DNA of 64,000 nucleotides from Vulcanimicrobiota bacterium (GTDB taxonomy: Bacteria > Vulcanimicrobiota > Vulcanimicrobiia > Eremiobacterales > Eremiobacteraceae). The notes below the pieces were generated by a model that saw only the letters and a list, made by a program, of their open reading frames with translations, had not been told where the DNA came from and made no database searches. Below, one piece after another: positions 1 to 64,000 of the stretch (position 1 is the stretch's first letter; every line of letters starts with the position of its first letter). Location of the stretch: the NCBI GenBank assembly GCA_013290125.1, contig JABCYQ010000005.1, positions 1 to 64,000 on the forward strand, written 5' to 3'. A program made the position numbers and the translations under genes.

Positions 1-40
1 TTCGATGAATCACCCGCGTGACATACGCTACAGCCCCGTA

Positions 41-65
41 GCAGGGCAAGCGTCGCTTGCCCTGC
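41..65. repeat. Family A palindromic repeat (GGGCAAGC-type)
   Basis: A perfect 11-bp inverted repeat with a 3-base loop, core GGGCAAGC-N3-GCTTGCCC. It lies just beyond the 3' end of the secreted repeat-protein gene. The same core recurs at many intergenic places in the window. There is no T-run, so it is a repeat first and only possibly a terminator. Confidence 0.8.
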
Positions 66-80
66 TTGTGAAACCTGCGT

Positions 81-1175
81 TTACAGAGACGGTCTCTGAT
101 TCAGAACACCGCCGCGGCGAACCGGGCCCATGGGAAGGCGCTGCGCATTCACGCCGTAGCGCTTCGCGACGATGCGGTATTCGAATGGCACGTTCGCGTG
201 ACCGCCTTGCAGTTCTCTCACCGTGAAGTCACGCGCCGTCTGACTAGCGATATACAATCCGCGGCAATCGCCTTCAGGCATCGCCCAGACGAAATACTTT
301 GCGCTTGAATCGATCACATTGGCGAACTTCGGATCGAGCGCGACGTCTGCGCGGCCGTTTGAAAGCAATCCGTCGCCGAAGTCCTCGATCGTCGGCTCGG
401 ATTCCGTGGGAGTATATTCGGTGACGGAGCGAGTTTGATGATTCCCCGCGACGCAACCATCTATGCATGAACCGCCGCTGAAAAGGAGTCCCGGAATGAA
501 GACGTCGCCGAGGTCGCTGATTTGCAGCAGATTGCTACCGTCTTGTGCCTCGATCTCCACCACGCTCGCTCCAGTGCGTGTCGTGCCGCCGATGACGCGG
601 AGCGCCGGCTGGAAATCGCCGGAATGATTTTCAAACACGCCGGCGATCCAGGAGCCCGAAACCGCAAGCAGGCCGTCATTGTTGGGTCCGCCGTCCGCCA
701 AAACGCCGGCGCCGTGGTTATTCGTCGCCGAGACGTTGCGACCGGCAACACCGTACCCGCTGCCTGCGTCGTTCTGACCATACACGCCGCTCGTGCCTGC
801 TCCCGACGTCAAGCCTTCCATTCCGTTCCAGTTAGTTGAAGTGCCGACGACGCCGGCGCCGTTTTTCGAAACGCCGCTGACGCCGGCATCGAGATTTCCG
901 GACGCGCTCAGATCCTCGCCGAGCACGCCGGCCCTGCCCGTGGTCTTCCCGGCGCTCTTGAACTTCGTCTGGCCGTGCAACGCGTTGCCGTTGGTCGATA
1001 CGCCTTTGACGGCATCGCCGCTCGAGCTATTATCCCACTCGAGACACGGCGTCGACTTCGCACAGGATAGCGCCGCTTCTATCGCAGCGCGCGCCGGCGG
1101 AATAGACGCGACCGCGAAGCCGAATCCGGTCACAACCGTCATTGCGGCAAGAATCTTTACATTCGAACTTTTCAT
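81..1175 (-). CDS. Secreted glycine-rich repeat protein with conserved C-terminal domain
   Basis: This is an exported protein of unknown function, 364 residues. The start at 1175 is preferred over an upstream in-frame one because GGAGG sits about nine bases before it and a signal peptide follows directly (hydrophobic stretch, then PPARA). The middle (about residues 50-200) is built of short degenerate units of the form GVxGxSxxGAGV. The last 110 residues form a separate domain that also ends the protein at 28117-29256, with shared elements such as RGLY, AS and VRE-QGG. No enzyme motif is visible. It could be a surface or matrix protein. The assignment as secreted is firm; the function is unknown. 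Confidence 0.8.
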   Translation of the reverse strand: MKSSNVKILAAMTVVTGFGFAVASIPPARAAIEAALSCAKSTPCLEWDNSSSGDAVKGVSTNGNALHGQTKFKSAGKTTGRAGVLGEDLSASGNLDAGVSGVSKNGAGVVGTSTNWNGMEGLTSGAGTSGVYGQNDAGSGYGVAGRNVSATNNHGAGVLADGGPNNDGLLAVSGSWIAGVFENHSGDFQPALRVIGGTTRTGASVVEIEAQDGSNLLQISDLGDVFIPGLLFSGGSCIDGCVAGNHQTRSVTEYTPTESEPTIEDFGDGLLSNGRADVALDPKFANVIDSSAKYFVWAMPEGDCRGLYIASQTARDFTVRELQGGHANVPFEYRIVAKRYGVNAQRLPMGPVRRGGVLNQRPSL

Positions 1176-1302
1176 GGCTGACTTTCCTCCCCGGTCGATG
1201 CCCCGGACGCGACACAGCGCTATCATTCGGCAACGGCTATTGCCATGATGCGAGGGTAGCAGGGTCGCGTGCGGCCTTCGTGCGGGAAGGCGCCGGGGCG
1301 GG

Positions 1303-2787
1303 TCAGACTCCGAGGGGATTGACGGGCTTCGTGCCGGTGTACATCACCACGCCCTTGGTTTCCGTGTACAGGTCGAGCGTCTGCATCGCCAGTTCGCGGC
1401 CGAATCCCGACTGCTTGTAGCCGCCAAACGGCATGCCCGGATGGATGGAGAACGGCGTGTTGATCGCCACGCCGCCGGCGCGGATGGCGTGCGCCAATCG
1501 AATGGCGCGTCCGGCGTTCTGCGTCCACACGGATGCGGCAAGACCGTAGACGCTGTCGTTGGCCAGTCGAATCGCTTCGGCTTCATCAGCAAACGTCGTG
1601 ACGACCGCGACCGGGCCGAATATCTCTTCCTGCGCCACGCGCATGTCGTTGCGCACGTTGTCGAGCACGGTCGGGAACAAGAAGTTGCCCTTCGACAGCG
1701 CGCCGTCGGGCCGCGTTCCACCGCACGCGACGCGCGCGCCTTCTTGCGCGCCGATCCCCACGTAGCCCTCGATCTTCTCCAACTGCGCGCGCGAGATGAT
1801 CGCACCGACTTGCGTCTTCGGATCAAGCGGATCCCCGACGCGCAAACTCTTCGCCTTTTCGACGAACTTGGCGATAAAAGCATCGTACACGCGCTCGTGC
1901 ACGAGCAGGCGTGACCGCGCGTCGCACGATTGCCCGGCATTATGGAAGATGCCGTACACGGCTCCGGCGACCGCGGCATCGATGTCCGCGTCGTCGAAGA
2001 TCACGCTCGGCGATTTGCCCCCGAGTTCGAGCGTCACGCGCTTGATCGTGGCGGACGCGAGCTCCATGATAGTTGCTCCGGTGCGCGTCTCACCCGTGAA
2101 CGCGATCTTGTCCACGCCCGGATGCTGTGCAAGGTGCGCCCCGATAGTGGCGCCCGGTCCAGGCAGCACATTGACGACGCCCGGCAGGCAGCCGGCTTCC
2201 AGACAGATCTGCCCGAGGATCAACGCGGTGAGCGGTGTTGGCGAAGCCGGCTTGAGGATGACGGTGTTGCCGGCGGCGATCGCGGGCGCAACTTTCCAAC
2301 CCGCCATCAGCAACGGATAATTCCACGGAATGATCTGCGCGCAGACGCCGAGCGACTCTTTCAGCGTGTAGTTGAAGTAGTTGGGAATCGAGGGAACGGT
2401 GGACCCGGTCAGTTTCGTGACGGCGCCGCCGTAGAATTCGAAGAGCTCGATGATCTGGCCGATCTCGCCTTTCGCACCGGCGATCGTCTTGCCGGTGTTG
2501 AGCACCTCGATGTGTGCGAGTTCCTCGGTCCGCTCGGTCAGGATGTTCGCGATCTTGAACAACACGCGCGCTCGGCGAGCCGGCGGCATCGTCGCCCACT
2601 TGCCCGCGTATGCCGCGCGCGCAGCGGCCACAGCCGCGTCCGCGTCGTGAATGCCGGCGGCCGCGACTTGAGCGATCTCCTCATTGGTAGCGGGATTGAT
2701 CACCGGAATATATTTCTCGGACTGCGGCTTCACGAATTCGCCGTTGATGAACAGATCGTACGTCTTCTTGTCGAGCGCGAGAGCCAT
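1303..2787 (-). CDS. NAD(P)-dependent aldehyde dehydrogenase
   Basis: This 494-residue protein oxidises an aldehyde to the carboxylic acid with NAD(P). The length is normal for the family. The catalytic Cys lies in GQSCDARSRLL (about residue 290), the general-base Glu in LELGGKSP, and the nucleotide-binding stretch is FTGETRTGA. The PWNYPLLM segment and the GGYKQSGFGRE end resemble betaine-aldehyde and related dehydrogenases, but the substrate cannot be read from sequence. The ATG at 2787 has AAGGA eight bases upstream; an ATG twelve codons further up lacks one. It stands alone, divergent from the methyltransferase gene. Confidence 0.93.
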   Translation of the reverse strand: MALALDKKTYDLFINGEFVKPQSEKYIPVINPATNEEIAQVAAAGIHDADAAVAAARAAYAGKWATMPPARRARVLFKIANILTERTEELAHIEVLNTGKTIAGAKGEIGQIIELFEFYGGAVTKLTGSTVPSIPNYFNYTLKESLGVCAQIIPWNYPLLMAGWKVAPAIAAGNTVILKPASPTPLTALILGQICLEAGCLPGVVNVLPGPGATIGAHLAQHPGVDKIAFTGETRTGATIMELASATIKRVTLELGGKSPSVIFDDADIDAAVAGAVYGIFHNAGQSCDARSRLLVHERVYDAFIAKFVEKAKSLRVGDPLDPKTQVGAIISRAQLEKIEGYVGIGAQEGARVACGGTRPDGALSKGNFLFPTVLDNVRNDMRVAQEEIFGPVAVVTTFADEAEAIRLANDSVYGLAASVWTQNAGRAIRLAHAIRAGGVAINTPFSIHPGMPFGGYKQSGFGRELAMQTLDLYTETKGVVMYTGTKPVNPLGV

Positions 2788-2874
2788 TGATGATTCCTTT
2801 GCCGTGCGGCGCATGGTGGACACTACGAGTTCACACTTGCAGGCGTCTTCTCTTGCCGATGGAACCGTTTGGCG

Positions 2875-3645
2875 ATGTTCACTGCTGCAACGTCGTACGA
2901 GCGATTCATGGGGCGATGGAGCCGCCAGTTGGCTGTGGCGTTTGCGGCATTCGCCGGAATCCGCGATGACGACCGGGTGCTCGACGTCGGTTGCGGCACG
3001 GGCGCGCTGACCGCCGCGCTACTTGCGCGGAATCCAAAGGCAAGCGTCACGGGAATCGACCCCTCGGCTTCGTTCCTCGAAAGTTGCCGAGCGAACTATC
3101 CGGCTTCTCGGTTCGTCGAGGGCGGCGCGGAGCGGTTGCCGTTCGGCGACCGAGAATTCGATGCGAGTCTTGCCTCGCTTGTGCTCGCCTTCGTTCCGGC
3201 GCCGTCCGACGCAATAACGGAGATGACGCGAGTGACCGTGCGCGGCGGAACGGTTGCGGCGACGATATGGGATCATTCAGAAGGCATGACAATGCTGCGC
3301 GCGTTTTGGGAAGCGGCAGATCAAGTCGATCCGTCGGAAAGGCCGATCGAGGCGCAACCCAGCTTGGATCGAGACGTGATAAACGCGCTTTGGCGGGCGG
3401 CCGATCTGGAGGAAGTGCGCATCGAGCCGCTCATGGTGGAAATGCCGTTCTCATCGTTTGACGACTACTGGTCGCCGTTCTTGGCTGGACAGGGGCCGGC
3501 AGGTTTGTATGCGGCGGCCGCATCCGAAGGAACTCGCGAAGCGATCGCCCGCATATTAAAAGCGCGCTTTCTCGGCGACGGTCCGGACCGGCCGTTCACC
3601 ATCCACTCGCGCGCGTGGGCGATCCGCGGCTCGGTGCCCAGCTAG
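2875..3645 (+). CDS. Class I SAM-dependent methyltransferase
   Basis: A methyltransferase of about 256 residues, of the small-molecule type. Motif I is clear (VLDVGCGTGALT, about residues 36-47), followed by an acidic residue after the second strand (GIDPS) and a post-I segment with LPFGDREFDA. The ATG at 2875 is chosen; a TTG two codons upstream is also possible. It is divergent from the aldehyde dehydrogenase and convergent with the thiolase. The substrate is not predictable; UbiE-like proteins have the same motifs but a quinone role has no support here. Confidence 0.88.
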   Translation: MFTAATSYERFMGRWSRQLAVAFAAFAGIRDDDRVLDVGCGTGALTAALLARNPKASVTGIDPSASFLESCRANYPASRFVEGGAERLPFGDREFDASLASLVLAFVPAPSDAITEMTRVTVRGGTVAATIWDHSEGMTMLRAFWEAADQVDPSERPIEAQPSLDRDVINALWRAADLEEVRIEPLMVEMPFSSFDDYWSPFLAGQGPAGLYAAAASEGTREAIARILKARFLGDGPDRPFTIHSRAWAIRGSVPS

Positions 3646-3676
3646 GCCGCGGTGCCCGGCTAAACCGTCTCTTGCG

Positions 3677-4894
<1,218 letters not shown>

Positions 4895-5005
4895 GGATTT
4901 CCTTTTGGCGAGGTGAAGTGGCTGGCTCCGGCTGATGCGACGGTAGTTCGCTCTGCGAACGCGCCGTACCCGCGTGTCGGCGTGGCCGGCCTCGGCGCCA
5001 TAAGG

Positions 5006-5581
5006 ATGCTTGCGTTGTCCGAAAACCTGAACACGATCGCCGCCATGGGCACGTTCGTCGTCATCGCCGCCACCGCGGCCGCTGCGGTGGTGCAGCTGCG
5101 CCACATGCGCGCCAACAATCAGCTCGCGGCGATCCTCGCGCTCTATCATGAGTTCGGCGACAAGGACTTGCAAGAAGCGTTTCGTTTCGTCCAGCAATAT
5201 CTTCCGCAGCGCATGACCGACCAGAACTTCCGGCAAGAGCTCGCCGCGCGCGGCTTTATCGACAACCGTCAGCACCTGGAGATCGAAGTTTTGAACTGGT
5301 TCGAGCAGATGGGCACGCTGCTCAAACACGACGTCGTCGACTCCGCGATCTTCCTCGACATATTCGGCCGGCTCACGTCCGTGTATTGGGATCTCCTTGA
5401 ACCGACGCTTGCGATCATCCGGCGACGGCGGGGCGAGAGCCAATATCAGAACTTCGAGTATCTCGCGATCCGCGCGCGAAAGTGGCTCGCGTCGCATCCT
5501 CATGGCACGATGCCAAAGGAAGTGCAGCGCCTTGGATTAGCAGATCCGTGGCTTGCCGCGGATGCGAACCTGATGCAGTAG
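5006..5581 (+). CDS. Membrane-anchored DUF4760-like protein
   Basis: A 191-residue protein of unknown function. It has one N-terminal membrane segment (about residues 10-30), then an alpha-helical cytoplasmic part with patterns such as ILALYHEFGDKDLQEAFR and WFEQMGTLL. This layout resembles DUF4760 proteins, a call made from memory of the family pattern only. The start is uncertain: the ATG at 5006 has AAGG directly against it, while a TTG at 5015 or an ATG at 5045 would give better spacing or a shorter protein. It ends one base before the Nudix gene, so the two are probably co-transcribed. Confidence 0.6.
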   Translation: MLALSENLNTIAAMGTFVVIAATAAAAVVQLRHMRANNQLAAILALYHEFGDKDLQEAFRFVQQYLPQRMTDQNFRQELAARGFIDNRQHLEIEVLNWFEQMGTLLKHDVVDSAIFLDIFGRLTSVYWDLLEPTLAIIRRRRGESQYQNFEYLAIRARKWLASHPHGTMPKEVQRLGLADPWLAADANLMQ

Positions 5582-5582
5582 C

Positions 5583-6104
5583 GTGGCGCGCATCCACGGC
5601 ACGCGCCGCATCTTCGAAGGCCGCGTCATCAGATTGCGCGTGGACGATGTCGAATACGACAACGGTGCGCGAGCGAATGTGGAGATCGTCGAGCATGACG
5701 GCGGCGTTGCTATCATCGCCCAGCCGTCGCCGCGATCCATCGTCCTCGTGAAGCAGTTACGCCCAGCTACCGGGCGCGAGTTGTGGGAAGTTCCGGCGGG
5801 CAAACTCGAGCGCGGCGAGGATCCGCTCGACTGCGCGAAACGCGAACTCGCGGAAGAGACCGGCTATCAATGCGGCGCGATCCGACAGTTGTGGACGTTC
5901 TATACCGCACCCGGATTTTGCAACGAGCGCCTGCACTTGTTCGTCGCCGAAGATTTGACGCGCGGAACTCCTCATCCCGAGGCGACGGAAGTTCTTCACA
6001 CACGCGAATTTGATCTGAACGAAGCGTGGGCGATGGTGGAACTCGATGAGCTGCCGGACGCGAAGACGCAGATCGCTTTGGCCTGGTGCAGGTCCCGCAC
6101 CTAA
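5583..6104 (+). CDS. Nudix hydrolase, ADP-ribose pyrophosphatase-like
   Basis: A 173-residue hydrolase of nucleoside-diphosphate-linked substrates. The complete Nudix box GX5EX7REUXEEXGU spans residues 73-95, with REL at 87-89 and EETG at 91-94. The N-terminal part (IVLVKQLRPATGRELWEVPAGK) and a Pro-rich position after the box fit ADP-ribose/sugar-nucleotide pyrophosphatases of the NudF type. The GTG start lies one base after the stop of the upstream gene. The exact substrate is an inference. Confidence 0.9.
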   Translation: MARIHGTRRIFEGRVIRLRVDDVEYDNGARANVEIVEHDGGVAIIAQPSPRSIVLVKQLRPATGRELWEVPAGKLERGEDPLDCAKRELAEETGYQCGAIRQLWTFYTAPGFCNERLHLFVAEDLTRGTPHPEATEVLHTREFDLNEAWAMVELDELPDAKTQIALAWCRSRT

Positions 6105-6124
6105 TCCCGCCCGTCTTTGTAGTA

Positions 6125-6152
6125 GGGCAAGCACCGCTTGCCCCGTTTTTTT
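6125..6152. terminator. Family A palindrome followed by T-run
   Basis: GGGCAAGC-ACC-GCTTGCCC forms an 8-bp stem and is followed by a run of seven T residues. It lies between the Nudix gene and the Uma2 gene. It is a copy of the interspersed family A repeat that can also act as an intrinsic terminator for the Nudix transcript. Confidence 0.6.
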
Positions 6153-6158
6153 GCCGCG

Positions 6159-6167
6159 TGATATACT
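6159..6167 (+). promoter_or_regulatory. Extended -10 promoter element of the first Uma2 gene
   Basis: TGATATACT contains TG-N-TATACT, an extended -10 element. It ends nine bases before the ATG at 6177, so transcription would begin within a few bases of the start codon and the mRNA would be nearly leaderless. The same nine bases occur before the second Uma2 gene at 30452-30460. No convincing -35 box is seen. Confidence 0.5.
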
Positions 6168-6176
6168 CTGAGTGCC

Positions 6177-6746
6177 ATGGCGCACTTGCGCGAAATCACG
6201 CTGCCGGAGACGAAGCCGGCGTTGGAATGGGTCAACGGCCGGGCGCTCCAAAAAGTGAGCCCGAAGCGGAGACACGCTCTGGCGCAGACAAAATTCGCTG
6301 TCGCCTTGGATTCGTGGGCGTGCTCCGCTCGCGCCGGCATGGTCGGCACCGAATGGCGCTTCCGACTCGCGCCTCCCGACGAAGTCAGGCGTCCGCTCGT
6401 GCCAGATGTCGCATTTCTTTCATACGCGCGCATGCCATACGCCGCGCAGCTCGAAACTGAAGTGCCCGACATCGCTCCGGACATCGCTGTTGAGATTCTG
6501 TCGCCGGGCGATCGAGCGGCCGACGTCGCAGAAAAAGTTCGCGTCTATCTGGCCTCGGGCTCCGCGGTCGTCATTCTCGTCGACCCGAACTCGCAGACTG
6601 TTATGATCCACGAACCAAGCGGCACTTGGTCGCTTGGCGCAGATGACGTGTTCGAACACGTCGCGCTCCCCGGTTTTTACCTTGCTGTCGTGGATTTATT
6701 CACGCCACCGCCACCGCCGATTTCGCAAATCTCATCGATCCCGTAG
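6177..6746 (+). CDS. Uma2-family (DUF820) putative restriction-endonuclease-fold protein
   Basis: A 189-residue protein with the Uma2/DUF820 layout. The N-terminal part contains LEWVNGRALQKVSP, followed by VPDVAFLS and PDIAVEILSPGD, where the acidic residues correspond to the PD-(D/E)XK-like core of the family, and then KVRVYLASGSAVVILVD. The biological role of these proteins is not established. It has a close paralogue at 30473-31015 with the same opening and the same promoter sequence. The start is supported by that paralogue. Confidence 0.88.
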   Translation: MAHLREITLPETKPALEWVNGRALQKVSPKRRHALAQTKFAVALDSWACSARAGMVGTEWRFRLAPPDEVRRPLVPDVAFLSYARMPYAAQLETEVPDIAPDIAVEILSPGDRAADVAEKVRVYLASGSAVVILVDPNSQTVMIHEPSGTWSLGADDVFEHVALPGFYLAVVDLFTPPPPPISQISSIP

Positions 6747-6803
6747 TAGGGCAAGCAACGCCAAGCAAACATAACGTGGGCCGACTAGCGTCGGCCCCTT
6801 CAG
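6744..6803. repeat. Half family A plus family B palindromic repeat
   Basis: GTAGTAGGGCAAGC appears here without its right arm (6744-6762). It is followed by a family B palindrome GGGCCGAC-TAGC-GTCGGCCC ending in CCTTC (6778-6803). They sit between the convergent Uma2 and archaemetzincin-like genes. Confidence 0.7.
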
Positions 6804-6831
6804 ATAGTTTGGATCAGAAAGTTTGAACCGG

Positions 6832-7362
6832 TCAGCGATTTGCGCGGACGCGTTTGTCGCACGCGTCGCAGAAATACGTCAGCTTCGCATCGATATCGAA
6901 GACCGAATGGCTCAGGTACATCGCGCAGCGAGTATTGTGGCAATGCTTGAGCGCGAACGAGTGGCCGAGCGCGTGCACGCATTCCTTAAGCGTGCGTTGG
7001 AAGAGCGCGTCGTCGTTCGGCGCCTCGTTCGTGAATTCGGGCCGCAGCCGGAACGTCGAGACGACGCCCACGCGATCGGTGTCGCTCGCGTCCCCATAGA
7101 TGAACGGATGCGACGTCTTGTACAGATCGCTTGCCATGATGCCGAGCAGAAACCCGTCGCGCGCGGGATATGCCGCCAGCAGACGATTGAAGACCGTGTT
7201 GAGAAAGAACTGACCGCGCGTGAGGTTGGCTTGCGTCGGCGAGAGGGTGAGCGGCTTTTCAATTGCGAACTTATGGAAGAATCTCTCCTCCAGACATGGC
7301 GCCAATCGTTCGCAGAAACCGGATCCGACTCCATTGATCGGAACGAGACTTATCTTTTCCAA
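6832..7362 (-). CDS. Archaemetzincin-like protein with altered active site
   Basis: A 176-residue homologue of archaemetzincins, a zinc metallopeptidase family with the signature HExxHxxGxxHCx4CxMx17CxxC. Here the three zinc-ligand positions are kept (H130, H134, H140), as are the Cys residues C141, C146, C165 and C168 and M148. The catalytic Glu after H130 is Ala (HALGH), and the family Gly is also Ala (residue 137). The start is the TTG at 7362, because LVPI is the usual N-terminus and longer forms would run through acpS, which is divergent. It probably binds zinc but may not cleave peptides. Archaemetzincins are common in archaea and rare in bacteria. Confidence 0.8.
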   Translation of the reverse strand: MEKISLVPINGVGSGFCERLAPCLEERFFHKFAIEKPLTLSPTQANLTRGQFFLNTVFNRLLAAYPARDGFLLGIMASDLYKTSHPFIYGDASDTDRVGVVSTFRLRPEFTNEAPNDDALFQRTLKECVHALGHSFALKHCHNTRCAMYLSHSVFDIDAKLTYFCDACDKRVRANR

Positions 7363-7446
7363 TACCGATCCGGCCGCGCAAGCTCGGCCGCTCCAACGCG
7401 CCGTGAGTTCGGTCGGATTCCGTTTCAGTCCTCCGGATGTCGTCAC

Positions 7447-7851
7447 ATGATCCTCGGAGTGGGCATCGATGTCGCAGATGTTGCGCGCTATCACTTCGAT
7501 GAGATTCAGCTTGCGCGCTTTGCGAAGAAGATCTACACCGAGGCGGAGATGGCGCACGCGATGAAACATCGTCACTTCGCCGAACGGCTCGCCGGCGCGT
7601 TTGCGGCGAAAGAAGCGACGCGCAAAGCATTCGGCCACGCGATCCCGTGGCGGCTGATGGGCGTGCGGCACGAGCGCAGCGGCAAGCCCTACATGGAATT
7701 GCTCGGGCGCGCGTCGGCCTTACCGGCCTTGCGCGGCGTCAGGAGGATGCACGTGAGCATCACACACACGAAGTCCACGGCTGTGGCGGTCGTCATATTG
7801 GAAGGCGACGAGCCGCAGGCAGCCGCATCGGCCGAGGTGGCCGCGCGATGA
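7447..7851 (+). CDS. acpS: Holo-[acyl-carrier-protein] synthase
   Basis: A 134-residue 4'-phosphopantetheinyl transferase that moves the phosphopantetheine arm from CoA to acyl carrier protein. The magnesium-binding motifs are both present: GVGIDVADVAR with Asp8, and FAAKEATRKA with Glu56. The length is typical of AcpS. The stop overlaps the nnr start (ATGA), so the two are translationally coupled, as in many bacteria where acpS and nnr are neighbours. Confidence 0.95.
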   Translation: MILGVGIDVADVARYHFDEIQLARFAKKIYTEAEMAHAMKHRHFAERLAGAFAAKEATRKAFGHAIPWRLMGVRHERSGKPYMELLGRASALPALRGVRRMHVSITHTKSTAVAVVILEGDEPQAAASAEVAAR

Positions 7852-9419
7852 ATGCACTCACCGCCGCCGAGATGCGCGCTGCCGATATGCGCACGGTCGA
7901 CGATGTCGGCATCCCGGAATCCATCCTCATGGAATCCGCAGGTCGCGCCGTCGCCGATCTCGCGCGCGACTTCGTCGACGACTTGGAAGGCGATCCCATC
8001 CGCATTGCGATCGTCGCCGGTCCCGGTAACAACGGCGGCGACGCGCTCGTCGCGGCACGCCATCTCATGCAGCTCGGTTTCGAACCAGACGTCTACATGG
8101 CGGCGAAAGCCAGTGATTGCAACGAACTGTGTCGGGTACAGCTCGATATCATGGAAGGTCTCGGCGCGTCGATCAGCTATCTGCGCGATCAATCCCCCGA
8201 GTTTTTCCGGTCCGGCCTGCGCGCCGCCGCGCTCATCGTCGACGGTCTGCTCGGCACCGGCGCGAGCGGTCCTTTGCGCGAGCCGTATAAGAGCTGGGTC
8301 AACGAGATCAACATCGCCGGTCGCGAAGTGATCGCCGTCGACGCCCCTACCGGCGTCGATCCGTCGTCGGGCGGCGTTCCCGGACCGGCTGTCACTGCAA
8401 CTGCCACGGTCACGATGGCTGCGCCGAAGGTCGGACTCTTGCTCTATCCTGCAGCCTCATATGTCGGCGAGCTCTGGGTCGCGAACATCGGAATTCCTCC
8501 GTCGGTGCTCGCGGAGTCCGGCGGGCGCTATCACGTGATGACCAAGGAACAGTTCTTCTATTGGCTGCCGCATCGCAGTCCGCAGGCGGACAAACGGACC
8601 GCGGGCGACGTGGTCATCATCGGCGGCAGCGCGAACTTCGTGGGCGCACCCGTGATGGCTGCGCAAGGCGCATTGCGCGCGGGCGCGGGCTATGTGACGA
8701 TCGCGTGCCCGTCGAGCGCGGCAGCGGCGATCAGCTATCACACTCTCGAGCCCGTCCTCGCGCCATGGCCGGCGACTGACGACGCGCAGACGGTCGTCAA
8801 CGCACTACTCGAGACGACGCGCCACGCCGGCGCGGTCGTCATCGGTCCCGGTCTCGGCCGCGACGAGTTCACGCAGACGATCGTACGCTCGTATCTCGCG
8901 GCTACGGCGCGACCGCTCGTCGTCGACGCCGACGCGCTCTTCGCACTCTCGGGCCACACGGATATCATCAAAGATAAGAAGGCGGTGCTCACGCCGCATG
9001 CGGGCGAATTCGCGCGGTTGTTGGGCGAACACGCCGATGCCGCGATCGCCAATAGGATGAAGGCGGCCGACGAATTCGCGACATCGCTGGATGCGACGCT
9101 GCTGCTGAAAGGTCCGCGCTCGATCATCGCGACGAAGGAAGCGTCCTACGTCAACCTGACGGGCAACTCGCTTCTGGCCACGGCCGGTTCGGGCGATGTG
9201 TTGAGCGGCATGACGGGAGCCATGCTCGCTGCGGGTTGTTCATCGCGGCAAGCCGCGGCAATCGCGGCGTTCTGGCACGGCGTCACGAGCGACTACCTCG
9301 CATCGCTGGAAAAGCACAGCATCACGGCGAGCGATATTCCCGCGGCGCTGCAAGACGCGCTGAAGTGGCTCGACGAGCGCGAAGAGGACGACGACGGCTA
9401 TCTGACGCGCGTGGTCTAG
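7848..9419 (+). CDS. nnr: Bifunctional NAD(P)H-hydrate epimerase / ADP-dependent dehydratase
   Basis: A 523-residue fusion that repairs hydrated NAD(P)H. The N-terminal epimerase domain (YjeF_N, about 1-215) shows GPGNNGGDALVAARHL and DAPTGVDPSSG. The C-terminal dehydratase domain (about 235-510) shows GGSANFVGAP, VIGPGLGRDE, VVDADALFAL, LTPHAGEFARL and TAGSGDVLSGMTG. The ATG at 7848 overlaps the acpS stop by four bases. Domain order and length are those of the standard bacterial fusion. Confidence 0.95.
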   Translation: MNALTAAEMRAADMRTVDDVGIPESILMESAGRAVADLARDFVDDLEGDPIRIAIVAGPGNNGGDALVAARHLMQLGFEPDVYMAAKASDCNELCRVQLDIMEGLGASISYLRDQSPEFFRSGLRAAALIVDGLLGTGASGPLREPYKSWVNEINIAGREVIAVDAPTGVDPSSGGVPGPAVTATATVTMAAPKVGLLLYPAASYVGELWVANIGIPPSVLAESGGRYHVMTKEQFFYWLPHRSPQADKRTAGDVVIIGGSANFVGAPVMAAQGALRAGAGYVTIACPSSAAAAISYHTLEPVLAPWPATDDAQTVVNALLETTRHAGAVVIGPGLGRDEFTQTIVRSYLAATARPLVVDADALFALSGHTDIIKDKKAVLTPHAGEFARLLGEHADAAIANRMKAADEFATSLDATLLLKGPRSIIATKEASYVNLTGNSLLATAGSGDVLSGMTGAMLAAGCSSRQAAAIAAFWHGVTSDYLASLEKHSITASDIPAALQDALKWLDEREEDDDGYLTRVV

Positions 9420-9990
9420 ATACTGTCTGGATTCGATGGCATCCCCGGTTTAGGTTGCTTCGATTTCGCTGATGCGACTGACGGCTGTTTCTTCCACAGT
9501 GCGTCCGGTCCGGGTGGCAATTTGTCCATGTTCTTGAGGAACATCGTCAGCTGCCAGATCTGCGTATCGTTCAAAGAGCCCCCGAACGCCGGCATCCCGG
9601 TCAGTCTGATTCCGTGAGCGATTTTCCAATAGATCTCGCTGTCGGGATCGTCCGGCGCGCTGAACTTGGCAAAGCGCGGCGGATGCTGGTAAAGCCCGCT
9701 CGCGATGTTCGAAGAGTTGCCGTCCGACGCCGCGTGGCAGACCATGCAATTCGAAGCATAGAGTCTTATGCCGGCGTCGAGGTTCTCGTCTGTGAGCGGA
9801 AGCGGGTTTATCGCCGAGCCCGCTTCGCGCGCGATCGTGGCGTCCAACGACGTGCGTGCGGCCCAGCGTTCGAAGGCGCTCGGCCGTGCGTCTGCGTTTG
9901 CCGGCACAAGGCCGAAAGAAAGGGCCGCGTAGGCGGCAAGTACGCCAAGCACCACGATCAGCGCGGCCCCGGCCGCCATCCATCGGATCA

Positions 9991-9994
<4 letters not shown>
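9416..9994 (-). CDS. Membrane-anchored class I c-type cytochrome
   Basis: A 192-residue monohaem cytochrome. An N-terminal hydrophobic segment (about 7-27) anchors or exports it. The haem motif is CMVCH (Cys83, Cys86, His87), and the likely distal ligand is Met134 in LTGMPAFGG. The motif YASNCMVCHA and the tail IWQLTMFL are typical of cytochromes of the CccA/cbb3-subunit type. The start codon overlaps the stop of the upstream HAD gene by four bases and has AAGGAG upstream. It is convergent with nnr, overlapping it by four bases. Confidence 0.92.
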
Positions 9995-12921
<2,927 letters not shown>

Positions 12922-12939
12922 GATTTATCCTTAAGACAA

Positions 12940-13296
12940 CTATGCGGCGGGGGCTCCGTCGCGCTGCCACTTGCGGATGAGATAGGAGATCAGATCCGCC
13001 GTCACTTCGCTGATCCTGACGAACGAGACGCCGACGCCGCGGGCGTCGTTGCGCACCACGGTGCCATACACATAGATAGGATCGTTCTCACCATCGACGT
13101 CGAGGTCGATCGAAACCAAGTCGTTCGTACCGATCGGCATCGACGTCCGCAACAGAACGCCGCCCGAGCCGATGTTGACGATCTCGCCCGGAAACGACTC
13201 CGGCGAGCGCTCGCGATGGACGTGGACCGGCAGCGCTTTCGCGACGCGGTCATGCTGACGGCGCTCCGAGCCCGTCTCCTTGTGTCCTTGCGTCAT
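12940..13296 (-). CDS. PilZ-domain protein
   Basis: A 118-residue single-domain protein. The c-di-GMP binding signature is visible: an Arg pair in RRQHDRV near residue 12, then NIGSGGVLL near residue 44, which matches (D/N)xSxxG. It may therefore bind c-di-GMP, and would act by contact with another protein. The ATG overlaps the stop of the upstream membrane gene by four bases, so the two probably work together. Confidence 0.88.
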   Translation of the reverse strand: MTQGHKETGSERRQHDRVAKALPVHVHRERSPESFPGEIVNIGSGGVLLRTSMPIGTNDLVSIDLDVDGENDPIYVYGTVVRNDARGVGVSFVRISEVTADLISYLIRKWQRDGAPAA

Positions 13297-14021
13297 GGGG
13301 TATTGTTATACAGCTTGACGTCGCCGACATGCCACGCCCAGTACCACATCCGCGACATGCCCCATGCGAAGTGGCTCCAGACGTAGTATTCCCATGCCCG
13401 CCCCTGCGGGAAGATGGCTACGACGACGAGGATCGCGACCGTGTATCCGGACACGCCGATGCTGTTCCAGAACTTCGTGCTCTTCGTCGCTTCTGCTTTG
13501 CCGCGCATCGGCGACGGCTCGAAATACGTCTTGCGTTCTTTCGCGACGGAAAAATCTGCGTTGTTGGGAACTGCGCGCGAGTAGACGGGTTGCACGCCGA
13601 TCTGATCCGTTGCGAAGTTCCTCGTGGACGTTCCCGGACCGCCCGTTGAATTGAACCCGCCTGCGTTCGGCGGCGGCGGCGCTTCGGCGAGGCCGATCAG
13701 CCGGTCGATCTTTTGTTTGCCGTCATCGTTGATCTCGACGAAATCGGCGAAGGTCTCGTAGCCGGCGCCTTCACCCATCGTCGTCTGCGTTCGGACCCGA
13801 ACGAGGCCGCGTGCGGTCGCGTTAAGTGTGCGCATGTCGATCGTGGTGAAAAGAACGGTGCCATCAGGGATGGCTACCGCCAGAGTCGCGACAAAGCCGG
13901 TCTTGTCGATGCGCTTGACCCGGCCGGTCTCATTGAGCCCGAGGTCGGCGTTTCGCACGGTCACAACCACCGGCAGTGTTATCGGCGGTGGAACGTGTTC
14001 GGCGCCCAAGGCGTCCGCCAT
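13293..14021 (-). CDS. PilZ-like N-terminal domain plus C-terminal membrane segment protein
   Basis: A protein of 242 residues with no recognised name. The N-terminal third (VVVTVRNADLGLNETG...) looks like a PilZ-type beta barrel, but lacks a clear RxxxR motif. A Pro/Gly/Asn-rich linker follows, then one hydrophobic segment (VSGYTVAILVVVAIF) and a Trp/Tyr-rich tail. The ATG at 14021 is used; a TTG five codons upstream would sit closer to AAGGA. It is coupled to the downstream PilZ gene. A role in c-di-GMP-linked surface behaviour is only an inference. Confidence 0.7.
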   Translation of the reverse strand: MADALGAEHVPPPITLPVVVTVRNADLGLNETGRVKRIDKTGFVATLAVAIPDGTVLFTTIDMRTLNATARGLVRVRTQTTMGEGAGYETFADFVEINDDGKQKIDRLIGLAEAPPPPNAGGFNSTGGPGTSTRNFATDQIGVQPVYSRAVPNNADFSVAKERKTYFEPSPMRGKAEATKSTKFWNSIGVSGYTVAILVVVAIFPQGRAWEYYVWSHFAWGMSRMWYWAWHVGDVKLYNNTP

Positions 14022-14149
14022 AGTGTTCGGATGCAATCCTTAATGAAGAAGACAGGAGCGGGATTCCGCTCACATTCTAGTCTTCGGACAAAAACCGATG
14101 CCACTTGACCCCGTAGTGACCTTCGTCACAGCGCGTTATGGCGCCTTGG

Positions 14150-17100
14150 TCAGGCCGTTCGCGTGCCTTCGAGGCTACGTAGCAGTTCGTCGTTGACGCG
14201 TTGGTACTCGGCGACGGCGCCATGCTCGCTCGAGATCGCGATGTGAGCGCGCGAATCAGCGAGCACGCGCTTGAGGTAACGCCCGGTATGTGAAGCCGGA
14301 TCCGCCGCGACTTCCTCGGGCGTGCCCTCCGCGACCAGCTTACCGCCTTTCTCGCCGCCTTCCGGCCCGAGATCGATGACGTGGTCGGCAGTTTTGATGA
14401 CATCGAGGTTGTGCTCGATGACGAGCACCGTGTTGCCGCTATCCACCAGGCGCTGCAGAACGCGCAGCAGATGTGCGACGTCGGCGAAGTGCAGGCCGGT
14501 CGTCGGCTCGTCCAAGATGTAGAATGTACGGCCCGTGCTCCGCCGCGACAATTCGGTGGCGAGCTTGACGCGCTGCGCTTCACCGCCTGAGAGCGTGGTC
14601 GCGGACTGGCCCATTTGGATATAGCCGAGACCGACGTCGCAGATCGTGCGCAATTTGCCCGCGATGCGCGTCTGATTCTCGAAGAAATCCGCCGCTTCGT
14701 CCACGCGCATTTCGAGCACGTCCGCGATCGACTTGCCTTTGTACTTCACTTCGAGCGTCTGCTGGTTGTAGCGCCGCCCCTTGCAGGTCTCGCACGGCAC
14801 GTAAACGTCCGGCAAGAAGTGCATCTCGATGCGGATGATCCCGTCTCCGTCGCACGTCTCGCAGCGTCCGCCTCTGACGTTGAACGAGAAGCGACCCGGC
14901 GCGTAGCCGCGGGTGCGCGCGTCAGGCGTCATCGAGAAGAGCTCGCGGATCGGGTCGAACGCGCCCGTATATGTCGCCGGATTGCTGCGCGGCGTTCTGC
15001 CGATCGGCGACTGGTCGATCACCACGACTTTGTCCAACCGGTCTAAACCTATCACTTTGCCGTAGGTCTCGTCCGGCGGTTGGCCATGAAGATGGTGCGC
15101 AAGCGCCCGATGCAGCACCATGTCGACAAGGGTCGACTTACCCGAACCCGATACGCCGGTGACGCACGTGAAGACGCCGAGTGGAAACGCCACGTCGAGC
15201 CCGTGCAGATTGTTGGCGTTCGCCTTGCGGACGAGCAAGGTGCCGGTCCGTTCGCGCCGGCGCGGCGGGATCGGGATGAACGCCTCGCCCGTGAGGTATC
15301 GCCCGGTCAGCGATTCCGGATTTGCCGCGATATCGCCGATCGTGCCGGCCGCAAGAACGCGGCCGCCGTCTTTGCCTGCGCGCGGGCCGATGTCGACGAT
15401 GAAGTCCGCCTCGCGCATCGTGTCCTCGTCGTGCTCGACCACGATCAGCGTGTTGCCGAGATCGCGCAGCGTCTTCAGCGTGGCGAGCAAGCGCGCGTTG
15501 TCGCGCTGGTGCAGCCCGATCGACGGCTCGTCCAACACGTAGAGCACGCCGACCAGCGACGATCCGATCTGCGTGGCAAGTCTGATGCGTTGCGCTTCGC
15601 CGCCCGAAAGCGTGGTGGCACTGCGGTCGAGCGTGAGATACTCGAGGCCGACATTGACGAGGAAGCCGAGCCTCGCCCGCAGTTCCTTCATGATCTGGCG
15701 TGCGATCTGTTCTTCACGCGCTGTCAGCGTCAGCTCTTGGACGAACGTCAGCGCCCGGTCCACAGGCAACGAGGTGAGCTTCGCGATGTTGAGGCCGCCG
15801 ATGGTGACGGACAACGACTCGGGCTTCAAGCGCGCGCCGCCGCAAGCCGGGCACTTGATCGAAGTCATCAGTTTCTCGATCTCGGCCTTGACGTAGTCGG
15901 AGGATGTCTCTTCGTAGCGCCGGCGCAGCGTGGGGATCACGCCTTTGTACTGCGACTCGTACGTCCACTTCTTGCCCGCTTTGGTCCTGAACGTGAACGC
16001 GCGCTTTGAATCTAGCCCGTACAGGATGAGGTCGACCACGCTTTCAGGCAATTTGTTGACCGGCACCTCGATGCCGTAGCCCTCGGCTTTGAGGATTGCC
16101 GCGACTTGCTGGAAGTAGAACGCGTTCATCCCCGCCGAGAGGTTCTTGGTGAACGGCACGATCGCGCCTTCGCGCACGGCTTTCGTGCGGTCGGGGATCA
16201 CGAGTCGCGGGTCGATCTCGATCTTCATGCCGAGCCCGGTGCATTCCGGACACGCGCCGAACGGCGAGTTGAACGAGAACATCCGCGGTGCGAGCTCTTC
16301 GAACGACAGCACGCAGTCGATGCATGCGAACTTCTCGGAGAAGTTGATCTCCTTCTGCGACTGCGATCCGGGCGGCGAGTGCAGCACGATCATGACGCCT
16401 TGCGTCAGCTTGAGCACGGTCTCGACCGAGTCGGTGAGACGTCGACGAAGGTCGGGTTTGATGACGAGCCGGTCCACGACGATTTCGACGCTGTGTTTCC
16501 GCTTCTTGTCCAGCGAGATTTTCTCGCGCAACTCGCGCATGACGCCGTCGACCCGCACGCGCGCGTAGCCGTCTTTCACAGCCTGCTCGAAGAGCTTCTG
16601 GTACTCGCCCTTCCGGCCGCTGACCATCGGGGCGAGCAGCTGCACGCGCGAACCCTCCGGCAACGTCAGCAGTTGCTCGACGATCTGCTCGGCCGATTGC
16701 GGCGTTATCGACTTAGCGCAATTCGGGCAGTGGGGAGCGCCGATGCGCGCATACAGCAGCCGAAGGTAGTCGTAGATCTCCGTGACCGTACCGACGGTCG
16801 ATCGCGGATTGTGGCTCGCCGATTTCTGGTCGATCGAGATCGCGGGTGAAAGCCCTTCGATGTAATCGACGTCGGGCTTGTCCATCTGGCCGAGGAACTG
16901 GCGGGCATACGAAGAGAGCGACTCGACATAGCGGCGCTGGCCTTCGGCGTAGATCGTGTCGAACGCGAGCGAACTCTTGCCGGAGCCGGAGAGCCCGGTG
17001 ATCACGATCAGCTGATTGCGCGGCAGCGTCAGGTCGATGTTCTTGAGGTTGTGCTCTCGCGCGCCTTTGATGACGATCGAATCCAAGCCGTGACGCTGCG

Positions 17101-17161
17101 GTACGGCCGCAGCGGGCACGGCATGGCGATGGGGTGTCTTACCATTTTTTCGATCTGCCAT
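14150..17161 (-). CDS. uvrA: Excinuclease ABC subunit A
   Basis: A 1003-residue UvrA, the damage-recognition ATPase of nucleotide excision repair. The first Walker A is [12 protein letters not shown] (Lys62) and the second is [13 protein letters not shown]. Both ABC signatures LSGGEAQR are present, and both zinc modules can be seen (CIDC...CPEC and CETCDG...CETCKGRR). The Walker B of the second half is [11 protein letters not shown]. The start at 17161 leaves about 25 residues before the usual [14 protein letters not shown] opening; the open frame continues upstream but without support. No clear ribosome site or LexA box was found. Confidence 0.97.
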
Positions 17162-17246
17162 GGAGGACGTGATGAGTTCGGGCTGTGTCTGTGAGCGCCC
17201 TTGGTCGGCGCGGGAGGTGGCCGGATTTGCTCGAAGTCGTCTTTGA

Positions 17247-17987
17247 ATGCGACAGCGCTGTCTGCTCTTATATATCGCGTCAACTTTTGTCATGCTTTTG
17301 GCCGCTGCTCGGCCGTGCACGGCCGACACCGCGATCGGCGTTCAAGCACTCGCGCTATCCGGACATCACTACGATCCGGGCAACAATCTGAACGGAAGCG
17401 GCGCGGGTGCGCTCTTCGAAATCACGCAGCGGTGGAAAGCGGTCCGTATCTACGTCGAAGGCATTCCGGTCGTCGACACGGCTCACACCGTAAGCCCTCG
17501 CTACGGTCCCTTGACGCAGAGCTTCGGATTATTCAACGCCGTCGCAAGCGCTCGGCTCGACCGGGGCGGGCACTTCTGGGCCGGAATCGGGAGCGGCATC
17601 CTCGCGCAGCGCACGCCATTCCTGAATTATCCTTTTAATGGGTGGGATCAGGTCAACGCGTCGCGATTGGCCGGGGCGCGCTACGAACTGCAAACCTTTT
17701 GGCCGTCGCGTGGCCCTACGTTTTGGGACCTCTCACTCGCAGGCGTACCGCGCATGCACGGAACGGACTATCTCACCGTCAACTTCCCGGGCGGTGTGAT
17801 CCATCGATCCGAGGGCGAGACGGCGGCGCTCACCGATATCGCCGCTGATTATGGGATCCGACACGGCCGGTTCGAGTACTCGCTCGGCCTTCGTTGGATC
17901 AATTTCTCTGCGAATTTCGTCACGGGCAGAGCGGCAGACAGAAACGTCGGCGCGGGGCCGACGCTCAAGGTGCTCTGGATTATCTGA
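17247..17987 (+). CDS. Exported protein, probable outer-membrane beta-barrel
   Basis: A 246-residue protein of unknown function. A signal peptide ends near residue 26 ([10 protein letters not shown]). The rest is made of alternating short strands with aromatic ends (for example [26 protein letters not shown]) and ends in a hydrophobic strand TLKVLWII, which fits a small outer-membrane barrel. That structure is inferred from pattern only. It is divergent from uvrA. Confidence 0.65.
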
Positions 17988-18361
17988 ACGGCCGACGATC
18001 GTCGGCCCGTCGACTTCCGCACGGCATGCCCCGCGAGGACGCTCCTTCGCTCGCATCCAGCTCGCTACGTCGCTCGATTCGCTCGTCGCTCTCGCCATCC
18101 GTGGCTTCGCTCCTCGTTCAACGCCTCGCTTGGGCATGCCGTGCGTTCGTCGTCGGCCGCGTATATCGCCTCGGCATCGCTGGCGATGTCGATAGCCGGG
18201 GCGTCTGAGGCGGCGAAAGCCGCCGAAGTCGAGCGGCGGAAATAGACTATCCCGATGTTCCGCCGCGTCCCCCGCGAAGACATCGCCGGGGATGCCGAGG
18301 CACGCAAAAAAAGAGGGCCGACGTAAAGTCGGCCCCTTCAAAGCGGTCCCGTTGGATGATC
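17988..18361. other. Intergenic region with long-range inverted repeat
   Basis: No gene is seen. The region opens with a family B-like palindrome (GCCGAC-GATC-GTCGGC, about 17990-18006). A perfect 14-base inverted repeat, CGCACGGCATGCCC at 18018-18031 and its complement at 18132-18145, encloses about 100 bases rich in CTCG steps. A family B unit closes the region at 18315-18340. It may be a structured RNA or an old insertion; neither is proved. Confidence 0.55.
18315..18340. repeat. Family B palindromic repeat
   Basis: GGGCCGAC-GTAAA-GTCGGCCC-CTTCA, preceded by an A-run, just beyond the 3' end of the DUF1036 gene on the minus strand. Read toward the left of the window it could end that transcript's opposite neighbour, but its main identity is the interspersed family B. 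Confidence 0.8.
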
Positions 18362-18778
18362 CTAGTGGAACGTGTACGTGTAGTCCGTGCTCGTATCGCC
18401 CGTGTCTACTTTGAAGAACGATTTCTTCGCAAAGTTGCAGTCGCTGTCGGCATGTTTCAAGGTGAAGGCCGTGCTCGGATCGACGCAGTTGTCGTAGTCG
18501 CCGGTCCACGTGTGCTGGTCACCGTCAGCGAAGAGATAATAATAGCGGTTGTCGAGGTCTTTCCCGATGGGCGTGGCGCATTCTCCGTCGGCGAGATTCC
18601 ACCATCCCTCGCTGACCCAGCCGTCATCGTCGCTTCCATAGTATGCGATCGCCACGGCGATTTTTTCGCCGGATTGATTGCAGACGCGGAAACTCGCGAG
18701 TGCGGGCGCCGGATGCAGCGCCGTGAGTGCGAAGAACGCGATCGCGCCGACAGCGGCGACGGCGATGTGCTTGAACAT
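18362..18778 (-). CDS. Secreted DUF1036-like protein
   Basis: A 138-residue exported protein. A signal peptide ends near ALAS at about residue 27. The mature part opens with FRVCNQSGEKIAVAIAYY and contains GWVSEGWWNLADGEC, the pattern I recall for DUF1036, a family of small Cys-containing exported proteins of unknown function. Four Cys residues probably form two disulfides. The ATG at 18778 has GGGAGGAA upstream, which settles it against a longer frame. Confidence 0.82.
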   Translation of the reverse strand: MFKHIAVAAVGAIAFFALTALHPAPALASFRVCNQSGEKIAVAIAYYGSDDDGWVSEGWWNLADGECATPIGKDLDNRYYYLFADGDQHTWTGDYDNCVDPSTAFTLKHADSDCNFAKKSFFKVDTGDTSTDYTYTFH

Positions 18779-18891
18779 GCTTGTTCCTCCCCAGTCGTGT
18801 GTTCGTCTCATACGACTAGAGGTAGGTATGGCAAATTTCACTCGTGCGCGAATTGTGATAGCGCGCACGCCGCCGAGGAAAGGAATCGAGC

Positions 18892-19602
18892 TTACGCTAT
18901 GCGCTCGAGCGCTTGAGGCAGGTCGCGCATCGAGGCGATGACCGCTTCCGCCGGCCGAGCGCCGGCCGGCGGCGGATCGCCGTGAGGGTTGACCCAGACC
19001 GCGCGCATCCCGGCAGCGTGCGCGCCTTCGACGTCGCGATTGAAGCGATCGCCGACCATCACGCTCTCGTCGGCTGCGACCTCTAGCAGACGCATAGCAT
19101 AATGGAAGACAGCCGGATCGGGTTTCACCATGTCCAAGTCGCCGGCCATGACGACGTGATCGAAGAAGCGGCCCAATTCGAGCGGCGCGACGCGCGCTTC
19201 GTGCGTCTCGGTGAACCCGTTCGTTATGATGGCGAGGCGATATCGATTGTGCAAAGCTGCCAAAACGGGAACTGCATCGGGGAAGTACTCGACCCGTTCC
19301 GCGCGGATCGCGTCGTAGCGGCGAGCAAGCGCTCCGGCAAGCGCGGAATCATCTATGCCGAAAGTCTGAAGCGCGCGCCGCCACATCGCCCGCCTTATGC
19401 CGCCCTTGGGTGGCTGTCCGGCACCGGGACTAAGACCTTCCCAAAACGCGATCGCCGCATCGAGATACGCCTTCGCGAGCTCCGCCGGCGCGATCCCGCG
19501 GTCCGCCGCAAGTTCTCGCGCGACGAGTTCGGCGCAGCGCTCGGTCGAGATAGTATCATCCACGAGCGTGTCATCTAAATCGAAGAAAATTGCCCGCAAC
19601 AT
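18892..19602 (-). CDS. HAD-superfamily hydrolase, YjjG/PynA-like
   Basis: A 236-residue HAD subfamily IA hydrolase. Motif I is FFDLDDTLVDD near residue 8, motif II is AIITNGFTE, the motif III Lys is in DMVKPDPAVF, and motif IV is VMVGDRFNRDVEGA. The DD after the DxD and the ITNGF segment resemble pyrimidine 5'-nucleotidases, but the substrate is not certain. The start at 19602 places motif I at the N-terminus as usual. It is divergent from the efflux operon. Confidence 0.9.
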   Translation of the reverse strand: MLRAIFFDLDDTLVDDTISTERCAELVARELAADRGIAPAELAKAYLDAAIAFWEGLSPGAGQPPKGGIRRAMWRRALQTFGIDDSALAGALARRYDAIRAERVEYFPDAVPVLAALHNRYRLAIITNGFTETHEARVAPLELGRFFDHVVMAGDLDMVKPDPAVFHYAMRLLEVAADESVMVGDRFNRDVEGAHAAGMRAVWVNPHGDPPPAGARPAEAVIASMRDLPQALERIA

Positions 19603-19700
19603 GCCGTCCCACCAATGCGTCAGCGGGTCGCAAAGGCCCTTGACCAAAGGGGCGATAAAAGCACAATGACTTCGACGCTCGGGTCGAGTATAGCGGCACC

Positions 19701-21068
19701 ATGACGATTTCAGTTCGCGCGACAAAAATAAGCTTGAAACCTATTCTCCCGGCTGCGCTTTTGGCGGCGACGATCGTCGCGTCCGGCTGCGCCCATCGCG
19801 GTGCAGGCGGCATGCCCGGCGGATTCGCATTTCCCGTGTCGGCAGCGCCGATCAAGCGCGGCGACATCGCGCAGACCTTTCGCGTGACGGGCACCGTCGC
19901 GCCGCTGCAGACAGCTGCGCTCTCGTCAGTCGCATCGGGCACGATACTTTTGGTGAACGGTCAGATCGGCCAACACGTGTCGCAGGGTCAGCTCCTCGTC
20001 AAGATCGACGACAGCATTCTGCAGGCGGAACTGCGCCAGAACCAGGCGCTGTTGGAAGCCGCTCAGGCGCACTATGCCTCAGTACAGGCAAACGCGACCG
20101 GCACTATGTCGAGCGCCAATGCCGGACTGGCTTCAGCGCAAAGCGCCGCTTCGACCGCCGACTCGACATACCAACGCGACCGCGCGTTGTTCAAGCAAGG
20201 TTTTGTCTCGCAGCAGGCGCTGGACGAAGCGCAATCTGCCGCTGCGGCTGCCGACGCTGCTCTCCGGTCTGCACAAGTAGCGGCCGCGAACGCCAATCTA
20301 TCGCCGCAAGGACCGAGTTCGGCCGTCGCGGATCTGCGCAACGCGAAAGCGGCGGTGGACACGGCGTCGGCGGCCGTCGAAACAGTTCTCAGCCAGATCG
20401 ATCAGACGAACGTGCGCGCGCCGTTCGATGGCGTCATCGTCAATCGCGCAGTCGATCCGGGTTCGCTCGCAGCTCCCGGAACGCCGCTGATGGAAGTCGA
20501 CCAACTGAATCCGGTCTACGTCAATGTCGGCGTATCCGGAGACGGGCTGACCTACGTCCACTCGGGCACGCCGGTCGCGATAACCGTCGGCTCGATTCCG
20601 GGCCGCACGTGGAACGGAACGGTTTCGTACTTCAACTTGGCGGCCGATCCGGGCACGGCGTCGTATACGGCGCGCATCCGCATCTCGAATCCAGATCTCG
20701 CACTGCGCGGCGGCATGGTCGCGCAAGCGGCGTTCGTACAAACGCGCAAGAGTGCCGTGCTGCTCGCGCCGACTGCATCCGTCTATCAGACCGACACCGG
20801 CTACTCGATGTTCATCATCGATAAGGGCATGTCGAAGGTCGTTCCGGTCGATGTCGGTATTCAGAACGACGACTTCACCGAAGTCAGCGGCGCGGGCCTT
20901 GCGCCAAACGTTATGGCGATCTTGAACCACGCAGCCACGCTCCAGCCCGGCATGCCGGTGCAGCCGATACCATCGGGCGGCGGGGGTCCTCCGGCCGGCG
21001 GAGCGCCGGGCAAAGCACACGGCACAAAGCCGCAAGGCAGCGGACAACCGAAGGGCGGATACCACTAA
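19701..21068 (+). CDS. RND efflux periplasmic adaptor lipoprotein
   Basis: A 455-residue membrane-fusion protein. A lipobox ASGC places the lipid on Cys30. The biotinyl-lipoyl half motif is GTILLVNGQIGQHVSQGQLL, a long Ala/Gln-rich hairpin follows (about 110-230), and then RAPFDGVIVNRAVDPG and the beta-barrel part. The C-terminus has an unusual Gly/Pro/Lys tail. It would link the inner-membrane pump, encoded three bases downstream, to an outer-membrane channel; no such channel gene is in the operon. Confidence 0.94.
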   Translation: MTISVRATKISLKPILPAALLAATIVASGCAHRGAGGMPGGFAFPVSAAPIKRGDIAQTFRVTGTVAPLQTAALSSVASGTILLVNGQIGQHVSQGQLLVKIDDSILQAELRQNQALLEAAQAHYASVQANATGTMSSANAGLASAQSAASTADSTYQRDRALFKQGFVSQQALDEAQSAAAAADAALRSAQVAAANANLSPQGPSSAVADLRNAKAAVDTASAAVETVLSQIDQTNVRAPFDGVIVNRAVDPGSLAAPGTPLMEVDQLNPVYVNVGVSGDGLTYVHSGTPVAITVGSIPGRTWNGTVSYFNLAADPGTASYTARIRISNPDLALRGGMVAQAAFVQTRKSAVLLAPTASVYQTDTGYSMFIIDKGMSKVVPVDVGIQNDDFTEVSGAGLAPNVMAILNHAATLQPGMPVQPIPSGGGGPPAGGAPGKAHGTKPQGSGQPKGGYH

Positions 21069-21071
21069 CCG

Positions 21072-24000
21072 ATGCAATTCTTCATCACGCGGCCGATCTT
21101 CGCATCGGTGTGTTCGGCGGTCATTCTCCTAGCTGGCGCGCTATCGATTCCGTCCCTGCCCGTGGCGCAGTACCCGAACATCTCTCCGCCACAAGTCTCC
21201 GTGCAATCCGAGTACATCGGCGCGAACGCAGAGACCGTGGAGACGTCGGTCACTAACCCTCTTGAAGCCAGCATCAACGGCGCCGAGGGCATGCGCTACA
21301 TGTCGTCGAGCAGCACGGCGGACGGCGCGAGCTCCATCACCGCCACATTCGACCTCGGCCGCGACCCGGACAAAGCCGCGCAAGACGTTCAGACGCGCGT
21401 CAACGAGGCGCAAGGTCTACTGCCGGCTCAGGTCAAGCAGACCGGCATCATCGTCAGCAAGAACTCGTCGTCGTTCGTGATGGCGCTTGCGATCACGTCG
21501 GACAATCCGAAGTACGACAGCCTGTTCTTGAGCAACTACGCGGACCGCTACGTCACAGAAGCACTGCAGCGCGTGAAAGGCGTCGGCAGCGTCCTCGTGT
21601 TCGGCGAGCGCAAGTACGCGATGCGGCTGTGGCTCGACCCCAACAAGTTGCAGTCGTACGGCTTGACGGCCGACGACGTCACGACGGCGCTCTCCGAACA
21701 GAACGTCCAGGTCGCGGCCGGACAAGTGGGCGCAGCGCCGTCGCCAACCGGCCAGCCTTACACGCTCAACGTGCGTGTTGCCGGCCGACTTACAACGCCG
21801 GCCCAATTCGCGAACATCGTCGTCAAGAGCGGCACCGGTTACATGGTGCGCGTCTCCGACATCGGCCGCGTCGACCTCGGAGCGCAGGATTACTCAACGA
21901 ATCTGAAGTTCGACGGCAAGACGGCGATCGGCATCGGAATCCTGCAGTTGGCGAACGCGAATTCGCTCACTGTTTCGCAGGGCGTCAACGACGCGATGGC
22001 GCGCCTCGCGAAAGATTTCCCGCCGGGAGTTCGCTACGACATCGCGTTCGATGCGACGACCTTCGTCGACGAATCCATCCATGAAGTGCTGCAGACGCTG
22101 GCGCTCGCGATCTCGCTTGTCGTCCTCGTGATCTTCCTTTTCTTACAGGATTGGCGCGCCACGCTCATCCCCGCGTGCACGATCCCGGTTTCGCTGCTCG
22201 GCACGTTCGCGTTGCTCAAGGCCTTCAATTTCTCCATCAATACGCTCACGCTCTTCGGCCTGACGCTGGCCACCGCATTGGTCGTGGACGACGCGATCGT
22301 CGTCGTGGAGAATATCGTCCGCTACATCCACGAGCACAAGAAAACGGCAAAAGAAGCTGCGCCGTTGGCTATGGCCGAGATCGCGAGCGCGGTCATCGCG
22401 ACATCGCTTGTGCTGCTCGCCGTTTTTGTGCCGGTGGCATTCTTCCCAGGGACGACGGGCGAGCTCTACAAACAGTTCGCGCTCACAATCGCATCCACGA
22501 TCACGATCTCCGCATTCACAGCATTGACTCTAGCGCCCGCGCTCGCGGCAGTTCTGCTCGAAGGCGAAGCGCCGAGCCACAACGCGTTCATGCGCGCCGT
22601 CGGCGGCTTCATACAGCGCGTCCGCGATTTCTACAAGCGCTTGCTGCCCGGCATCGTGCGTCAGCGCGCCTGGGTGCTGTCGATCTTCGTCGTGCTCCTT
22701 GTTGCGACGGTCTTCATGTTCAAGATCGTGCCCACTGGTTTCATCCCCGATGAAGACCAGGGCTACTTCATCGTCGTCGCGCAGGGACCGCCGGGCTCGC
22801 CGCTCGAGTACACAGACAAGATCATGGCCCAAGCCTATGCGGTCTGCAAATCCGAGCCGGACGTCACCGACGTGTTCAGCGTCTCGGGCTTCTCATTCTT
22901 CGGGTCGGGCGCGAACAACGGCATCATGTTCGGCAAGTTCAAGCCGTGGTCTGATCGCCGACGGGGGGATCAATCCGCGCAGGCGATCATCGGACGGATC
23001 AGTGGCAAGCTGTTCGGCATCACGGGCGCATCGGTGTTCGCGTTCAACCCGCCGGCCATTCAGGGCGCGGGCAATATCGGCGGCTTCGACTTGGAAGTGG
23101 AAGATCAAGGCAACCTCGGCATACCGGCCCTAGCCCAGACCGCCGGCACGATCGAGTATCGCGCCAACACCGACATTTCGCCCCGCGGCACTCCGCTGTT
23201 GAACTCCGTCTTCACGACCTTCCGCGCAGATAGCCCGCAACTCGAGTTGAACATCGACCGCGATGCCGTACAGGCGCTGCACGTGAAGTTGAGCGACGTC
23301 TTCGACACGCTGCAGGTGATGCTCGGCTCGGATTACGTGAACGATTTCAACTACCAGAACAAGTCGTACCGCGTCTACGTGCAGGCGGATGCGCCGTACC
23401 GCTCGCGGATCGAAAACCTCAATAACTACTACGTGAAGAACACCTCAGACGCAATGGTGCCGCTGAGCTCGTTCATGACCGTGACGCGCACGCTCGGTCC
23501 ACCTGGTATCTACCACTATAACTTGTTCCGCTCGATCGAATTCAACGGCAATCCGGGTCCGGGCGTGTCCTCCGGCCAGGCGATCGAAGAGATGCAAAAG
23601 CTGATGGGCCAGATACTGCCCCACGGCATGACCTACGATTGGACTGGCACATCGCTCGATCAGATCGAGGCCGGCAGCGTCACGATCGTCATCTTCGGAT
23701 TGGCGGTGGTGTTCGTATTCCTCGTGCTCGCGGCGCAATACGAAAGCCTGGTGGATCCGCTTATCATCATCATGGCCGTGCCGCTCGCTATCTTGGGAGC
23801 GCTGGGCGCCGTCTTCTTGCGCGGCACGCAGAACGATATCTTCTGCCAGGTCGGCCTGGTCATGCTCGTGGGCCTTGCGAGTAAGAACGCGATTCTCATC
23901 GTACAATTCGGTAATCTCCTGAGGAGTCAGGGCGTCCCTGTTGCGCAAGCGGCGCTGCAAGCGGCGCAGACACGGTTGCGGCCTATCTTGATGACGTCGT

Positions 24001-24212
24001 TCGCGTTCATCTTCGGCATCATGCCGCTGGTCTTCGCGAGCGGCGCCGGACAGAACAGCCGGCATTCGCTCGGCACCGCGGTGGTGGGCGGCATGCTCGT
24101 CTCCACACTGCTGAACCTGGTCATCATCCCTCTGCTGTACATGATCATCGCGGGCGCCGAAGATCGATTCCGCGAGCGCCGCGCTCGGCGGGCAGAGCAA
24201 GCCTCGGAGTAG
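21072..24212 (+). CDS. RND multidrug efflux pump, AcrB/HAE1 family
   Basis: A 1046-residue inner-membrane proton-driven exporter. The opening FFITRPIFASV, the paired Asp in the fourth membrane segment (LVVDDAIVVVENIVR), and the second-half motifs GLASKNAILIVQF and RPILMTSFAFIFGIMPL are those of the hydrophobe/amphiphile efflux class. Length and twelve-segment layout are normal. It follows the adaptor gene by three bases, and its stop abuts the GTG of the MFS gene, forming one operon. Confidence 0.97.
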   Translation: MQFFITRPIFASVCSAVILLAGALSIPSLPVAQYPNISPPQVSVQSEYIGANAETVETSVTNPLEASINGAEGMRYMSSSSTADGASSITATFDLGRDPDKAAQDVQTRVNEAQGLLPAQVKQTGIIVSKNSSSFVMALAITSDNPKYDSLFLSNYADRYVTEALQRVKGVGSVLVFGERKYAMRLWLDPNKLQSYGLTADDVTTALSEQNVQVAAGQVGAAPSPTGQPYTLNVRVAGRLTTPAQFANIVVKSGTGYMVRVSDIGRVDLGAQDYSTNLKFDGKTAIGIGILQLANANSLTVSQGVNDAMARLAKDFPPGVRYDIAFDATTFVDESIHEVLQTLALAISLVVLVIFLFLQDWRATLIPACTIPVSLLGTFALLKAFNFSINTLTLFGLTLATALVVDDAIVVVENIVRYIHEHKKTAKEAAPLAMAEIASAVIATSLVLLAVFVPVAFFPGTTGELYKQFALTIASTITISAFTALTLAPALAAVLLEGEAPSHNAFMRAVGGFIQRVRDFYKRLLPGIVRQRAWVLSIFVVLLVATVFMFKIVPTGFIPDEDQGYFIVVAQGPPGSPLEYTDKIMAQAYAVCKSEPDVTDVFSVSGFSFFGSGANNGIMFGKFKPWSDRRRGDQSAQAIIGRISGKLFGITGASVFAFNPPAIQGAGNIGGFDLEVEDQGNLGIPALAQTAGTIEYRANTDISPRGTPLLNSVFTTFRADSPQLELNIDRDAVQALHVKLSDVFDTLQVMLGSDYVNDFNYQNKSYRVYVQADAPYRSRIENLNNYYVKNTSDAMVPLSSFMTVTRTLGPPGIYHYNLFRSIEFNGNPGPGVSSGQAIEEMQKLMGQILPHGMTYDWTGTSLDQIEAGSVTIVIFGLAVVFVFLVLAAQYESLVDPLIIIMAVPLAILGALGAVFLRGTQNDIFCQVGLVMLVGLASKNAILIVQFGNLLRSQGVPVAQAALQAAQTRLRPILMTSFAFIFGIMPLVFASGAGQNSRHSLGTAVVGGMLVSTLLNLVIIPLLYMIIAGAEDRFRERRARRAEQASE

Positions 24213-25814
24213 GTGGCCGCACTAACTCCCGCGGTCAGCGAGCCGTCTCATGTCGAGATGCAGCCGCGTTCGCTCGCGCTCGTCTCCGCGACCGTCATGC
24301 TCGGCGTTATCATGGCGATCATCGACTCGACGATCGTCAACGTCGCGCTCGACAAGATCGCCGGCAATCTCGGCGCATCCATCGACGAGGTGGCGTGGGT
24401 CGCGACCGGCTATATCCTGTCGGCGCTCATCGTCATGCCGCTCAACGGTTGGTTGACTGCGACGCTCGGCCGCAAGCGATTCTACGCGATCTGCGTCGCG
24501 ATCTTCACGATCGCGTCGTTCTTGTGCGGCACCGCCACGAATATCTGGCAACTCGTCTTCTACCGGGTCATCCAAGGGTTCGGCGGCGGAGCGCTGCAGC
24601 CGACCGCGCAGGCGATCATGTTCGAATCGTTTCCGCGCGATCAGCGCGGCAAGGCGATGGCGATCTTCGGCATGGCAGCTATGGCCGGTCCTGCGATCGG
24701 CCCGCTGCTCGGCGGATACCTCGTGGCCAACTACGATTGGCCGTTGATATTCCTCATCAACATCCCGCTCGGCATCATCGCGTTCCTTATGACGCTCGCG
24801 TACATCGAAGATCCGCCGTACCGAGTGAAGCCTGAAGGGTCGTTCGACTATATCGGCCTCGGTTCGATGGTGCTCGGACTTGGTTCGCTCCAATACGTGC
24901 TCGAGCGAGGCCAGCACGACGACTGGTTCAACTCTCCCACGATCGTGATCTTGAGCATCACGGCGGTCGGTGGGCTTGTCACGTTCATCGCACGCGAGAT
25001 CATGACTCGCTATCCGCTGGTGGACTTGCGCATATTCGCGAATCGATCGTTCGCCGCAGGCAATGTGATCAGCATCGTGTCCGGTTTCGGTCTTTTCGGG
25101 CTGAGTCTCGTCCTGCCGTTGTTCATGCAGACGCTCTTGGGTTGGGATGCGTGGCAGACCGGCGTCGCGCTTCTGCCCGGCGCGATCGCGACAGCCGTGA
25201 GCATGGTCGTGGTCGGCAGGCTTTCGTCGCATATCGACGCGCGGTTGCTCATGGGCGCCGGTCTGATCGTGTTCGGTATCGGTTCGTGGGTGATGGGTTA
25301 TCTCTCTCAGGACGCGGGCTACTGGGATATCTTCTGGCCGCGCGCAGCGCAAGGATTCGGCATCGGTCTGCTGTTCGTTCCGCTCACTGTCGTCACCATG
25401 TCGTCCGTGCCGCTCAATCAAACGGCAAGCGCCTCCGGCCTGCTCACGCTCGTCCGCCAGCTCGGCGGAAGTTTGGGAATCGCCGCGTTGACGACGTACC
25501 TGCAGACGGATACGGCAACCGTGTACGCGGGTTTGTCGTCGGGCGTCAACACCGGACGGGCCGTGGTCGGTCAGACGCTCGCCCAGTTGCAGGCGCTTTT
25601 CGAGCAGCACGGTTATGCGGCGGCGCAAGCGCATGCGCTTGCGCTTGCGCAAATCGCGCAGATGACCCAATCCGACGCAAACGCGATCGCGTACGAAAAC
25701 TTGTTCCGAATATCCGGCGTGTTGTTCTTCGTCTCGTTGTTGGCGCTGCTGCTCTTGGCAAATCCTAAGGTTCGCGGTGGTGCCCCCGCACAACAGGTGA
25801 TTGCGGCGGATTGA
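24213..25814 (+). CDS. MFS drug:proton antiporter, DHA2 (EmrB/QacA) family
   Basis: A 533-residue transporter with about fourteen predicted membrane segments. Family motifs are MAIIDSTIVNVAL near the first segment, LNGWLTATLGRKRFY and RVIQGFGGGALQPTAQA. The GTG start lies directly after the stop of the RND gene, which supports coupling; an ATG fifteen codons in is the alternative. A combined RND plus DHA2 operon suggests a broad export role; substrates are unknown. Confidence 0.94.
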   Translation: MAALTPAVSEPSHVEMQPRSLALVSATVMLGVIMAIIDSTIVNVALDKIAGNLGASIDEVAWVATGYILSALIVMPLNGWLTATLGRKRFYAICVAIFTIASFLCGTATNIWQLVFYRVIQGFGGGALQPTAQAIMFESFPRDQRGKAMAIFGMAAMAGPAIGPLLGGYLVANYDWPLIFLINIPLGIIAFLMTLAYIEDPPYRVKPEGSFDYIGLGSMVLGLGSLQYVLERGQHDDWFNSPTIVILSITAVGGLVTFIAREIMTRYPLVDLRIFANRSFAAGNVISIVSGFGLFGLSLVLPLFMQTLLGWDAWQTGVALLPGAIATAVSMVVVGRLSSHIDARLLMGAGLIVFGIGSWVMGYLSQDAGYWDIFWPRAAQGFGIGLLFVPLTVVTMSSVPLNQTASASGLLTLVRQLGGSLGIAALTTYLQTDTATVYAGLSSGVNTGRAVVGQTLAQLQALFEQHGYAAAQAHALALAQIAQMTQSDANAIAYENLFRISGVLFFVSLLALLLLANPKVRGGAPAQQVIAAD

Positions 25815-25918
25815 AGGCAGTGCGACGTGGGAATGTTAAGTTTCACTCCCTTCTCATCAAGCGGACGCTTGTCTGGAGTACGATGCTTGAAAACGTAGGG
25901 CGACTGTCGAGGAATGCA

Positions 25919-26935
25919 ATGATCAGTAAGAATTATCGCGTGTCATCGGTTCTGTCCGCCGCCTCTCTTGTCGCAGCGTGCGCGTTGTTCGCCGGCTGCG
26001 GTGGTTCCGGCGGCGGCGGAATTCCGGTCGGACCAACGCCGCCGCCAAGCAACGGTTCGATGTACATCACCGACTCGAGTGGGGCCGGCGATCAGATCCT
26101 TGTCTTTCCAGAGTCCGCCAACGGCGGCCCGGCTCCGACGCAGCAGATCACCGGCACGTCGACAGGCCTTTCGATTCCCTTGGGCGTTGCCGTCGATAGC
26201 GCGGGTAACATCTGGGTAACCAACTCCAACACCAGCAGCATCACAGAATACGCGCCAGGCTCGAACGGAAATCAGGCGCCGATCAATACGGTCATCGGGA
26301 ATGCAACGGGACTTTCGCAGCCGATCGGTATCTGGATCGATTCATCTCAACACGTGTGGGTGGCGAATTTTGGTAACAATAGCGTAACCGAATACGGTCC
26401 AAATCCAAGTGGAAATCAGGCGCCGATCGCCACAATCGCGGGGGCCGCGACGACGTTGAATCAGCCCGCTTATCTCACTGTTGACACCAATGGCAATGTC
26501 TACGTCACGAACTTCAACGGCAACAACATAGCGATCTATGCCCCGGGTGCCAGCGGCAACGCCGCGCCGTTTGTCTCTTTCGGCGGAAATTGTTTCTCAC
26601 CAGCCGGCATTGCGCTCGACGCCTCGGGCCACATTTACGCCTCGTGTCAGGCGGATTACACCGTTCGCGAGTACACTGCGCTTAACGGAACGAGCCGGCC
26701 CACGCAGATCCGCGGACTAGGAATTATGTCGGCCAATCCCAACCTGTACAATCCGTCCGGCATCGCCGTGAATTCGCTCGGCACACTGTTCGTAGCGAAC
26801 ACCGGGATAGTCGGCAATGCATTCGGCTACATCACGGTCTACGGACCGAACTACAACAACGCGTCACTTCCGGGTGCGACGGTCGGCGGCGGCAACAGCT
26901 TCCTGATCCGGCCGGCTGGCATCGCGGTGCACTAA
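25919..26935 (+). CDS. NHL-repeat beta-propeller lipoprotein
   Basis: A 338-residue exported lipoprotein. The lipobox is FAGCGG near residue 24, followed by a Gly-rich linker. Then come about six blades of the form GVAVDSAGNIWVTNSN...ITEYAPGSNGN. The function is unknown; propellers of this type bind ligands or proteins at the cell surface. The start at 25919 has GAGGAA upstream and puts the signal peptide first. A paralogue lies at 53663-54670. Confidence 0.88.
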   Translation: MISKNYRVSSVLSAASLVAACALFAGCGGSGGGGIPVGPTPPPSNGSMYITDSSGAGDQILVFPESANGGPAPTQQITGTSTGLSIPLGVAVDSAGNIWVTNSNTSSITEYAPGSNGNQAPINTVIGNATGLSQPIGIWIDSSQHVWVANFGNNSVTEYGPNPSGNQAPIATIAGAATTLNQPAYLTVDTNGNVYVTNFNGNNIAIYAPGASGNAAPFVSFGGNCFSPAGIALDASGHIYASCQADYTVREYTALNGTSRPTQIRGLGIMSANPNLYNPSGIAVNSLGTLFVANTGIVGNAFGYITVYGPNYNNASLPGATVGGGNSFLIRPAGIAVH

Positions 26936-26937
26936 GC

Positions 26938-27040
26938 CTGAAGGGGCCGACTTTATGTCGGCCCCCTTTACGTTCGCTAGGGCCGACAGAAGTCGGCCGC
27001 TTCATTTACCGTCGTAGTAGGGCAAGCATCGCTTGCCCTG
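26938..27040. repeat. Inverted pair of family B repeats plus a family A repeat
   Basis: A family B unit on one strand (GAAGGGGCCGAC...GTCGGCCC) is followed after about ten bases by a second on the other strand (GGGCCGAC...GTCGGCCGCTTC). A full family A unit, GTAGTAGGGCAAGC-ATC-GCTTGCCCT, ends at 27039, only thirteen bases before the purU start codon. Confidence 0.85.
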
Positions 27041-27052
27041 AATTGCAGCGGC

Positions 27053-27907
27053 ATGGCGACGAACGATCGCGGCATCCTGCTCTTGCAATGTCCAGATCGG
27101 CCGGGTGTGGTCGCGTCGGTATCCGGTTTTCTCTACGAGCACGGCGGTGACATCATCCGCGCCGATGAGCACCGCGATCCCGACTCTGACACGTACTTTA
27201 TGCGCGTCGAATGGGGCCTCGACGGATTTCAACTTCCCCCGCCGGACTTCGCGCGCGAATTCGAACCGGTGGCACGGGAATTCGGGATGCAGTGGCGCAT
27301 CGCGAAAAGTTCCGACCGGCCCGGGGTCGCGATCTTCGTCTCGAAGTCCGGCCATTGTCTCGCGGACCTGCTCTATCGTCACCAGATCGGTGAATTGCCC
27401 TGCCAGATCAAGCTCGTGATCGGCAATCACGACGAGCTGCGCAAATTGACCGAGTTCTACGGCATTCGCTTCGAGCTCGTACGTGGCACGCCGAAGGGCG
27501 AGGTCGAGGGCTCACTCCATCGGCTGCTCGACGAGAGCGCAATCGATCTCGTCGTCCTTGCCCGCTACATGCAGATACTCTCAGATGTTCTGGTCGGGCA
27601 GTATGCGGGGCGCATGATCAACGTCCACCATTCGTTCTTGCCCGCGTTTGTCGGCGCGAAACCCTACCACCGTTCGTACGAACGCGGCGTCAAACTCATC
27701 GGCGCGACCAGCCACTACGTGACGGCGCAGCTCGACGAGGGTCCGATCATCGAACAAGATGTCGTGCGCGTCTCCCATCGCGATTCACTGGAGTCGATAG
27801 TCCGCAAGGGCGGCGACGCCGAACGTGCGGTGCTCACGCGGGCCGTGCGTTGGCACGTCGAAAATCGCATCATGGTGCACGGCAACAAGACCGTCGTCTT
27901 CTCTTAG
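27053..27907 (+). CDS. purU: Formyltetrahydrofolate deformylase
   Basis: A 284-residue enzyme that hydrolyses 10-formyl-tetrahydrofolate to formate and tetrahydrofolate. The N-terminal ACT domain (about 5-80, LLLQCPDRPGVVASVSGFL) is followed by the formyl-transferase fold with VIGNHDELR, NVHHSFLPAFVGAKPY and the ending GNKTVVF. The catalytic Asn/His/Asp region is intact. Its length matches the family. The start is only thirteen bases after a family A palindrome, which may affect its translation. Confidence 0.96.
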   Translation: MATNDRGILLLQCPDRPGVVASVSGFLYEHGGDIIRADEHRDPDSDTYFMRVEWGLDGFQLPPPDFAREFEPVAREFGMQWRIAKSSDRPGVAIFVSKSGHCLADLLYRHQIGELPCQIKLVIGNHDELRKLTEFYGIRFELVRGTPKGEVEGSLHRLLDESAIDLVVLARYMQILSDVLVGQYAGRMINVHHSFLPAFVGAKPYHRSYERGVKLIGATSHYVTAQLDEGPIIEQDVVRVSHRDSLESIVRKGGDAERAVLTRAVRWHVENRIMVHGNKTVVFS

Positions 27908-28116
27908 CTGCTATCTAGACAACCCACCGACCAGTTGGACTTGGTGCTCATGGACCGTGTGTTCAGTGAGTCTTTTTCATCATTCTTGCGCGACTGGCAC
28001 GAACTTCGGATGCTACGCGAGCGGCTGCGGAGTAGACTAAGCCGGTTGGTCGTGCGCGTGAGACACCATGCGCCGGTCAAGTCAATCGCTTCACTCATTA
28101 GTCGAAGGAGAACTGA

Positions 28117-29256
28117 ATGCAATCGAAATCTTGGCGGACGCTGTTAGCGGTCGCCGCTGTGACCGCGTCTGCGGGCGTTCTCGCGGGCGGGTTGGCATTG
28201 GGGCCGGCGCTCGCGAACGGTGATTCGGTCAAGTTGGGGCCGTTCACGATCGTCACATGTACGAGCGCGTCGCCCTGTCAGCAATACAACAACGACGGTG
28301 TCGGGCCAGGCCTCGAAGGCAAAACTGGCAAGGGCATGGGCCTCGAAGGCATCGCGACCAAGGGCTCGGGCGTCGTCGGGTTGTCCACAAGCGGCGCCGG
28401 CGTCGACGGCAATAGTCAGACGGGCAATGGCGGCCAATTCGGCAGCGATGCCGGCGGGTACGGTGTCTACGCGATCAGCTTCGGCAGCGACGCTATCTAC
28501 GCTGACGCGGACGGCGGAAGTGCGTTCGATGGCATCGTCGGATCGTCGTCCGGTCAAGGCTATGGCGTCCTCGGGATCTCGTTGACAGCCAACCCCGCTA
28601 TTTTCGCGCAAGCCGGAACAGGCGAAGGTCTTACGGCGTCGGCAGATGTCGCGGGTGATTCGGCGATCTTTGCAAGCAACTCGGCCTCGGGCGGCCGCGG
28701 CGCCGAAATCGAGGCGCCCTACATCGGCATCCTTGGGCGCAGCAACGCCTTTCCGCTCGACCTGACGGACCTGTCAAACAATACGCTGTTCTACGTCGAC
28801 AATGCGGGCGATGTCTTCTACCACGGCACGCTCAACACGTTCACGCCGACTCGCGATGGCAGAACGGTGAACGCCTACGGCTCCAAGACAACGTCACCGA
28901 CCGTCGAAGACGACGGCACGGGGCAGCTCGTCAACGGTCAGGCCATCGTTCGGCTTGATGACGCGTTCGCACAGACCATCGACGCGCGTTCGGCGTATCA
29001 CGTGATGCTGACGCCGGACGGCGACACGCGCGGACTCTACGTCGCGAGCAAAGCGCCTGGCTACTTCGTCGTGCGCGAAGTGCAAGGCGGCCGCGGAACG
29101 CTCGCGTTCGACTACCACATCTACGCGCCCGCGCTCGGCTCCGCCGGAACGCGCATGGCGTTCGTGGCCAACACACGCGTGGGACCGAACGCTCCTCTCG
29201 TCCACCTCAAGATCCCGGTTCGCAGGCGGACGCCCCCAGCATTTCCCAAACCCTAG
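28117..29256 (+). CDS. Secreted glycine-rich repeat protein, paralogue of the 81-1175 gene
   Basis: A 379-residue exported protein. A signal peptide ends near ALAN (about residue 34) and AAGGAG precedes the ATG. The middle is made of degenerate units such as GMGLEGIATKGSGVVGLS. The last 110 residues match the end of the 81-1175 protein, including EDDGTGQLVNG, RGLYVAS and VVREVQGG. The shared layout points to one family of surface or matrix proteins. No known function can be given. Confidence 0.82.
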   Translation: MQSKSWRTLLAVAAVTASAGVLAGGLALGPALANGDSVKLGPFTIVTCTSASPCQQYNNDGVGPGLEGKTGKGMGLEGIATKGSGVVGLSTSGAGVDGNSQTGNGGQFGSDAGGYGVYAISFGSDAIYADADGGSAFDGIVGSSSGQGYGVLGISLTANPAIFAQAGTGEGLTASADVAGDSAIFASNSASGGRGAEIEAPYIGILGRSNAFPLDLTDLSNNTLFYVDNAGDVFYHGTLNTFTPTRDGRTVNAYGSKTTSPTVEDDGTGQLVNGQAIVRLDDAFAQTIDARSAYHVMLTPDGDTRGLYVASKAPGYFVVREVQGGRGTLAFDYHIYAPALGSAGTRMAFVANTRVGPNAPLVHLKIPVRRRTPPAFPKP

Positions 29257-29267
29257 TCGGTAGACGA

Positions 29268-29349
29268 TGGCAAGCGTTGCTTGCCTTACTACGAACTCCG
29301 AGCTGAAGGGGCCGACTTTATGTCGGCCCTCGTTTCTTGCCCTACTACG
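29268..29349. repeat. Family A, family B and half family A repeats
   Basis: GGCAAGC-GTT-GCTTGCC with the TACTAC flank (29269-29291), then a family B unit (29303-29329), then the right arm of another family A unit, CTTGCCCTACTACG (29337-29350). They fill the gap between the convergent repeat-protein and patatin genes, running a few bases into the patatin 3' end. Confidence 0.8.
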
Positions 29350-30388
29350 CGAACGTCACGCGCTGCGGGGCTTGGCCGTCCTGCAATCCTTGAGCAAATG
29401 CCGCATCGAGCGCTGCTTGGTCGTTGAATCCCAACACCGAAAGTCCGAGCGGTTCGTTCGGCCGCACGCTCCAAAGATCGATGACGATCTTTTTCTTCTC
29501 GCCGAGAGTCTTCGTCGCTAGATTATTCACGGTGTCGGCAAGCTTGAGGTCGTCTTCGAGGATCTTCTGCTGCATGACGTCGTAACTCGCAAACGCGATC
29601 TGAGCGATGTTGTTCGCGGTTTGCTGGCGCGGCTTTGTGTCAGACGGATCCATGAAGACGACGGTCACGTCTGTCGCACCGGCGTCGACAGCGAGGCCGA
29701 TCGGCGTGTTGTTCGCGACGCCGCCATCGACGTAGTCGAACGCGATCGAGCCCGCGGGCGCGAAGTTGACCGGGGTGAACGCGCCCGGAATCGCGGCGGA
29801 CGCGCGCACGGCGCTGTTGTATGTCTCGGCCATCAGGGGAAACCGCGTCGCCCCAGCCTTGCCGGCGAACGTCGCTTGAATCGCGGCGCGGCTCGCGTGG
29901 AATCGGAAGAATCCTTCGGTCGTGCCGCGCGTCAGATTGGTGCCGGTGACCACGAGCGTCGTCGGCGACGCCTGAAGCTTCTGCCAGTCGAGGCAGTCTT
30001 GCAATATCTGGACGACGGGATCCGAGCTGACCGCACCGCGCAATCTCATAAGGTTGGCCGGCGCGCCGAGCGCGCGATAGTCGTGCCAGAGATGAAGGAG
30101 GTCGCCGATCTTCTTGAAGGCGTTGTCCGTTCCGACGGTGCCGACCGTTGCAACCATGTCCTTGAGGATGCCGACCTGCGGGATGTAGCGGATGATATCG
30201 CGCGCCGCGATCCCATGCCATAGGCGGCCGAGCGCATCTATGTCGCCCTGCGCGACGAGCGATGCGTTGATCGCCCCGATCGACGTGCCACAGACGATGT
30301 CGAATTGATTCGTTTTGCAGAGCGATGTGACAACACCGGCTTCGTAAGCCCCGCGCGCCCCGCCGCCGCTCAGTACCAAAGCTCTCAT
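29345..30388 (-). CDS. Patatin-like phospholipase
   Basis: A 347-residue lipid acyl hydrolase. The oxyanion loop is LSGGGARGAYEAG at the N-terminus, the nucleophile is Ser36 in CGTSIG, and the catalytic Asp is in YVDGGVANN (about residue 220). The Ser-Asp dyad is therefore complete. There is no signal peptide, so it should act in the cytoplasm or at the inner membrane. The ATG has AAAGGTGA upstream. Confidence 0.93.
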   Translation of the reverse strand: MRALVLSGGGARGAYEAGVVTSLCKTNQFDIVCGTSIGAINASLVAQGDIDALGRLWHGIAARDIIRYIPQVGILKDMVATVGTVGTDNAFKKIGDLLHLWHDYRALGAPANLMRLRGAVSSDPVVQILQDCLDWQKLQASPTTLVVTGTNLTRGTTEGFFRFHASRAAIQATFAGKAGATRFPLMAETYNSAVRASAAIPGAFTPVNFAPAGSIAFDYVDGGVANNTPIGLAVDAGATDVTVVFMDPSDTKPRQQTANNIAQIAFASYDVMQQKILEDDLKLADTVNNLATKTLGEKKKIVIDLWSVRPNEPLGLSVLGFNDQAALDAAFAQGLQDGQAPQRVTFA

Positions 30389-30429
30389 TGCTGATTCACC
30401 TTTCGACTATTTGGCAAAAGCGCGCGTTC

Positions 30430-30460
30430 TTGACCGACCGGCGCATCCCCATGATATACT
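30430..30460 (+). promoter_or_regulatory. Promoter of the second Uma2 gene
   Basis: TTGACC at 30430-30435 and TATACT at 30455-30460 are separated by 19 bases, and TG precedes the -10 box by one base (extended -10). The nine bases TGATATACT are identical to those before the first Uma2 gene. The ATG lies only twelve bases beyond the -10 box. Confidence 0.5.
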
Positions 30461-30472
30461 TCGAGTGAGTTC

Positions 30473-31015
30473 ATGGCAATGCGCGAAATCATTCTGCCGG
30501 AGACCAAGCCGGCGCTCGAGTGGATCAACGGGCGGGTCGTTCAAAAGGTGAGCCCGCAGCGCAAGCACGCTCTCGCGCAGACAACTTTCGCGGCGGCGCT
30601 TAATGCTTGGGCTCGGCTGGCCGGTTCGGGCATGGTTGGTACAGAATGGAACTTTCAAATCGCGCCACCCGGTGAGGAGCGCCGACCGCTCGTTCCCGAT
30701 GTCGCCTTCCTATCGTACGAGCTTTTGCCGTACTCCGTTCAATTGGAGACCGAAGTTCCGCGTATCGCACCCGACGTTGCCGTCGAAATCCTGTCTCCGG
30801 ATGATCGCCTAAAGGACGTGGAAGAAAAAGTGCGCGTTTATCTCGCGTCGGGCACGCGAGCGGTCGTGCTCGTGGACACGGCCGAGCAGATCGTGACGAT
30901 TCACGAAACGGCCGGTTCGCTGCGGCTGGATCGCTTCGACGTGTTCCAACACGATAGTCTGCCCGGCTTCAACATGCCCGTGATCGACCTGTTCACACCG
31001 CCTCAGCCGAAGTAG
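30473..31015 (+). CDS. Uma2-family (DUF820) protein, second copy
   Basis: A 180-residue paralogue of the 6177-6746 protein. It shares the opening REIxLPETKPALEWxNGR, VPDVAFLSYE, APDVAVEILSPDD and KVRVYLASGTRAVVLVD. The acidic residues of the PD-(D/E)XK-like core are kept in both copies. Both are single genes with the same promoter element. The role of Uma2 proteins is not established. Confidence 0.88.
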   Translation: MAMREIILPETKPALEWINGRVVQKVSPQRKHALAQTTFAAALNAWARLAGSGMVGTEWNFQIAPPGEERRPLVPDVAFLSYELLPYSVQLETEVPRIAPDVAVEILSPDDRLKDVEEKVRVYLASGTRAVVLVDTAEQIVTIHETAGSLRLDRFDVFQHDSLPGFNMPVIDLFTPPQPK

Positions 31016-31052
31016 TTCAGCCGGTGTAGCCCAACCGAAGTAATTGGCACGA

Positions 31053-31076
31053 TGCGGCCCACATGAAGTCGGCCCC
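31053..31076. repeat. Diverged family B palindromic repeat
   Basis: GCGGCCCACATGAAGTCGGCCCCC keeps the right arm of family B but the left arm has decayed. It lies between the convergent Uma2 and uvrB genes. Confidence 0.55.
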
Positions 31077-31090
31077 CGCGCGCGCCCGCG

Positions 31091-33148
31091 TTAGAAGAGC
31101 GCGGCTTCGCGCACTTTCTGACCGAAGATCGAGGGCGCTTTCTTGGACAATGTCGAGTCGCCGCCGTCCGGAAGCTGCTTGCGCAATTCCCACAGCTCAT
31201 CGCGCAACGCCGCGGCCTTTTCGAACTCCAGCTTCGCAGCCGCCTCGCGCATCTCGCGATCGAGTTTCGTGATGGTCGCCATGAGCACGTCGCGCGGCAC
31301 GTCCTTGAGCACGCGCCGCGACTTCGTCTCCGACGATTCGTACGCCGCAGACAAGATGTCGCGCACAGATTTGCGGATCGACTGCGGATCGATCCCGTGC
31401 TCGGTGTTATAGGCGACTTGTCGGGCACGCCGCCGCTCGGTCTCGGACATCGCGCGCTCCATGGATGCGGTCACGTTGTCCGCGTACATGAGCACCATGC
31501 CGCTCACGTTGCGCGCCGCACGCCCGATCGTCTGGATGAGCGACGTCTCAGAGCGAAGATAGCCCTCTTTGTCGGCGTCGAGGATCGCGACGAGCGAGAC
31601 CTCCGGCAGATCGAGACCCTCGCGCAAGAGATTGATGCCTACTAGGCAATCGAACTCACCCAACCGCAGGTCGCGCAGGATCGCGATGCGTTCGAGCGTT
31701 TCGATCTCGGAATGAAGGTAGCGTGCGCGCACGCCCGCCTCGAGCATGTAGTCGGTCAGATCCTCTGCCATTTTCTTGGTCAGCGTCGTGATTAGTGTGC
31801 GCTCGCCGGCTTCCGCGCGCGTGCGCACTTCTTCCATCAGATCGTCCACCTGGCCGGCGGTCGGGCGACGGACGATCATCGGATCGACGAGACCGGTCGG
31901 CCTGATGATTTGCTCGACTATCTGCGAGGCGTTCGTGCGCTCGTATTTTCCCGGCGTCGCCGAGACGTACACGACTTGGTTGAGGTGTTTGTCGAACTCG
32001 TCAAATGTGAGGGGTCGGTTGTCGAGCGCCGATGGGAGCCTGAAGCCATACTCCACGAGCGCCTCTTTGCGCGAGCGATCTCCCTGATACATGCCGTGCA
32101 CTTGCGGCAGCGTCACGTGTGACTCGTCCACGAACAGCAGCCAGTCGTCAGGAAAGAAGTCGAGCAGGCAGAACGGCGTCTGACCCGGCGCGCGGCCTGT
32201 CAGATGGCGCGAATAATTCTCGATGCCGTTGCAGTAGCCGAGTTCGCGCAGGCTATCCAGATCGTTGCGCGTGCGCATCTCGAGGCGCTGCGCTTCCAGC
32301 AGCCGGCCTTCGCTCTTGAAAAACGCCAAACGATCCTTCAGCTCTTCTTCGATCGAGAGGCATGCGCGGCGCAGCTTCTCTTCAGGCGTGATGAAATGTT
32401 TCGCCGGAAAAACCGTCAGGCTGTCGACCTCTTCGATGAGCTCGCCTGTCACTTGATTGATGCGCGCGATACTCTCGACTTGGTCGCCGAAGAAATCCAA
32501 GCGCGTGACGATCTCGTCGTCGACCGCGACGAACTCGAGCACGTCGCCGCGCACTCGGAACGTGCCGCGGACCATCGCGATGTCGTTGCGCGTGTACTGC
32601 ATGTCCACGAGCTTGCGCAGCAGCTTGTCGCGATCGAATTCTTGGCCGCGTCGCAGGCTGAGCGACATCTCCATATAGTCGGACGGAGATCCCAAACCGA
32701 AGATGCACGAGACGGATGCGACGATGAGCGTGTCGGGCCGCGTCAGCAGCGACTGCGTCGCGGAATGCCGGAGCCGCTCGATCTCGTCGTTGATGGACGA
32801 GTCCTTCTCGATATACGTGTCCGACGACGGGATGTACGCCTCCGGCTGGTAGTAGTCGAAATAGGAGACGAAATACTCGACCGCGTTGTTGGGGAAGAAT
32901 TCTTTGAACTCGCCGCAGAGCTGCGCGGCGAGCGTCTTGTTATGGCACAGGACCAGCGTGGGTTTCTGGACCGCTTCGACCGTCCAGGCCATCGTCGCGG
33001 TCTTGCCGCTCCCCGTCACACCTAAGAGCGTCTGCGCGCGGTCGCCGCGGCGGATGCCATCGGCCAAGCCGGCGATCGCCTGCGGCTGGTCTCCGGAGGG
33101 AGAAAACGGGGACACGACTTCGAATTTCGGCACAGCGCGGCGCTCCAT
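31091..33148 (-). CDS. uvrB: Excinuclease ABC subunit B
   Basis: A 685-residue UvrB, the helicase-like damage-verification subunit of nucleotide excision repair. Walker A is [13 protein letters not shown], the beta-hairpin region includes [18 protein letters not shown], helicase motifs V-VI are [20 protein letters not shown] and QTIGRAARN, and the C-terminal UVR motif that binds UvrC is at about 635-670. Length is normal. It stands alone, divergent from prs, and uvrA lies 14 kb away in the same orientation. Confidence 0.98.
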
Positions 33149-33245
33149 CGCCAGGGGTTTGCTGGAAGGCTTCGTAGAACTCCATGTGGCGCCTGCGGCT
33201 TACGACTCTGGCCTGGTTCCGGTCGCTCAGACCGCGGTGGCGATT

Positions 33246-33263
33246 GGGCAAGCGATGCTTGCC
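33246..33263. repeat. Family A palindrome in the prs leader
   Basis: GGGCAAGC-GAT-GCTTGCC lies about 23 bases before the prs start codon, between the divergent uvrB and prs genes, so it would be part of the prs 5' leader if transcription starts upstream. Confidence 0.75.
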
Positions 33264-33285
33264 TTCCACAGGGAGAACCGCTGTT

Positions 33286-34347
33286 ATGGCTACGGCAAAA
33301 CCGGTCCTCTTCTCGGGCACGTCCAATCCTGCGCTCGCTGAAGATATCGCCAAGAGTTTAGGCACGCGCCTCGGTAAGGCGCTCGTTACGACGTTTGCCA
33401 ACGACGAACGCCGCATCGAGATCCACGAGAACGTGCGCGGCGCCGATGTCTTCGTGATCCAGTCCATCTGCAAGTCGGCCGACGGCCTATGCGGCGTGAA
33501 CGACTCCATGATGGAGATGCTGCTGATGATCGACGCTCTGCGCCGCGCATCGGCTCAGCGCATCACGGCGGTGATCCCGTACTACGGCTACGCCAAGCAA
33601 GACAAGAAGACCAAAGGCCGCGAGCCGATCTCTGCAAAGCTGATCGCCAATCTGCTCGTCACGGCCGGTGCCGACCGCATCGTGACCGTCGATCTGCACG
33701 CCGCGCAGATCCAAGGCTTCTTCGACCAGCCGGTGGATAATCTCACCGCGAGCTACATCCTCGCGAACCACCTCATCAATTCCAAGAAGATGCAGGGCCC
33801 GGGAATCGTCGTGGTCTCGCCCGATGCCGGCGGCGTCGCGCGCGCCGAGGCGTTCGCTAAGCGCCTGCAGGCAACCGTGGCCATAGTCTTCAAGCGCCGG
33901 CCGCGGCCGGACGTCAACGAGGTCAGTGAAGTCGTCGGCGATCTTCAAGGCAAGACGGCAGTGATCATCGACGATATGATCTCAACGGGCGGCACGCTCG
34001 TCAAAGCGGCCGAGGCGCTTTTGGAGCGCGGTGCGCTATCGGTCGTCACGTGCGCCACGCACGGCATCTTCGCCGGTGACGCCGCGAAGAAGTTCAACGA
34101 TTCGCCGATCGCAGAGGTCATCGTGACGAACACGATTCCGGTTCCGCATGACATCCGCGGCGAGAAGATCAAAGTGTTGTCTGTCGCGCCGATGCTGGCC
34201 GAGACGATCAAGCGCATCAGCACCAACCGCTCGATCTCAGAACTCTACGAAGAGCAAGAAGGCGAACTCGCTGCAAACCAGCGCACCGGCTCGCTGTTCG
34301 ACAAACTTTCGGTCGGTGAGCCGGCGTCGCTCGCGCATCGCCCGTAA
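33286..34347 (+). CDS. prs: Ribose-phosphate pyrophosphokinase
   Basis: A 353-residue enzyme that makes phosphoribosyl pyrophosphate from ribose 5-phosphate and ATP. The family blocks are present: VTTFANDERRIEI, PYYGYAKQDKKTKGREPISA, VTVDLHAAQIQGFF and the PRPP loop IIDDMISTGGTL. It is about 35 residues longer than usual because of a C-terminal tail after SISELY. The ATG has GGGAGAA upstream. It heads the prs-rplY-pth cluster, and its product feeds the nearby pyrE reaction. Confidence 0.97.
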   Translation: MATAKPVLFSGTSNPALAEDIAKSLGTRLGKALVTTFANDERRIEIHENVRGADVFVIQSICKSADGLCGVNDSMMEMLLMIDALRRASAQRITAVIPYYGYAKQDKKTKGREPISAKLIANLLVTAGADRIVTVDLHAAQIQGFFDQPVDNLTASYILANHLINSKKMQGPGIVVVSPDAGGVARAEAFAKRLQATVAIVFKRRPRPDVNEVSEVVGDLQGKTAVIIDDMISTGGTLVKAAEALLERGALSVVTCATHGIFAGDAAKKFNDSPIAEVIVTNTIPVPHDIRGEKIKVLSVAPMLAETIKRISTNRSISELYEEQEGELAANQRTGSLFDKLSVGEPASLAHRP

Positions 34348-34370
34348 ACACACAAGCGTAAAGGAACATA

Positions 34371-35021
34371 ATGGAACAGATCACCCTTGCCGCAAAGCCT
34401 CGTACGGCCATCGGCACCAAATCCGTCAAGCGCCTGCGCGAAGAAGGCAAGGTGCCGGGCATCGTCTACGGTCGAGCGTTCGGCGAGGCCGTCGCGATCG
34501 TGATCGAAGCGAAAGACTTGCGCGCGGCCCTGAGCCACGGCGCACACTCCGTCATCAATCTGGAGATCGACGGCCGCAGCGCCACGCCGGTTCTGCTGCA
34601 CGAGCGGCAGCTCGATCCCATCACGAAGCATCTGCTGCACGTCGACCTCCACGCGGTCGACCTCAACGAAGAAGTCGAGACGATGGTGCGCATCGTCGCG
34701 ATCGGCACCGCGGCAGGCGTGAAAGAAGGCGGCATCCTCGACATCGTGGCGCGCGAAGTCACGGTGGCCGCGCTACCCGGAAGCATTCCCGACCATATCG
34801 AAGTCGACGTTCGCGATCTCAATATCACGGATGCCATCCACATCCGCGAATTGCCGGTCATCGAAGGAGTCCGGTATGTAGACGAGCCCGATGACGTCGT
34901 CATCGCCGTGCTCCCGCCGTCGAAGGTTGAGGAAGTCGCTCCGGTGGCTGCGGTCGGCGAACCGGTCGTGGCCGAACCGGAGCTCATCGGCAAGAAGCCG
35001 GTGGAGGAACCGGAAGCCTGA
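34371..35021 (+). CDS. rplY: 50S ribosomal protein L25, CTC/TL5 type
   Basis: A 216-residue L25 of the long general-stress (CTC) type. The N-terminal domain binds 5S rRNA (about 1-95, with KVPGIVYG and HLLHVDLHAV). The C-terminal TL5 domain (about 100-190, IPDHIEVDV and IRELPVIEGV) is followed by an acidic/Val-Pro-rich tail. It lies 23 bases after prs and 17 before pth, a common gene order. Confidence 0.96.
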   Translation: MEQITLAAKPRTAIGTKSVKRLREEGKVPGIVYGRAFGEAVAIVIEAKDLRAALSHGAHSVINLEIDGRSATPVLLHERQLDPITKHLLHVDLHAVDLNEEVETMVRIVAIGTAAGVKEGGILDIVAREVTVAALPGSIPDHIEVDVRDLNITDAIHIRELPVIEGVRYVDEPDDVVIAVLPPSKVEEVAPVAAVGEPVVAEPELIGKKPVEEPEA

Positions 35022-35038
35022 TCGGGGCGTAGTCGCGC

Positions 35039-35638
35039 ATGCGGTTGATCGTGGGCCTCGGCAATCCCGGGGCCCAATACGTTCGCACTAGGCACAATAT
35101 CGGATTTCGAATCGTGCGCGCCGTCGCGGCTTCCGAACAGCTGGACGCGTGGCGCTCCCGATTTGACGCCCGCCTCGTGCAGGCGCCGGCGCTTGACGCG
35201 CTGCTCGTATTGCCGCAGACGTATATGAACGCATCGGGCGATGCGGTCGCACCGATCGTCGCCTTCTACAAGATCGATATCGCGGACATTCTCGTCGTGT
35301 GCGATGACATCAATCTGCCGTTCGCTCGCCTGCGCGTGCGGCGCGGCGGAAGCGACGGCGGCAACAACGGTTTGAAGTCCATCACGTACTCGCTCGGCAC
35401 ACAGGAATATCCGCGTCTTCGGTTCGGCGTCGGCCGTGCGACGATGGACGCGATCGGCACCGTCCTGGGACCATTTACGGGCGAAGAAGAAAAAGTGCTC
35501 CCCGCGACGATCGACCGCGCGATGGCCGGCGTGCGGGCATTCTGCGTCGATGGCTTGGATGCCGCGATCGAGCGTGTGAACGCGTTCGGCGGCGACCCGC
35601 CACCCGTACAGCCGCCTACAGATCCCGTCGACCCGTAG
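35039..35638 (+). CDS. pth: Peptidyl-tRNA hydrolase
   Basis: A 199-residue enzyme that frees tRNA from stalled peptidyl-tRNA. The catalytic His19 is in RTRHNIGF, Asn9 is in GLGNPG, and the conserved Asp is in VVCDDINLPFARLR. One point is unusual: the motif normally written GGHNGLKS is GGNNGLKS here, so the His before the conserved Asn is changed to Asn. Otherwise the family blocks and length are normal. It is the last gene of the prs-rplY-pth cluster. Confidence 0.95.
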   Translation: MRLIVGLGNPGAQYVRTRHNIGFRIVRAVAASEQLDAWRSRFDARLVQAPALDALLVLPQTYMNASGDAVAPIVAFYKIDIADILVVCDDINLPFARLRVRRGGSDGGNNGLKSITYSLGTQEYPRLRFGVGRATMDAIGTVLGPFTGEEEKVLPATIDRAMAGVRAFCVDGLDAAIERVNAFGGDPPPVQPPTDPVDP

Positions 35639-35650
35639 GGTCGTTTATAA

Positions 35651-36226
35651 CTAGACAGAAGGCGAGCGCCTGCTGCCGGGATCTTGCAGCGGCACGCCGC
35701 GTTTGCAAAGCTCGCACTCTTCTGGCGGGAAATCCGCGAGCGGAAGGTCGAGCAGGGCGGTCACCGTGATCGGCAACTCAACGCGACCTCGTTTTACCAC
35801 CGCACCGATAGCCACGACCTCGCCACTCTGCTCGCGCACGACGCGGATGATCTCTTCCGTCGACTTGCCAGTCGTCATCACATCTTCGACGACAGCGACG
35901 CGCTCGCCGGGACCGATCGCAAAACCGCGCCGCAGCATCGGCACGCCGTTTTCTTTTTCGATGAAGATATCGCGCACGCCGAGCGCCTTCGCCACGATAT
36001 AGCCCGGAATCACGCCACCGATCGCGGCCGCAACCACGACCTGCGGCCGTGAGTCTTTGAGCCGTTCGGCCAGCGCTCCGCAGACGGCCTCTGCAGTGGG
36101 CGGGTCTTCAAAGATCCGAAACTTCTGGATGAAACGGTCGCTGTGCAATCCCGAAGACAACACGAAATGCCCCGTGAGCATGGCGCCACGGCGCTCCAGA
36201 AGCGCGAGGACTTCATCGGATGTCAT
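35651..36226 (-). CDS. pyrE: Orotate phosphoribosyltransferase
   Basis: A 191-residue enzyme that joins orotate to PRPP, giving OMP. The PRPP loop is VVEDVMTTGKST (about residues 115-126). The segments GHFVLSSGLHS at the N-terminus and AAIGGVIPGYIVAKAL are family marks. Length is normal. It is the last gene of the minus-strand pyr group, 32 bases after a secreted protein gene. Confidence 0.96.
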   Translation of the reverse strand: MTSDEVLALLERRGAMLTGHFVLSSGLHSDRFIQKFRIFEDPPTAEAVCGALAERLKDSRPQVVVAAAIGGVIPGYIVAKALGVRDIFIEKENGVPMLRRGFAIGPGERVAVVEDVMTTGKSTEEIIRVVREQSGEVVAIGAVVKRGRVELPITVTALLDLPLADFPPEECELCKRGVPLQDPGSRRSPSV

Positions 36227-36258
36227 GTCGGGTGGTTGGCGTGAAGTCGGTATGGACC

Positions 36259-37164
36259 CTACGGTTTAGGTGCGGCTGGTAGAGTGAAATACTCGGCGGG
36301 CAACGATGCCGGCACCGTGATGTCGTGCAAGCGAAGAGTGCACTCCATGTTGGCGTGATAGAAAAGCGCGTAACCGTTGCCGTGGAAATGCACTGCGCTC
36401 AAAAGCCAATACGCGCCGATCGGCGCGAAGTCCACGTCCGCCTGCAGCCCGAATTCGAAGACGACTCGGCGCATCGTGAACTCAGCATGGGCCGATCGCA
36501 CGAGGAACGTCGCTGGATCGACGTACAGATCGGTCAACGGATGATCGTCGATATCGCTGATCGCGCGCAGATGAAGGTGGTAGACCGTCGCATTGTCGCG
36601 TTGTTCCAGTCCGACGAGCGTGATCTCGTAGTATCGGCTCGCCTCCGAGGTCACCGCGCCTAGGACTTGCGCCGTGGGATTGACGGATGACGAATCCGTC
36701 CCCGTGGTGGACGACGCCATCGGTCCCGGGGAAGCCGACGCACGCGGCGACCGCGACGGTGACGGTGACGGCGACGGCGAAGCGTCATCGAGCGGATTGT
36801 CTTCTGAAGGAGCGATCAGCGGTTCGCCGCGATATTCTGCGTGCGAAACATCGTCTTGCTGCAGCGCTCGATCGTCTTTCGTTCGATACCACACGTGATA
36901 CGAATGCGCATCGTTTGCGTGGCGCAGGTTTATATCCCATTCCGTTTTGCCGTTTGTCGTGGTCGGTGTCAGGACCAAGTTGTGCCCAATATAGTCGAGT
37001 TGGTAGACGGCGTATTGCGGGCGCACGGCATTTGCTGCGCGCATCGCTGCAACCGCCCGGCGATAGATGGTGTACGGGTTAGGCGTGACTGCCGGAGACG
37101 GCGTCAAAGACGGCGCCGGGGTGGCAACGAAAAGCGCCGCAACCAATGCAAGAACACACGTCAT
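36259..37164 (-). CDS. Exported protein with Ser-Pro linker, within the pyr cluster
   Basis: A 301-residue exported protein of unknown function. A signal peptide (VLALVAALFVATPAP) is followed by a TPSP stretch, a first domain (about 30-120), an SPSP-type linker of about 35 residues and a second domain rich in beta strands ending with YFTLPAAPKP. The second half (VGLEQRDNATVYHLHLR, VDPATFLVRSA) recalls lipoprotein-carrier or outer-membrane-protein-sorting folds, a weak resemblance. It sits between pyrF and pyrE in the same direction without an obvious link to pyrimidines. Confidence 0.75.
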   Translation of the reverse strand: MTCVLALVAALFVATPAPSLTPSPAVTPNPYTIYRRAVAAMRAANAVRPQYAVYQLDYIGHNLVLTPTTTNGKTEWDINLRHANDAHSYHVWYRTKDDRALQQDDVSHAEYRGEPLIAPSEDNPLDDASPSPSPSPSRSPRASASPGPMASSTTGTDSSSVNPTAQVLGAVTSEASRYYEITLVGLEQRDNATVYHLHLRAISDIDDHPLTDLYVDPATFLVRSAHAEFTMRRVVFEFGLQADVDFAPIGAYWLLSAVHFHGNGYALFYHANMECTLRLHDITVPASLPAEYFTLPAAPKP

Positions 37165-37216
37165 GCGAATGATACGCGTTTAACCGGCAATATGTTTCGA
37201 CGGACGGCGACGACGA

Positions 37217-37244
37217 AGGGGGCAAGCAATGCTTGCCCTACTAC
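37217..37244. repeat. Family A palindrome with TACTAC flank
   Basis: GGGGGCAAGC-AAT-GCTTGCCCTACTAC lies in the 90-base gap between pyrF and the exported-protein gene. The outer TACTAC is the complement of the GTAGTA seen before other family A copies. Confidence 0.8.
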
Positions 37245-37255
37245 GAGAATCAAGA

Positions 37256-37939
37256 CTATGACGGGCGCAGTTCGTCGACGATCGCGCGGGCCGCGGCGGC
37301 AGGATCATCGGCCTTGGTCACCGGTCGCCCCACGACGATGAAATCTGCGCCGGCGCGCGCGGCGTCCGCGGGTGTGGCCACGCGGCGTTGGTCGCCGGAA
37401 GGCGAACCCGATGACCGTATGCCCGGGCAGACGATCGTGAAGCCAGGCCCGCACTCGCTCCGGATCCGCGCCGCGTCGTCGACCGCGCAGACGACGCCGT
37501 CTATGCCACAGCTCCGAGCGAGAAGCGCAAGCCGGAGCGCCTGATCCTTTGGTTCCGCCTCGATGCCGATCGCGCGCAGGTCTTCGGCGGCGAGGCTCGT
37601 CAACACCGTGACAGCGACGATTCGCATTCCCGCACTCTTCGCCGCCGCCGCGGCGCCGAGCATGGCGGCTCCGCCGCTTGCATGCACCGTCAAGAGCTTT
37701 GCGCCGGTGTGCGCGGTTGTGCGCACCGCAGCCCCGACGGTGTTCGGGATATCGTGCAGCTTCAAATCTAGGAAAACCCGCTTGCCGGCTTCGCGCAGCA
37801 GCGTCAGGATCAGATCGCCGTAACCATAGTACGCTTCGTAACCTACTTTATACCAGTCCACGACCGGCGCGGTGCGCTCCACCACCACGCGCGCATGCCC
37901 GTAGTCCGGTTCGTCGATCGCGACGATCAATTCCGTCAT
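37256..37939 (-). CDS. pyrF: Orotidine 5'-phosphate decarboxylase
   Basis: A 227-residue enzyme that makes UMP from OMP. The catalytic Asp-Lys-Asp region is FLDLKLHDIPNTVG (about residues 57-70), and the phosphate-binding part VCPGIRSSG and IVVGRPVTKADDP is present. Length is normal for group I. Its ATG follows the pyrD stop directly. Confidence 0.96.
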   Translation of the reverse strand: MTELIVAIDEPDYGHARVVVERTAPVVDWYKVGYEAYYGYGDLILTLLREAGKRVFLDLKLHDIPNTVGAAVRTTAHTGAKLLTVHASGGAAMLGAAAAAKSAGMRIVAVTVLTSLAAEDLRAIGIEAEPKDQALRLALLARSCGIDGVVCAVDDAARIRSECGPGFTIVCPGIRSSGSPSGDQRRVATPADAARAGADFIVVGRPVTKADDPAAAARAIVDELRPS

Positions 37940-38896
37940 CTAATGCGACCTCTCACCAGCGAAACTGGGGTTCGCCGAGCCGACCAGCGCGCGCACCGAA
38001 GTAAGACCGCGTTCAGCTGCCGCATCGACAAGCGCATCGGCGACGAGAGCGGCGACGTCCGGGTTTCGAAAATTCGCGGTGCCGATCGCAACCGCGCTTG
38101 CGCCTGCGAGCACGAATTCCAGCGCGTCGCGGCCCGTCTCGATGCCGCCCATGCCGATGATCGGGATGCGCACCGCTTGCGCCGCCTCCCAAACCGCGAG
38201 GACCGCGATCGGCCTGATAGCGGGTCCGGTCAACCCGCCGCTCACGTTGGCGAGCCACGGCTGCGAGCGCGCGACGTCGATCGCCATGCCGCGAACCGCG
38301 TTGATCAGCGAGATAGCGTCCGCGCCCGCGCTTTCGGCGGCGCGCGCGATCGGTTTCACGTCGGTCACGTTGGGCGTGAGTTTGGCGATCACCGGAAGGC
38401 GAACGCGTGCCTTGACAGCCCGCACCACGTCGGCGGTGCTCTCCGGGTTGGCCGCGAAACATTCACCTTCGCGATCCACGTTCGGGCACGAGACGTCGAG
38501 TTCGATCGCGACGACGTTCGGCAAACCGTCCATGCGCGCCGCGACTTCGGCAAATTCCGCGACCGAAAAGCCGGCCACGCTCGCGATAACGGCCGTTTGG
38601 ACCTCGCGAAGATGCGGCGCGTCGTGTGCGAGAAAATGCTCGATGCCCGGCCCTTGCAGGCCGATCGCATTCAGCAATCCAGCAGGCGCGGGCAGCACGC
38701 GCGGCATGCCGTTGCCGAGCCGCGGCTGCAGCGTCACGCTCTTCAGCGTGATCGCGCCGTACGCGCTGACGTCCGTGACGCGCCCGAACTCGGCACCGCG
38801 ATTGTAACAGCCGCTCGCCGCGATGACGAAATTCTTGAGTTCGCTCTTGCCGATCCGCGTCGTTGGATCGATCCGCTCACGCGCGAGCTCGGTCAT
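37940..38896 (-). CDS. pyrD: Dihydroorotate dehydrogenase, class 1B catalytic subunit
   Basis: A 318-residue FMN enzyme that oxidises dihydroorotate to orotate. Family marks are NFVIAASGCYNRG, LDVSCPNV, IAKLTPNV and GMGGIETGRDALEFVLAGASAVAIGT. Class 1B is shown by the adjacent pyrK electron-transfer subunit. The ATG at 38896 overlaps the pyrK stop by four bases; the longer open frame is antisense and not used. Confidence 0.95.
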   Translation of the reverse strand: MTELARERIDPTTRIGKSELKNFVIAASGCYNRGAEFGRVTDVSAYGAITLKSVTLQPRLGNGMPRVLPAPAGLLNAIGLQGPGIEHFLAHDAPHLREVQTAVIASVAGFSVAEFAEVAARMDGLPNVVAIELDVSCPNVDREGECFAANPESTADVVRAVKARVRLPVIAKLTPNVTDVKPIARAAESAGADAISLINAVRGMAIDVARSQPWLANVSGGLTGPAIRPIAVLAVWEAAQAVRIPIIGMGGIETGRDALEFVLAGASAVAIGTANFRNPDVAALVADALVDAAAERGLTSVRALVGSANPSFAGERSH

Positions 38897-39717
38897 GCGC
38901 TCCACACAAGATCCGCGGCGGCATAAACGGTGCCGTCGAAGCAGACTCGCGAATAGTCGAAGTCGCGCGACTCGGCATGGGCTTTGGGATAACCGCTGCC
39001 CTGCTTCGCGCCGCGCCGGACCGGAACGACGCAACCCCAGCACGTGCCCATCGAACAGCCGAATGTCTCTTCCATAGATATCTCGCATGGCATGTTGGCG
39101 GCGACGCAACGCTTGCTCAGCGCTCGAAGCATGTTCGGCGGTCCACAACCGTAGACGATGTCCGCGGGCGGCTCGCTGTCGAGCGCGTCGAGCACGCTCC
39201 CGCGGGTGCCGGCAGTGCCATCGTCAGTGCACAGCTCCACGTTCAACCCGAGCGCTCGCAACTCGGCCGCGCCGACGAGCAACGCTGCGGTCCGCGCTCC
39301 GAGCACAACGCGGGTCTGCACGTCTGCAGCTAGCAGGCGTTTACCGAGAAGCCAAAACGGCACCACCCCGAGCCCGCCCGCCACGATCGTCGCGCGCGCG
39401 CCTCTGGCGGGGATGGTGAAATCGTTGCCGAGCGGACCGATCAGGTCAACCGCTGTGCCGATATCGCTGTGCGCGAGTTGCGCCGTCCGCTCTCCCCACT
39501 CGCGAAAAAGCACGGTGATCTCGTCGCCTTCGGCTGTCCAGATGCCGAGCGGCAACCGCACCGCGAATCTGCCCGGCTGATCGATCGCCACATATTGTGC
39601 CGCGCGAACGGCACCGGCGATTCGCGGCGCGCGGAAGCCCACACACCAAAAGCCGGGAGCTACACACTCCCGGCGCGTGATCATCGCATTTTCATGGGCG
39701 AGCGGGCGTTGAGCCAT
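38893..39717 (-). CDS. pyrK: Dihydroorotate dehydrogenase electron-transfer subunit
   Basis: A protein of about 274 residues that passes electrons from PyrD to NAD through FAD and a [2Fe-2S] cluster. The FAD part has AVRLPLGIW near the usual RPxSxx position, the NAD part has GGLGVVPFWLLGKRL and YGCGPPNMLRAL, and the cluster ligands are in FGCSMGTCWGCVVP with a fourth Cys in RVCFDG. The ATG at 39717 is preferred; a GTG at 39753 is the alternative. It is the first gene of the pyr cluster. Confidence 0.93.
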   Translation of the reverse strand: MAQRPLAHENAMITRRECVAPGFWCVGFRAPRIAGAVRAAQYVAIDQPGRFAVRLPLGIWTAEGDEITVLFREWGERTAQLAHSDIGTAVDLIGPLGNDFTIPARGARATIVAGGLGVVPFWLLGKRLLAADVQTRVVLGARTAALLVGAAELRALGLNVELCTDDGTAGTRGSVLDALDSEPPADIVYGCGPPNMLRALSKRCVAANMPCEISMEETFGCSMGTCWGCVVPVRRGAKQGSGYPKAHAESRDFDYSRVCFDGTVYAAADLVWSA

Positions 39718-39873
39718 CTCGATTTCGCGCTTCGCGTCCCGTTCGCGGGCCACCTAGGACGTGCGCGGCGTCAACATATGACATTACCACGGCATAGCCG
39801 GGACATCGCTGTAATAGATGACACCTCCGAGCCGTTATACAGATAGGACAAACAACAGAAAGGGGGCCCGGCA

Positions 39874-40014
39874 ATGCAAGGAGTGCTAGTGTTCAGAAAC
39901 CTCGACGAAGCGGAGCGGTCGGGCTTTCTCTTCTACGATCGCCAAGGCAGCACGACTCTCGTCCGCAAGATGACTGCCCGCGGCTGGGCGCTCGCGTTCG
40001 TGCAACCGAACTGA
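39874..40014 (+). CDS. Small protein of 46 residues
   Basis: An open frame for 46 residues, beginning MQGVLVFRNLDEAER and ending AFVQPN. It is supported by a strong ribosome site (AAAGGGGG seven bases before the ATG) and by an intrinsic terminator shortly after the stop, so it looks like a complete small transcription unit. It has no signal peptide or membrane segment and I do not recognise it. Confidence 0.55.
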   Translation: MQGVLVFRNLDEAERSGFLFYDRQGSTTLVRKMTARGWALAFVQPN

Positions 40015-40055
40015 AGAAGCCTTCACCTCCTAACCAAATCGGGGAATCGCAGAAA

Positions 40056-40095
40056 AGCGGTCGGCCACAAAGGCCGGCCGCTCTTCTTTTTTGTC
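40056..40095 (+). terminator. Intrinsic terminator
   Basis: AGCGGTCGGCC-ACAAA-GGCCGGCCGCT forms an 11-bp stem with one G-T pair and is followed by a T-rich tract (TCTTCTTTTTT). It is not one of the interspersed repeat families. It ends the unit of the 46-residue gene. Confidence 0.8.
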
Positions 40096-40174
40096 GGTTT
40101 TCGCTGAAGGTATGCGCATTGGTTTTTAGGAACGCATCGGCTCTTTTCGCATGCTGAGCATCGGGGGGCCTCCA

Positions 40175-40582
40175 GTGGAAGTTTCGCCTTACATATTTTT
40201 TGACGGCAACTGTGAAGCCGCGCTGAAGTTCTATAAAGACGTATTCGGCGGCGATATCGTCGACATGACGCGAGTCAGCGACACGCCCATGGCTTCGAAA
40301 ATGCCGCCTGATCAGAGCAACCGTGTCATGCATGCGACGTTCAAGGGACCCGGGATCAACTTCATGGCCGCCGACGGCACGATCGGCGAATCGCCGACGA
40401 ACGAGCGCATCTCACTTTCTATTGGGACGGGCGATATGAGCGAAGGCGAGCGCATCTTCAAAGGGCTCTCGGAAGGCGGCAACGTGACCATGCCACTCGA
40501 GGATCAATTCTGGGGCGCGCGATTCGGGCAAGTCACGGATAAATTCGGAATTGACTGGATGATGAATATCGCGAAGGGCTGA
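40175..40582 (+). CDS. VOC-family (PhnB/glyoxalase-like) protein
   Basis: A 135-residue protein of the PhnB-like vicinal-oxygen-chelate group. Marks are VSPYIFFDGNCEAALKFYKD at the N-terminus, FMAADG, SLSIGTGDMSEGERIF and the end FWGARFGQVTDKFGIDWM. The activity of this group is mostly unknown. The GTG at 40175 places the family N-terminus correctly and has GGGGGG upstream; an ATG eight codons earlier has none. Confidence 0.88.
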   Translation: MEVSPYIFFDGNCEAALKFYKDVFGGDIVDMTRVSDTPMASKMPPDQSNRVMHATFKGPGINFMAADGTIGESPTNERISLSIGTGDMSEGERIFKGLSEGGNVTMPLEDQFWGARFGQVTDKFGIDWMMNIAKG

Positions 40583-40596
40583 TGAGGTCAATCTGC

Positions 40597-40666
40597 CTGA
40601 AGGGGCCGATTTTATATCGGCCCACGTTGCGTTCGCCTGGGCCGACATAAAGTCGGCCCCTTCAAA
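40597..40666. repeat. Inverted pair of family B repeats
   Basis: CTGAAGGGGCCGATTTTATATCGGCCC and, after about sixteen bases, GGGCCGACATAAAGTCGGCCCCTTCA in the opposite direction. The two halves could pair as one long hairpin. The arrangement is the same as at 44682-44748. Confidence 0.85.
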
Positions 40667-40744
40667 AAACCAAGTGGAACGCCGCAGAGGTGCAGGGTGC
40701 AAAGCACAAGAGCGGCGTTCGTGTAGGGAAACGCAATTCGAACG

Positions 40745-41302
40745 TCAGTGGTTCCGTAGGTCGACCGATTCGATCTCGTCGTAGCGAACCGATCCCGAGG
40801 CGGGCACCGATGCGAAGAGCACGATTCGGCGCACCTGCATTTCTATAACGGAGGCCAGTTGCGGCGCGTCGATCGGCGTCCGGCCATCCGAACGGCCGAC
40901 AGTCACGTGCGCGATCGCATCGTCATCGAATCGAAATCCCAGCCCGACGAATTCCGCGCGGATCACGGCGCCAGTACGCGCAAACGCCTCAAGCTGAGAC
41001 TCGCCACCGACGTATACTACACGAGGTCGACGCAGGCTCGGAAACGCGTCGATCGATCCAAATCTGAGCGCAAAAGGCGCGCACGTCGCAGCGGCCTGCA
41101 CGAAAGCGCCGCGTACGGACGCGACGCGAGGCTCGGCGACCTTCCCCAAAAATGCCAACGTCACGTGCCAATTCTCGCGGCGAACCCACTTCAGGCGGAC
41201 GCCGGCACGCGTGAGCTCTTCGGCGGCGCCCGCGACGTACGCGCGGCCGGCCTCGTCCAACGGAATCCCCGCGAACAATCGCACGCGCCGCTCGGTTCGC
41301 AT
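40745..41302 (-). CDS. thpR: RNA 2',3'-cyclic phosphodiesterase
   Basis: A 185-residue 2H phosphoesterase of the LigT/ThpR group. Both HxTx motifs are visible: HVTL at His46 (NWHVTLAFLG) and HVTV near residue 131 (AHVTVGRSDG). The length and the opening RLFAGIPLDE are typical. The cellular substrate is not known for most members. It is divergent from the response-regulator gene. Confidence 0.94.
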   Translation of the reverse strand: MRTERRVRLFAGIPLDEAGRAYVAGAAEELTRAGVRLKWVRRENWHVTLAFLGKVAEPRVASVRGAFVQAAATCAPFALRFGSIDAFPSLRRPRVVYVGGESQLEAFARTGAVIRAEFVGLGFRFDDDAIAHVTVGRSDGRTPIDAPQLASVIEMQVRRIVLFASVPASGSVRYDEIESVDLRNH

Positions 41303-41420
41303 GCGGGACCGGCCGCTCCCCCGGTTGCTTTCACGTCCCGTTAATGCGAACCGGGCATGCAGCCGTTAACGTATGGTAGAGGAGAGGCGCGGCCGCGCAT
41401 CGCGGCTGCCGAAAGGGTGC

Positions 41421-42116
41421 ATGGAACAGCTCGCAGCCACCGGGCGGGCTGAGAAGCAATGGATACTCATCGTCGAGGACGATGAAAAAATCGCGCGCGT
41501 CCTTCAGCTCGAACTCGAGCACGAAGGGTTCCGCGTCGAAGTCTGCCATGACGGCGCAAGCGCGATCGAACGCGCTTTGAAAGGTCCCGACCTCATCGTG
41601 CTCGATCTTCTGCTGCCGCGCATCGATGGAATGGAAGTCTGCCGACGCGTGCGTCGGCACTCCTCGGTCCCGATCATCATGCTCACGGCTAAGGACGCAG
41701 TGCCCGACCGGATCGCGGGGCTCGATACCGGCGCAAACGACTACCTGACCAAGCCGTTCTCAATAGAAGAATTGCTAGCGCGCATCCGCGTGCAGCTCCG
41801 TTCGCACGAGCCCGGCGCTCGAACACTGAGCGCGAAGGATCTCGTGCTGAACCGCGATACTCACGAGGTGACTCGCGCCGGCCAATCCATCACGCTTACC
41901 GCCAAAGAATTCTCGCTCCTCGAGTTCTTGCTCATGTATCCGAACAAGGTGCACACGCGCGACGAGATCTTCAACAGCGTCTGGGGATCCGATTTTCTTG
42001 GGGAATCCAATCTCATCGACGTCTACATCCGATACTTGCGCAATAAGGTCGACGAAGGCACCGAGGACAAGCTGATCCACACGGTCAGAGGTGTGGGCTA
42101 CGCGCTCCGGACCTGA
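41421..42116 (+). CDS. OmpR/PhoB-family response regulator
   Basis: A 231-residue transcription regulator. The receiver domain has the acidic pair in VEDDEK, the phosphorylated Asp62 in LIVLDLLLP, and the Lys in LTKPFS. The C-terminal winged helix has ITLTAKEFSLLEFLL and YIRYLRNKVDEG. The ATG at 41421 has AAAGGG upstream; an earlier ATG would add a Arg-rich stretch not usual in the family. Its partner kinase follows with a short overlap. Confidence 0.95.
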   Translation: MEQLAATGRAEKQWILIVEDDEKIARVLQLELEHEGFRVEVCHDGASAIERALKGPDLIVLDLLLPRIDGMEVCRRVRRHSSVPIIMLTAKDAVPDRIAGLDTGANDYLTKPFSIEELLARIRVQLRSHEPGARTLSAKDLVLNRDTHEVTRAGQSITLTAKEFSLLEFLLMYPNKVHTRDEIFNSVWGSDFLGESNLIDVYIRYLRNKVDEGTEDKLIHTVRGVGYALRT

Positions 42117-43548
42117 GATAAAACGCCCACCGTTCTTCTCCAGCCTGCGATGGCGCATGATGGCGTGGTACGGCGGATTGCTGCTCGGGCTGCTGCTCGC
42201 GTTCTCGGTCGTGGTGGATTTTGGAGCCAACCGCGTGCTGATGATCAGCACGGCGGACCGTATCAACGGCGTGGCGCAGCAGATCGAAGCGGTCACGCGA
42301 AGCGAACGCAACGAACCGTTCGGCGTGGTCAGTGTGCGAACGCTGCTCTCCGACGAGTCCACGTTGAACACGTTCGCCGGCGCCGGGCTGTTCGTCGAAG
42401 TATTCACGCCGGGCAAACAATTGTACCCTATCGGACGCAGCGGCAACCTCGGCGGATTCGACCTGCCGACGACCGGCTACGTGGATTGGCGCGCTCCCGC
42501 AGGTTTCGGCGACGATTGGGGATCGGCGAAGACCGATGTCGGGCCGGTGCTCGCGCACTGGATCACGATCGCGGGCCCGCAAGGTCCGGAGGTCATCGTC
42601 TACGTCGCCGAGTCGCTCACACTCGTGCAGCGCACGATCACGGCGTTCGGCGTTTTCTTGCTCATCAGCGTATTGATCGCAGCGATCGCGGTGATCGCGA
42701 CGGGTGCCTGGCTCGCCCGCACTGCCGTCGCACCGATCAACGAGATCGCGCGCGCTGCGCGTGAGATCGGCGGGGAGGATCTCGCCAAGCGGCTCAACTG
42801 GCAAGAACGGCGCGACGAACTCGGCGTCCTCGCCTCGACGTTCGACGAGATGCTCGGGCGATTGGAAGCGGCATTTGCGCGTGAACGCCGCTTCATCGCC
42901 GACGCCTCGCACGAGTTGAAAACTCCACTCACGGTCATCAACGGCAACGCGCAGATGCTGCAGCGGTGGGCCGATCGAGACCCCGCGTTACGCGCGGAAG
43001 CGATGGAGACCATCCGGTCTGAGAGTGCGAGCATGGCGCGCGTGATCAACGCGATGTTGACGCTCGCCAAAACCGATGACGCAGAGGCGCTTGCTCTCGA
43101 ACCGGTCTCCCTTGCGGCGGTGCTGCACGAAGCGGGCGGCGCGCTTCGGCCGGCGGCCGAACGGAAGGGACTGACGCTCGAAGTGCGGTGTGATACCGAC
43201 GCGACGGTCAGAGGCGAACCCGGCCTCTTGCGGCAGCTGATCACGAATCTTACGGAGAACGCAGTCAAGTTCACGCAATCAGGACGCGTCACGCTAACGC
43301 TCGAACGCGTGGGCGACCTCGCACGGATAACCGTCAGCGATACCGGTCCCGGCATCCCCGAAGAAGCGTTGCCGCATGTCTTTGAGCGCTTTTACCGCGC
43401 GGATCCGGCCCGCTCTCGCAATGTCGAAGGCACAGGCTTGGGTCTGGCTGTCGTGCGTAATATCGTCCGGGTGCACGGTGGAGAGATCAGGGCCGAGAGC
43501 TCCAGCGAGGGCGGCGCGGCCTTTGTGGTCGAGCTACCGACTATCTGA
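42091..43548 (+). CDS. Two-component sensor histidine kinase
   Basis: A 485-residue membrane kinase. Two membrane segments (about 25-45 and 185-210) enclose an extracytoplasmic sensor of about 140 residues. A HAMP domain is next, then the H-box with His274 in DASHELKTPLTVI, and the ATPase part with the N-box NLTENAVKF and G-boxes DTGPGIP and GTGLGLAVV. The GTG start overlaps the regulator by 26 bases; an ATG at 42157 is possible but leaves little before the first membrane segment. Signal unknown. Confidence 0.92.
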   Translation: MWATRSGPEIKRPPFFSSLRWRMMAWYGGLLLGLLLAFSVVVDFGANRVLMISTADRINGVAQQIEAVTRSERNEPFGVVSVRTLLSDESTLNTFAGAGLFVEVFTPGKQLYPIGRSGNLGGFDLPTTGYVDWRAPAGFGDDWGSAKTDVGPVLAHWITIAGPQGPEVIVYVAESLTLVQRTITAFGVFLLISVLIAAIAVIATGAWLARTAVAPINEIARAAREIGGEDLAKRLNWQERRDELGVLASTFDEMLGRLEAAFARERRFIADASHELKTPLTVINGNAQMLQRWADRDPALRAEAMETIRSESASMARVINAMLTLAKTDDAEALALEPVSLAAVLHEAGGALRPAAERKGLTLEVRCDTDATVRGEPGLLRQLITNLTENAVKFTQSGRVTLTLERVGDLARITVSDTGPGIPEEALPHVFERFYRADPARSRNVEGTGLGLAVVRNIVRVHGGEIRAESSSEGGAAFVVELPTI

Positions 43549-43690
43549 AAAAACGCGCGCGGCGTCACAGCGGTTATGCGTCCTCATGCTGCGCTCATCT
43601 TGACCTCACAGCCGGTTCATGCGCAGGGGACGCGCGAGGCGTAGTGTGAAGGTTGGGGAAGTAGCCGAAGGCGCCCCCGCGACTACAGAC

Positions 43691-44662
43691 ATGCCATTCA
43701 AGCACCGCGGCCTTGCGCCGCTCGCCGCCATCATCGCAGCCGTCGTAACGCTTTCAACGGGCGCCGCCGCCTGGGCTGATCAGACCACGCCGCTGAGCGG
43801 CGCCGGGCTCGTCGCGATCAAGTCGCCGCAAGCAAACGTCACGGTGCTGGTCGGGAACCCCGGCGAAGTCCGCATCGTGGGTGACGACAGCGTCACGGTC
43901 ACGCATTTCGCGGTTTCCGCGAACGCGGATGGTCACATAGTTCTGCCCGGACTCACTCAACCTCAGGCGGGCGGTGCAAACGCAAACGCCGCTGCCAACG
44001 CAAACGTCGTCCGCGGACGACCTGGGCTCGGTCAACGCAGTTTCGATATACCCGGCCTGCAAGACGGCAGCGACGGGATCAACATCGTCAACCCCGGTAC
44101 GACCGAGGTGACCGTCTACGTGCCGCCACAAGTCGCTGCGCTCTTCGTCGGCGGCGGACGCGGTGACGTCAGCGTGAGCGACACGCACGGCGGCTATGTC
44201 ATCGTCACTGGCCGCGGGGCGATCAATCTGCAAAATGTCGCGGGCCGAGGGCTCGTCCGTTCGGGCATGGGTCCGATCACGCTCAACGGCATCGGCGGCG
44301 CGATCGGCGTCGAAACTCTCCACGGCTTGGTGACGGCGCGCGAAATGGCGGTCGGACGAGCAGACGTCTTCACGCAGACCGGCAACGTCGATTGGCAGTT
44401 CTCGTCGCTTGGCCGCGGCGGATATAGGTTCAACTCGCGCCGCGGCGATATCCGGGTGGGGCTCGCACCGGATGCGGCTGCGAACGTGGACGCGCAGAGC
44501 GAGACCGGCGACGTCTTCAATACGTTCGGCCGCCCCGACAGCGATATCCACTTCCTCAACCGCCACGCGCTTTCGATGGCGCTGAACGGCGGCGGCCCCG
44601 AGATCAACGTCTCGAGTGGGTTCGGCCGCGTGACGATTTCACCGCACCGCCCGCTCCGGTAG
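43691..44662 (+). CDS. Exported DUF4097-like adhesin-type protein
   Basis: A 323-residue exported protein. A signal peptide ends near AWA (about residue 30). An Asn/Ala repeat (GGANANAAANANVV) precedes a right-handed repeat of beta strands (GDVSVSDTHGGYVIVTGRGAINLQNV...), the layout of DUF4097 proteins. These commonly accompany two-component or PspC-type genes; here it follows the kinase gene by 142 bases. The function is unknown. The ATG is chosen for the signal peptide and has no strong ribosome site. Confidence 0.72.
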   Translation: MPFKHRGLAPLAAIIAAVVTLSTGAAAWADQTTPLSGAGLVAIKSPQANVTVLVGNPGEVRIVGDDSVTVTHFAVSANADGHIVLPGLTQPQAGGANANAAANANVVRGRPGLGQRSFDIPGLQDGSDGINIVNPGTTEVTVYVPPQVAALFVGGGRGDVSVSDTHGGYVIVTGRGAINLQNVAGRGLVRSGMGPITLNGIGGAIGVETLHGLVTAREMAVGRADVFTQTGNVDWQFSSLGRGGYRFNSRRGDIRVGLAPDAAANVDAQSETGDVFNTFGRPDSDIHFLNRHALSMALNGGGPEINVSSGFGRVTISPHRPLR

Positions 44663-44681
44663 ATTGCCTGACCGGATTTGT

Positions 44682-44748
44682 CTGAAGGGGCCGACTTTAT
44701 GTCGGCCCACGTTTTGTTGGCCAGGCCGACGTAAAGTCGGCCCCTTCA
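44682..44748. repeat. Inverted pair of family B repeats
   Basis: CTGAAGGGGCCGAC-TTTAT-GTCGGCCC and, after about seventeen bases, GGCCGAC-GTAAA-GTCGGCCCCTTCA. It occupies nearly all the gap between two plus-strand genes, so it does not mark only convergent gene ends. Confidence 0.85.
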
Positions 44749-44762
44749 TTCCCTAAAGGTCG

Positions 44763-46244
44763 ATGACACGCGCCGACGCGAACGCCCGTGCCGTGCTCGC
44801 TCGCCGCTTCGCATTCGCCGCAGCCGTATTTTTCGCGGCGTGCGTCCTCACCGCCGCTGCATCGTCGGCGTCGGATCCGACTCCGGCCCCGACGCCGAGC
44901 ATCGCACCGGCGGCGTCGCCAAGCCCGACGACCCAACCCACTACGACTGCCATTGCGACCGCCGCTCCGATTGCCACAGCGACCGCAACGCCAACGCCAT
45001 CGTCGTCGATCCCACCATCGCCCCTCGGCTCGCCGCCGGCTTCGTCTCTACCGACGCCACAACCGCGCCCCATTCCGCTGCCGCCTGCAAGACCGCGCGA
45101 CGCCGCGGGGATCAACGTCACCGCGCCTCCCGTGATCGTGCAATCGCCCGGTCCCACACCTACCGTTCCCGCCGCGCTCTGGCTGGCGACGGCCGATACT
45201 TCGACGATTCCAATCGATATCCATGACGGCGTCGTGTTCATGCCGGTCGTCGTGGACGGTAGGCGGCGCACGTTCTTGCTGGACACGCGAGTGAATACCG
45301 CCATTGATTACTCGATGTCTGAGACTCCTCAGGAGCGGCTCATTCTCGACACGTTGCAGATCGGTGACGTCCGCCTGACCAACTTGGTCGTCTCCCCCGA
45401 ACGGATCAAACCGTTCGCGCTCACGTACCTTGGCGCCGGCGCCGAAGGGACGATCGGCTGGGATCTTCTTTCGCGCTTTCCCGTGACGATCGACTACGCG
45501 AATCGCCGCCTCATCCTTTACCGGACTTCGGCCAACGCAGAAAACGCGATGCTTCCGTCTGGCGCCGCGCAGTTGCCGCTGCTCCTCGCGGGCGGCGTGC
45601 CGGCGGTGACCGCGCGCGTGCTCGGATCGGCGGACGGCACGTTCGCGATCGATACGTTGGCAACCACAGAACTCGTGGTCAGCGACGGATTCGCGCGCTC
45701 ACACCAACTCGAGAACTATGGCCACTGGGTCGAGCCGCCGTGGCTTGCCCGCCCGACCGGTGAAGTCGCCGGCCAGATGGGTCGCGTTCCATCGCTGCTG
45801 CTTGGACCGCTCAGCGTCACGCGACCGATCACGGTCGGCGCTGGCCCCATGGATTCGAGCGCACTGCCCGCGACGGCTGACGGTGCTCTCGGAGCGTGGC
45901 TGCTTCAACGGTTTACGGTGACGATCGACGTCCTCGGATCGAAACTCGTGCTCGCCCCGCCTAACCTGAATTCAATGGGCGCGATTCCATTCGATCGAAG
46001 CGGCGCATGGCTTGTCGATCGCGATGGTTCGGTCGAAGTACGGGCGGTTCTTCCCGGATCTCCAGCCGACGACGCGCGTTTGCGAGGCGGTGACAGACTG
46101 CTCGCGCTCGACGGACACCCGATCCAGGATCTGGACGACGCGCGTATGGCTTTCTCCGGCGCGCTCGGCACGTCGATCGCGGTGACGTTTCATCGCGGAT
46201 TCTTTCATCGCACGACGTTGCTCACGTTGCACACGGTGATGTGA
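44763..46244 (+). CDS. Exported retropepsin-like and PDZ protein
   Basis: A 493-residue exported protein. A signal peptide is followed by a Thr/Pro/Ala-rich linker (about 40-135). Two aspartyl-protease-like half-domains follow, each with the strand pattern of the family, but the catalytic DTG triplets read DTR (FLLDTRVNT) and DTL (FAIDTLATT). A PDZ domain closes it (about 415-490, VLPGSPADDARLRGGDRLLAL). Asp is kept in both halves, but loss of the Gly suggests weak or no activity. It may be a binding protein instead. Confidence 0.78.
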   Translation: MTRADANARAVLARRFAFAAAVFFAACVLTAAASSASDPTPAPTPSIAPAASPSPTTQPTTTAIATAAPIATATATPTPSSSIPPSPLGSPPASSLPTPQPRPIPLPPARPRDAAGINVTAPPVIVQSPGPTPTVPAALWLATADTSTIPIDIHDGVVFMPVVVDGRRRTFLLDTRVNTAIDYSMSETPQERLILDTLQIGDVRLTNLVVSPERIKPFALTYLGAGAEGTIGWDLLSRFPVTIDYANRRLILYRTSANAENAMLPSGAAQLPLLLAGGVPAVTARVLGSADGTFAIDTLATTELVVSDGFARSHQLENYGHWVEPPWLARPTGEVAGQMGRVPSLLLGPLSVTRPITVGAGPMDSSALPATADGALGAWLLQRFTVTIDVLGSKLVLAPPNLNSMGAIPFDRSGAWLVDRDGSVEVRAVLPGSPADDARLRGGDRLLALDGHPIQDLDDARMAFSGALGTSIAVTFHRGFFHRTTLLTLHTVM

Positions 46245-46251
46245 CGACGGT

Positions 46252-46998
46252 ATGGTGAGGATCCGCGACTTGTCGCACATCCGCATCGAACTGCTGTCGT
46301 TCGACAGCGCGGGCGGCGTCGTGCGCGGTCTCTTCTATCATACCGGTGAGCCGGCGACGTGCGTCGTCTTGTGCCACGGCTATTCGTCGTCGAAACACAA
46401 TGTCGATCCGCTGGCATTTCATCTCGCAGCAGATGGGTATTGCGCGTTCGCCTTCGACTTTTTAGGCCACAAGCTAGGCGCGAGCACCGGGCCTCTGCGC
46501 GCCGGCGCCGATCTCGTCGAAAACGCGCTCGATGCGATCGCGCTCGTGCGCTCGCTGCCCGCGGTCAAGCATATCGTGCTTGGTGGCCACTCCATGGGTG
46601 CGACGGCGGCGATCGGGGCGGCCGTACGCTCGGAGGCCGTTGAGGGCGCGATCGTCATGGCGACATCGCTGCATCGCGGTAGTGCTCTGACCGACAACAC
46701 CATGCTTTCTGGTTTGCAGAACCGGGCAGCGTATGTCGACGGCGCGTCGCCCGCGGCGATCGCGAAAGTGATGGATGCGAACGCCGTCCGCATCGGCGAG
46801 ATAGCACCGCGCCCTGTGCTCGTGATAGCTGGCAGCCGCGATGGGCTCGTCGGCCCGACGGCGGTGCGCGAGCTGTTCGACGCCGCGTCAGAACCGAAGA
46901 CGTTTGAAATCGTCGATGCGAATCATACCGATTGCGCCGAGCGATCGCGTTTTGTCATCTCGCGCTGGCTGAAGGCGCGCGGCTTCGATAACCCGTAG
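46252..46998 (+). CDS. Alpha/beta hydrolase
   Basis: A 248-residue serine hydrolase. The nucleophile is Ser114 in LGGHSMGATAA, the oxyanion region is VVLCHGYSSSK, the acid is in AGSRDGLV, and the His is in ANHTDCAE. No signal peptide is seen, so it is cytoplasmic. It begins seven bases after the PDZ-protein gene and is probably in its operon. The substrate is unknown. Confidence 0.9.
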   Translation: MVRIRDLSHIRIELLSFDSAGGVVRGLFYHTGEPATCVVLCHGYSSSKHNVDPLAFHLAADGYCAFAFDFLGHKLGASTGPLRAGADLVENALDAIALVRSLPAVKHIVLGGHSMGATAAIGAAVRSEAVEGAIVMATSLHRGSALTDNTMLSGLQNRAAYVDGASPAAIAKVMDANAVRIGEIAPRPVLVIAGSRDGLVGPTAVRELFDAASEPKTFEIVDANHTDCAERSRFVISRWLKARGFDNP

Positions 46999-47064
46999 TA
47001 CGACGGGTAATTGTTGGGCGGACCTTCGTGGTCAGGCGGCCCCTTCAATAAGGAGAATCGATAC

Positions 47065-47718
47065 ATGCGCTCACGCCTTATCTGGATCGCGCTACTAACT
47101 TCCGTCTGCGGTGTGGTCGCTGCGACGTGGGGTGCGCCCAGATCGGCAGCCGTCGCGGCTGTTCAAGCGCGCGTCTCTCCGGTGCCGGCGATTTCCGCCA
47201 CCACGCTCCCCGCGCTGCCGCAGACGCCCGCCCCACTCATGACGGCGCCTCCTGGCAACGCGCCGACGCCCGCTCCGATCACAGCCCCGCCCGGCTCCGT
47301 GATCCAGATAACGGGGGCGGTCGCGAATCCCGTGGTCCTCACCCTCAAAGATCTGCAAGCAATGCCGAACTCCACGTTGACGATGCGCGTCCTCGACCCC
47401 GACGGCCGCCGCCGCATTCACATCTTCACTGGACCACTCCTGAGCGACGTCGTCGACCGCGCGAACCCGACCACGTCCACCGGCGTCGACATGGCCACGC
47501 ACGCCTACGCATTGGTCACGGGCACATCGGGCGCTTCAGCGATCATCGCCTTCGCCGAATTCAATAGAGACTATAACGCCAAGCGCATCGTGCTTGCATA
47601 CGAGGAAGATGGAAGGCCACTCCCCGGCAACGGCATCAGCGAACTGATCGTGCCGGAAGATGCGACGCAAGGACGCTTCATCATGGGAGTGACGACGATC
47701 GACGTGGGGACGCCGTAA
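47065..47718 (+). CDS. Exported protein with molybdopterin-oxidoreductase-like domain
   Basis: A 217-residue exported protein. After a signal peptide comes a Pro/Ala-rich linker (about 40-85) and then a domain of about 130 residues with VLTLKDLQAMPN, FTGPLLSDVVDRA, ALVTGTSGASAII and GRPLPGNGISELIVPED. This is the pattern of small proteins related to the sulfite-oxidase fold. No Cys occurs in the domain, so the usual molybdenum ligand is missing and an enzyme role is doubtful. The ATG has AAGGAG upstream. Confidence 0.75.
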   Translation: MRSRLIWIALLTSVCGVVAATWGAPRSAAVAAVQARVSPVPAISATTLPALPQTPAPLMTAPPGNAPTPAPITAPPGSVIQITGAVANPVVLTLKDLQAMPNSTLTMRVLDPDGRRRIHIFTGPLLSDVVDRANPTTSTGVDMATHAYALVTGTSGASAIIAFAEFNRDYNAKRIVLAYEEDGRPLPGNGISELIVPEDATQGRFIMGVTTIDVGTP

Positions 47719-47726
47719 CGCCGCAC

Positions 47727-48617
47727 GTGACGGCTGTCGTCGAGGCCCATCGCGCCGCTAAGAACTTCGGCCAAGTCGAAGCGCTGCTTCCGACCGATCT
47801 CACGATCGGGCAAGGCGAGATCGTCGCGCTGCTTGGCCCGAACGGCGCCGGCAAGACAACATTTATCTCGCTCATGCTCGGCGTTCGAAAGCCGTCGGCG
47901 GGCAGCGTATCGTTATTCGGTCTCGATCCGCGCGATCGGCGGGCACGGACGCGATGCGGCGTTCTGTTGCAGGAGTCGGGCGTGCCCGAATTCTTGCGAG
48001 TGAAAGAGATCGTCGATCAATTTCGCTCCTACTACCCGGCGCCGCTCGCGCTCGACGCCGTGCTCGAAATGGCTGGCCTCGAAGAGAAATCCGATGCGCT
48101 CATCCATACACTGTCCGGAGGGCAGCGGCAGCGCATGTATTTCGCGCTCGCGATCTGCGGCGATCCGCAGGCGCTCTTCCTCGACGAGCCGACGGTCGGC
48201 ATGGATGTGGAAGCGCGACGTAACTTCTGGCGGCGGCTTCGCGATTTCGCGGCTGCAGGGCGGACGCTGCTGCTGACCACGCACTACATCGAGGAAGCAG
48301 ACGCCGTCGCCGATCGCATCATCGTGATCAACAAGGGTCGCGTCATCGCCGATGCTCCGCCGCGCGTGCTCAAAGCCAGCGTCGAAAGCAAACGTGTATC
48401 CTACGATGCTCCGCGCGCGATCGTCGATACCGATGTCGCCGGCCTGCCCGTTCTTCGGATCGTGAACGCAGACGGACGTGCGTCGTTGTTCACCGCGGAT
48501 CCGCAAGCGCTGCTGCGCGAACTGTTCGACCGCGGCTTCGATCTGCCGAACCTTGAGGTGGTCGGTGCTTCGCTCGAGGACGCAGTTGTCGGGCTGACCG
48601 AGGAGAGACATGGCTGA
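47727..48617 (+). CDS. ABC transporter ATP-binding protein
   Basis: A 296-residue ATPase of the drug/antibiotic export type (CcmA/NodI-like). Walker A is GPNGAGKTTFI, the signature is LSGGQRQRMYF, Walker B is LFLDEPTVGMD, and the H-loop is TTHYIEEAD. The C-terminal 80 residues are the extra domain usual in this class. The GTG start lies eight bases after the previous gene. It overlaps the permease gene by eight bases. Confidence 0.95.
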   Translation: MTAVVEAHRAAKNFGQVEALLPTDLTIGQGEIVALLGPNGAGKTTFISLMLGVRKPSAGSVSLFGLDPRDRRARTRCGVLLQESGVPEFLRVKEIVDQFRSYYPAPLALDAVLEMAGLEEKSDALIHTLSGGQRQRMYFALAICGDPQALFLDEPTVGMDVEARRNFWRRLRDFAAAGRTLLLTTHYIEEADAVADRIIVINKGRVIADAPPRVLKASVESKRVSYDAPRAIVDTDVAGLPVLRIVNADGRASLFTADPQALLRELFDRGFDLPNLEVVGASLEDAVVGLTEERHG

Positions 48618-49395
48618 GGCGAGCGCGATCCGTCTAGCTCCGCTGTGGCCGATGATCGCCGCGCAGGCGCGGTCGGAGTTTTTCCGACTCATCCGCGTGC
48701 CGGCGTTCAGCATTCCGGTCATAGCGTTTCCGATCATGTTCTACGCGCTGTTCGGCCTACCGTCGGCGCACGAGCACATCGACGGGATCGCTGTCGGCAG
48801 CTACGTACTGGCGTCGTTCGGCGCGTATGCCGTGATCAACGTCGCCCTCTTCTCTTTTGGCATCACGGTCGCGAACGACCGCGGAAGCAAGACCACGTTG
48901 CTCATGAGGGCCACGCCGTTGAGCCCGTTTGCGTATCTCGTCGGCAAGACCATCGCGACGTTGGTCTTTTCCGCGATCGCGATCAGCGCGCTTTTCGTTT
49001 TTGCTGCCGTCACCGGCGGCATCCAACTGCAGCCGCTTTTGTGGCTAACGCTCAGCGCGAAACTGCTGCTAGGCGTCTTCCCGTTCATCACGCTGGGCTT
49101 CGCCATCGGGTATCTCGCGGGCCCGAACTCTGCCGCGGCGATCCTGCAGCTGATCAGTCTTCCCATGTCCTTCGCGTCGGGGCTCTTCGTGCCGGTCGAC
49201 GATCTACCGGCGTTCGTCCGTTCCATCGCGCCGTACTTGCCTGCGTATCACTTCGGTCAACTCGCTTGGGGCGCGATGGGTGCGCCGGTCGAGCCGATCG
49301 CGACCACCATACTATGGTTGGCGGGTTTCACCGCGATGTTCGCGGCGGTCGCATTGCGCGCATACTATCGCGAGGAAGCGAAGAGCTTCGGTTAA
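48610..49395 (+). CDS. ABC-2 type permease
   Basis: A 261-residue membrane protein with six predicted segments. It has the ABC-2 pattern, including the region SLPMSFASGLFVPVDDLP and YLPAYHFGQL before the last segment. It forms the channel for the ATPase encoded directly upstream. The substrate is not known; the group includes drug and lipid exporters. The gene is followed by a convergent two-component system. Confidence 0.93.
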   Translation: MAEASAIRLAPLWPMIAAQARSEFFRLIRVPAFSIPVIAFPIMFYALFGLPSAHEHIDGIAVGSYVLASFGAYAVINVALFSFGITVANDRGSKTTLLMRATPLSPFAYLVGKTIATLVFSAIAISALFVFAAVTGGIQLQPLLWLTLSAKLLLGVFPFITLGFAIGYLAGPNSAAAILQLISLPMSFASGLFVPVDDLPAFVRSIAPYLPAYHFGQLAWGAMGAPVEPIATTILWLAGFTAMFAAVALRAYYREEAKSFG

Positions 49396-49416
49396 GGCAG
49401 ACGTTAAACGTCCGCC
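49396..49416. repeat. Family C palindromic repeat, diverged
   Basis: GGCAGACGTTAAACGTCCGCC resembles the family C unit at 12849-12869. It lies between the convergent ABC permease and kinase genes. Confidence 0.55.
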
Positions 49417-49423
49417 GGGGCAA

Positions 49424-50821
49424 TCAACCCGCCGGAAGCGTGAAGTGGACCTCGAACCCGGCTGTCGCGTTACACGCCCAGACGCGCCCGCCTTGCGCTT
49501 CTACGAGTTGCTTCACGATCGCGAGGCCGAGGCCCGCGCCGCCCGTGGAGCGCGCGCGCGATCGATCGACCCTATGAAACCGTTCGAAAACGTCGACGAG
49601 CTCGCCGTCATCGACGTGCGCACCGGAATTGAAGACAACGGTTTCGATCGACCCGTCGACACGAGTGGCCGAGGCGTTAACGCGACCGCCCTCATCCGCA
49701 AAATTCACCGCGTTCGCGACGAGGTTGTGCACGATCTGGCTGAGCCGATGCGGATCGGCGATGATCACCGCATCCTCGGGGATGTTGCGACTAACTGTCA
49801 GCGCTTTCCGTTCGAGCGTTGGCCGGAATGCGTCGAACGCCGCGGTCAAGACAGGCCCGACTTGTAGCGCGATCGGATTGAGCCGCAACGCGCCGGCGTC
49901 CGCTAGGCTTAGGTCCTGTAGATCCGAGATGAGCCGTTCAAGTAATCGACTCTCCTCCGCGATGGATTCAAGGGAAGCCGCATCCGGCGCGATGCGCCCG
50001 TCTTGCAACGCTTCGATATGTGCCCGGATGTTCGTGAGCGGTGAGCGCAGTTCGTGTGCGATGTCTGAGACGAGATTGATCCGGAGCCGTTCCAAGCGGG
50101 CGAGGTTCGCGGCCATCGAATCGAACGAATGTCCGAGCGCGGCGATCTCATCGTTCCCATGCAAGTTAACGCGTGCGCCGAAGTCACCCGCTTCCATCCG
50201 GCCGGCCGCGGCTTGCAACGCTCGGATCGGACGAAGTATTTGCGACGAAAGCACGAGAGCAGCGCACAACGCGGCAAATATTCCGATAGCTGTCGCCGTC
50301 CAAATCGAGTTGCGCGCACGCCTGGCTGCCAAAGCCGGAAGCTGCGACGCTGCGCCGCGTTCGGATTGCGGCAACGCGAAAACCGTGGCGACGATCGCGC
50401 CGGCCTTGTTACGGATGTCGCCGACCGCGCCGCGAATTATCAGCCGCGTCTCGGCAGCGCCGGCCCCGTCAGCGTCCGACGCAAGTTGAAGTTCGTCTCC
50501 CTGACGTGTGATGCGAGCGCGCGCCAGCGCGGGCGATGACGCACCCAGCAACGCTCCAGCCTTGGAAATCGCGACGAGACCGACGCGGTGTTCGCTTCCC
50601 ACTGACTGCAGCTCGCGGCTCAGACCTTCAAGGCTGTGCGACGACGCGTAGTACGTCTGCAACTCGCTGCGGATCGCTTCGCCGGCGATGGGAGGAGACG
50701 AGACGTCCAGGTTTTGGAGCAGTTCCGTCGTCGCGCGAGACGAGAACGCCCCGACTGCAGCGAGCGTGACCACGCTGACCATTGCGATGACCAAGAAAAG
50801 CCGCAGGCGCAAACCCGTCAT
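49424..50821 (-). CDS. Two-component sensor histidine kinase
   Basis: A 465-residue kinase with an N-terminal membrane segment (RLFLVIAMVSVVTLAAVGAF), a sensor of about 150 residues, and a second membrane segment (WTATAIGIFAALCAALVLS). A HAMP domain follows, then the H-box DIAHELRSPLTNI and the ATPase part with NLVANAVNFADEGG and GGAGLGLAIVKQL. The ATG overlaps the regulator stop by four bases. The signal is unknown. Confidence 0.93.
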   Translation of the reverse strand: MTGLRLRLFLVIAMVSVVTLAAVGAFSSRATTELLQNLDVSSPPIAGEAIRSELQTYYASSHSLEGLSRELQSVGSEHRVGLVAISKAGALLGASSPALARARITRQGDELQLASDADGAGAAETRLIIRGAVGDIRNKAGAIVATVFALPQSERGAASQLPALAARRARNSIWTATAIGIFAALCAALVLSSQILRPIRALQAAAGRMEAGDFGARVNLHGNDEIAALGHSFDSMAANLARLERLRINLVSDIAHELRSPLTNIRAHIEALQDGRIAPDAASLESIAEESRLLERLISDLQDLSLADAGALRLNPIALQVGPVLTAAFDAFRPTLERKALTVSRNIPEDAVIIADPHRLSQIVHNLVANAVNFADEGGRVNASATRVDGSIETVVFNSGAHVDDGELVDVFERFHRVDRSRARSTGGAGLGLAIVKQLVEAQGGRVWACNATAGFEVHFTLPAG

Positions 50822-51519
50822 GTGCGGCGTGCCACGAAACGATAGCCGATTCGGGAGACGGTCTCGATGAAGCGGCGTTCACTATCGTGGCCCAGCTTCT
50901 TCCGGAGGCTTGCGATATGGACGTCTATAGTCCGCGGCGACCCGTCGAAATCGACGCCGAACGCAGATTCGATGAGCCGGTCGCGCGAAACCGCACCGCC
51001 GGCGTTTCGGCAAAGGGATTCGAGGAGCGAAAACTCAGTCGGCGTCAACCGCACATCGTTGCCGTCGACGCGTAGCGAATGTGCGGCTCCATCGAGCTCC
51101 AGTCCGTCGAAGGCGAAGCGGCGGCGACGCCTGGATCCGTCGTCCGCTGCGCGGCGCAGCACCGCCTGAACGCGGGCGACGAGCTCCCGCGGACTGAACG
51201 GCTTGATCAGATAGTCGTCGGCGCCCGCCTTCAAACCGGTGATGCGGTCGTCTTCGGTCGAGCGCGCCGTGACCATGATGATCGGGATCTCGCTTTCCGC
51301 GCGCAGTTTTGCGCACAGGGCGAGGCCATCAAGCTTGGGCAGCATGAGATCGAGGAGCATGATATCTGGATGATGCTCGAGTGCGAAAGCAAGTGCGGCC
51401 AGGCCTTCGTCAGCGAGCGATACTTGGAATCGTTCGGCTTCAAGGTAGAGCCTGATGATGCGGGCCGTCTTGGGATCGTCCTCGACGACGAGGACGTGCG
51501 GCCGGACACGCGATCTCAC
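50818..51519 (-). CDS. OmpR/PhoB-family response regulator
   Basis: A 233-residue regulator. The acidic pair is in VVEDDPK, the phosphorylated residue is Asp57 in MLLDLMLPK, and the Lys is in LIKPFSPRELVARV. The winged helix contains RLTPTEFSLLESLC and VHIASLRKKLG. The start is a GTG, as no ATG is available. It is coupled to the kinase downstream. Confidence 0.94.
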   Translation of the reverse strand: MRSRVRPHVLVVEDDPKTARIIRLYLEAERFQVSLADEGLAALAFALEHHPDIMLLDLMLPKLDGLALCAKLRAESEIPIIMVTARSTEDDRITGLKAGADDYLIKPFSPRELVARVQAVLRRAADDGSRRRRRFAFDGLELDGAAHSLRVDGNDVRLTPTEFSLLESLCRNAGGAVSRDRLIESAFGVDFDGSPRTIDVHIASLRKKLGHDSERRFIETVSRIGYRFVARRT

Positions 51520-51540
51520 CTTATGCTCACAGATTTGCTT

Positions 51541-52914
51541 TCATAGTCCAAGCCACGCTCGGATCTGCGCATCGACTGCCTCAGCGGACGGTGGGTCGAG
51601 GTTTGACAGGACGACGATGGTGTACCCGCTTGGGGGATCGATCTCAAGCGCGGCATTGCATCCGGCGGTGCCGCCGGCGATACCGATTCCCGAACCGAGT
51701 ACGAGCGCGGTACCGCGGGCATTCAATAGTCGACCGCCCTCCAACGCGCGAGCGAACTTCAAGAGGTCGTCCGCTGTCGAATAGCCACCGCCCGCCGAAG
51801 ATCCACGCGCCGGCAATTCGTAGACGTTCGAGCGAAGCCCGCCCGGCGTCTGCGTGTACCCCGTTGCGACACGCGTGACCGGATCGTCGACATCGTACCA
51901 ACCCGAGTCGGTCATGTCGGCGGGCGCGAAGATATGGTGTTCGACATAGTTGTAGTACGACGTCCCCGTCACGCGCTCTATGATCAGCCCAAGCACGACG
52001 TAGCCGCCGTTTGAATAGAGGTGCGACGATCCCGGAGCAAAGGCAAGCGGCTTGGAGCCGAAGAGCGGCAGATAATCTTGCAGCGAGCGAAACCGGTCCT
52101 TTGGCGAGTTGTCGAACTGGTCGCCGAAGAAATCTCCGATCCCAGACGTCATATCGACGAGTTGCTGCAAGCTGACGCGCTGTGCGGCATCGCGATTCGG
52201 ATACGATGGAAGCAGCGAACCCAATGTGTCGTCGTAGTGGAGCCGGCCTTTCTCGACGAGCTGCTCGATGGCGATGCGCGTCATGAGTTTATCGATCGAG
52301 CCGAGATTGAAACGCGTTGTCAGGGAATTCGGGATGCCGAAGGGTTTGTTCGCTGATCCATATGCGGAGGCAAAAATTGTGGATTCATGATTTGCGACAA
52401 GGACCGCACCGGAGAATCTGCCTTCTCGACTTCTCGCTGCGAGGAAAGGGTTCAGCGCGTCGCCCAGCTTCGCGTCGTCCAACGTGTGGTTGACGGATGG
52501 AAGAGGCGGAACTGCACCGGCGCCGATGCGCACACCTAAACCGGTCACCTGCTCGAGCGGCGTGCCGTCGAAGTGGAAATCCAAGGTGATCGGATCGCCG
52601 CTGCCGCCGCGAGCTTCGACCGCCAACTCGGCGGGGCCGCTCGAGAGAACCCGGACGAACTTCAGCGACTGCAGATCACCGCGCATTCTTTGGTAACTCG
52701 CGATCCGATCTGCGGTTGTGCGCGCCGCCAAAGCTTGCGCGGTCATGTTGGCTTTGACCCACGCGAGCATCTGCGCCTGACCGGCGTTGAACGCGACGAT
52801 ATACGAGCTCACGCGCTGACCCATCGGCCCTGCGGGCGGCTGCGACGTATCGGCAAGTGCCCGGCAGGCAAAGGTTAGGGTGATAAGTGCGGCGGCAAAA
52901 AGTTTGAAGCGCAT
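51541..52914 (-). CDS. Exported beta-lactamase-like serine hydrolase
   Basis: A 457-residue exported protein. A signal peptide ends near RALA (about residue 21). An N-terminal domain of about 110 residues is followed by a class C beta-lactamase/esterase fold: the SxxK motif is SIDK in FNLGSIDKLM, the YxN motif is YSN in HLYSNGGYV, and a Gly-rich GSSAGGGYST stands in the third position. It may be a peptidase or esterase rather than a resistance enzyme. The ATG has GGGAGAA upstream. Confidence 0.92.
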   Translation of the reverse strand: MRFKLFAAALITLTFACRALADTSQPPAGPMGQRVSSYIVAFNAGQAQMLAWVKANMTAQALAARTTADRIASYQRMRGDLQSLKFVRVLSSGPAELAVEARGGSGDPITLDFHFDGTPLEQVTGLGVRIGAGAVPPLPSVNHTLDDAKLGDALNPFLAARSREGRFSGAVLVANHESTIFASAYGSANKPFGIPNSLTTRFNLGSIDKLMTRIAIEQLVEKGRLHYDDTLGSLLPSYPNRDAAQRVSLQQLVDMTSGIGDFFGDQFDNSPKDRFRSLQDYLPLFGSKPLAFAPGSSHLYSNGGYVVLGLIIERVTGTSYYNYVEHHIFAPADMTDSGWYDVDDPVTRVATGYTQTPGGLRSNVYELPARGSSAGGGYSTADDLLKFARALEGGRLLNARGTALVLGSGIGIAGGTAGCNAALEIDPPSGYTIVVLSNLDPPSAEAVDAQIRAWLGL

Positions 52915-52972
52915 GATGTTTATTCTCCCTCGAGCGAAAGAGTACATCACGCGTGTTAAGATATTGTTTGTG

Positions 52973-53050
52973 TGGGGCGGACCTTTGTGGCCCGCCGGGC
53001 GTAGGGCGGACCTCTATGGTCCGCCGGGCAAGCGATGCTTGCCTTACTAC
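52973..53050. repeat. Two family C repeats and one family A repeat in tandem
   Basis: GGGCGGACC-TTTGT-GGCCCGCC, then GGGCGGACC-TCTAT-GGTCCGCC, then GGGCAAGC-GAT-GCTTGCC followed by TTACTACC. It is the densest cluster of the repeats in the window. Confidence 0.85.
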
Positions 53051-53419
53051 CTACCGCTGAACGATCTGGCTTTCGCCACTACGCATGCGACGGCCGAACG
53101 TCCAAAACGTGTGACCGCTCGTCGACGCGTCACCGCTTGCTGAAATCGTCTGCGGCGCGACCGGGATGAGGCGCTCTTCAGGGCCGAAGATGTCGTCGAG
53201 TATTCCGGTGATCGCTTTACAGCCGAGCCACCAGAACGCCGCCCATAGAACGACGGACGCAATTCTGCGTAGCATGCTAACGAGGCCGTTATGATACTCG
53301 CTCACGCGATAGGCCGTCGCGCCATCAAGATTTGCGAGCTTCGCGCGCACGCGCGCCAGCTTCGTCGCAAGTCGCGTTTGTTTCCTGATCAGCCGCGCGC
53401 TGATGATCGGTCCGACCAC
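53051..53419 (-). CDS. Hypothetical single-pass membrane protein
   Basis: A possible gene for 122 residues. The N-terminal half is charged and helical (LIRKQTRLATKLARVRAKL), followed by one membrane segment (IASVVLWAAFWWLGC) and a variable tail. The start is a GTG with GGGAG eight bases upstream, which is the main support. I do not recognise a family. Some doubt remains because no homologue pattern is known to me. Confidence 0.45.
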   Translation of the reverse strand: MVGPIISARLIRKQTRLATKLARVRAKLANLDGATAYRVSEYHNGLVSMLRRIASVVLWAAFWWLGCKAITGILDDIFGPEERLIPVAPQTISASGDASTSGHTFWTFGRRMRSGESQIVQR

Positions 53420-53662
53420 AATGAACTCCCGTCAAATCGAAGTGGGGCAGCCAGAGAGCATACCGCCCGGCGATAGCTTTGTTGCATGGGAGCCCCAGGC
53501 GCGCCCTTCGCGCACTGGGCCACGCACCGGAATGCGCCGCTTGGTCGACGCGACTACGCGTCAAATTGCGGCAAAGGACTCAAGGGTGGCCCGACGGGCT
53601 ACGGAAGACTCGGCAATCGCCCTTACACAAGGTGCACTATTATTGTCTTCGAGGTTTCAGAA

Positions 53663-54670
53663 ATGCGCGTCGCGCGTGCGGTTCTTTCCGTCTTGGTCTT
53701 GGCTTCGCTGTCCATTTCCGGCTGCGGCGCTCGATCGCTCGTTCCAACCGGAACGCATGACGCCACCGCGGCGGCCCGCGCGGCGCTGCCCGCGATAAAT
53801 GCCGCGACTAAGTTCATCTATGTCTCGAACGCAGGCGCAAACGCCATCGTGACGTTCCCATCCAACGGGAATGGCAACATCGCGCCGACGACGTTGATCA
53901 GCGGGGTCAATTCGAAGTTAGCTTCTCCCATCGGGATGTTCGTTGCTCCCAACGGGGACATCTATGTTACGTGCCTGACCACGAAGTCGGTCAACGTTTA
54001 TGCTCCCGGCGCAAACGGCGACACGCCGCCGATTCGCCAAGTATTTGGCAACAACACCGGCCTGGCAAACCCGTTCGGTGTCGTACTTGACTCCAAGGGC
54101 GATATCTATGTGTCGACGGGCAAACAGAATGAGATCCTGATATTCGCAAAAAACGCCAGCGGCAATGCGCATCCGATCCGTAAGCTGCGCGGAGCGGCGA
54201 CCGGGCTCGAGGCCCCTTCGGGCCTTATTCTAAATTCAAAGGACGAACTGATCGTCGCAAATGTAAAATCGAATTCGGTCACCGTATACGCCGCGGGTGC
54301 GGGCGGCAACACGCCGCCGCTTGCCACCATCACCGGACCGGCCACGGGGATCCTAAAACCGGCCGAGGTTGCGGTCAATGCGGTGAACGACATATTTGTG
54401 ACCAACAACGCCGCGAACAGCGTTGTGGAATTCAAGCCCAATGCCGACCACAATGCCATCCCGATCCGCTCGATCAACGGCACGAAGACCGGCCTGGATG
54501 TTCCCGCCGGCATCGCCGTGGACGCGGCCGGCGTGATCTATGTGGCGAACATCGGCAGCAGCTCGATCACGACGTATGCGCCCGGAGCGAAGGGTAACGC
54601 TGTTCCGGCGACGACGATCGCAGGCTCGTTGACTCAGTTGACGGAGCCGCTCGGTCTGGCGCACTTCTAG
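53663..54670 (+). CDS. NHL-repeat beta-propeller lipoprotein, second copy
   Basis: A 335-residue exported lipoprotein with a lipobox SISGCG at about residue 21. It is followed by six or seven blades of the form GIAVDAAGVIYVANIGSS...TYAPGAKGN. The layout is the same as in the 25919-26935 protein, with which it shares the YAPGA-GN motif at blade ends. The ATG has GAGG upstream. Function unknown. Confidence 0.88.
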   Translation: MRVARAVLSVLVLASLSISGCGARSLVPTGTHDATAAARAALPAINAATKFIYVSNAGANAIVTFPSNGNGNIAPTTLISGVNSKLASPIGMFVAPNGDIYVTCLTTKSVNVYAPGANGDTPPIRQVFGNNTGLANPFGVVLDSKGDIYVSTGKQNEILIFAKNASGNAHPIRKLRGAATGLEAPSGLILNSKDELIVANVKSNSVTVYAAGAGGNTPPLATITGPATGILKPAEVAVNAVNDIFVTNNAANSVVEFKPNADHNAIPIRSINGTKTGLDVPAGIAVDAAGVIYVANIGSSSITTYAPGAKGNAVPATTIAGSLTQLTEPLGLAHF

Positions 54671-54706
54671 AAATATCGCTCGCGGGTCCGCGTCGACCCT
54701 GCGTCA

Positions 54707-54735
54707 TTGCAGGGCCGAGTGGTCCGTGCTATAAT
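54707..54735 (+). promoter_or_regulatory. Promoter of tRNA-Ala
   Basis: TTGCAG at 54707-54712 and a perfect TATAAT at 54730-54735, with a 17-base spacer. The expected start of transcription is about ten bases before the tRNA. It is one of the clearest sigma-70 promoters in the window. Confidence 0.75.
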
Positions 54736-54751
54736 CTTCGACTGGACCCGT

Positions 54752-54827
54752 GGGGATGTAGCTCAGCTGGTAGAGCACTTGCTTCGCATGTAAGGGGTCA
54801 GGGGTTCGAGTCCCCTCATCTCCACCA
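54752..54827 (+). tRNA. tRNA-Ala (CGC anticodon)
   Basis: A 76-base cloverleaf with an encoded CCA end. The acceptor stem GGGGATG pairs with CATCTCC and carries the G3-U70 pair that marks alanine tRNAs. The anticodon loop TTCGCAT gives CGC, reading GCG codons. The T arm is AGGGGTTCGAGTCCCCT. It stands alone, not in a cluster, at the border between the repeat-rich chromosome and the accessory region. Confidence 0.95.
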
Positions 54828-55000
54828 TTGGAACCCTTGACGTATATGGCGCCGCGCATAATCCCAACGGTTTAGCTGGAAGCGCCGCCGGCGCATGTAG
54901 CACCGCTTGTAGCACCAAAGCGCCGACTTTTCGCTATCCTGATGAGGGGCGTTCTGGCGCGGGCAAGGTTACTGCTAAGACATTCGGAGAGTGAGCGGCT

Positions 55001-55999
55001 ATGGTGAGCAACGGCAGACCCACTATCTCTTCCGAAAAGGGCGTTGGGAAAATACTGCACTCGTTTATCCAGCGGTCGTTAAGTACGACATTTCAGCGAA
55101 CCTTCGCCATCATTCTCGTCGCGGAAGCTGTCACGATTTGCACAGCCTGGCTCTTGCTTGGTTCAAACGCTTCACGGTGGATCCACGATAAAGCAGTGCA
55201 CCTCGTGCAAATTTCGCAAGTGGCGGCAGACGGTAGGGATTGGTCGCTTGTAGGCATCGCTCCGATGAAGAGCGGCAATCGACTTTTTGCAAGCTATCGG
55301 CAGACGTTGAAAAAACTATCGACTCACTATTTCTCCAATAACGAAGGTGCCTTTTTTGTATCAGTTATTGAAGGTAGAGAAGAATACGTTCTTACCCAGA
55401 GCGATAATGCTTCGGATCCGATGTTCGACAACGGAAAGGCCGACCAGTGGGAGCTTCGAGCGTACTCATCTGGTAGACCCACTCACACCGATGCTCCGTA
55501 CACGGACGAATCGGGAACGTCGCTGATCGCGTACACACCCATTTTACGCAATGGCAAAGTCGTCGGATTGGTTGGCGTTGAAGTTGATTCCGCTACAGTG
55601 GCAGATCTTTTAGAAATCGTCCGAAACACATTTTGGTTATCGATGGCTCCGGCCATCCTCATCTCCCTCGTGGTCGCTTATATGCTGGCGTCGATGTTTA
55701 GCCAACCGACCGACGTCTTGCGGGAAATTGAAGAGACCGCCCACATTCAGCGGGCGCGCACACCGGAAGACGAAAAGAATGATCCTTGGTATCAACTGAC
55801 GCCAAAAGAGAAACAAATTGCGGATCTCCTGCGGCAAGGGCAGGAGCACACCAGAGACCTCGCTGAGGCTCTATCTGTCACACCAGAAACGATTAAGCAG
55901 CATCTCAAGAACATTAAGGGCAGGACCGGCTGGTCGAAGCAGAGACTAGCCGTTGAGGCTGCCGCGCGGCGCAGCGCAGCCTTGCCACAGTCCGCGTAA
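55001..55999 (+). CDS. Membrane-bound LuxR-type regulator with extracytoplasmic sensor
   Basis: A 332-residue protein. Membrane segments at about 35-54 and 210-233 enclose an extracytoplasmic domain of about 150 residues that looks like a Cache-type sensor (IAYTPILRNGKVVGLVGVEV). The cytoplasmic end is a LuxR/GerE-like helix-turn-helix (266-325, LTPKEKQIADLLRQG and TPETIKQHLKNI). It would bind DNA while still in the membrane, sensing an outside signal directly. GGAGAG precedes the ATG. It is the first gene after the tRNA; whether it controls the defence genes is unknown. Confidence 0.85.
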   Translation: MVSNGRPTISSEKGVGKILHSFIQRSLSTTFQRTFAIILVAEAVTICTAWLLLGSNASRWIHDKAVHLVQISQVAADGRDWSLVGIAPMKSGNRLFASYRQTLKKLSTHYFSNNEGAFFVSVIEGREEYVLTQSDNASDPMFDNGKADQWELRAYSSGRPTHTDAPYTDESGTSLIAYTPILRNGKVVGLVGVEVDSATVADLLEIVRNTFWLSMAPAILISLVVAYMLASMFSQPTDVLREIEETAHIQRARTPEDEKNDPWYQLTPKEKQIADLLRQGQEHTRDLAEALSVTPETIKQHLKNIKGRTGWSKQRLAVEAAARRSAALPQSA

Positions 56000-56372
56000 G
56001 ACGAAGTCGTCGCGAGTGCGGCAGCTGATTCTAGTGGTAGTTGTCAACCTCCATAGCGCCCCTCGTCCTTAAGCCGCGAAGACGGCGAGCTACGCTCGAA
56101 CGCCACCTTTTTGGGGGATTCTCCCCATTCGGGGGATGCGAATAAATCCCCATTTCTGGGAACCGTTTGATCGCGACAATCCCCGCCACGGGGAAGTGCC
56201 GGTTTCTTCGCCATCCGCCATAATGCAGGCGTCGGCTGATAGTCGACGCCGCCTCGGTTGGCGGATCCGACCGAAAGCCTAAGGACGAGCTCGGCCCCCG
56301 TCCGCCGCACAAACCTTAAATCAGGCTTCTAAATGGCAACGCGGGGCGGCTCGTCGTGGAGGTTCAGAAAAA
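56000..56372. other. Intergenic region with hairpins
   Basis: No gene is supported: two overlapping minus-strand frames of about 90 codons have no ribosome site and no known pattern. Several hairpins occur: CCCCG-CCA-CGGGG at 56181-56193, GGCGTCG-N9-CGACGCC at 56228-56250, and GGGGGATTCTCCCC near 56113-56126. The last bases before the nuclease gene carry its ribosome site GGAGG. The region may hold the promoter or a leader RNA of the downstream operon. Confidence 0.5.
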
Positions 56373-57617
56373 GTGACTACTTCCGTTACCGTGAGCGATG
56401 GCATCCTCACGATCGATTCTCTTAACGTCGCAGATGAGGTCACCGTCTCATACATCGGCCAACTCGAGCCCGACATTCGGACGGCCGGTGTCCTCAACTG
56501 CCTGCAGCTCGGGGCGAGAGCCCTTGCATTCGCCAACGACAAGACGGGCGCAGCACTCCTAGCCGACGCTCTCAAGAGCGAGAGCGAGAAGGCGCAATCG
56601 CTGCTGTCCAACGTTTCAAGAACGGCAGAACAGGCCGTAGCGAAGTCCAGTGAGACTATGGGCAAAACAATCGCCAACCTTCTCAACGACCTCGCCAAGG
56701 AACTAAGCAGAACACTTGATCCGGCTAATACTCAATCCATCATTGGCAGACTACGAGTCGCCCTCGTCGACGACTGTCAACGCGTCACTGCAAAGGTACG
56801 TGAGGACCTCGATCTTGCCAACCCGCACAGCCCGCTGTCAGCGCTGCGGGCCGAACTGGAGAAAAGCGACGAACGCCGCTACACAAACCTAACTGGACAA
56901 ATTTCCGAGCTACTGCAACGCCTAGCCGCTAAAGCCGCCGCAAGCGTCGAACGATCTAGGTCCACCCGAAAGGGCAGCGATTTCGAAGCCGCAACACTCG
57001 ACTTCCTGGAGACTGAGTCACGACCGCGCAAGGATCTCGTGGCTCATACAGCTACCGAGTACGGCCTCGATCAAAACTTCATCGGGGACTTTGTCATCGA
57101 AGTTAATCCAAGCGATGCCCAAAAGCTCCGCATCGTCATTGAATGCAAGAACGCCTATAAGAATCACAAGACCCAACACGTGCGCGAACTCGGCAAAGCG
57201 ATGAGCAACCGCGGAGCGGCTTTCGGAATCTCCGTCGTTACTTGCTCCGGCGACGTCGCGCAAGCAATAGATCCATTCGGTGACGACAAACTGATTGTTC
57301 GCGTCCCAACACTCTCAGACGATCAAGGTTGGGATTTTACCGCCCTGGGCGTAGCGGTTGAATGCGCACGCTGGAAGGCGTTAATGAGCCGCACATCGGG
57401 CGGAACGCTTGATGTTGCTCGGCTTAGCGCCGATATCGATCGCGCGTTCGCCATTACCAACAGCTTCGCGGATGTCAAGCGAAAAATCACCGCCGGCAAG
57501 ACGCATCTCGATGCGATCGCTGAGTGTCTCGACGACATCAAACGTCAGCTCGTGAGTGTCTTGCAGACTATCCGCGACACTGTGAGCGAAGCACAACCTA
57601 AGTCGGAAGCTGCTTGA
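56373..57617 (+). CDS. Coiled-coil protein with PD-(D/E)XK nuclease-like domain
   Basis: A 414-residue cytoplasmic protein. Residues about 55-195 are long amphipathic helices with coiled-coil character. Residues 200-312 show a PD-(D/E)XK pattern: Glu205 in KGSDFEAA, Asp239 in FIGDFVIEV, and Glu257 and Lys259 in RIVIECKNA, with the spacing expected for a restriction-endonuclease fold. The rest (350-405) is again helical. The overall plan recalls RmuC or DUF2130 proteins. The GTG start has GGAGG ten bases upstream. It lies 123 bases before zorA, in the same direction, and may be a part of that system. Confidence 0.78.
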   Translation: MTTSVTVSDGILTIDSLNVADEVTVSYIGQLEPDIRTAGVLNCLQLGARALAFANDKTGAALLADALKSESEKAQSLLSNVSRTAEQAVAKSSETMGKTIANLLNDLAKELSRTLDPANTQSIIGRLRVALVDDCQRVTAKVREDLDLANPHSPLSALRAELEKSDERRYTNLTGQISELLQRLAAKAAASVERSRSTRKGSDFEAATLDFLETESRPRKDLVAHTATEYGLDQNFIGDFVIEVNPSDAQKLRIVIECKNAYKNHKTQHVRELGKAMSNRGAAFGISVVTCSGDVAQAIDPFGDDKLIVRVPTLSDDQGWDFTALGVAVECARWKALMSRTSGGTLDVARLSADIDRAFAITNSFADVKRKITAGKTHLDAIAECLDDIKRQLVSVLQTIRDTVSEAQPKSEAA

Positions 57618-57740
57618 TGATGGCGCTTCCGGTCGTCAACGGTTACTAGCGATCGTACTCGACCGCGGTCGCTGTACGGCGACGAATAAGCGCGAGCGAT
57701 ACCACTCAAATGAAACTCAGGAAAGGAACGAAGGCATCTC

Positions 57741-58985
57741 ATGATTTGGCTCAACGACCTTCTCTCAAACCCCGTCGCTCTGGGGTTCCTCGCGGTTATA
57801 ACGCTCGTTGCGGCCCTTGCGCACCTCTGCCGGTTTACAACCGCCTCGGTTACGAAAGTACCTACCATTTTGACCATGCTTGGTATCTTAGGAACATTTG
57901 TGGGCATTACGGCTGGTTTGCTCAACTTCGATACCGCGAACATTCAGGCAAGCATGCCATATCTTATCTCTGGCATACGCACCGCCTTTATCGCTTCTTT
58001 AGCTGGAGTGTTTTGGGCAATCACAATAAAGGCTCGCAATCTCCTCTTTCCGGCGGCATCAGTTGAAAGCGGCAGCGAAGGTGCGACAGTTGATGACTTA
58101 CTTGGCCAGCTAGCTGGTGTTCAACAGGCGCTAGTCGGCGGCGATGATTCAACAATACTATCGCAATTGAAGCTCGGCCGGCAAGACGTAAATGACCGAC
58201 TCGACGCCCTAAAGCGATCCCAGCAAGAATTCATGGCCAAAATGGCTGACATGAACAGCAAGGCTCTCATCTCAGCGCTTGAGCTAGTTATCAGAGATTT
58301 CAATGTAAAGATTACTGAGCAGTTCGGTGAGAACTTCAAGCAGCTCAACGTTGCTGTTGGCAAGCTCCTTGAGTGGCAGGAGAAATATCGCCAACAGCTC
58401 ACTGAACTTGTCAATCAACAAGCCATTACGAGCGCGTCGATGACAACGGCGACGGAGCGATACTCCAAGGTTGTCGACGATGCGGCGAAGTTCGCGGACG
58501 TGGCCAATCGGTTTCAAACTATACTTGGGCCGATGGAAACCTACCAAGCTAGCATGCAACGAACTTCGACTGAGCTGGCTGCACTAATAAACAGCGCTTC
58601 AAATAGCCTCCCATCAGTAGAGCAGAAAATCGTGGCCTTAACAGAAAGAGTTGCTTCCAGTGCTCGGAATCACGAAGCAGAGGTAGCCAAGGTCGCGTCA
58701 GAGATCTCCACAGCGTTCCGTTCGGCTGCGGATTCAGTGCGCTCCGCGCTCACTTCGACAATAGAATCGGCAAGTCAGCAACTAAACGTAAAACTTGAAG
58801 ATAGCTCTCGTAGACTAGATGAACAGATCGTCAAGCTCGACCGGGCACTTGAAAAGGAACTCACTGAGTCACTTCAGGGGCTGGGAAAACAACTCGCTGC
58901 TCTTTCATCGAAATTTGTCGAGGACTATACCCCTCTAACGTCTCGACTGCGTACGCTCGTCGGAATCGGCGCTAGTGTGTCATGA
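57741..58985 (+). CDS. zorA: ZorA-like MotA/TolQ-family proton-channel protein
   Basis: A 414-residue membrane protein. Three membrane segments (about 12-31, 40-60, 73-97) match the MotA/ExbB/TolQ core; the second has LGTFVGITAGL and the third GIRTAFIASLAGVFWAI. The remaining 310 residues form a long cytoplasmic helical tail. This plan, with a MotB-like gene overlapping its 3' end and an HNH gene beyond, is that of ZorA in Zorya anti-phage systems, where ZorA5-ZorB2 forms a proton-driven motor. The tail is moderate in length. The assignment is from layout, not from a search. Confidence 0.82.
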   Translation: MIWLNDLLSNPVALGFLAVITLVAALAHLCRFTTASVTKVPTILTMLGILGTFVGITAGLLNFDTANIQASMPYLISGIRTAFIASLAGVFWAITIKARNLLFPAASVESGSEGATVDDLLGQLAGVQQALVGGDDSTILSQLKLGRQDVNDRLDALKRSQQEFMAKMADMNSKALISALELVIRDFNVKITEQFGENFKQLNVAVGKLLEWQEKYRQQLTELVNQQAITSASMTTATERYSKVVDDAAKFADVANRFQTILGPMETYQASMQRTSTELAALINSASNSLPSVEQKIVALTERVASSARNHEAEVAKVASEISTAFRSAADSVRSALTSTIESASQQLNVKLEDSSRRLDEQIVKLDRALEKELTESLQGLGKQLAALSSKFVEDYTPLTSRLRTLVGIGASVS

Positions 58986-59701
58986 AAAAACCATCCGTAC
59001 TTGGAAACCGACCTCATGCAACCGCGGAAGAACATTGGATTCCCTTGAGCGACCTCATGACAGGACTAATGATGCTCTTCCTGTTGTTAGCAATCAGCTA
59101 CATGCTCAGAGTTCAGGCGGAAGCGCACCAGGCCCAGGAAATAGCTGTGCACTATGACCAGATGCGCGCTGATTTGTACCGCGAGCTCGAAAAGGAGTTT
59201 CGTAGCGATCTTCCGCGGTGGAACGCTACAATCGACGAACAAAGCTTGACCATCAGCTTCCACGAGCCCGAGGTGCTCTTTCAAACGGGAAGCGCCCAAG
59301 TTCGCCCGAGGTTCAAGGGCATTTTGACGGACTTCTTTCCTCGATACGTCGCGATTCTGATGAAAGACAAGTATAGAAGCTCAATCGAGGAGATTCGTAT
59401 CGAAGGCTATACGTCGACGTTGTGGCGTTCGGGCTCATCCGTGGACGAAGCGTACTTCGGAAACATGGAACTATCACAAGCGCGTACCAGAAATACGCTG
59501 GGCTATGTCTTGGGTTTGTCATCGCTTACTGATAGCAAGGCGTGGCTCATGGAACACGTTACAGCAAACGGCTTATCGTTTTCCCATCTAGTCCTCAGGA
59601 ATGGGGTCGAGGATCAATTCGCGTCACAGCGCGTTGATTTCCGAGTAAGAACTAACGCGGATGCGAGAATCAAACAAATTAGAGAGTTGGTCAGCGAATG
59701 A
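58982..59701 (+). CDS. zorB: ZorB-like MotB/OmpA-domain protein
   Basis: A 239-residue protein with one membrane segment (about 22-42). It carries Asp24 in PLSDLMTGLMMLFLLL, the position of the ion-carrying Asp of MotB. The periplasmic part (about 97-225) is OmpA-like and would bind peptidoglycan: LFQTGSAQVRPRF, RIEGYTS where most members have GHTD, and ELSQARTRNTLGYVL. The ATG overlaps the zorA stop and the stop overlaps the HNH start, so all three genes are translationally coupled. Confidence 0.85.
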   Translation: MKKPSVLGNRPHATAEEHWIPLSDLMTGLMMLFLLLAISYMLRVQAEAHQAQEIAVHYDQMRADLYRELEKEFRSDLPRWNATIDEQSLTISFHEPEVLFQTGSAQVRPRFKGILTDFFPRYVAILMKDKYRSSIEEIRIEGYTSTLWRSGSSVDEAYFGNMELSQARTRNTLGYVLGLSSLTDSKAWLMEHVTANGLSFSHLVLRNGVEDQFASQRVDFRVRTNADARIKQIRELVSE

Positions 59702-60591
59702 AACTGCTGGATTTCCTCGCCTTTCAGCCTTTGAACGAGCTCCGGCGAAGCATGGGCAATGCCGAGCTCGGAGAGATTTCTACGATCAGGTTAGGCAATA
59801 GGATCACAGCCGACGAGCTTTTCCAGCTCTCTAGGCAAGGTATAGACATAGACCCCAATGAGATCGAGTTTCTAAACGACGGTACGCTGGGCTACAAGGG
59901 CCGGCGCGTGCTTCTCTACATTCGCGACATTGAAGAATACAGCCACGTACAAAAAGACTTGCCGAGATTCCATATCGCGCATTGCCGTACGTTGGACCAG
60001 ATGCTTCATAACAATCGGTTTGAACGATATGTCGTAGCAACGCGGGTTGACGGCATTTTCAACTTAAAGCAGAAAAAAGCGTGGGAGAGCAAATTCAAGC
60101 CCGTTGAGCGCAAGCTTGACGTTTGTCAAAATTGCTTAGACCATCTCCGATGGAATAGCTTCAGTATACAAGGCTCCTCCTATGCCCGAAAGTCGGCAGT
60201 ATCTGGATTTTCCATTGCTTCTTTTTTCGAGAGATATGGCGGTTCGCTGTTCAACGAGACCCCGAAGTACTCGGACCAGGACGCGCCCGTGAACGAGTAC
60301 CCCGTTAACTTCTCTTACGTTAGCAATCAAGTTCGAGCGGGGCGCCATTGGACTTGCGAAGACTGCGGGGTGACCCTCTCAGGCCTCGGTGAGCGTCAGT
60401 ACCTTCACACGCATCATAAGAATGGCGTTAAGAGCGATAATTCACCCAGTAACCTCGTCGTACTATGCGTAGCGTGCCATGCCCAGCAACCGCAGCATGC
60501 CCACTTGCGACGGTCAGAAGCTTTCCGACAGTTTCTAGCCTCGCATCCAACCCCAAATTATTTTCGAGGGCAAGTGAGGAAGACTGCTTAA
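59698..60591 (+). CDS. HNH endonuclease, ZorE-like effector
   Basis: A 297-residue protein. The C-terminal HNH domain has zinc Cys pairs C220/C223 (TCEDCG) and C257/C260 (VLCVACH), the catalytic HH at 239-240, Asn252 in NLVVLC, and His261. A separate CQNC pair (C143/C146) lies in the N-terminal half. Zorya type II encodes an HNH nuclease, ZorE, in this place. The N-terminal 200 residues are unfamiliar to me, so this may be a variant effector. It overlaps zorB by four bases. Confidence 0.83.
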   Translation: MKLLDFLAFQPLNELRRSMGNAELGEISTIRLGNRITADELFQLSRQGIDIDPNEIEFLNDGTLGYKGRRVLLYIRDIEEYSHVQKDLPRFHIAHCRTLDQMLHNNRFERYVVATRVDGIFNLKQKKAWESKFKPVERKLDVCQNCLDHLRWNSFSIQGSSYARKSAVSGFSIASFFERYGGSLFNETPKYSDQDAPVNEYPVNFSYVSNQVRAGRHWTCEDCGVTLSGLGERQYLHTHHKNGVKSDNSPSNLVVLCVACHAQQPQHAHLRRSEAFRQFLASHPTPNYFRGQVRKTA

Positions 60592-60919
60592 GACGCCGCT
60601 CTACGATCCGACACCGGACGTTTATCCCTTAAAACGCGTCGTCGAGTCGGCCAACCGCCTGCGACCAGCTCGTGGCAAGCGTCGCTCGTAAATCGTGGAA
60701 CTGGAGGTGCGGCCAGTTACTGTCGTGCTCGCCCTTGCGCCAAGTTTTGGCGGTGCTAAGCATCGTTCAAACGACACATCGCTCAGTGAATACGGCACTT
60801 GACTTCAAAAGAGGTTGAGCTATCAAGGTTAGCTTAGAAGCTGATGGGCTTGGTGGACGGCGGCGGGCGTCTGACAATAGGGCAACCCACGTTCCTTGCA
60901 CCAACCTATATGGAAAACC
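60592..60919. other. Intergenic region with recombinase remnant
   Basis: Between the HNH gene and the HEPN gene. The left half carries a minus-strand fragment of a tyrosine recombinase (listed separately). The right half (60770-60919) has no gene; a ribosome-like GGAA lies just before the proposed start of the HEPN gene. Confidence 0.6.
60629..60763 (-). pseudogene. Tyrosine recombinase (integrase) fragment
   Basis: A 44-codon minus-strand open piece contains HLQFHDLRATLATSW, where HDLR (60686-60697) fits the HxxR catalytic box of phage-type integrases. Upstream frames are broken by stops and the following GH and Tyr boxes are missing, so it is a remnant. Its presence next to defence genes and 6 kb from a tRNA gene supports an integrated origin for the region. 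Confidence 0.5.
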
Positions 60920-62248
60920 GTGACCGAGTCATCGACAACTGAGTCTCAAGGTTGGACAGAATTCCGGAAGTCGCTCTACGGACTAGCGGAGAGCGATATC
61001 CAGTCGCGTTTGTCCGGAGAAGTCGAAAGTAGAGTATTCTACAACTGGCAACATCAAAACGCCGGCTCGTTCGAGTATGCTCCAATTGAGATGCTCGTGC
61101 GCACTGAGGCGGCAACGTGGTGTCTGCTTCACTCGACAGAATACCAGGACTTGACGGCGGCGGCGAGATCTGTCGACACGGGTCATCACTTCGGTGAACT
61201 GGTTGGAGGCAACGGCTGGAGCGTATTGCTTGATTTGCAATCGTTCGTACTTCGGACGCTGGATGAGGCGGTGCAAGCGGCCGCTCCCGGATGGACAATT
61301 GATAGCGCCGCTCTCGATAAGAGGGTGAACGATCTCGCTCAACTCTTTCATGAAGAACGAATTCCTTACGAACTGCTGATATTGATTGACCCAGTCACAC
61401 TTGCCGCTCCGATTGAGGTTGATGCAAACACAGAAGTTGTACCCTTAGGAGATTCCGACTTATTGGTGCTGGTCAGGACTGGCCTTATTCCAGCAACCTT
61501 TCAGCCGGGGAGGGGGCCGCATGTCGTCATCGGACCCGGAGGTCGTGTTGCAATCCGACGTCGGCTGTCCGCCTCAAAAACGATCGCGAGCGCCGCTCAT
61601 AACCAAGAATTCCAACCAGCAATTATCGCAGAACACACCTATGGCGATATTGCTGATGCTATCGCCGTTACGGTGGGTTTGCGCCCTCGACAAGTTGGAT
61701 GGCTGTATCAGGGCACGAATCCTTCGCTTCCAACGGGCTGCACTTGGCGTCAACTACGGGCTCCGACTAAGAATGAACAGCGATTAATTGAAATCAGTAA
61801 TTCGACTCATGTAACGGAAGTGTACAGCCGCATCTCGGCGGGGTTGTCGGATTCTGTGCGGCTAGCTATTCGTCGTATCGGCCAAGCTGTGTCTCGTCGT
61901 CTGGCCGCTGACCGCCTGACCGACAGTTACACAGCAGCTGAGGCGCTATTTGCGGATCTAGGGACCCATTCGAAGGCCGGCTCAATTGCCGCTCGCGCTT
62001 CCGCAATTTGGCCCGCCATAGATGCGAAGGTACCCGCTTTGGAAATCAAGACAACGCTAGAAGTTGGCTATCGACTGCGAAATGCGATTGTTCACGGCGA
62101 CGAGAAGTCGGCTCAAGCAGTGCTGGCTTCGAGTCCAATCGCTTTTGCCGACATCTCGGATCTCGTAAGTCGCGTGCTTGATATTTTAAGAAAGATAGTC
62201 ATCCATCAATTGCATAGGGCTCAAGTGCCGTCAACGCCGTGGCGGTGA
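60920..62248 (+). CDS. HEPN-domain protein (ApeA/Apea-like)
   Basis: A protein of 442 residues. The C-terminal part is helical and carries RNAIVH at Arg387-His392, the Rx4H motif of HEPN ribonucleases, within VGYRLRNAIVHGDEKSA. The N-terminal 300 residues are not recognised. The pattern resembles Apea-like HEPN proteins, some of which take part in abortive infection. The GTG at 60920 is chosen; a TTG eight codons upstream keeps the frame open. A defence role is an inference from motif and position. Confidence 0.72.
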   Translation: MTESSTTESQGWTEFRKSLYGLAESDIQSRLSGEVESRVFYNWQHQNAGSFEYAPIEMLVRTEAATWCLLHSTEYQDLTAAARSVDTGHHFGELVGGNGWSVLLDLQSFVLRTLDEAVQAAAPGWTIDSAALDKRVNDLAQLFHEERIPYELLILIDPVTLAAPIEVDANTEVVPLGDSDLLVLVRTGLIPATFQPGRGPHVVIGPGGRVAIRRRLSASKTIASAAHNQEFQPAIIAEHTYGDIADAIAVTVGLRPRQVGWLYQGTNPSLPTGCTWRQLRAPTKNEQRLIEISNSTHVTEVYSRISAGLSDSVRLAIRRIGQAVSRRLAADRLTDSYTAAEALFADLGTHSKAGSIAARASAIWPAIDAKVPALEIKTTLEVGYRLRNAIVHGDEKSAQAVLASSPIAFADISDLVSRVLDILRKIVIHQLHRAQVPSTPWR

Positions 62249-62453
62249 GGTCGCCGTAATCGCGCTCGGGCAGATTTTCGCGGCCTTATCGAGCCGCAGC
62301 CAGCCTTACGAGAAGAACCAGGCAGCTGTTGAGCTGGAAGACGAGATGGTCTCGAGGGTGGAAAGGCACGAGCCAAAGCTCTTACCGAAGATCAGCGAAA
62401 AAGCAAGTGCAAAACGTGCCGCGGAAGCCCGATGGGGGAGACCGAAAAACTAA
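62249..62453 (+). pseudogene. 3' fragment of an unidentified gene
   Basis: A frame without start codons near its beginning reads GEVAVIALGQIFAALSSRSQ and ends AEARWGRPKN before a TAA at 62451. The composition looks like protein. It is out of phase with the HEPN gene, which stops just upstream. Either the HEPN gene is frameshifted near 62240, or this is the tail of a lost gene. I cannot tell which. Confidence 0.35.
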
Positions 62454-62455
62454 CC

Positions 62456-63679
62456 CTATTTCGAATTCCTTCGTGGCTCCAAGTTGATAACATCGGCACT
62501 TTTCCCGGACCGCTCAACTGACGGTCTGCTTTGTCTCTTTACGGAGCCTATGTCGAAAACGCTTTCTTGAACGTCCGCCGGAACAAGCGTGCCAGCTTCC
62601 AATCCGCATAATGATTCAATCTCTTTCCCTGAGAATGGAAGCGCCGTCAAAATATCGTCCCTTGACGCCGCTTTCGCATCGAGAATCGATGAGAAGGCGC
62701 TCTTCATCAGTTCTGGACGTTCAATTTCGAGCATATCGTCATAAGGCTCAGTACGTCTCCAACCCTTTGCAGAAAGCGTCTTCCATAGCCGCTGTGCCTG
62801 CTGTTCCGTAATCAGCGACAGGCGAGATGCATGTTGCACAATCGCCTGCAACGAAACTTTCCACACACGCTTCGATAGTTTGACGGCGTCGATCGTCGGC
62901 GCATAGAAGTGTTTTGCAAAGACAGCGGCCGGCATTAAGAATTCCGCGGCAAACCGATGAGCCTGAGTCTCCATTAACGCGTTTCTCGAAGAGTTAGCAA
63001 CATGTTTCGCATCCAATGCGCGATGCAAAACCATGTGCCCAAGTTCGTGAGCTAGGTCGAACCGAAACCTAACTGCGGTGCCGTGTTCTCCGTTCAAGAT
63101 AGCATAAGCGTGTCCATCAACACACACTTGGGAAAATGCATCCAATGTCGCGGCACCAAATGAATCGAACCCGATCAGTACGCCGTTGTTTTCCAACAAC
63201 CAAGTGAGGTTATCGATTGCGCCTCCACCGATGCCGAAGTGCTCTCGCGTCCGTGCTGCGACTTGCTCAATGGTTGAATCGCTAATCTCTTCTGGATTTT
63301 GAACGTTTATCGGCGGAGGGATGGATAGTTCTGGGATAGATACATATTTCGAAAGAAAGCCGACGATTCTACGGAACCAATCATACTTGCGGCGTGCACG
63401 CATCCGTGAAGTTTTCGTCGCCGCGGCCATCGAGCGCCAATATATCGGCGAATCGTCTTCAAATGACCCCGACTCCGTAAAATAGCGAAGCGGGAGATTG
63501 AGAATTTCCGAGATTCGAGACAACCGGTCCGGTCCAGGTGTTGCGCGCGTCTGTTCATAGGCCGAAATCGACTGGGCAGAAACACCGACTAGTTCCGCGA
63601 AGCTAGCGGCTGTCAAACCGCGCGCCTCGCGAGCTTCGCGAAGCCGCGAGCCACAAAAGCCCTTCGTTCCGGGCCTCAC
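62456..63679 (-). CDS. XRE-family regulator with ImmA/IrrE metallopeptidase domain
   Basis: A 407-residue protein. An XRE helix-turn-helix lies at about 11-66 (LREAREARGLTAASFAELVG, VSAQSISAYEQ). The ImmA/IrrE peptidase domain has the HExxH motif at His211-His215 (DLAHELGHMVLH) and a later METQAHRFAAEFLMP with the third zinc ligand Glu. Such proteins cleave a repressor or act in toxin-antitoxin pairs (Xre-COG2856 type). The GTG start overlaps the stop of the upstream gene (GTGA). Confidence 0.9.
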   Translation of the reverse strand: MRPGTKGFCGSRLREAREARGLTAASFAELVGVSAQSISAYEQTRATPGPDRLSRISEILNLPLRYFTESGSFEDDSPIYWRSMAAATKTSRMRARRKYDWFRRIVGFLSKYVSIPELSIPPPINVQNPEEISDSTIEQVAARTREHFGIGGGAIDNLTWLLENNGVLIGFDSFGAATLDAFSQVCVDGHAYAILNGEHGTAVRFRFDLAHELGHMVLHRALDAKHVANSSRNALMETQAHRFAAEFLMPAAVFAKHFYAPTIDAVKLSKRVWKVSLQAIVQHASRLSLITEQQAQRLWKTLSAKGWRRTEPYDDMLEIERPELMKSAFSSILDAKAASRDDILTALPFSGKEIESLCGLEAGTLVPADVQESVFDIGSVKRQSRPSVERSGKSADVINLEPRRNSK

Positions 63680-64000
63680 TCTTCGCTTGACCTGTCATCC
63701 GAAATTAGACGGCGGCGTTCGATAAGCAAGGCGCTAGGTTTGCGAACTCGCTCCGTCGCGACCGCATCGGCAGCGGCGGCCGCACGATCTGCCGGGTCAA
63801 CGTCTGCGGCGGCATATCGATTCACCAGATCGAAGACGTCGAGGTAGCCCGTGCATTCTTTGTTGGGTATAGCTAGCTCAACGAATCCCAGACGGTATGG
63901 AAACTTGTGTTTCCCCTCACGGCGGTAGCCGTGCAACACGATGGCGTAGAAAAGCGTTCCCGCTTCGTCCGCACCCATCAACCGAAGCTGGGCACTTTCA
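63676..64000 (-). CDS. Partner gene of the ImmA/IrrE protein, cut by the window edge
   Basis: The visible 107 or so codons stay open to the end of the window, so the true start may lie outside; ATG at 63978 is the last possible one inside. The protein contains FYAIVLHGYRREGKHKFPYR and IPNKECTGYLDVFDLVNR, and ends in a charged tail. I do not recognise it. Four-base overlap with the downstream peptidase gene suggests that the pair acts together. Confidence 0.6.
   Translation of the reverse strand, partial: ESAQLRLMGADEAGTLFYAIVLHGYRREGKHKFPYRLGFVELAIPNKECTGYLDVFDLVNRYAAADVDPADRAAAAADAVATERVRKPSALLIERRRLISDDRSSEE

Follow-up and report, generated by a model that had tools for sequence, protein, structure and literature searches.

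The window, a stretch of 64,000 nucleotides of bacterial DNA, harbors an M54 archaemetzincin-like gene whose product is probably a cytosolic, zinc-stabilised pseudopeptidase that binds a partner and has been kept for a non-catalytic task. The support in sequence for such a pseudopeptidase is fourfold: an alanine fixed at the place of the catalytic glutamate, purifying selection, seven metal ligands kept, and no second M54 gene. According to the mechanism that we propose, a single Glu-to-Ala change on the stem of the family-level clade would have deprived the archaemetzincin fold of peptide-bond hydrolysis. The fold would be held by zinc bound at the Cys4 knuckle and probably at site 1 too, and the protein would bind its partner via conserved surface on the EERF helix and on the C-terminal zinc domain, in the role of a scaffold or a regulator. 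Two counterpoints concern this scheme: the conserved residues may serve fold stability instead of partner binding, and a histidine specific to the clade, His152, lies near the active site and could in principle assist catalysis.

The M54 gene and its active site

The gene lies at 6832..7362 on the (-) strand, as an open frame with a TTG start coding for 176 amino acids, without the catalytic Glu. In aligned relatives a start codon (ATG, GTG or TTG) is present at the same place, and therefore the coordinates given by the first-pass annotation are right. The product scores 58.2 bits against Pfam PF07998 (Peptidase_M54), above the cut-off of 24.4, so the M54 match is not due to chance. With the NCBIfam archaemetzincin model NF033823 it obtains 132.7 bits, under the curated cut-off of 145; two relatives from the same clade obtain 143.2 and 145.2 bits, and Glu-bearing relatives 160-173. 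The window's own genome contains one M54 gene, whose product is likely cytosolic, judging by the absence of a signal-like N-terminal stretch. An AlphaFold2 model of the protein, built from an alignment of 45 sequences, has a mean pLDDT of 94.8, and its five top matches among solved structures are all M54 chains, the first being Archaeoglobus fulgidus AmzA (3zvs; E 5e-16, TM 0.82/0.90), so that the metzincin fold as in AmzA is predicted to be intact.

Archaemetzincins are recognised by the fingerprint HEXXHXXGXXHCX4CXMX17CXXC (PMC3427221). The window protein reads H130-A131-L-G-H134-S-F-A137-L-K-H140-C141-H-N-T-R-C146-A-M148-...-C165-D-A-C168, that is, HALGH at the place of HExxH, with the third His and the whole Cx4CxM...CxxC part (H140, C141, C146, M148, C165, C168) present. 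The helix of the active site, which supplies two His metal ligands (H130-A131-L-G-H134), is encoded at 6961..6975 (-), and the third ligand of site 1, His140, which aligns with the third His of HExxHxxGxxH and is found in 14/14 clade genomes, at 6943..6945 (-). The Cys4 zinc site is encoded in two halves, Cys141 and Cys146 together with the Met-turn Met148 at 6919..6942 (-), and Cys165-x2-Cys168 at 6859..6870 (-). The first-pass annotation had described the zinc ligands and four Cys as kept around a HALGH motif, and this holds on a full-length M54 frame with three His and four Cys. Its reading of the codon of Ala131 (GCG, 6970-6972, (-) strand), one A-to-C step away from GAG, is also correct. 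Two further features lie outside the fingerprint. The stretch E25-E26-R27-F28, with which helix 1 ends (7279..7290, (-)), is near-invariant in the phylum and is not found in the archaeal AmzA structures. His152 (6907..6909, (-)), four residues past the Met of the Met-turn, is Asn in 97% of Glu-bearing relatives.

The replacement of the metzincin Gly (HxxGxxH) by Ala, also noticed at first pass, occurs in the window's genus only (three genomes: L001, L032 and L033), and the 11 remaining members of the Ala clade retain Gly. By its distribution, this change is younger than the Glu-to-Ala change, having arisen inside the clade and solely in the window's genus.

Fixation of alanine and selection in the family-level clade

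The HALGH motif is present in all 14 genomes, from 9 genera, of the family-level group to which the window belongs, and each of these genomes has one M54 copy. In a tree of M54 built without the motif columns, the 14 Ala sequences form one clade (support 100/100) on a long stem branch, and the group branching next to it as well as most of the remaining class have HELGH. An Ala clade with Glu-bearing neighbours points to a single Glu-to-Ala change on the stem of the window's family, the ancestor having most simply carried Glu.

Among the columns with at least 95% fixation in Glu-bearing members of the class, 41 are unchanged in 14/14 clade members, with the three His ligands (His130, His134 and His140) and the four Cys among them. 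Freer positions in the clade include Tyr111, Gly112, Asn118 and Gln122, which belong to a loop (111-122) just ahead of the active-site helix, and N152H is fixed. As a whole, the pattern fits a relaxed constraint around the cleft with the metal ligands retained. Since both sets of ligands are retained under selection in the clade, the protein might serve to store, sense or traffic zinc, with a labile site 1 and a structural Cys4 site. We regard this as rather unlikely, as related lineages have lost site 1 entirely yet keep the gene, and zinc-transport genes were not found among the conserved neighbours identified.

It is slightly harder to accept that the protein is still a hydrolase, perhaps with a special substrate, that relies on another base such as the clade-specific His152 or Glu127. 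The three His are indeed present in 14/14 members, even though His was lost in several of the other altered lineages, and N152H became fixed in the very same clade. However, the exchange of Glu for Gln in the archaemetzincin AMZ-tk (E183Q) leaves minimal activity (PMC4681839), the loop residues fixed in relatives are relaxed in the clade, and His152 is also present in the Glu-bearing relative L095.

The loss of the peptidase centre, the freer loop 111-122 and the long stem branch could likewise be signs of a gene that has lost its function and is drifting to a pseudogene, but this is very improbable. The median pairwise dN/dS within the Ala clade is about 0.13, with a median dS of about 1, compared with 0.04-0.125 in four Glu-bearing groups, values that come from a simple pairwise method with dS near 1. 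Stops are absent, gene order is kept, and the 41 columns mentioned above are unchanged throughout; a pseudogene was rejected on the basis of dN/dS. Finally, an error of sequencing or assembly, or a recent mutation in a single strain, has a negligible probability: GAG to GCG is one base from an active motif, but the Ala is shared by 14 genomes that span 9 genera and stem from several independent projects, which rules it out, and synonymous divergence between clade pairs is around 1. The first-pass annotation had asked whether Ala is fixed in close homologues and took Glu in all close relatives as the mark of such an error; all 13 nearest relatives carry Ala. The non-proteolytic reading of the window protein is well supported at the level of sequence.

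Spread of the family and repeated loss of the catalytic site

Of the 149 genomes of the phylum that were searched, 121 carry M54; within the window's class, a class of soil bacteria of which M54 is a core gene, it is present in 109 of 117. The statement of the first-pass annotation that the family is rare in bacteria therefore fails for this lineage. Viral relatives were not found, so that a viral origin was rejected, as was spread by plasmids, with one distant plasmid match (Bernardetia, 32%).

The intact HExxH...H set is present in 75 of the 118 M54 proteins scored in the phylum (about 64%), so catalysis may matter there, and it is altered in the other 43. The Glu is replaced by Ala in 15 (14 in the clade and one in a distant family), by Asp in 10, by Gln in three and by Asn in one, and the remaining 14 have lost at least one His, with the motifs YALGR...S (eight species of one genus), RSIGH, RALGR, CGLGR, HAVGR, HELGR and QKMGH. 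The catalytic state changed at least 11 times on the full quick tree and at least 10 times on a careful tree of 66 rows, where at least seven changes are needed when sequences are scored as intact or altered alone.

These parsimony counts rest on a tree in which many forks are weak, but every column was compared on that one tree. On the full phylum tree, the Glu column requires 11 changes against a median of 12 per column, the three His columns four to five each, and Glu25-Glu26-Arg27-Phe28 one or two, and Cys141, Cys146, Cys165, Cys168, Asp79, Arg123 and Asp158 none. Moreover, the YALGR group has a dN/dS of 0.058, below that of most Glu-bearing groups. Unchanged Cys columns, a near-fixed EERF stretch and a constrained YALGR group together indicate, at the level of these alignments, that it is not the peptidase centre that selection keeps but the Cys4 knuckle, together with the EERF helix and a small number of core residues. 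As the catalytic residue has been lost in the whole of the window's family and independently in several others, while the zinc Cys never change, the protein is probably kept for a non-cutting job, and across the class it is probably a binding role, not proteolysis, that is maintained by selection. The EERF stretch is absent from archaeal AmzA sequences, and in a pattern scan of genome contigs for this stretch the matched records all belong to genomes of this phylum.

A wider proposal, which we put forward tentatively and with rather less than even confidence, is that the archaemetzincin of Eremiobacterota is a class-wide core protein that is non-proteolytic throughout, including in its HExxH members. 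The parts essential to the protein would be the Cys4 knuckle, together with the EERF helix and a handful of invariant residues, the peptidase centre being optional and repeatedly eroding; archaeal AmzA proteins, for which peptidase activity has proved difficult to show, may match this picture. What deserves to be followed is the wider pattern, a core gene of the whole class in which the zinc knuckle stays the same while the catalytic site is lost again and again. Archaemetzincins are widespread, and the phylum offers a natural experiment in which the features under selection can be told apart from those that the name of the family leads one to expect; about one third of its M54 proteins are probably mislabelled by the term "Zn-dependent metalloprotease".

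Some lineages present particular features. All three His ligands are gone in the eight species of one genus with YALGR...S (L053-L060). Asp replaces Glu (HDxxH) in a clade of ten proteins (L014, L018, L019, L022, L028, L029, L081, L086, L104 and L115), of which the Asn-bearing L127 is a relative. Two distant genomes, G005 and G011 (L066/L067 and L074/L075), harbor an altered M54 (HALGH, QKMGH) together with a second M54 that keeps HExxH, whereas class members have a single copy.

Comparison with known systems and genomic context

The closest known parallel is CarG of Myxococcus xanthus, an HQxxH protein that lacks protease activity, binds two zinc ions but not DNA, and works through its binding to CarD (PMC8156234). 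Like the window protein, it has an archaemetzincin fold of about 170 amino acids, keeps the His and Cys ligands and has both the catalytic Glu and the metzincin Gly replaced (PMC8156234); CarG requires its Cys in vivo, and in AmzA the Cys4 site has a structural role (PMC3427221). By analogy with CarG, the window protein would be a zinc-stabilised binding protein. The first-pass annotation had proposed a new, non-proteolytic role for a zinc-binding protein. Strong purifying selection, the single copy and the retention of three His and four Cys argue for the non-proteolytic and metal-binding parts of this proposal, but the role is not new in kind, because CarG and an NCBIfam family of CarG type (NF033824, non-proteolytic archaemetzincin-like protein) are already known.

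There are also differences, since Glu is replaced by Gln in CarG and by Ala in the window protein, and carG is coupled to carD whereas the neighbour of the window M54 gene is acpS. The window protein scores 82.5 bits against NF033824, whose cut-off is 250. In 14/14 clade genomes, the only full-length match to PF02559 (CarD_TRCF) is in a frame of Mfd size, shorter in one incomplete genome, which we take to be Mfd from its length and the known domains of that protein. A weak partial match is present in a frame of about 780 amino acids in some clade genomes. Elsewhere in the class, almost every listed PF02559 match falls in a frame that either has the size of Mfd or is cut by a contig end, and CdnL-sized frames occur only in deeper families of the phylum. 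An orthologue of CarG with a CarD partner was thus rejected, since the score falls far short of the cut-off and no match of CarD/CdnL size was found in the family, and the CarG route via a CarD partner appears closed for the window protein, as far as can be seen from these genomes.

The AmzA proteins of known structure (M54; 3zvs, 4axq, 2x7m and 3lmc) share the fold (TM 0.80-0.83 by query length) and the Cys4 plus three-His layout with the window protein, but they have HExxH and the Gly and lack the EERF helix motif; the crystallised AmzA proteins, in which HExxH is intact, were inactive in standard assays (PMC3427221). AMZ-tk of Thermococcus kodakarensis is an M54 member with the same extended motif but, unlike the window protein, it cleaves casein and needs its Glu (PMC4681839). 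Outside the family, dead ADAM metzincins have kept their fold for protein-protein interaction after loss of the active site, with repeated losses within one family (PMC11266112). They are, however, animal membrane proteins, whereas the window protein is a probably cytosolic bacterial one with a Cys4 zinc site, and the text of that review does not mention M54 or CarG.

The M54 gene is divergent from acpS, coding for holo-ACP synthase (7447..7851, (+); PF01648 and TIGR00516 above cut-off), the end of which is overlapped by an NAD(P)H-hydrate epimerase/dehydratase gene of YjeF type (nnrD/nnrE, 7848..9419, (+); PF03853 and PF01256). Based on the acpS profile, M54 lies directly beside acpS on the opposite strand at 108 loci, essentially the whole class, with nnrD/E beyond acpS in nearly all class loci. 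This divergent arrangement suggests shared regulation and identifies no partner. Between M54 and acpS lies the element GGAGGACT (7427..7434, (-)), in its sole copy in the window. It is present in 12 of the 14 Ala-clade genomes, 37-79 nucleotides before the M54 start and often with GGTKGAAGG about 10 nucleotides further on, and outside the clade it was found within 250 nucleotides before M54 once only, in a distant family (L067); it could be a regulatory element. On the other side, a gene for a putative nuclease of Uma2 type (6177-6746, (+)) adjoins M54 in the window. It was not detected beside M54 at the remaining loci of the family, apart from that of the near relative L032 (80%), and may be a recent insertion.
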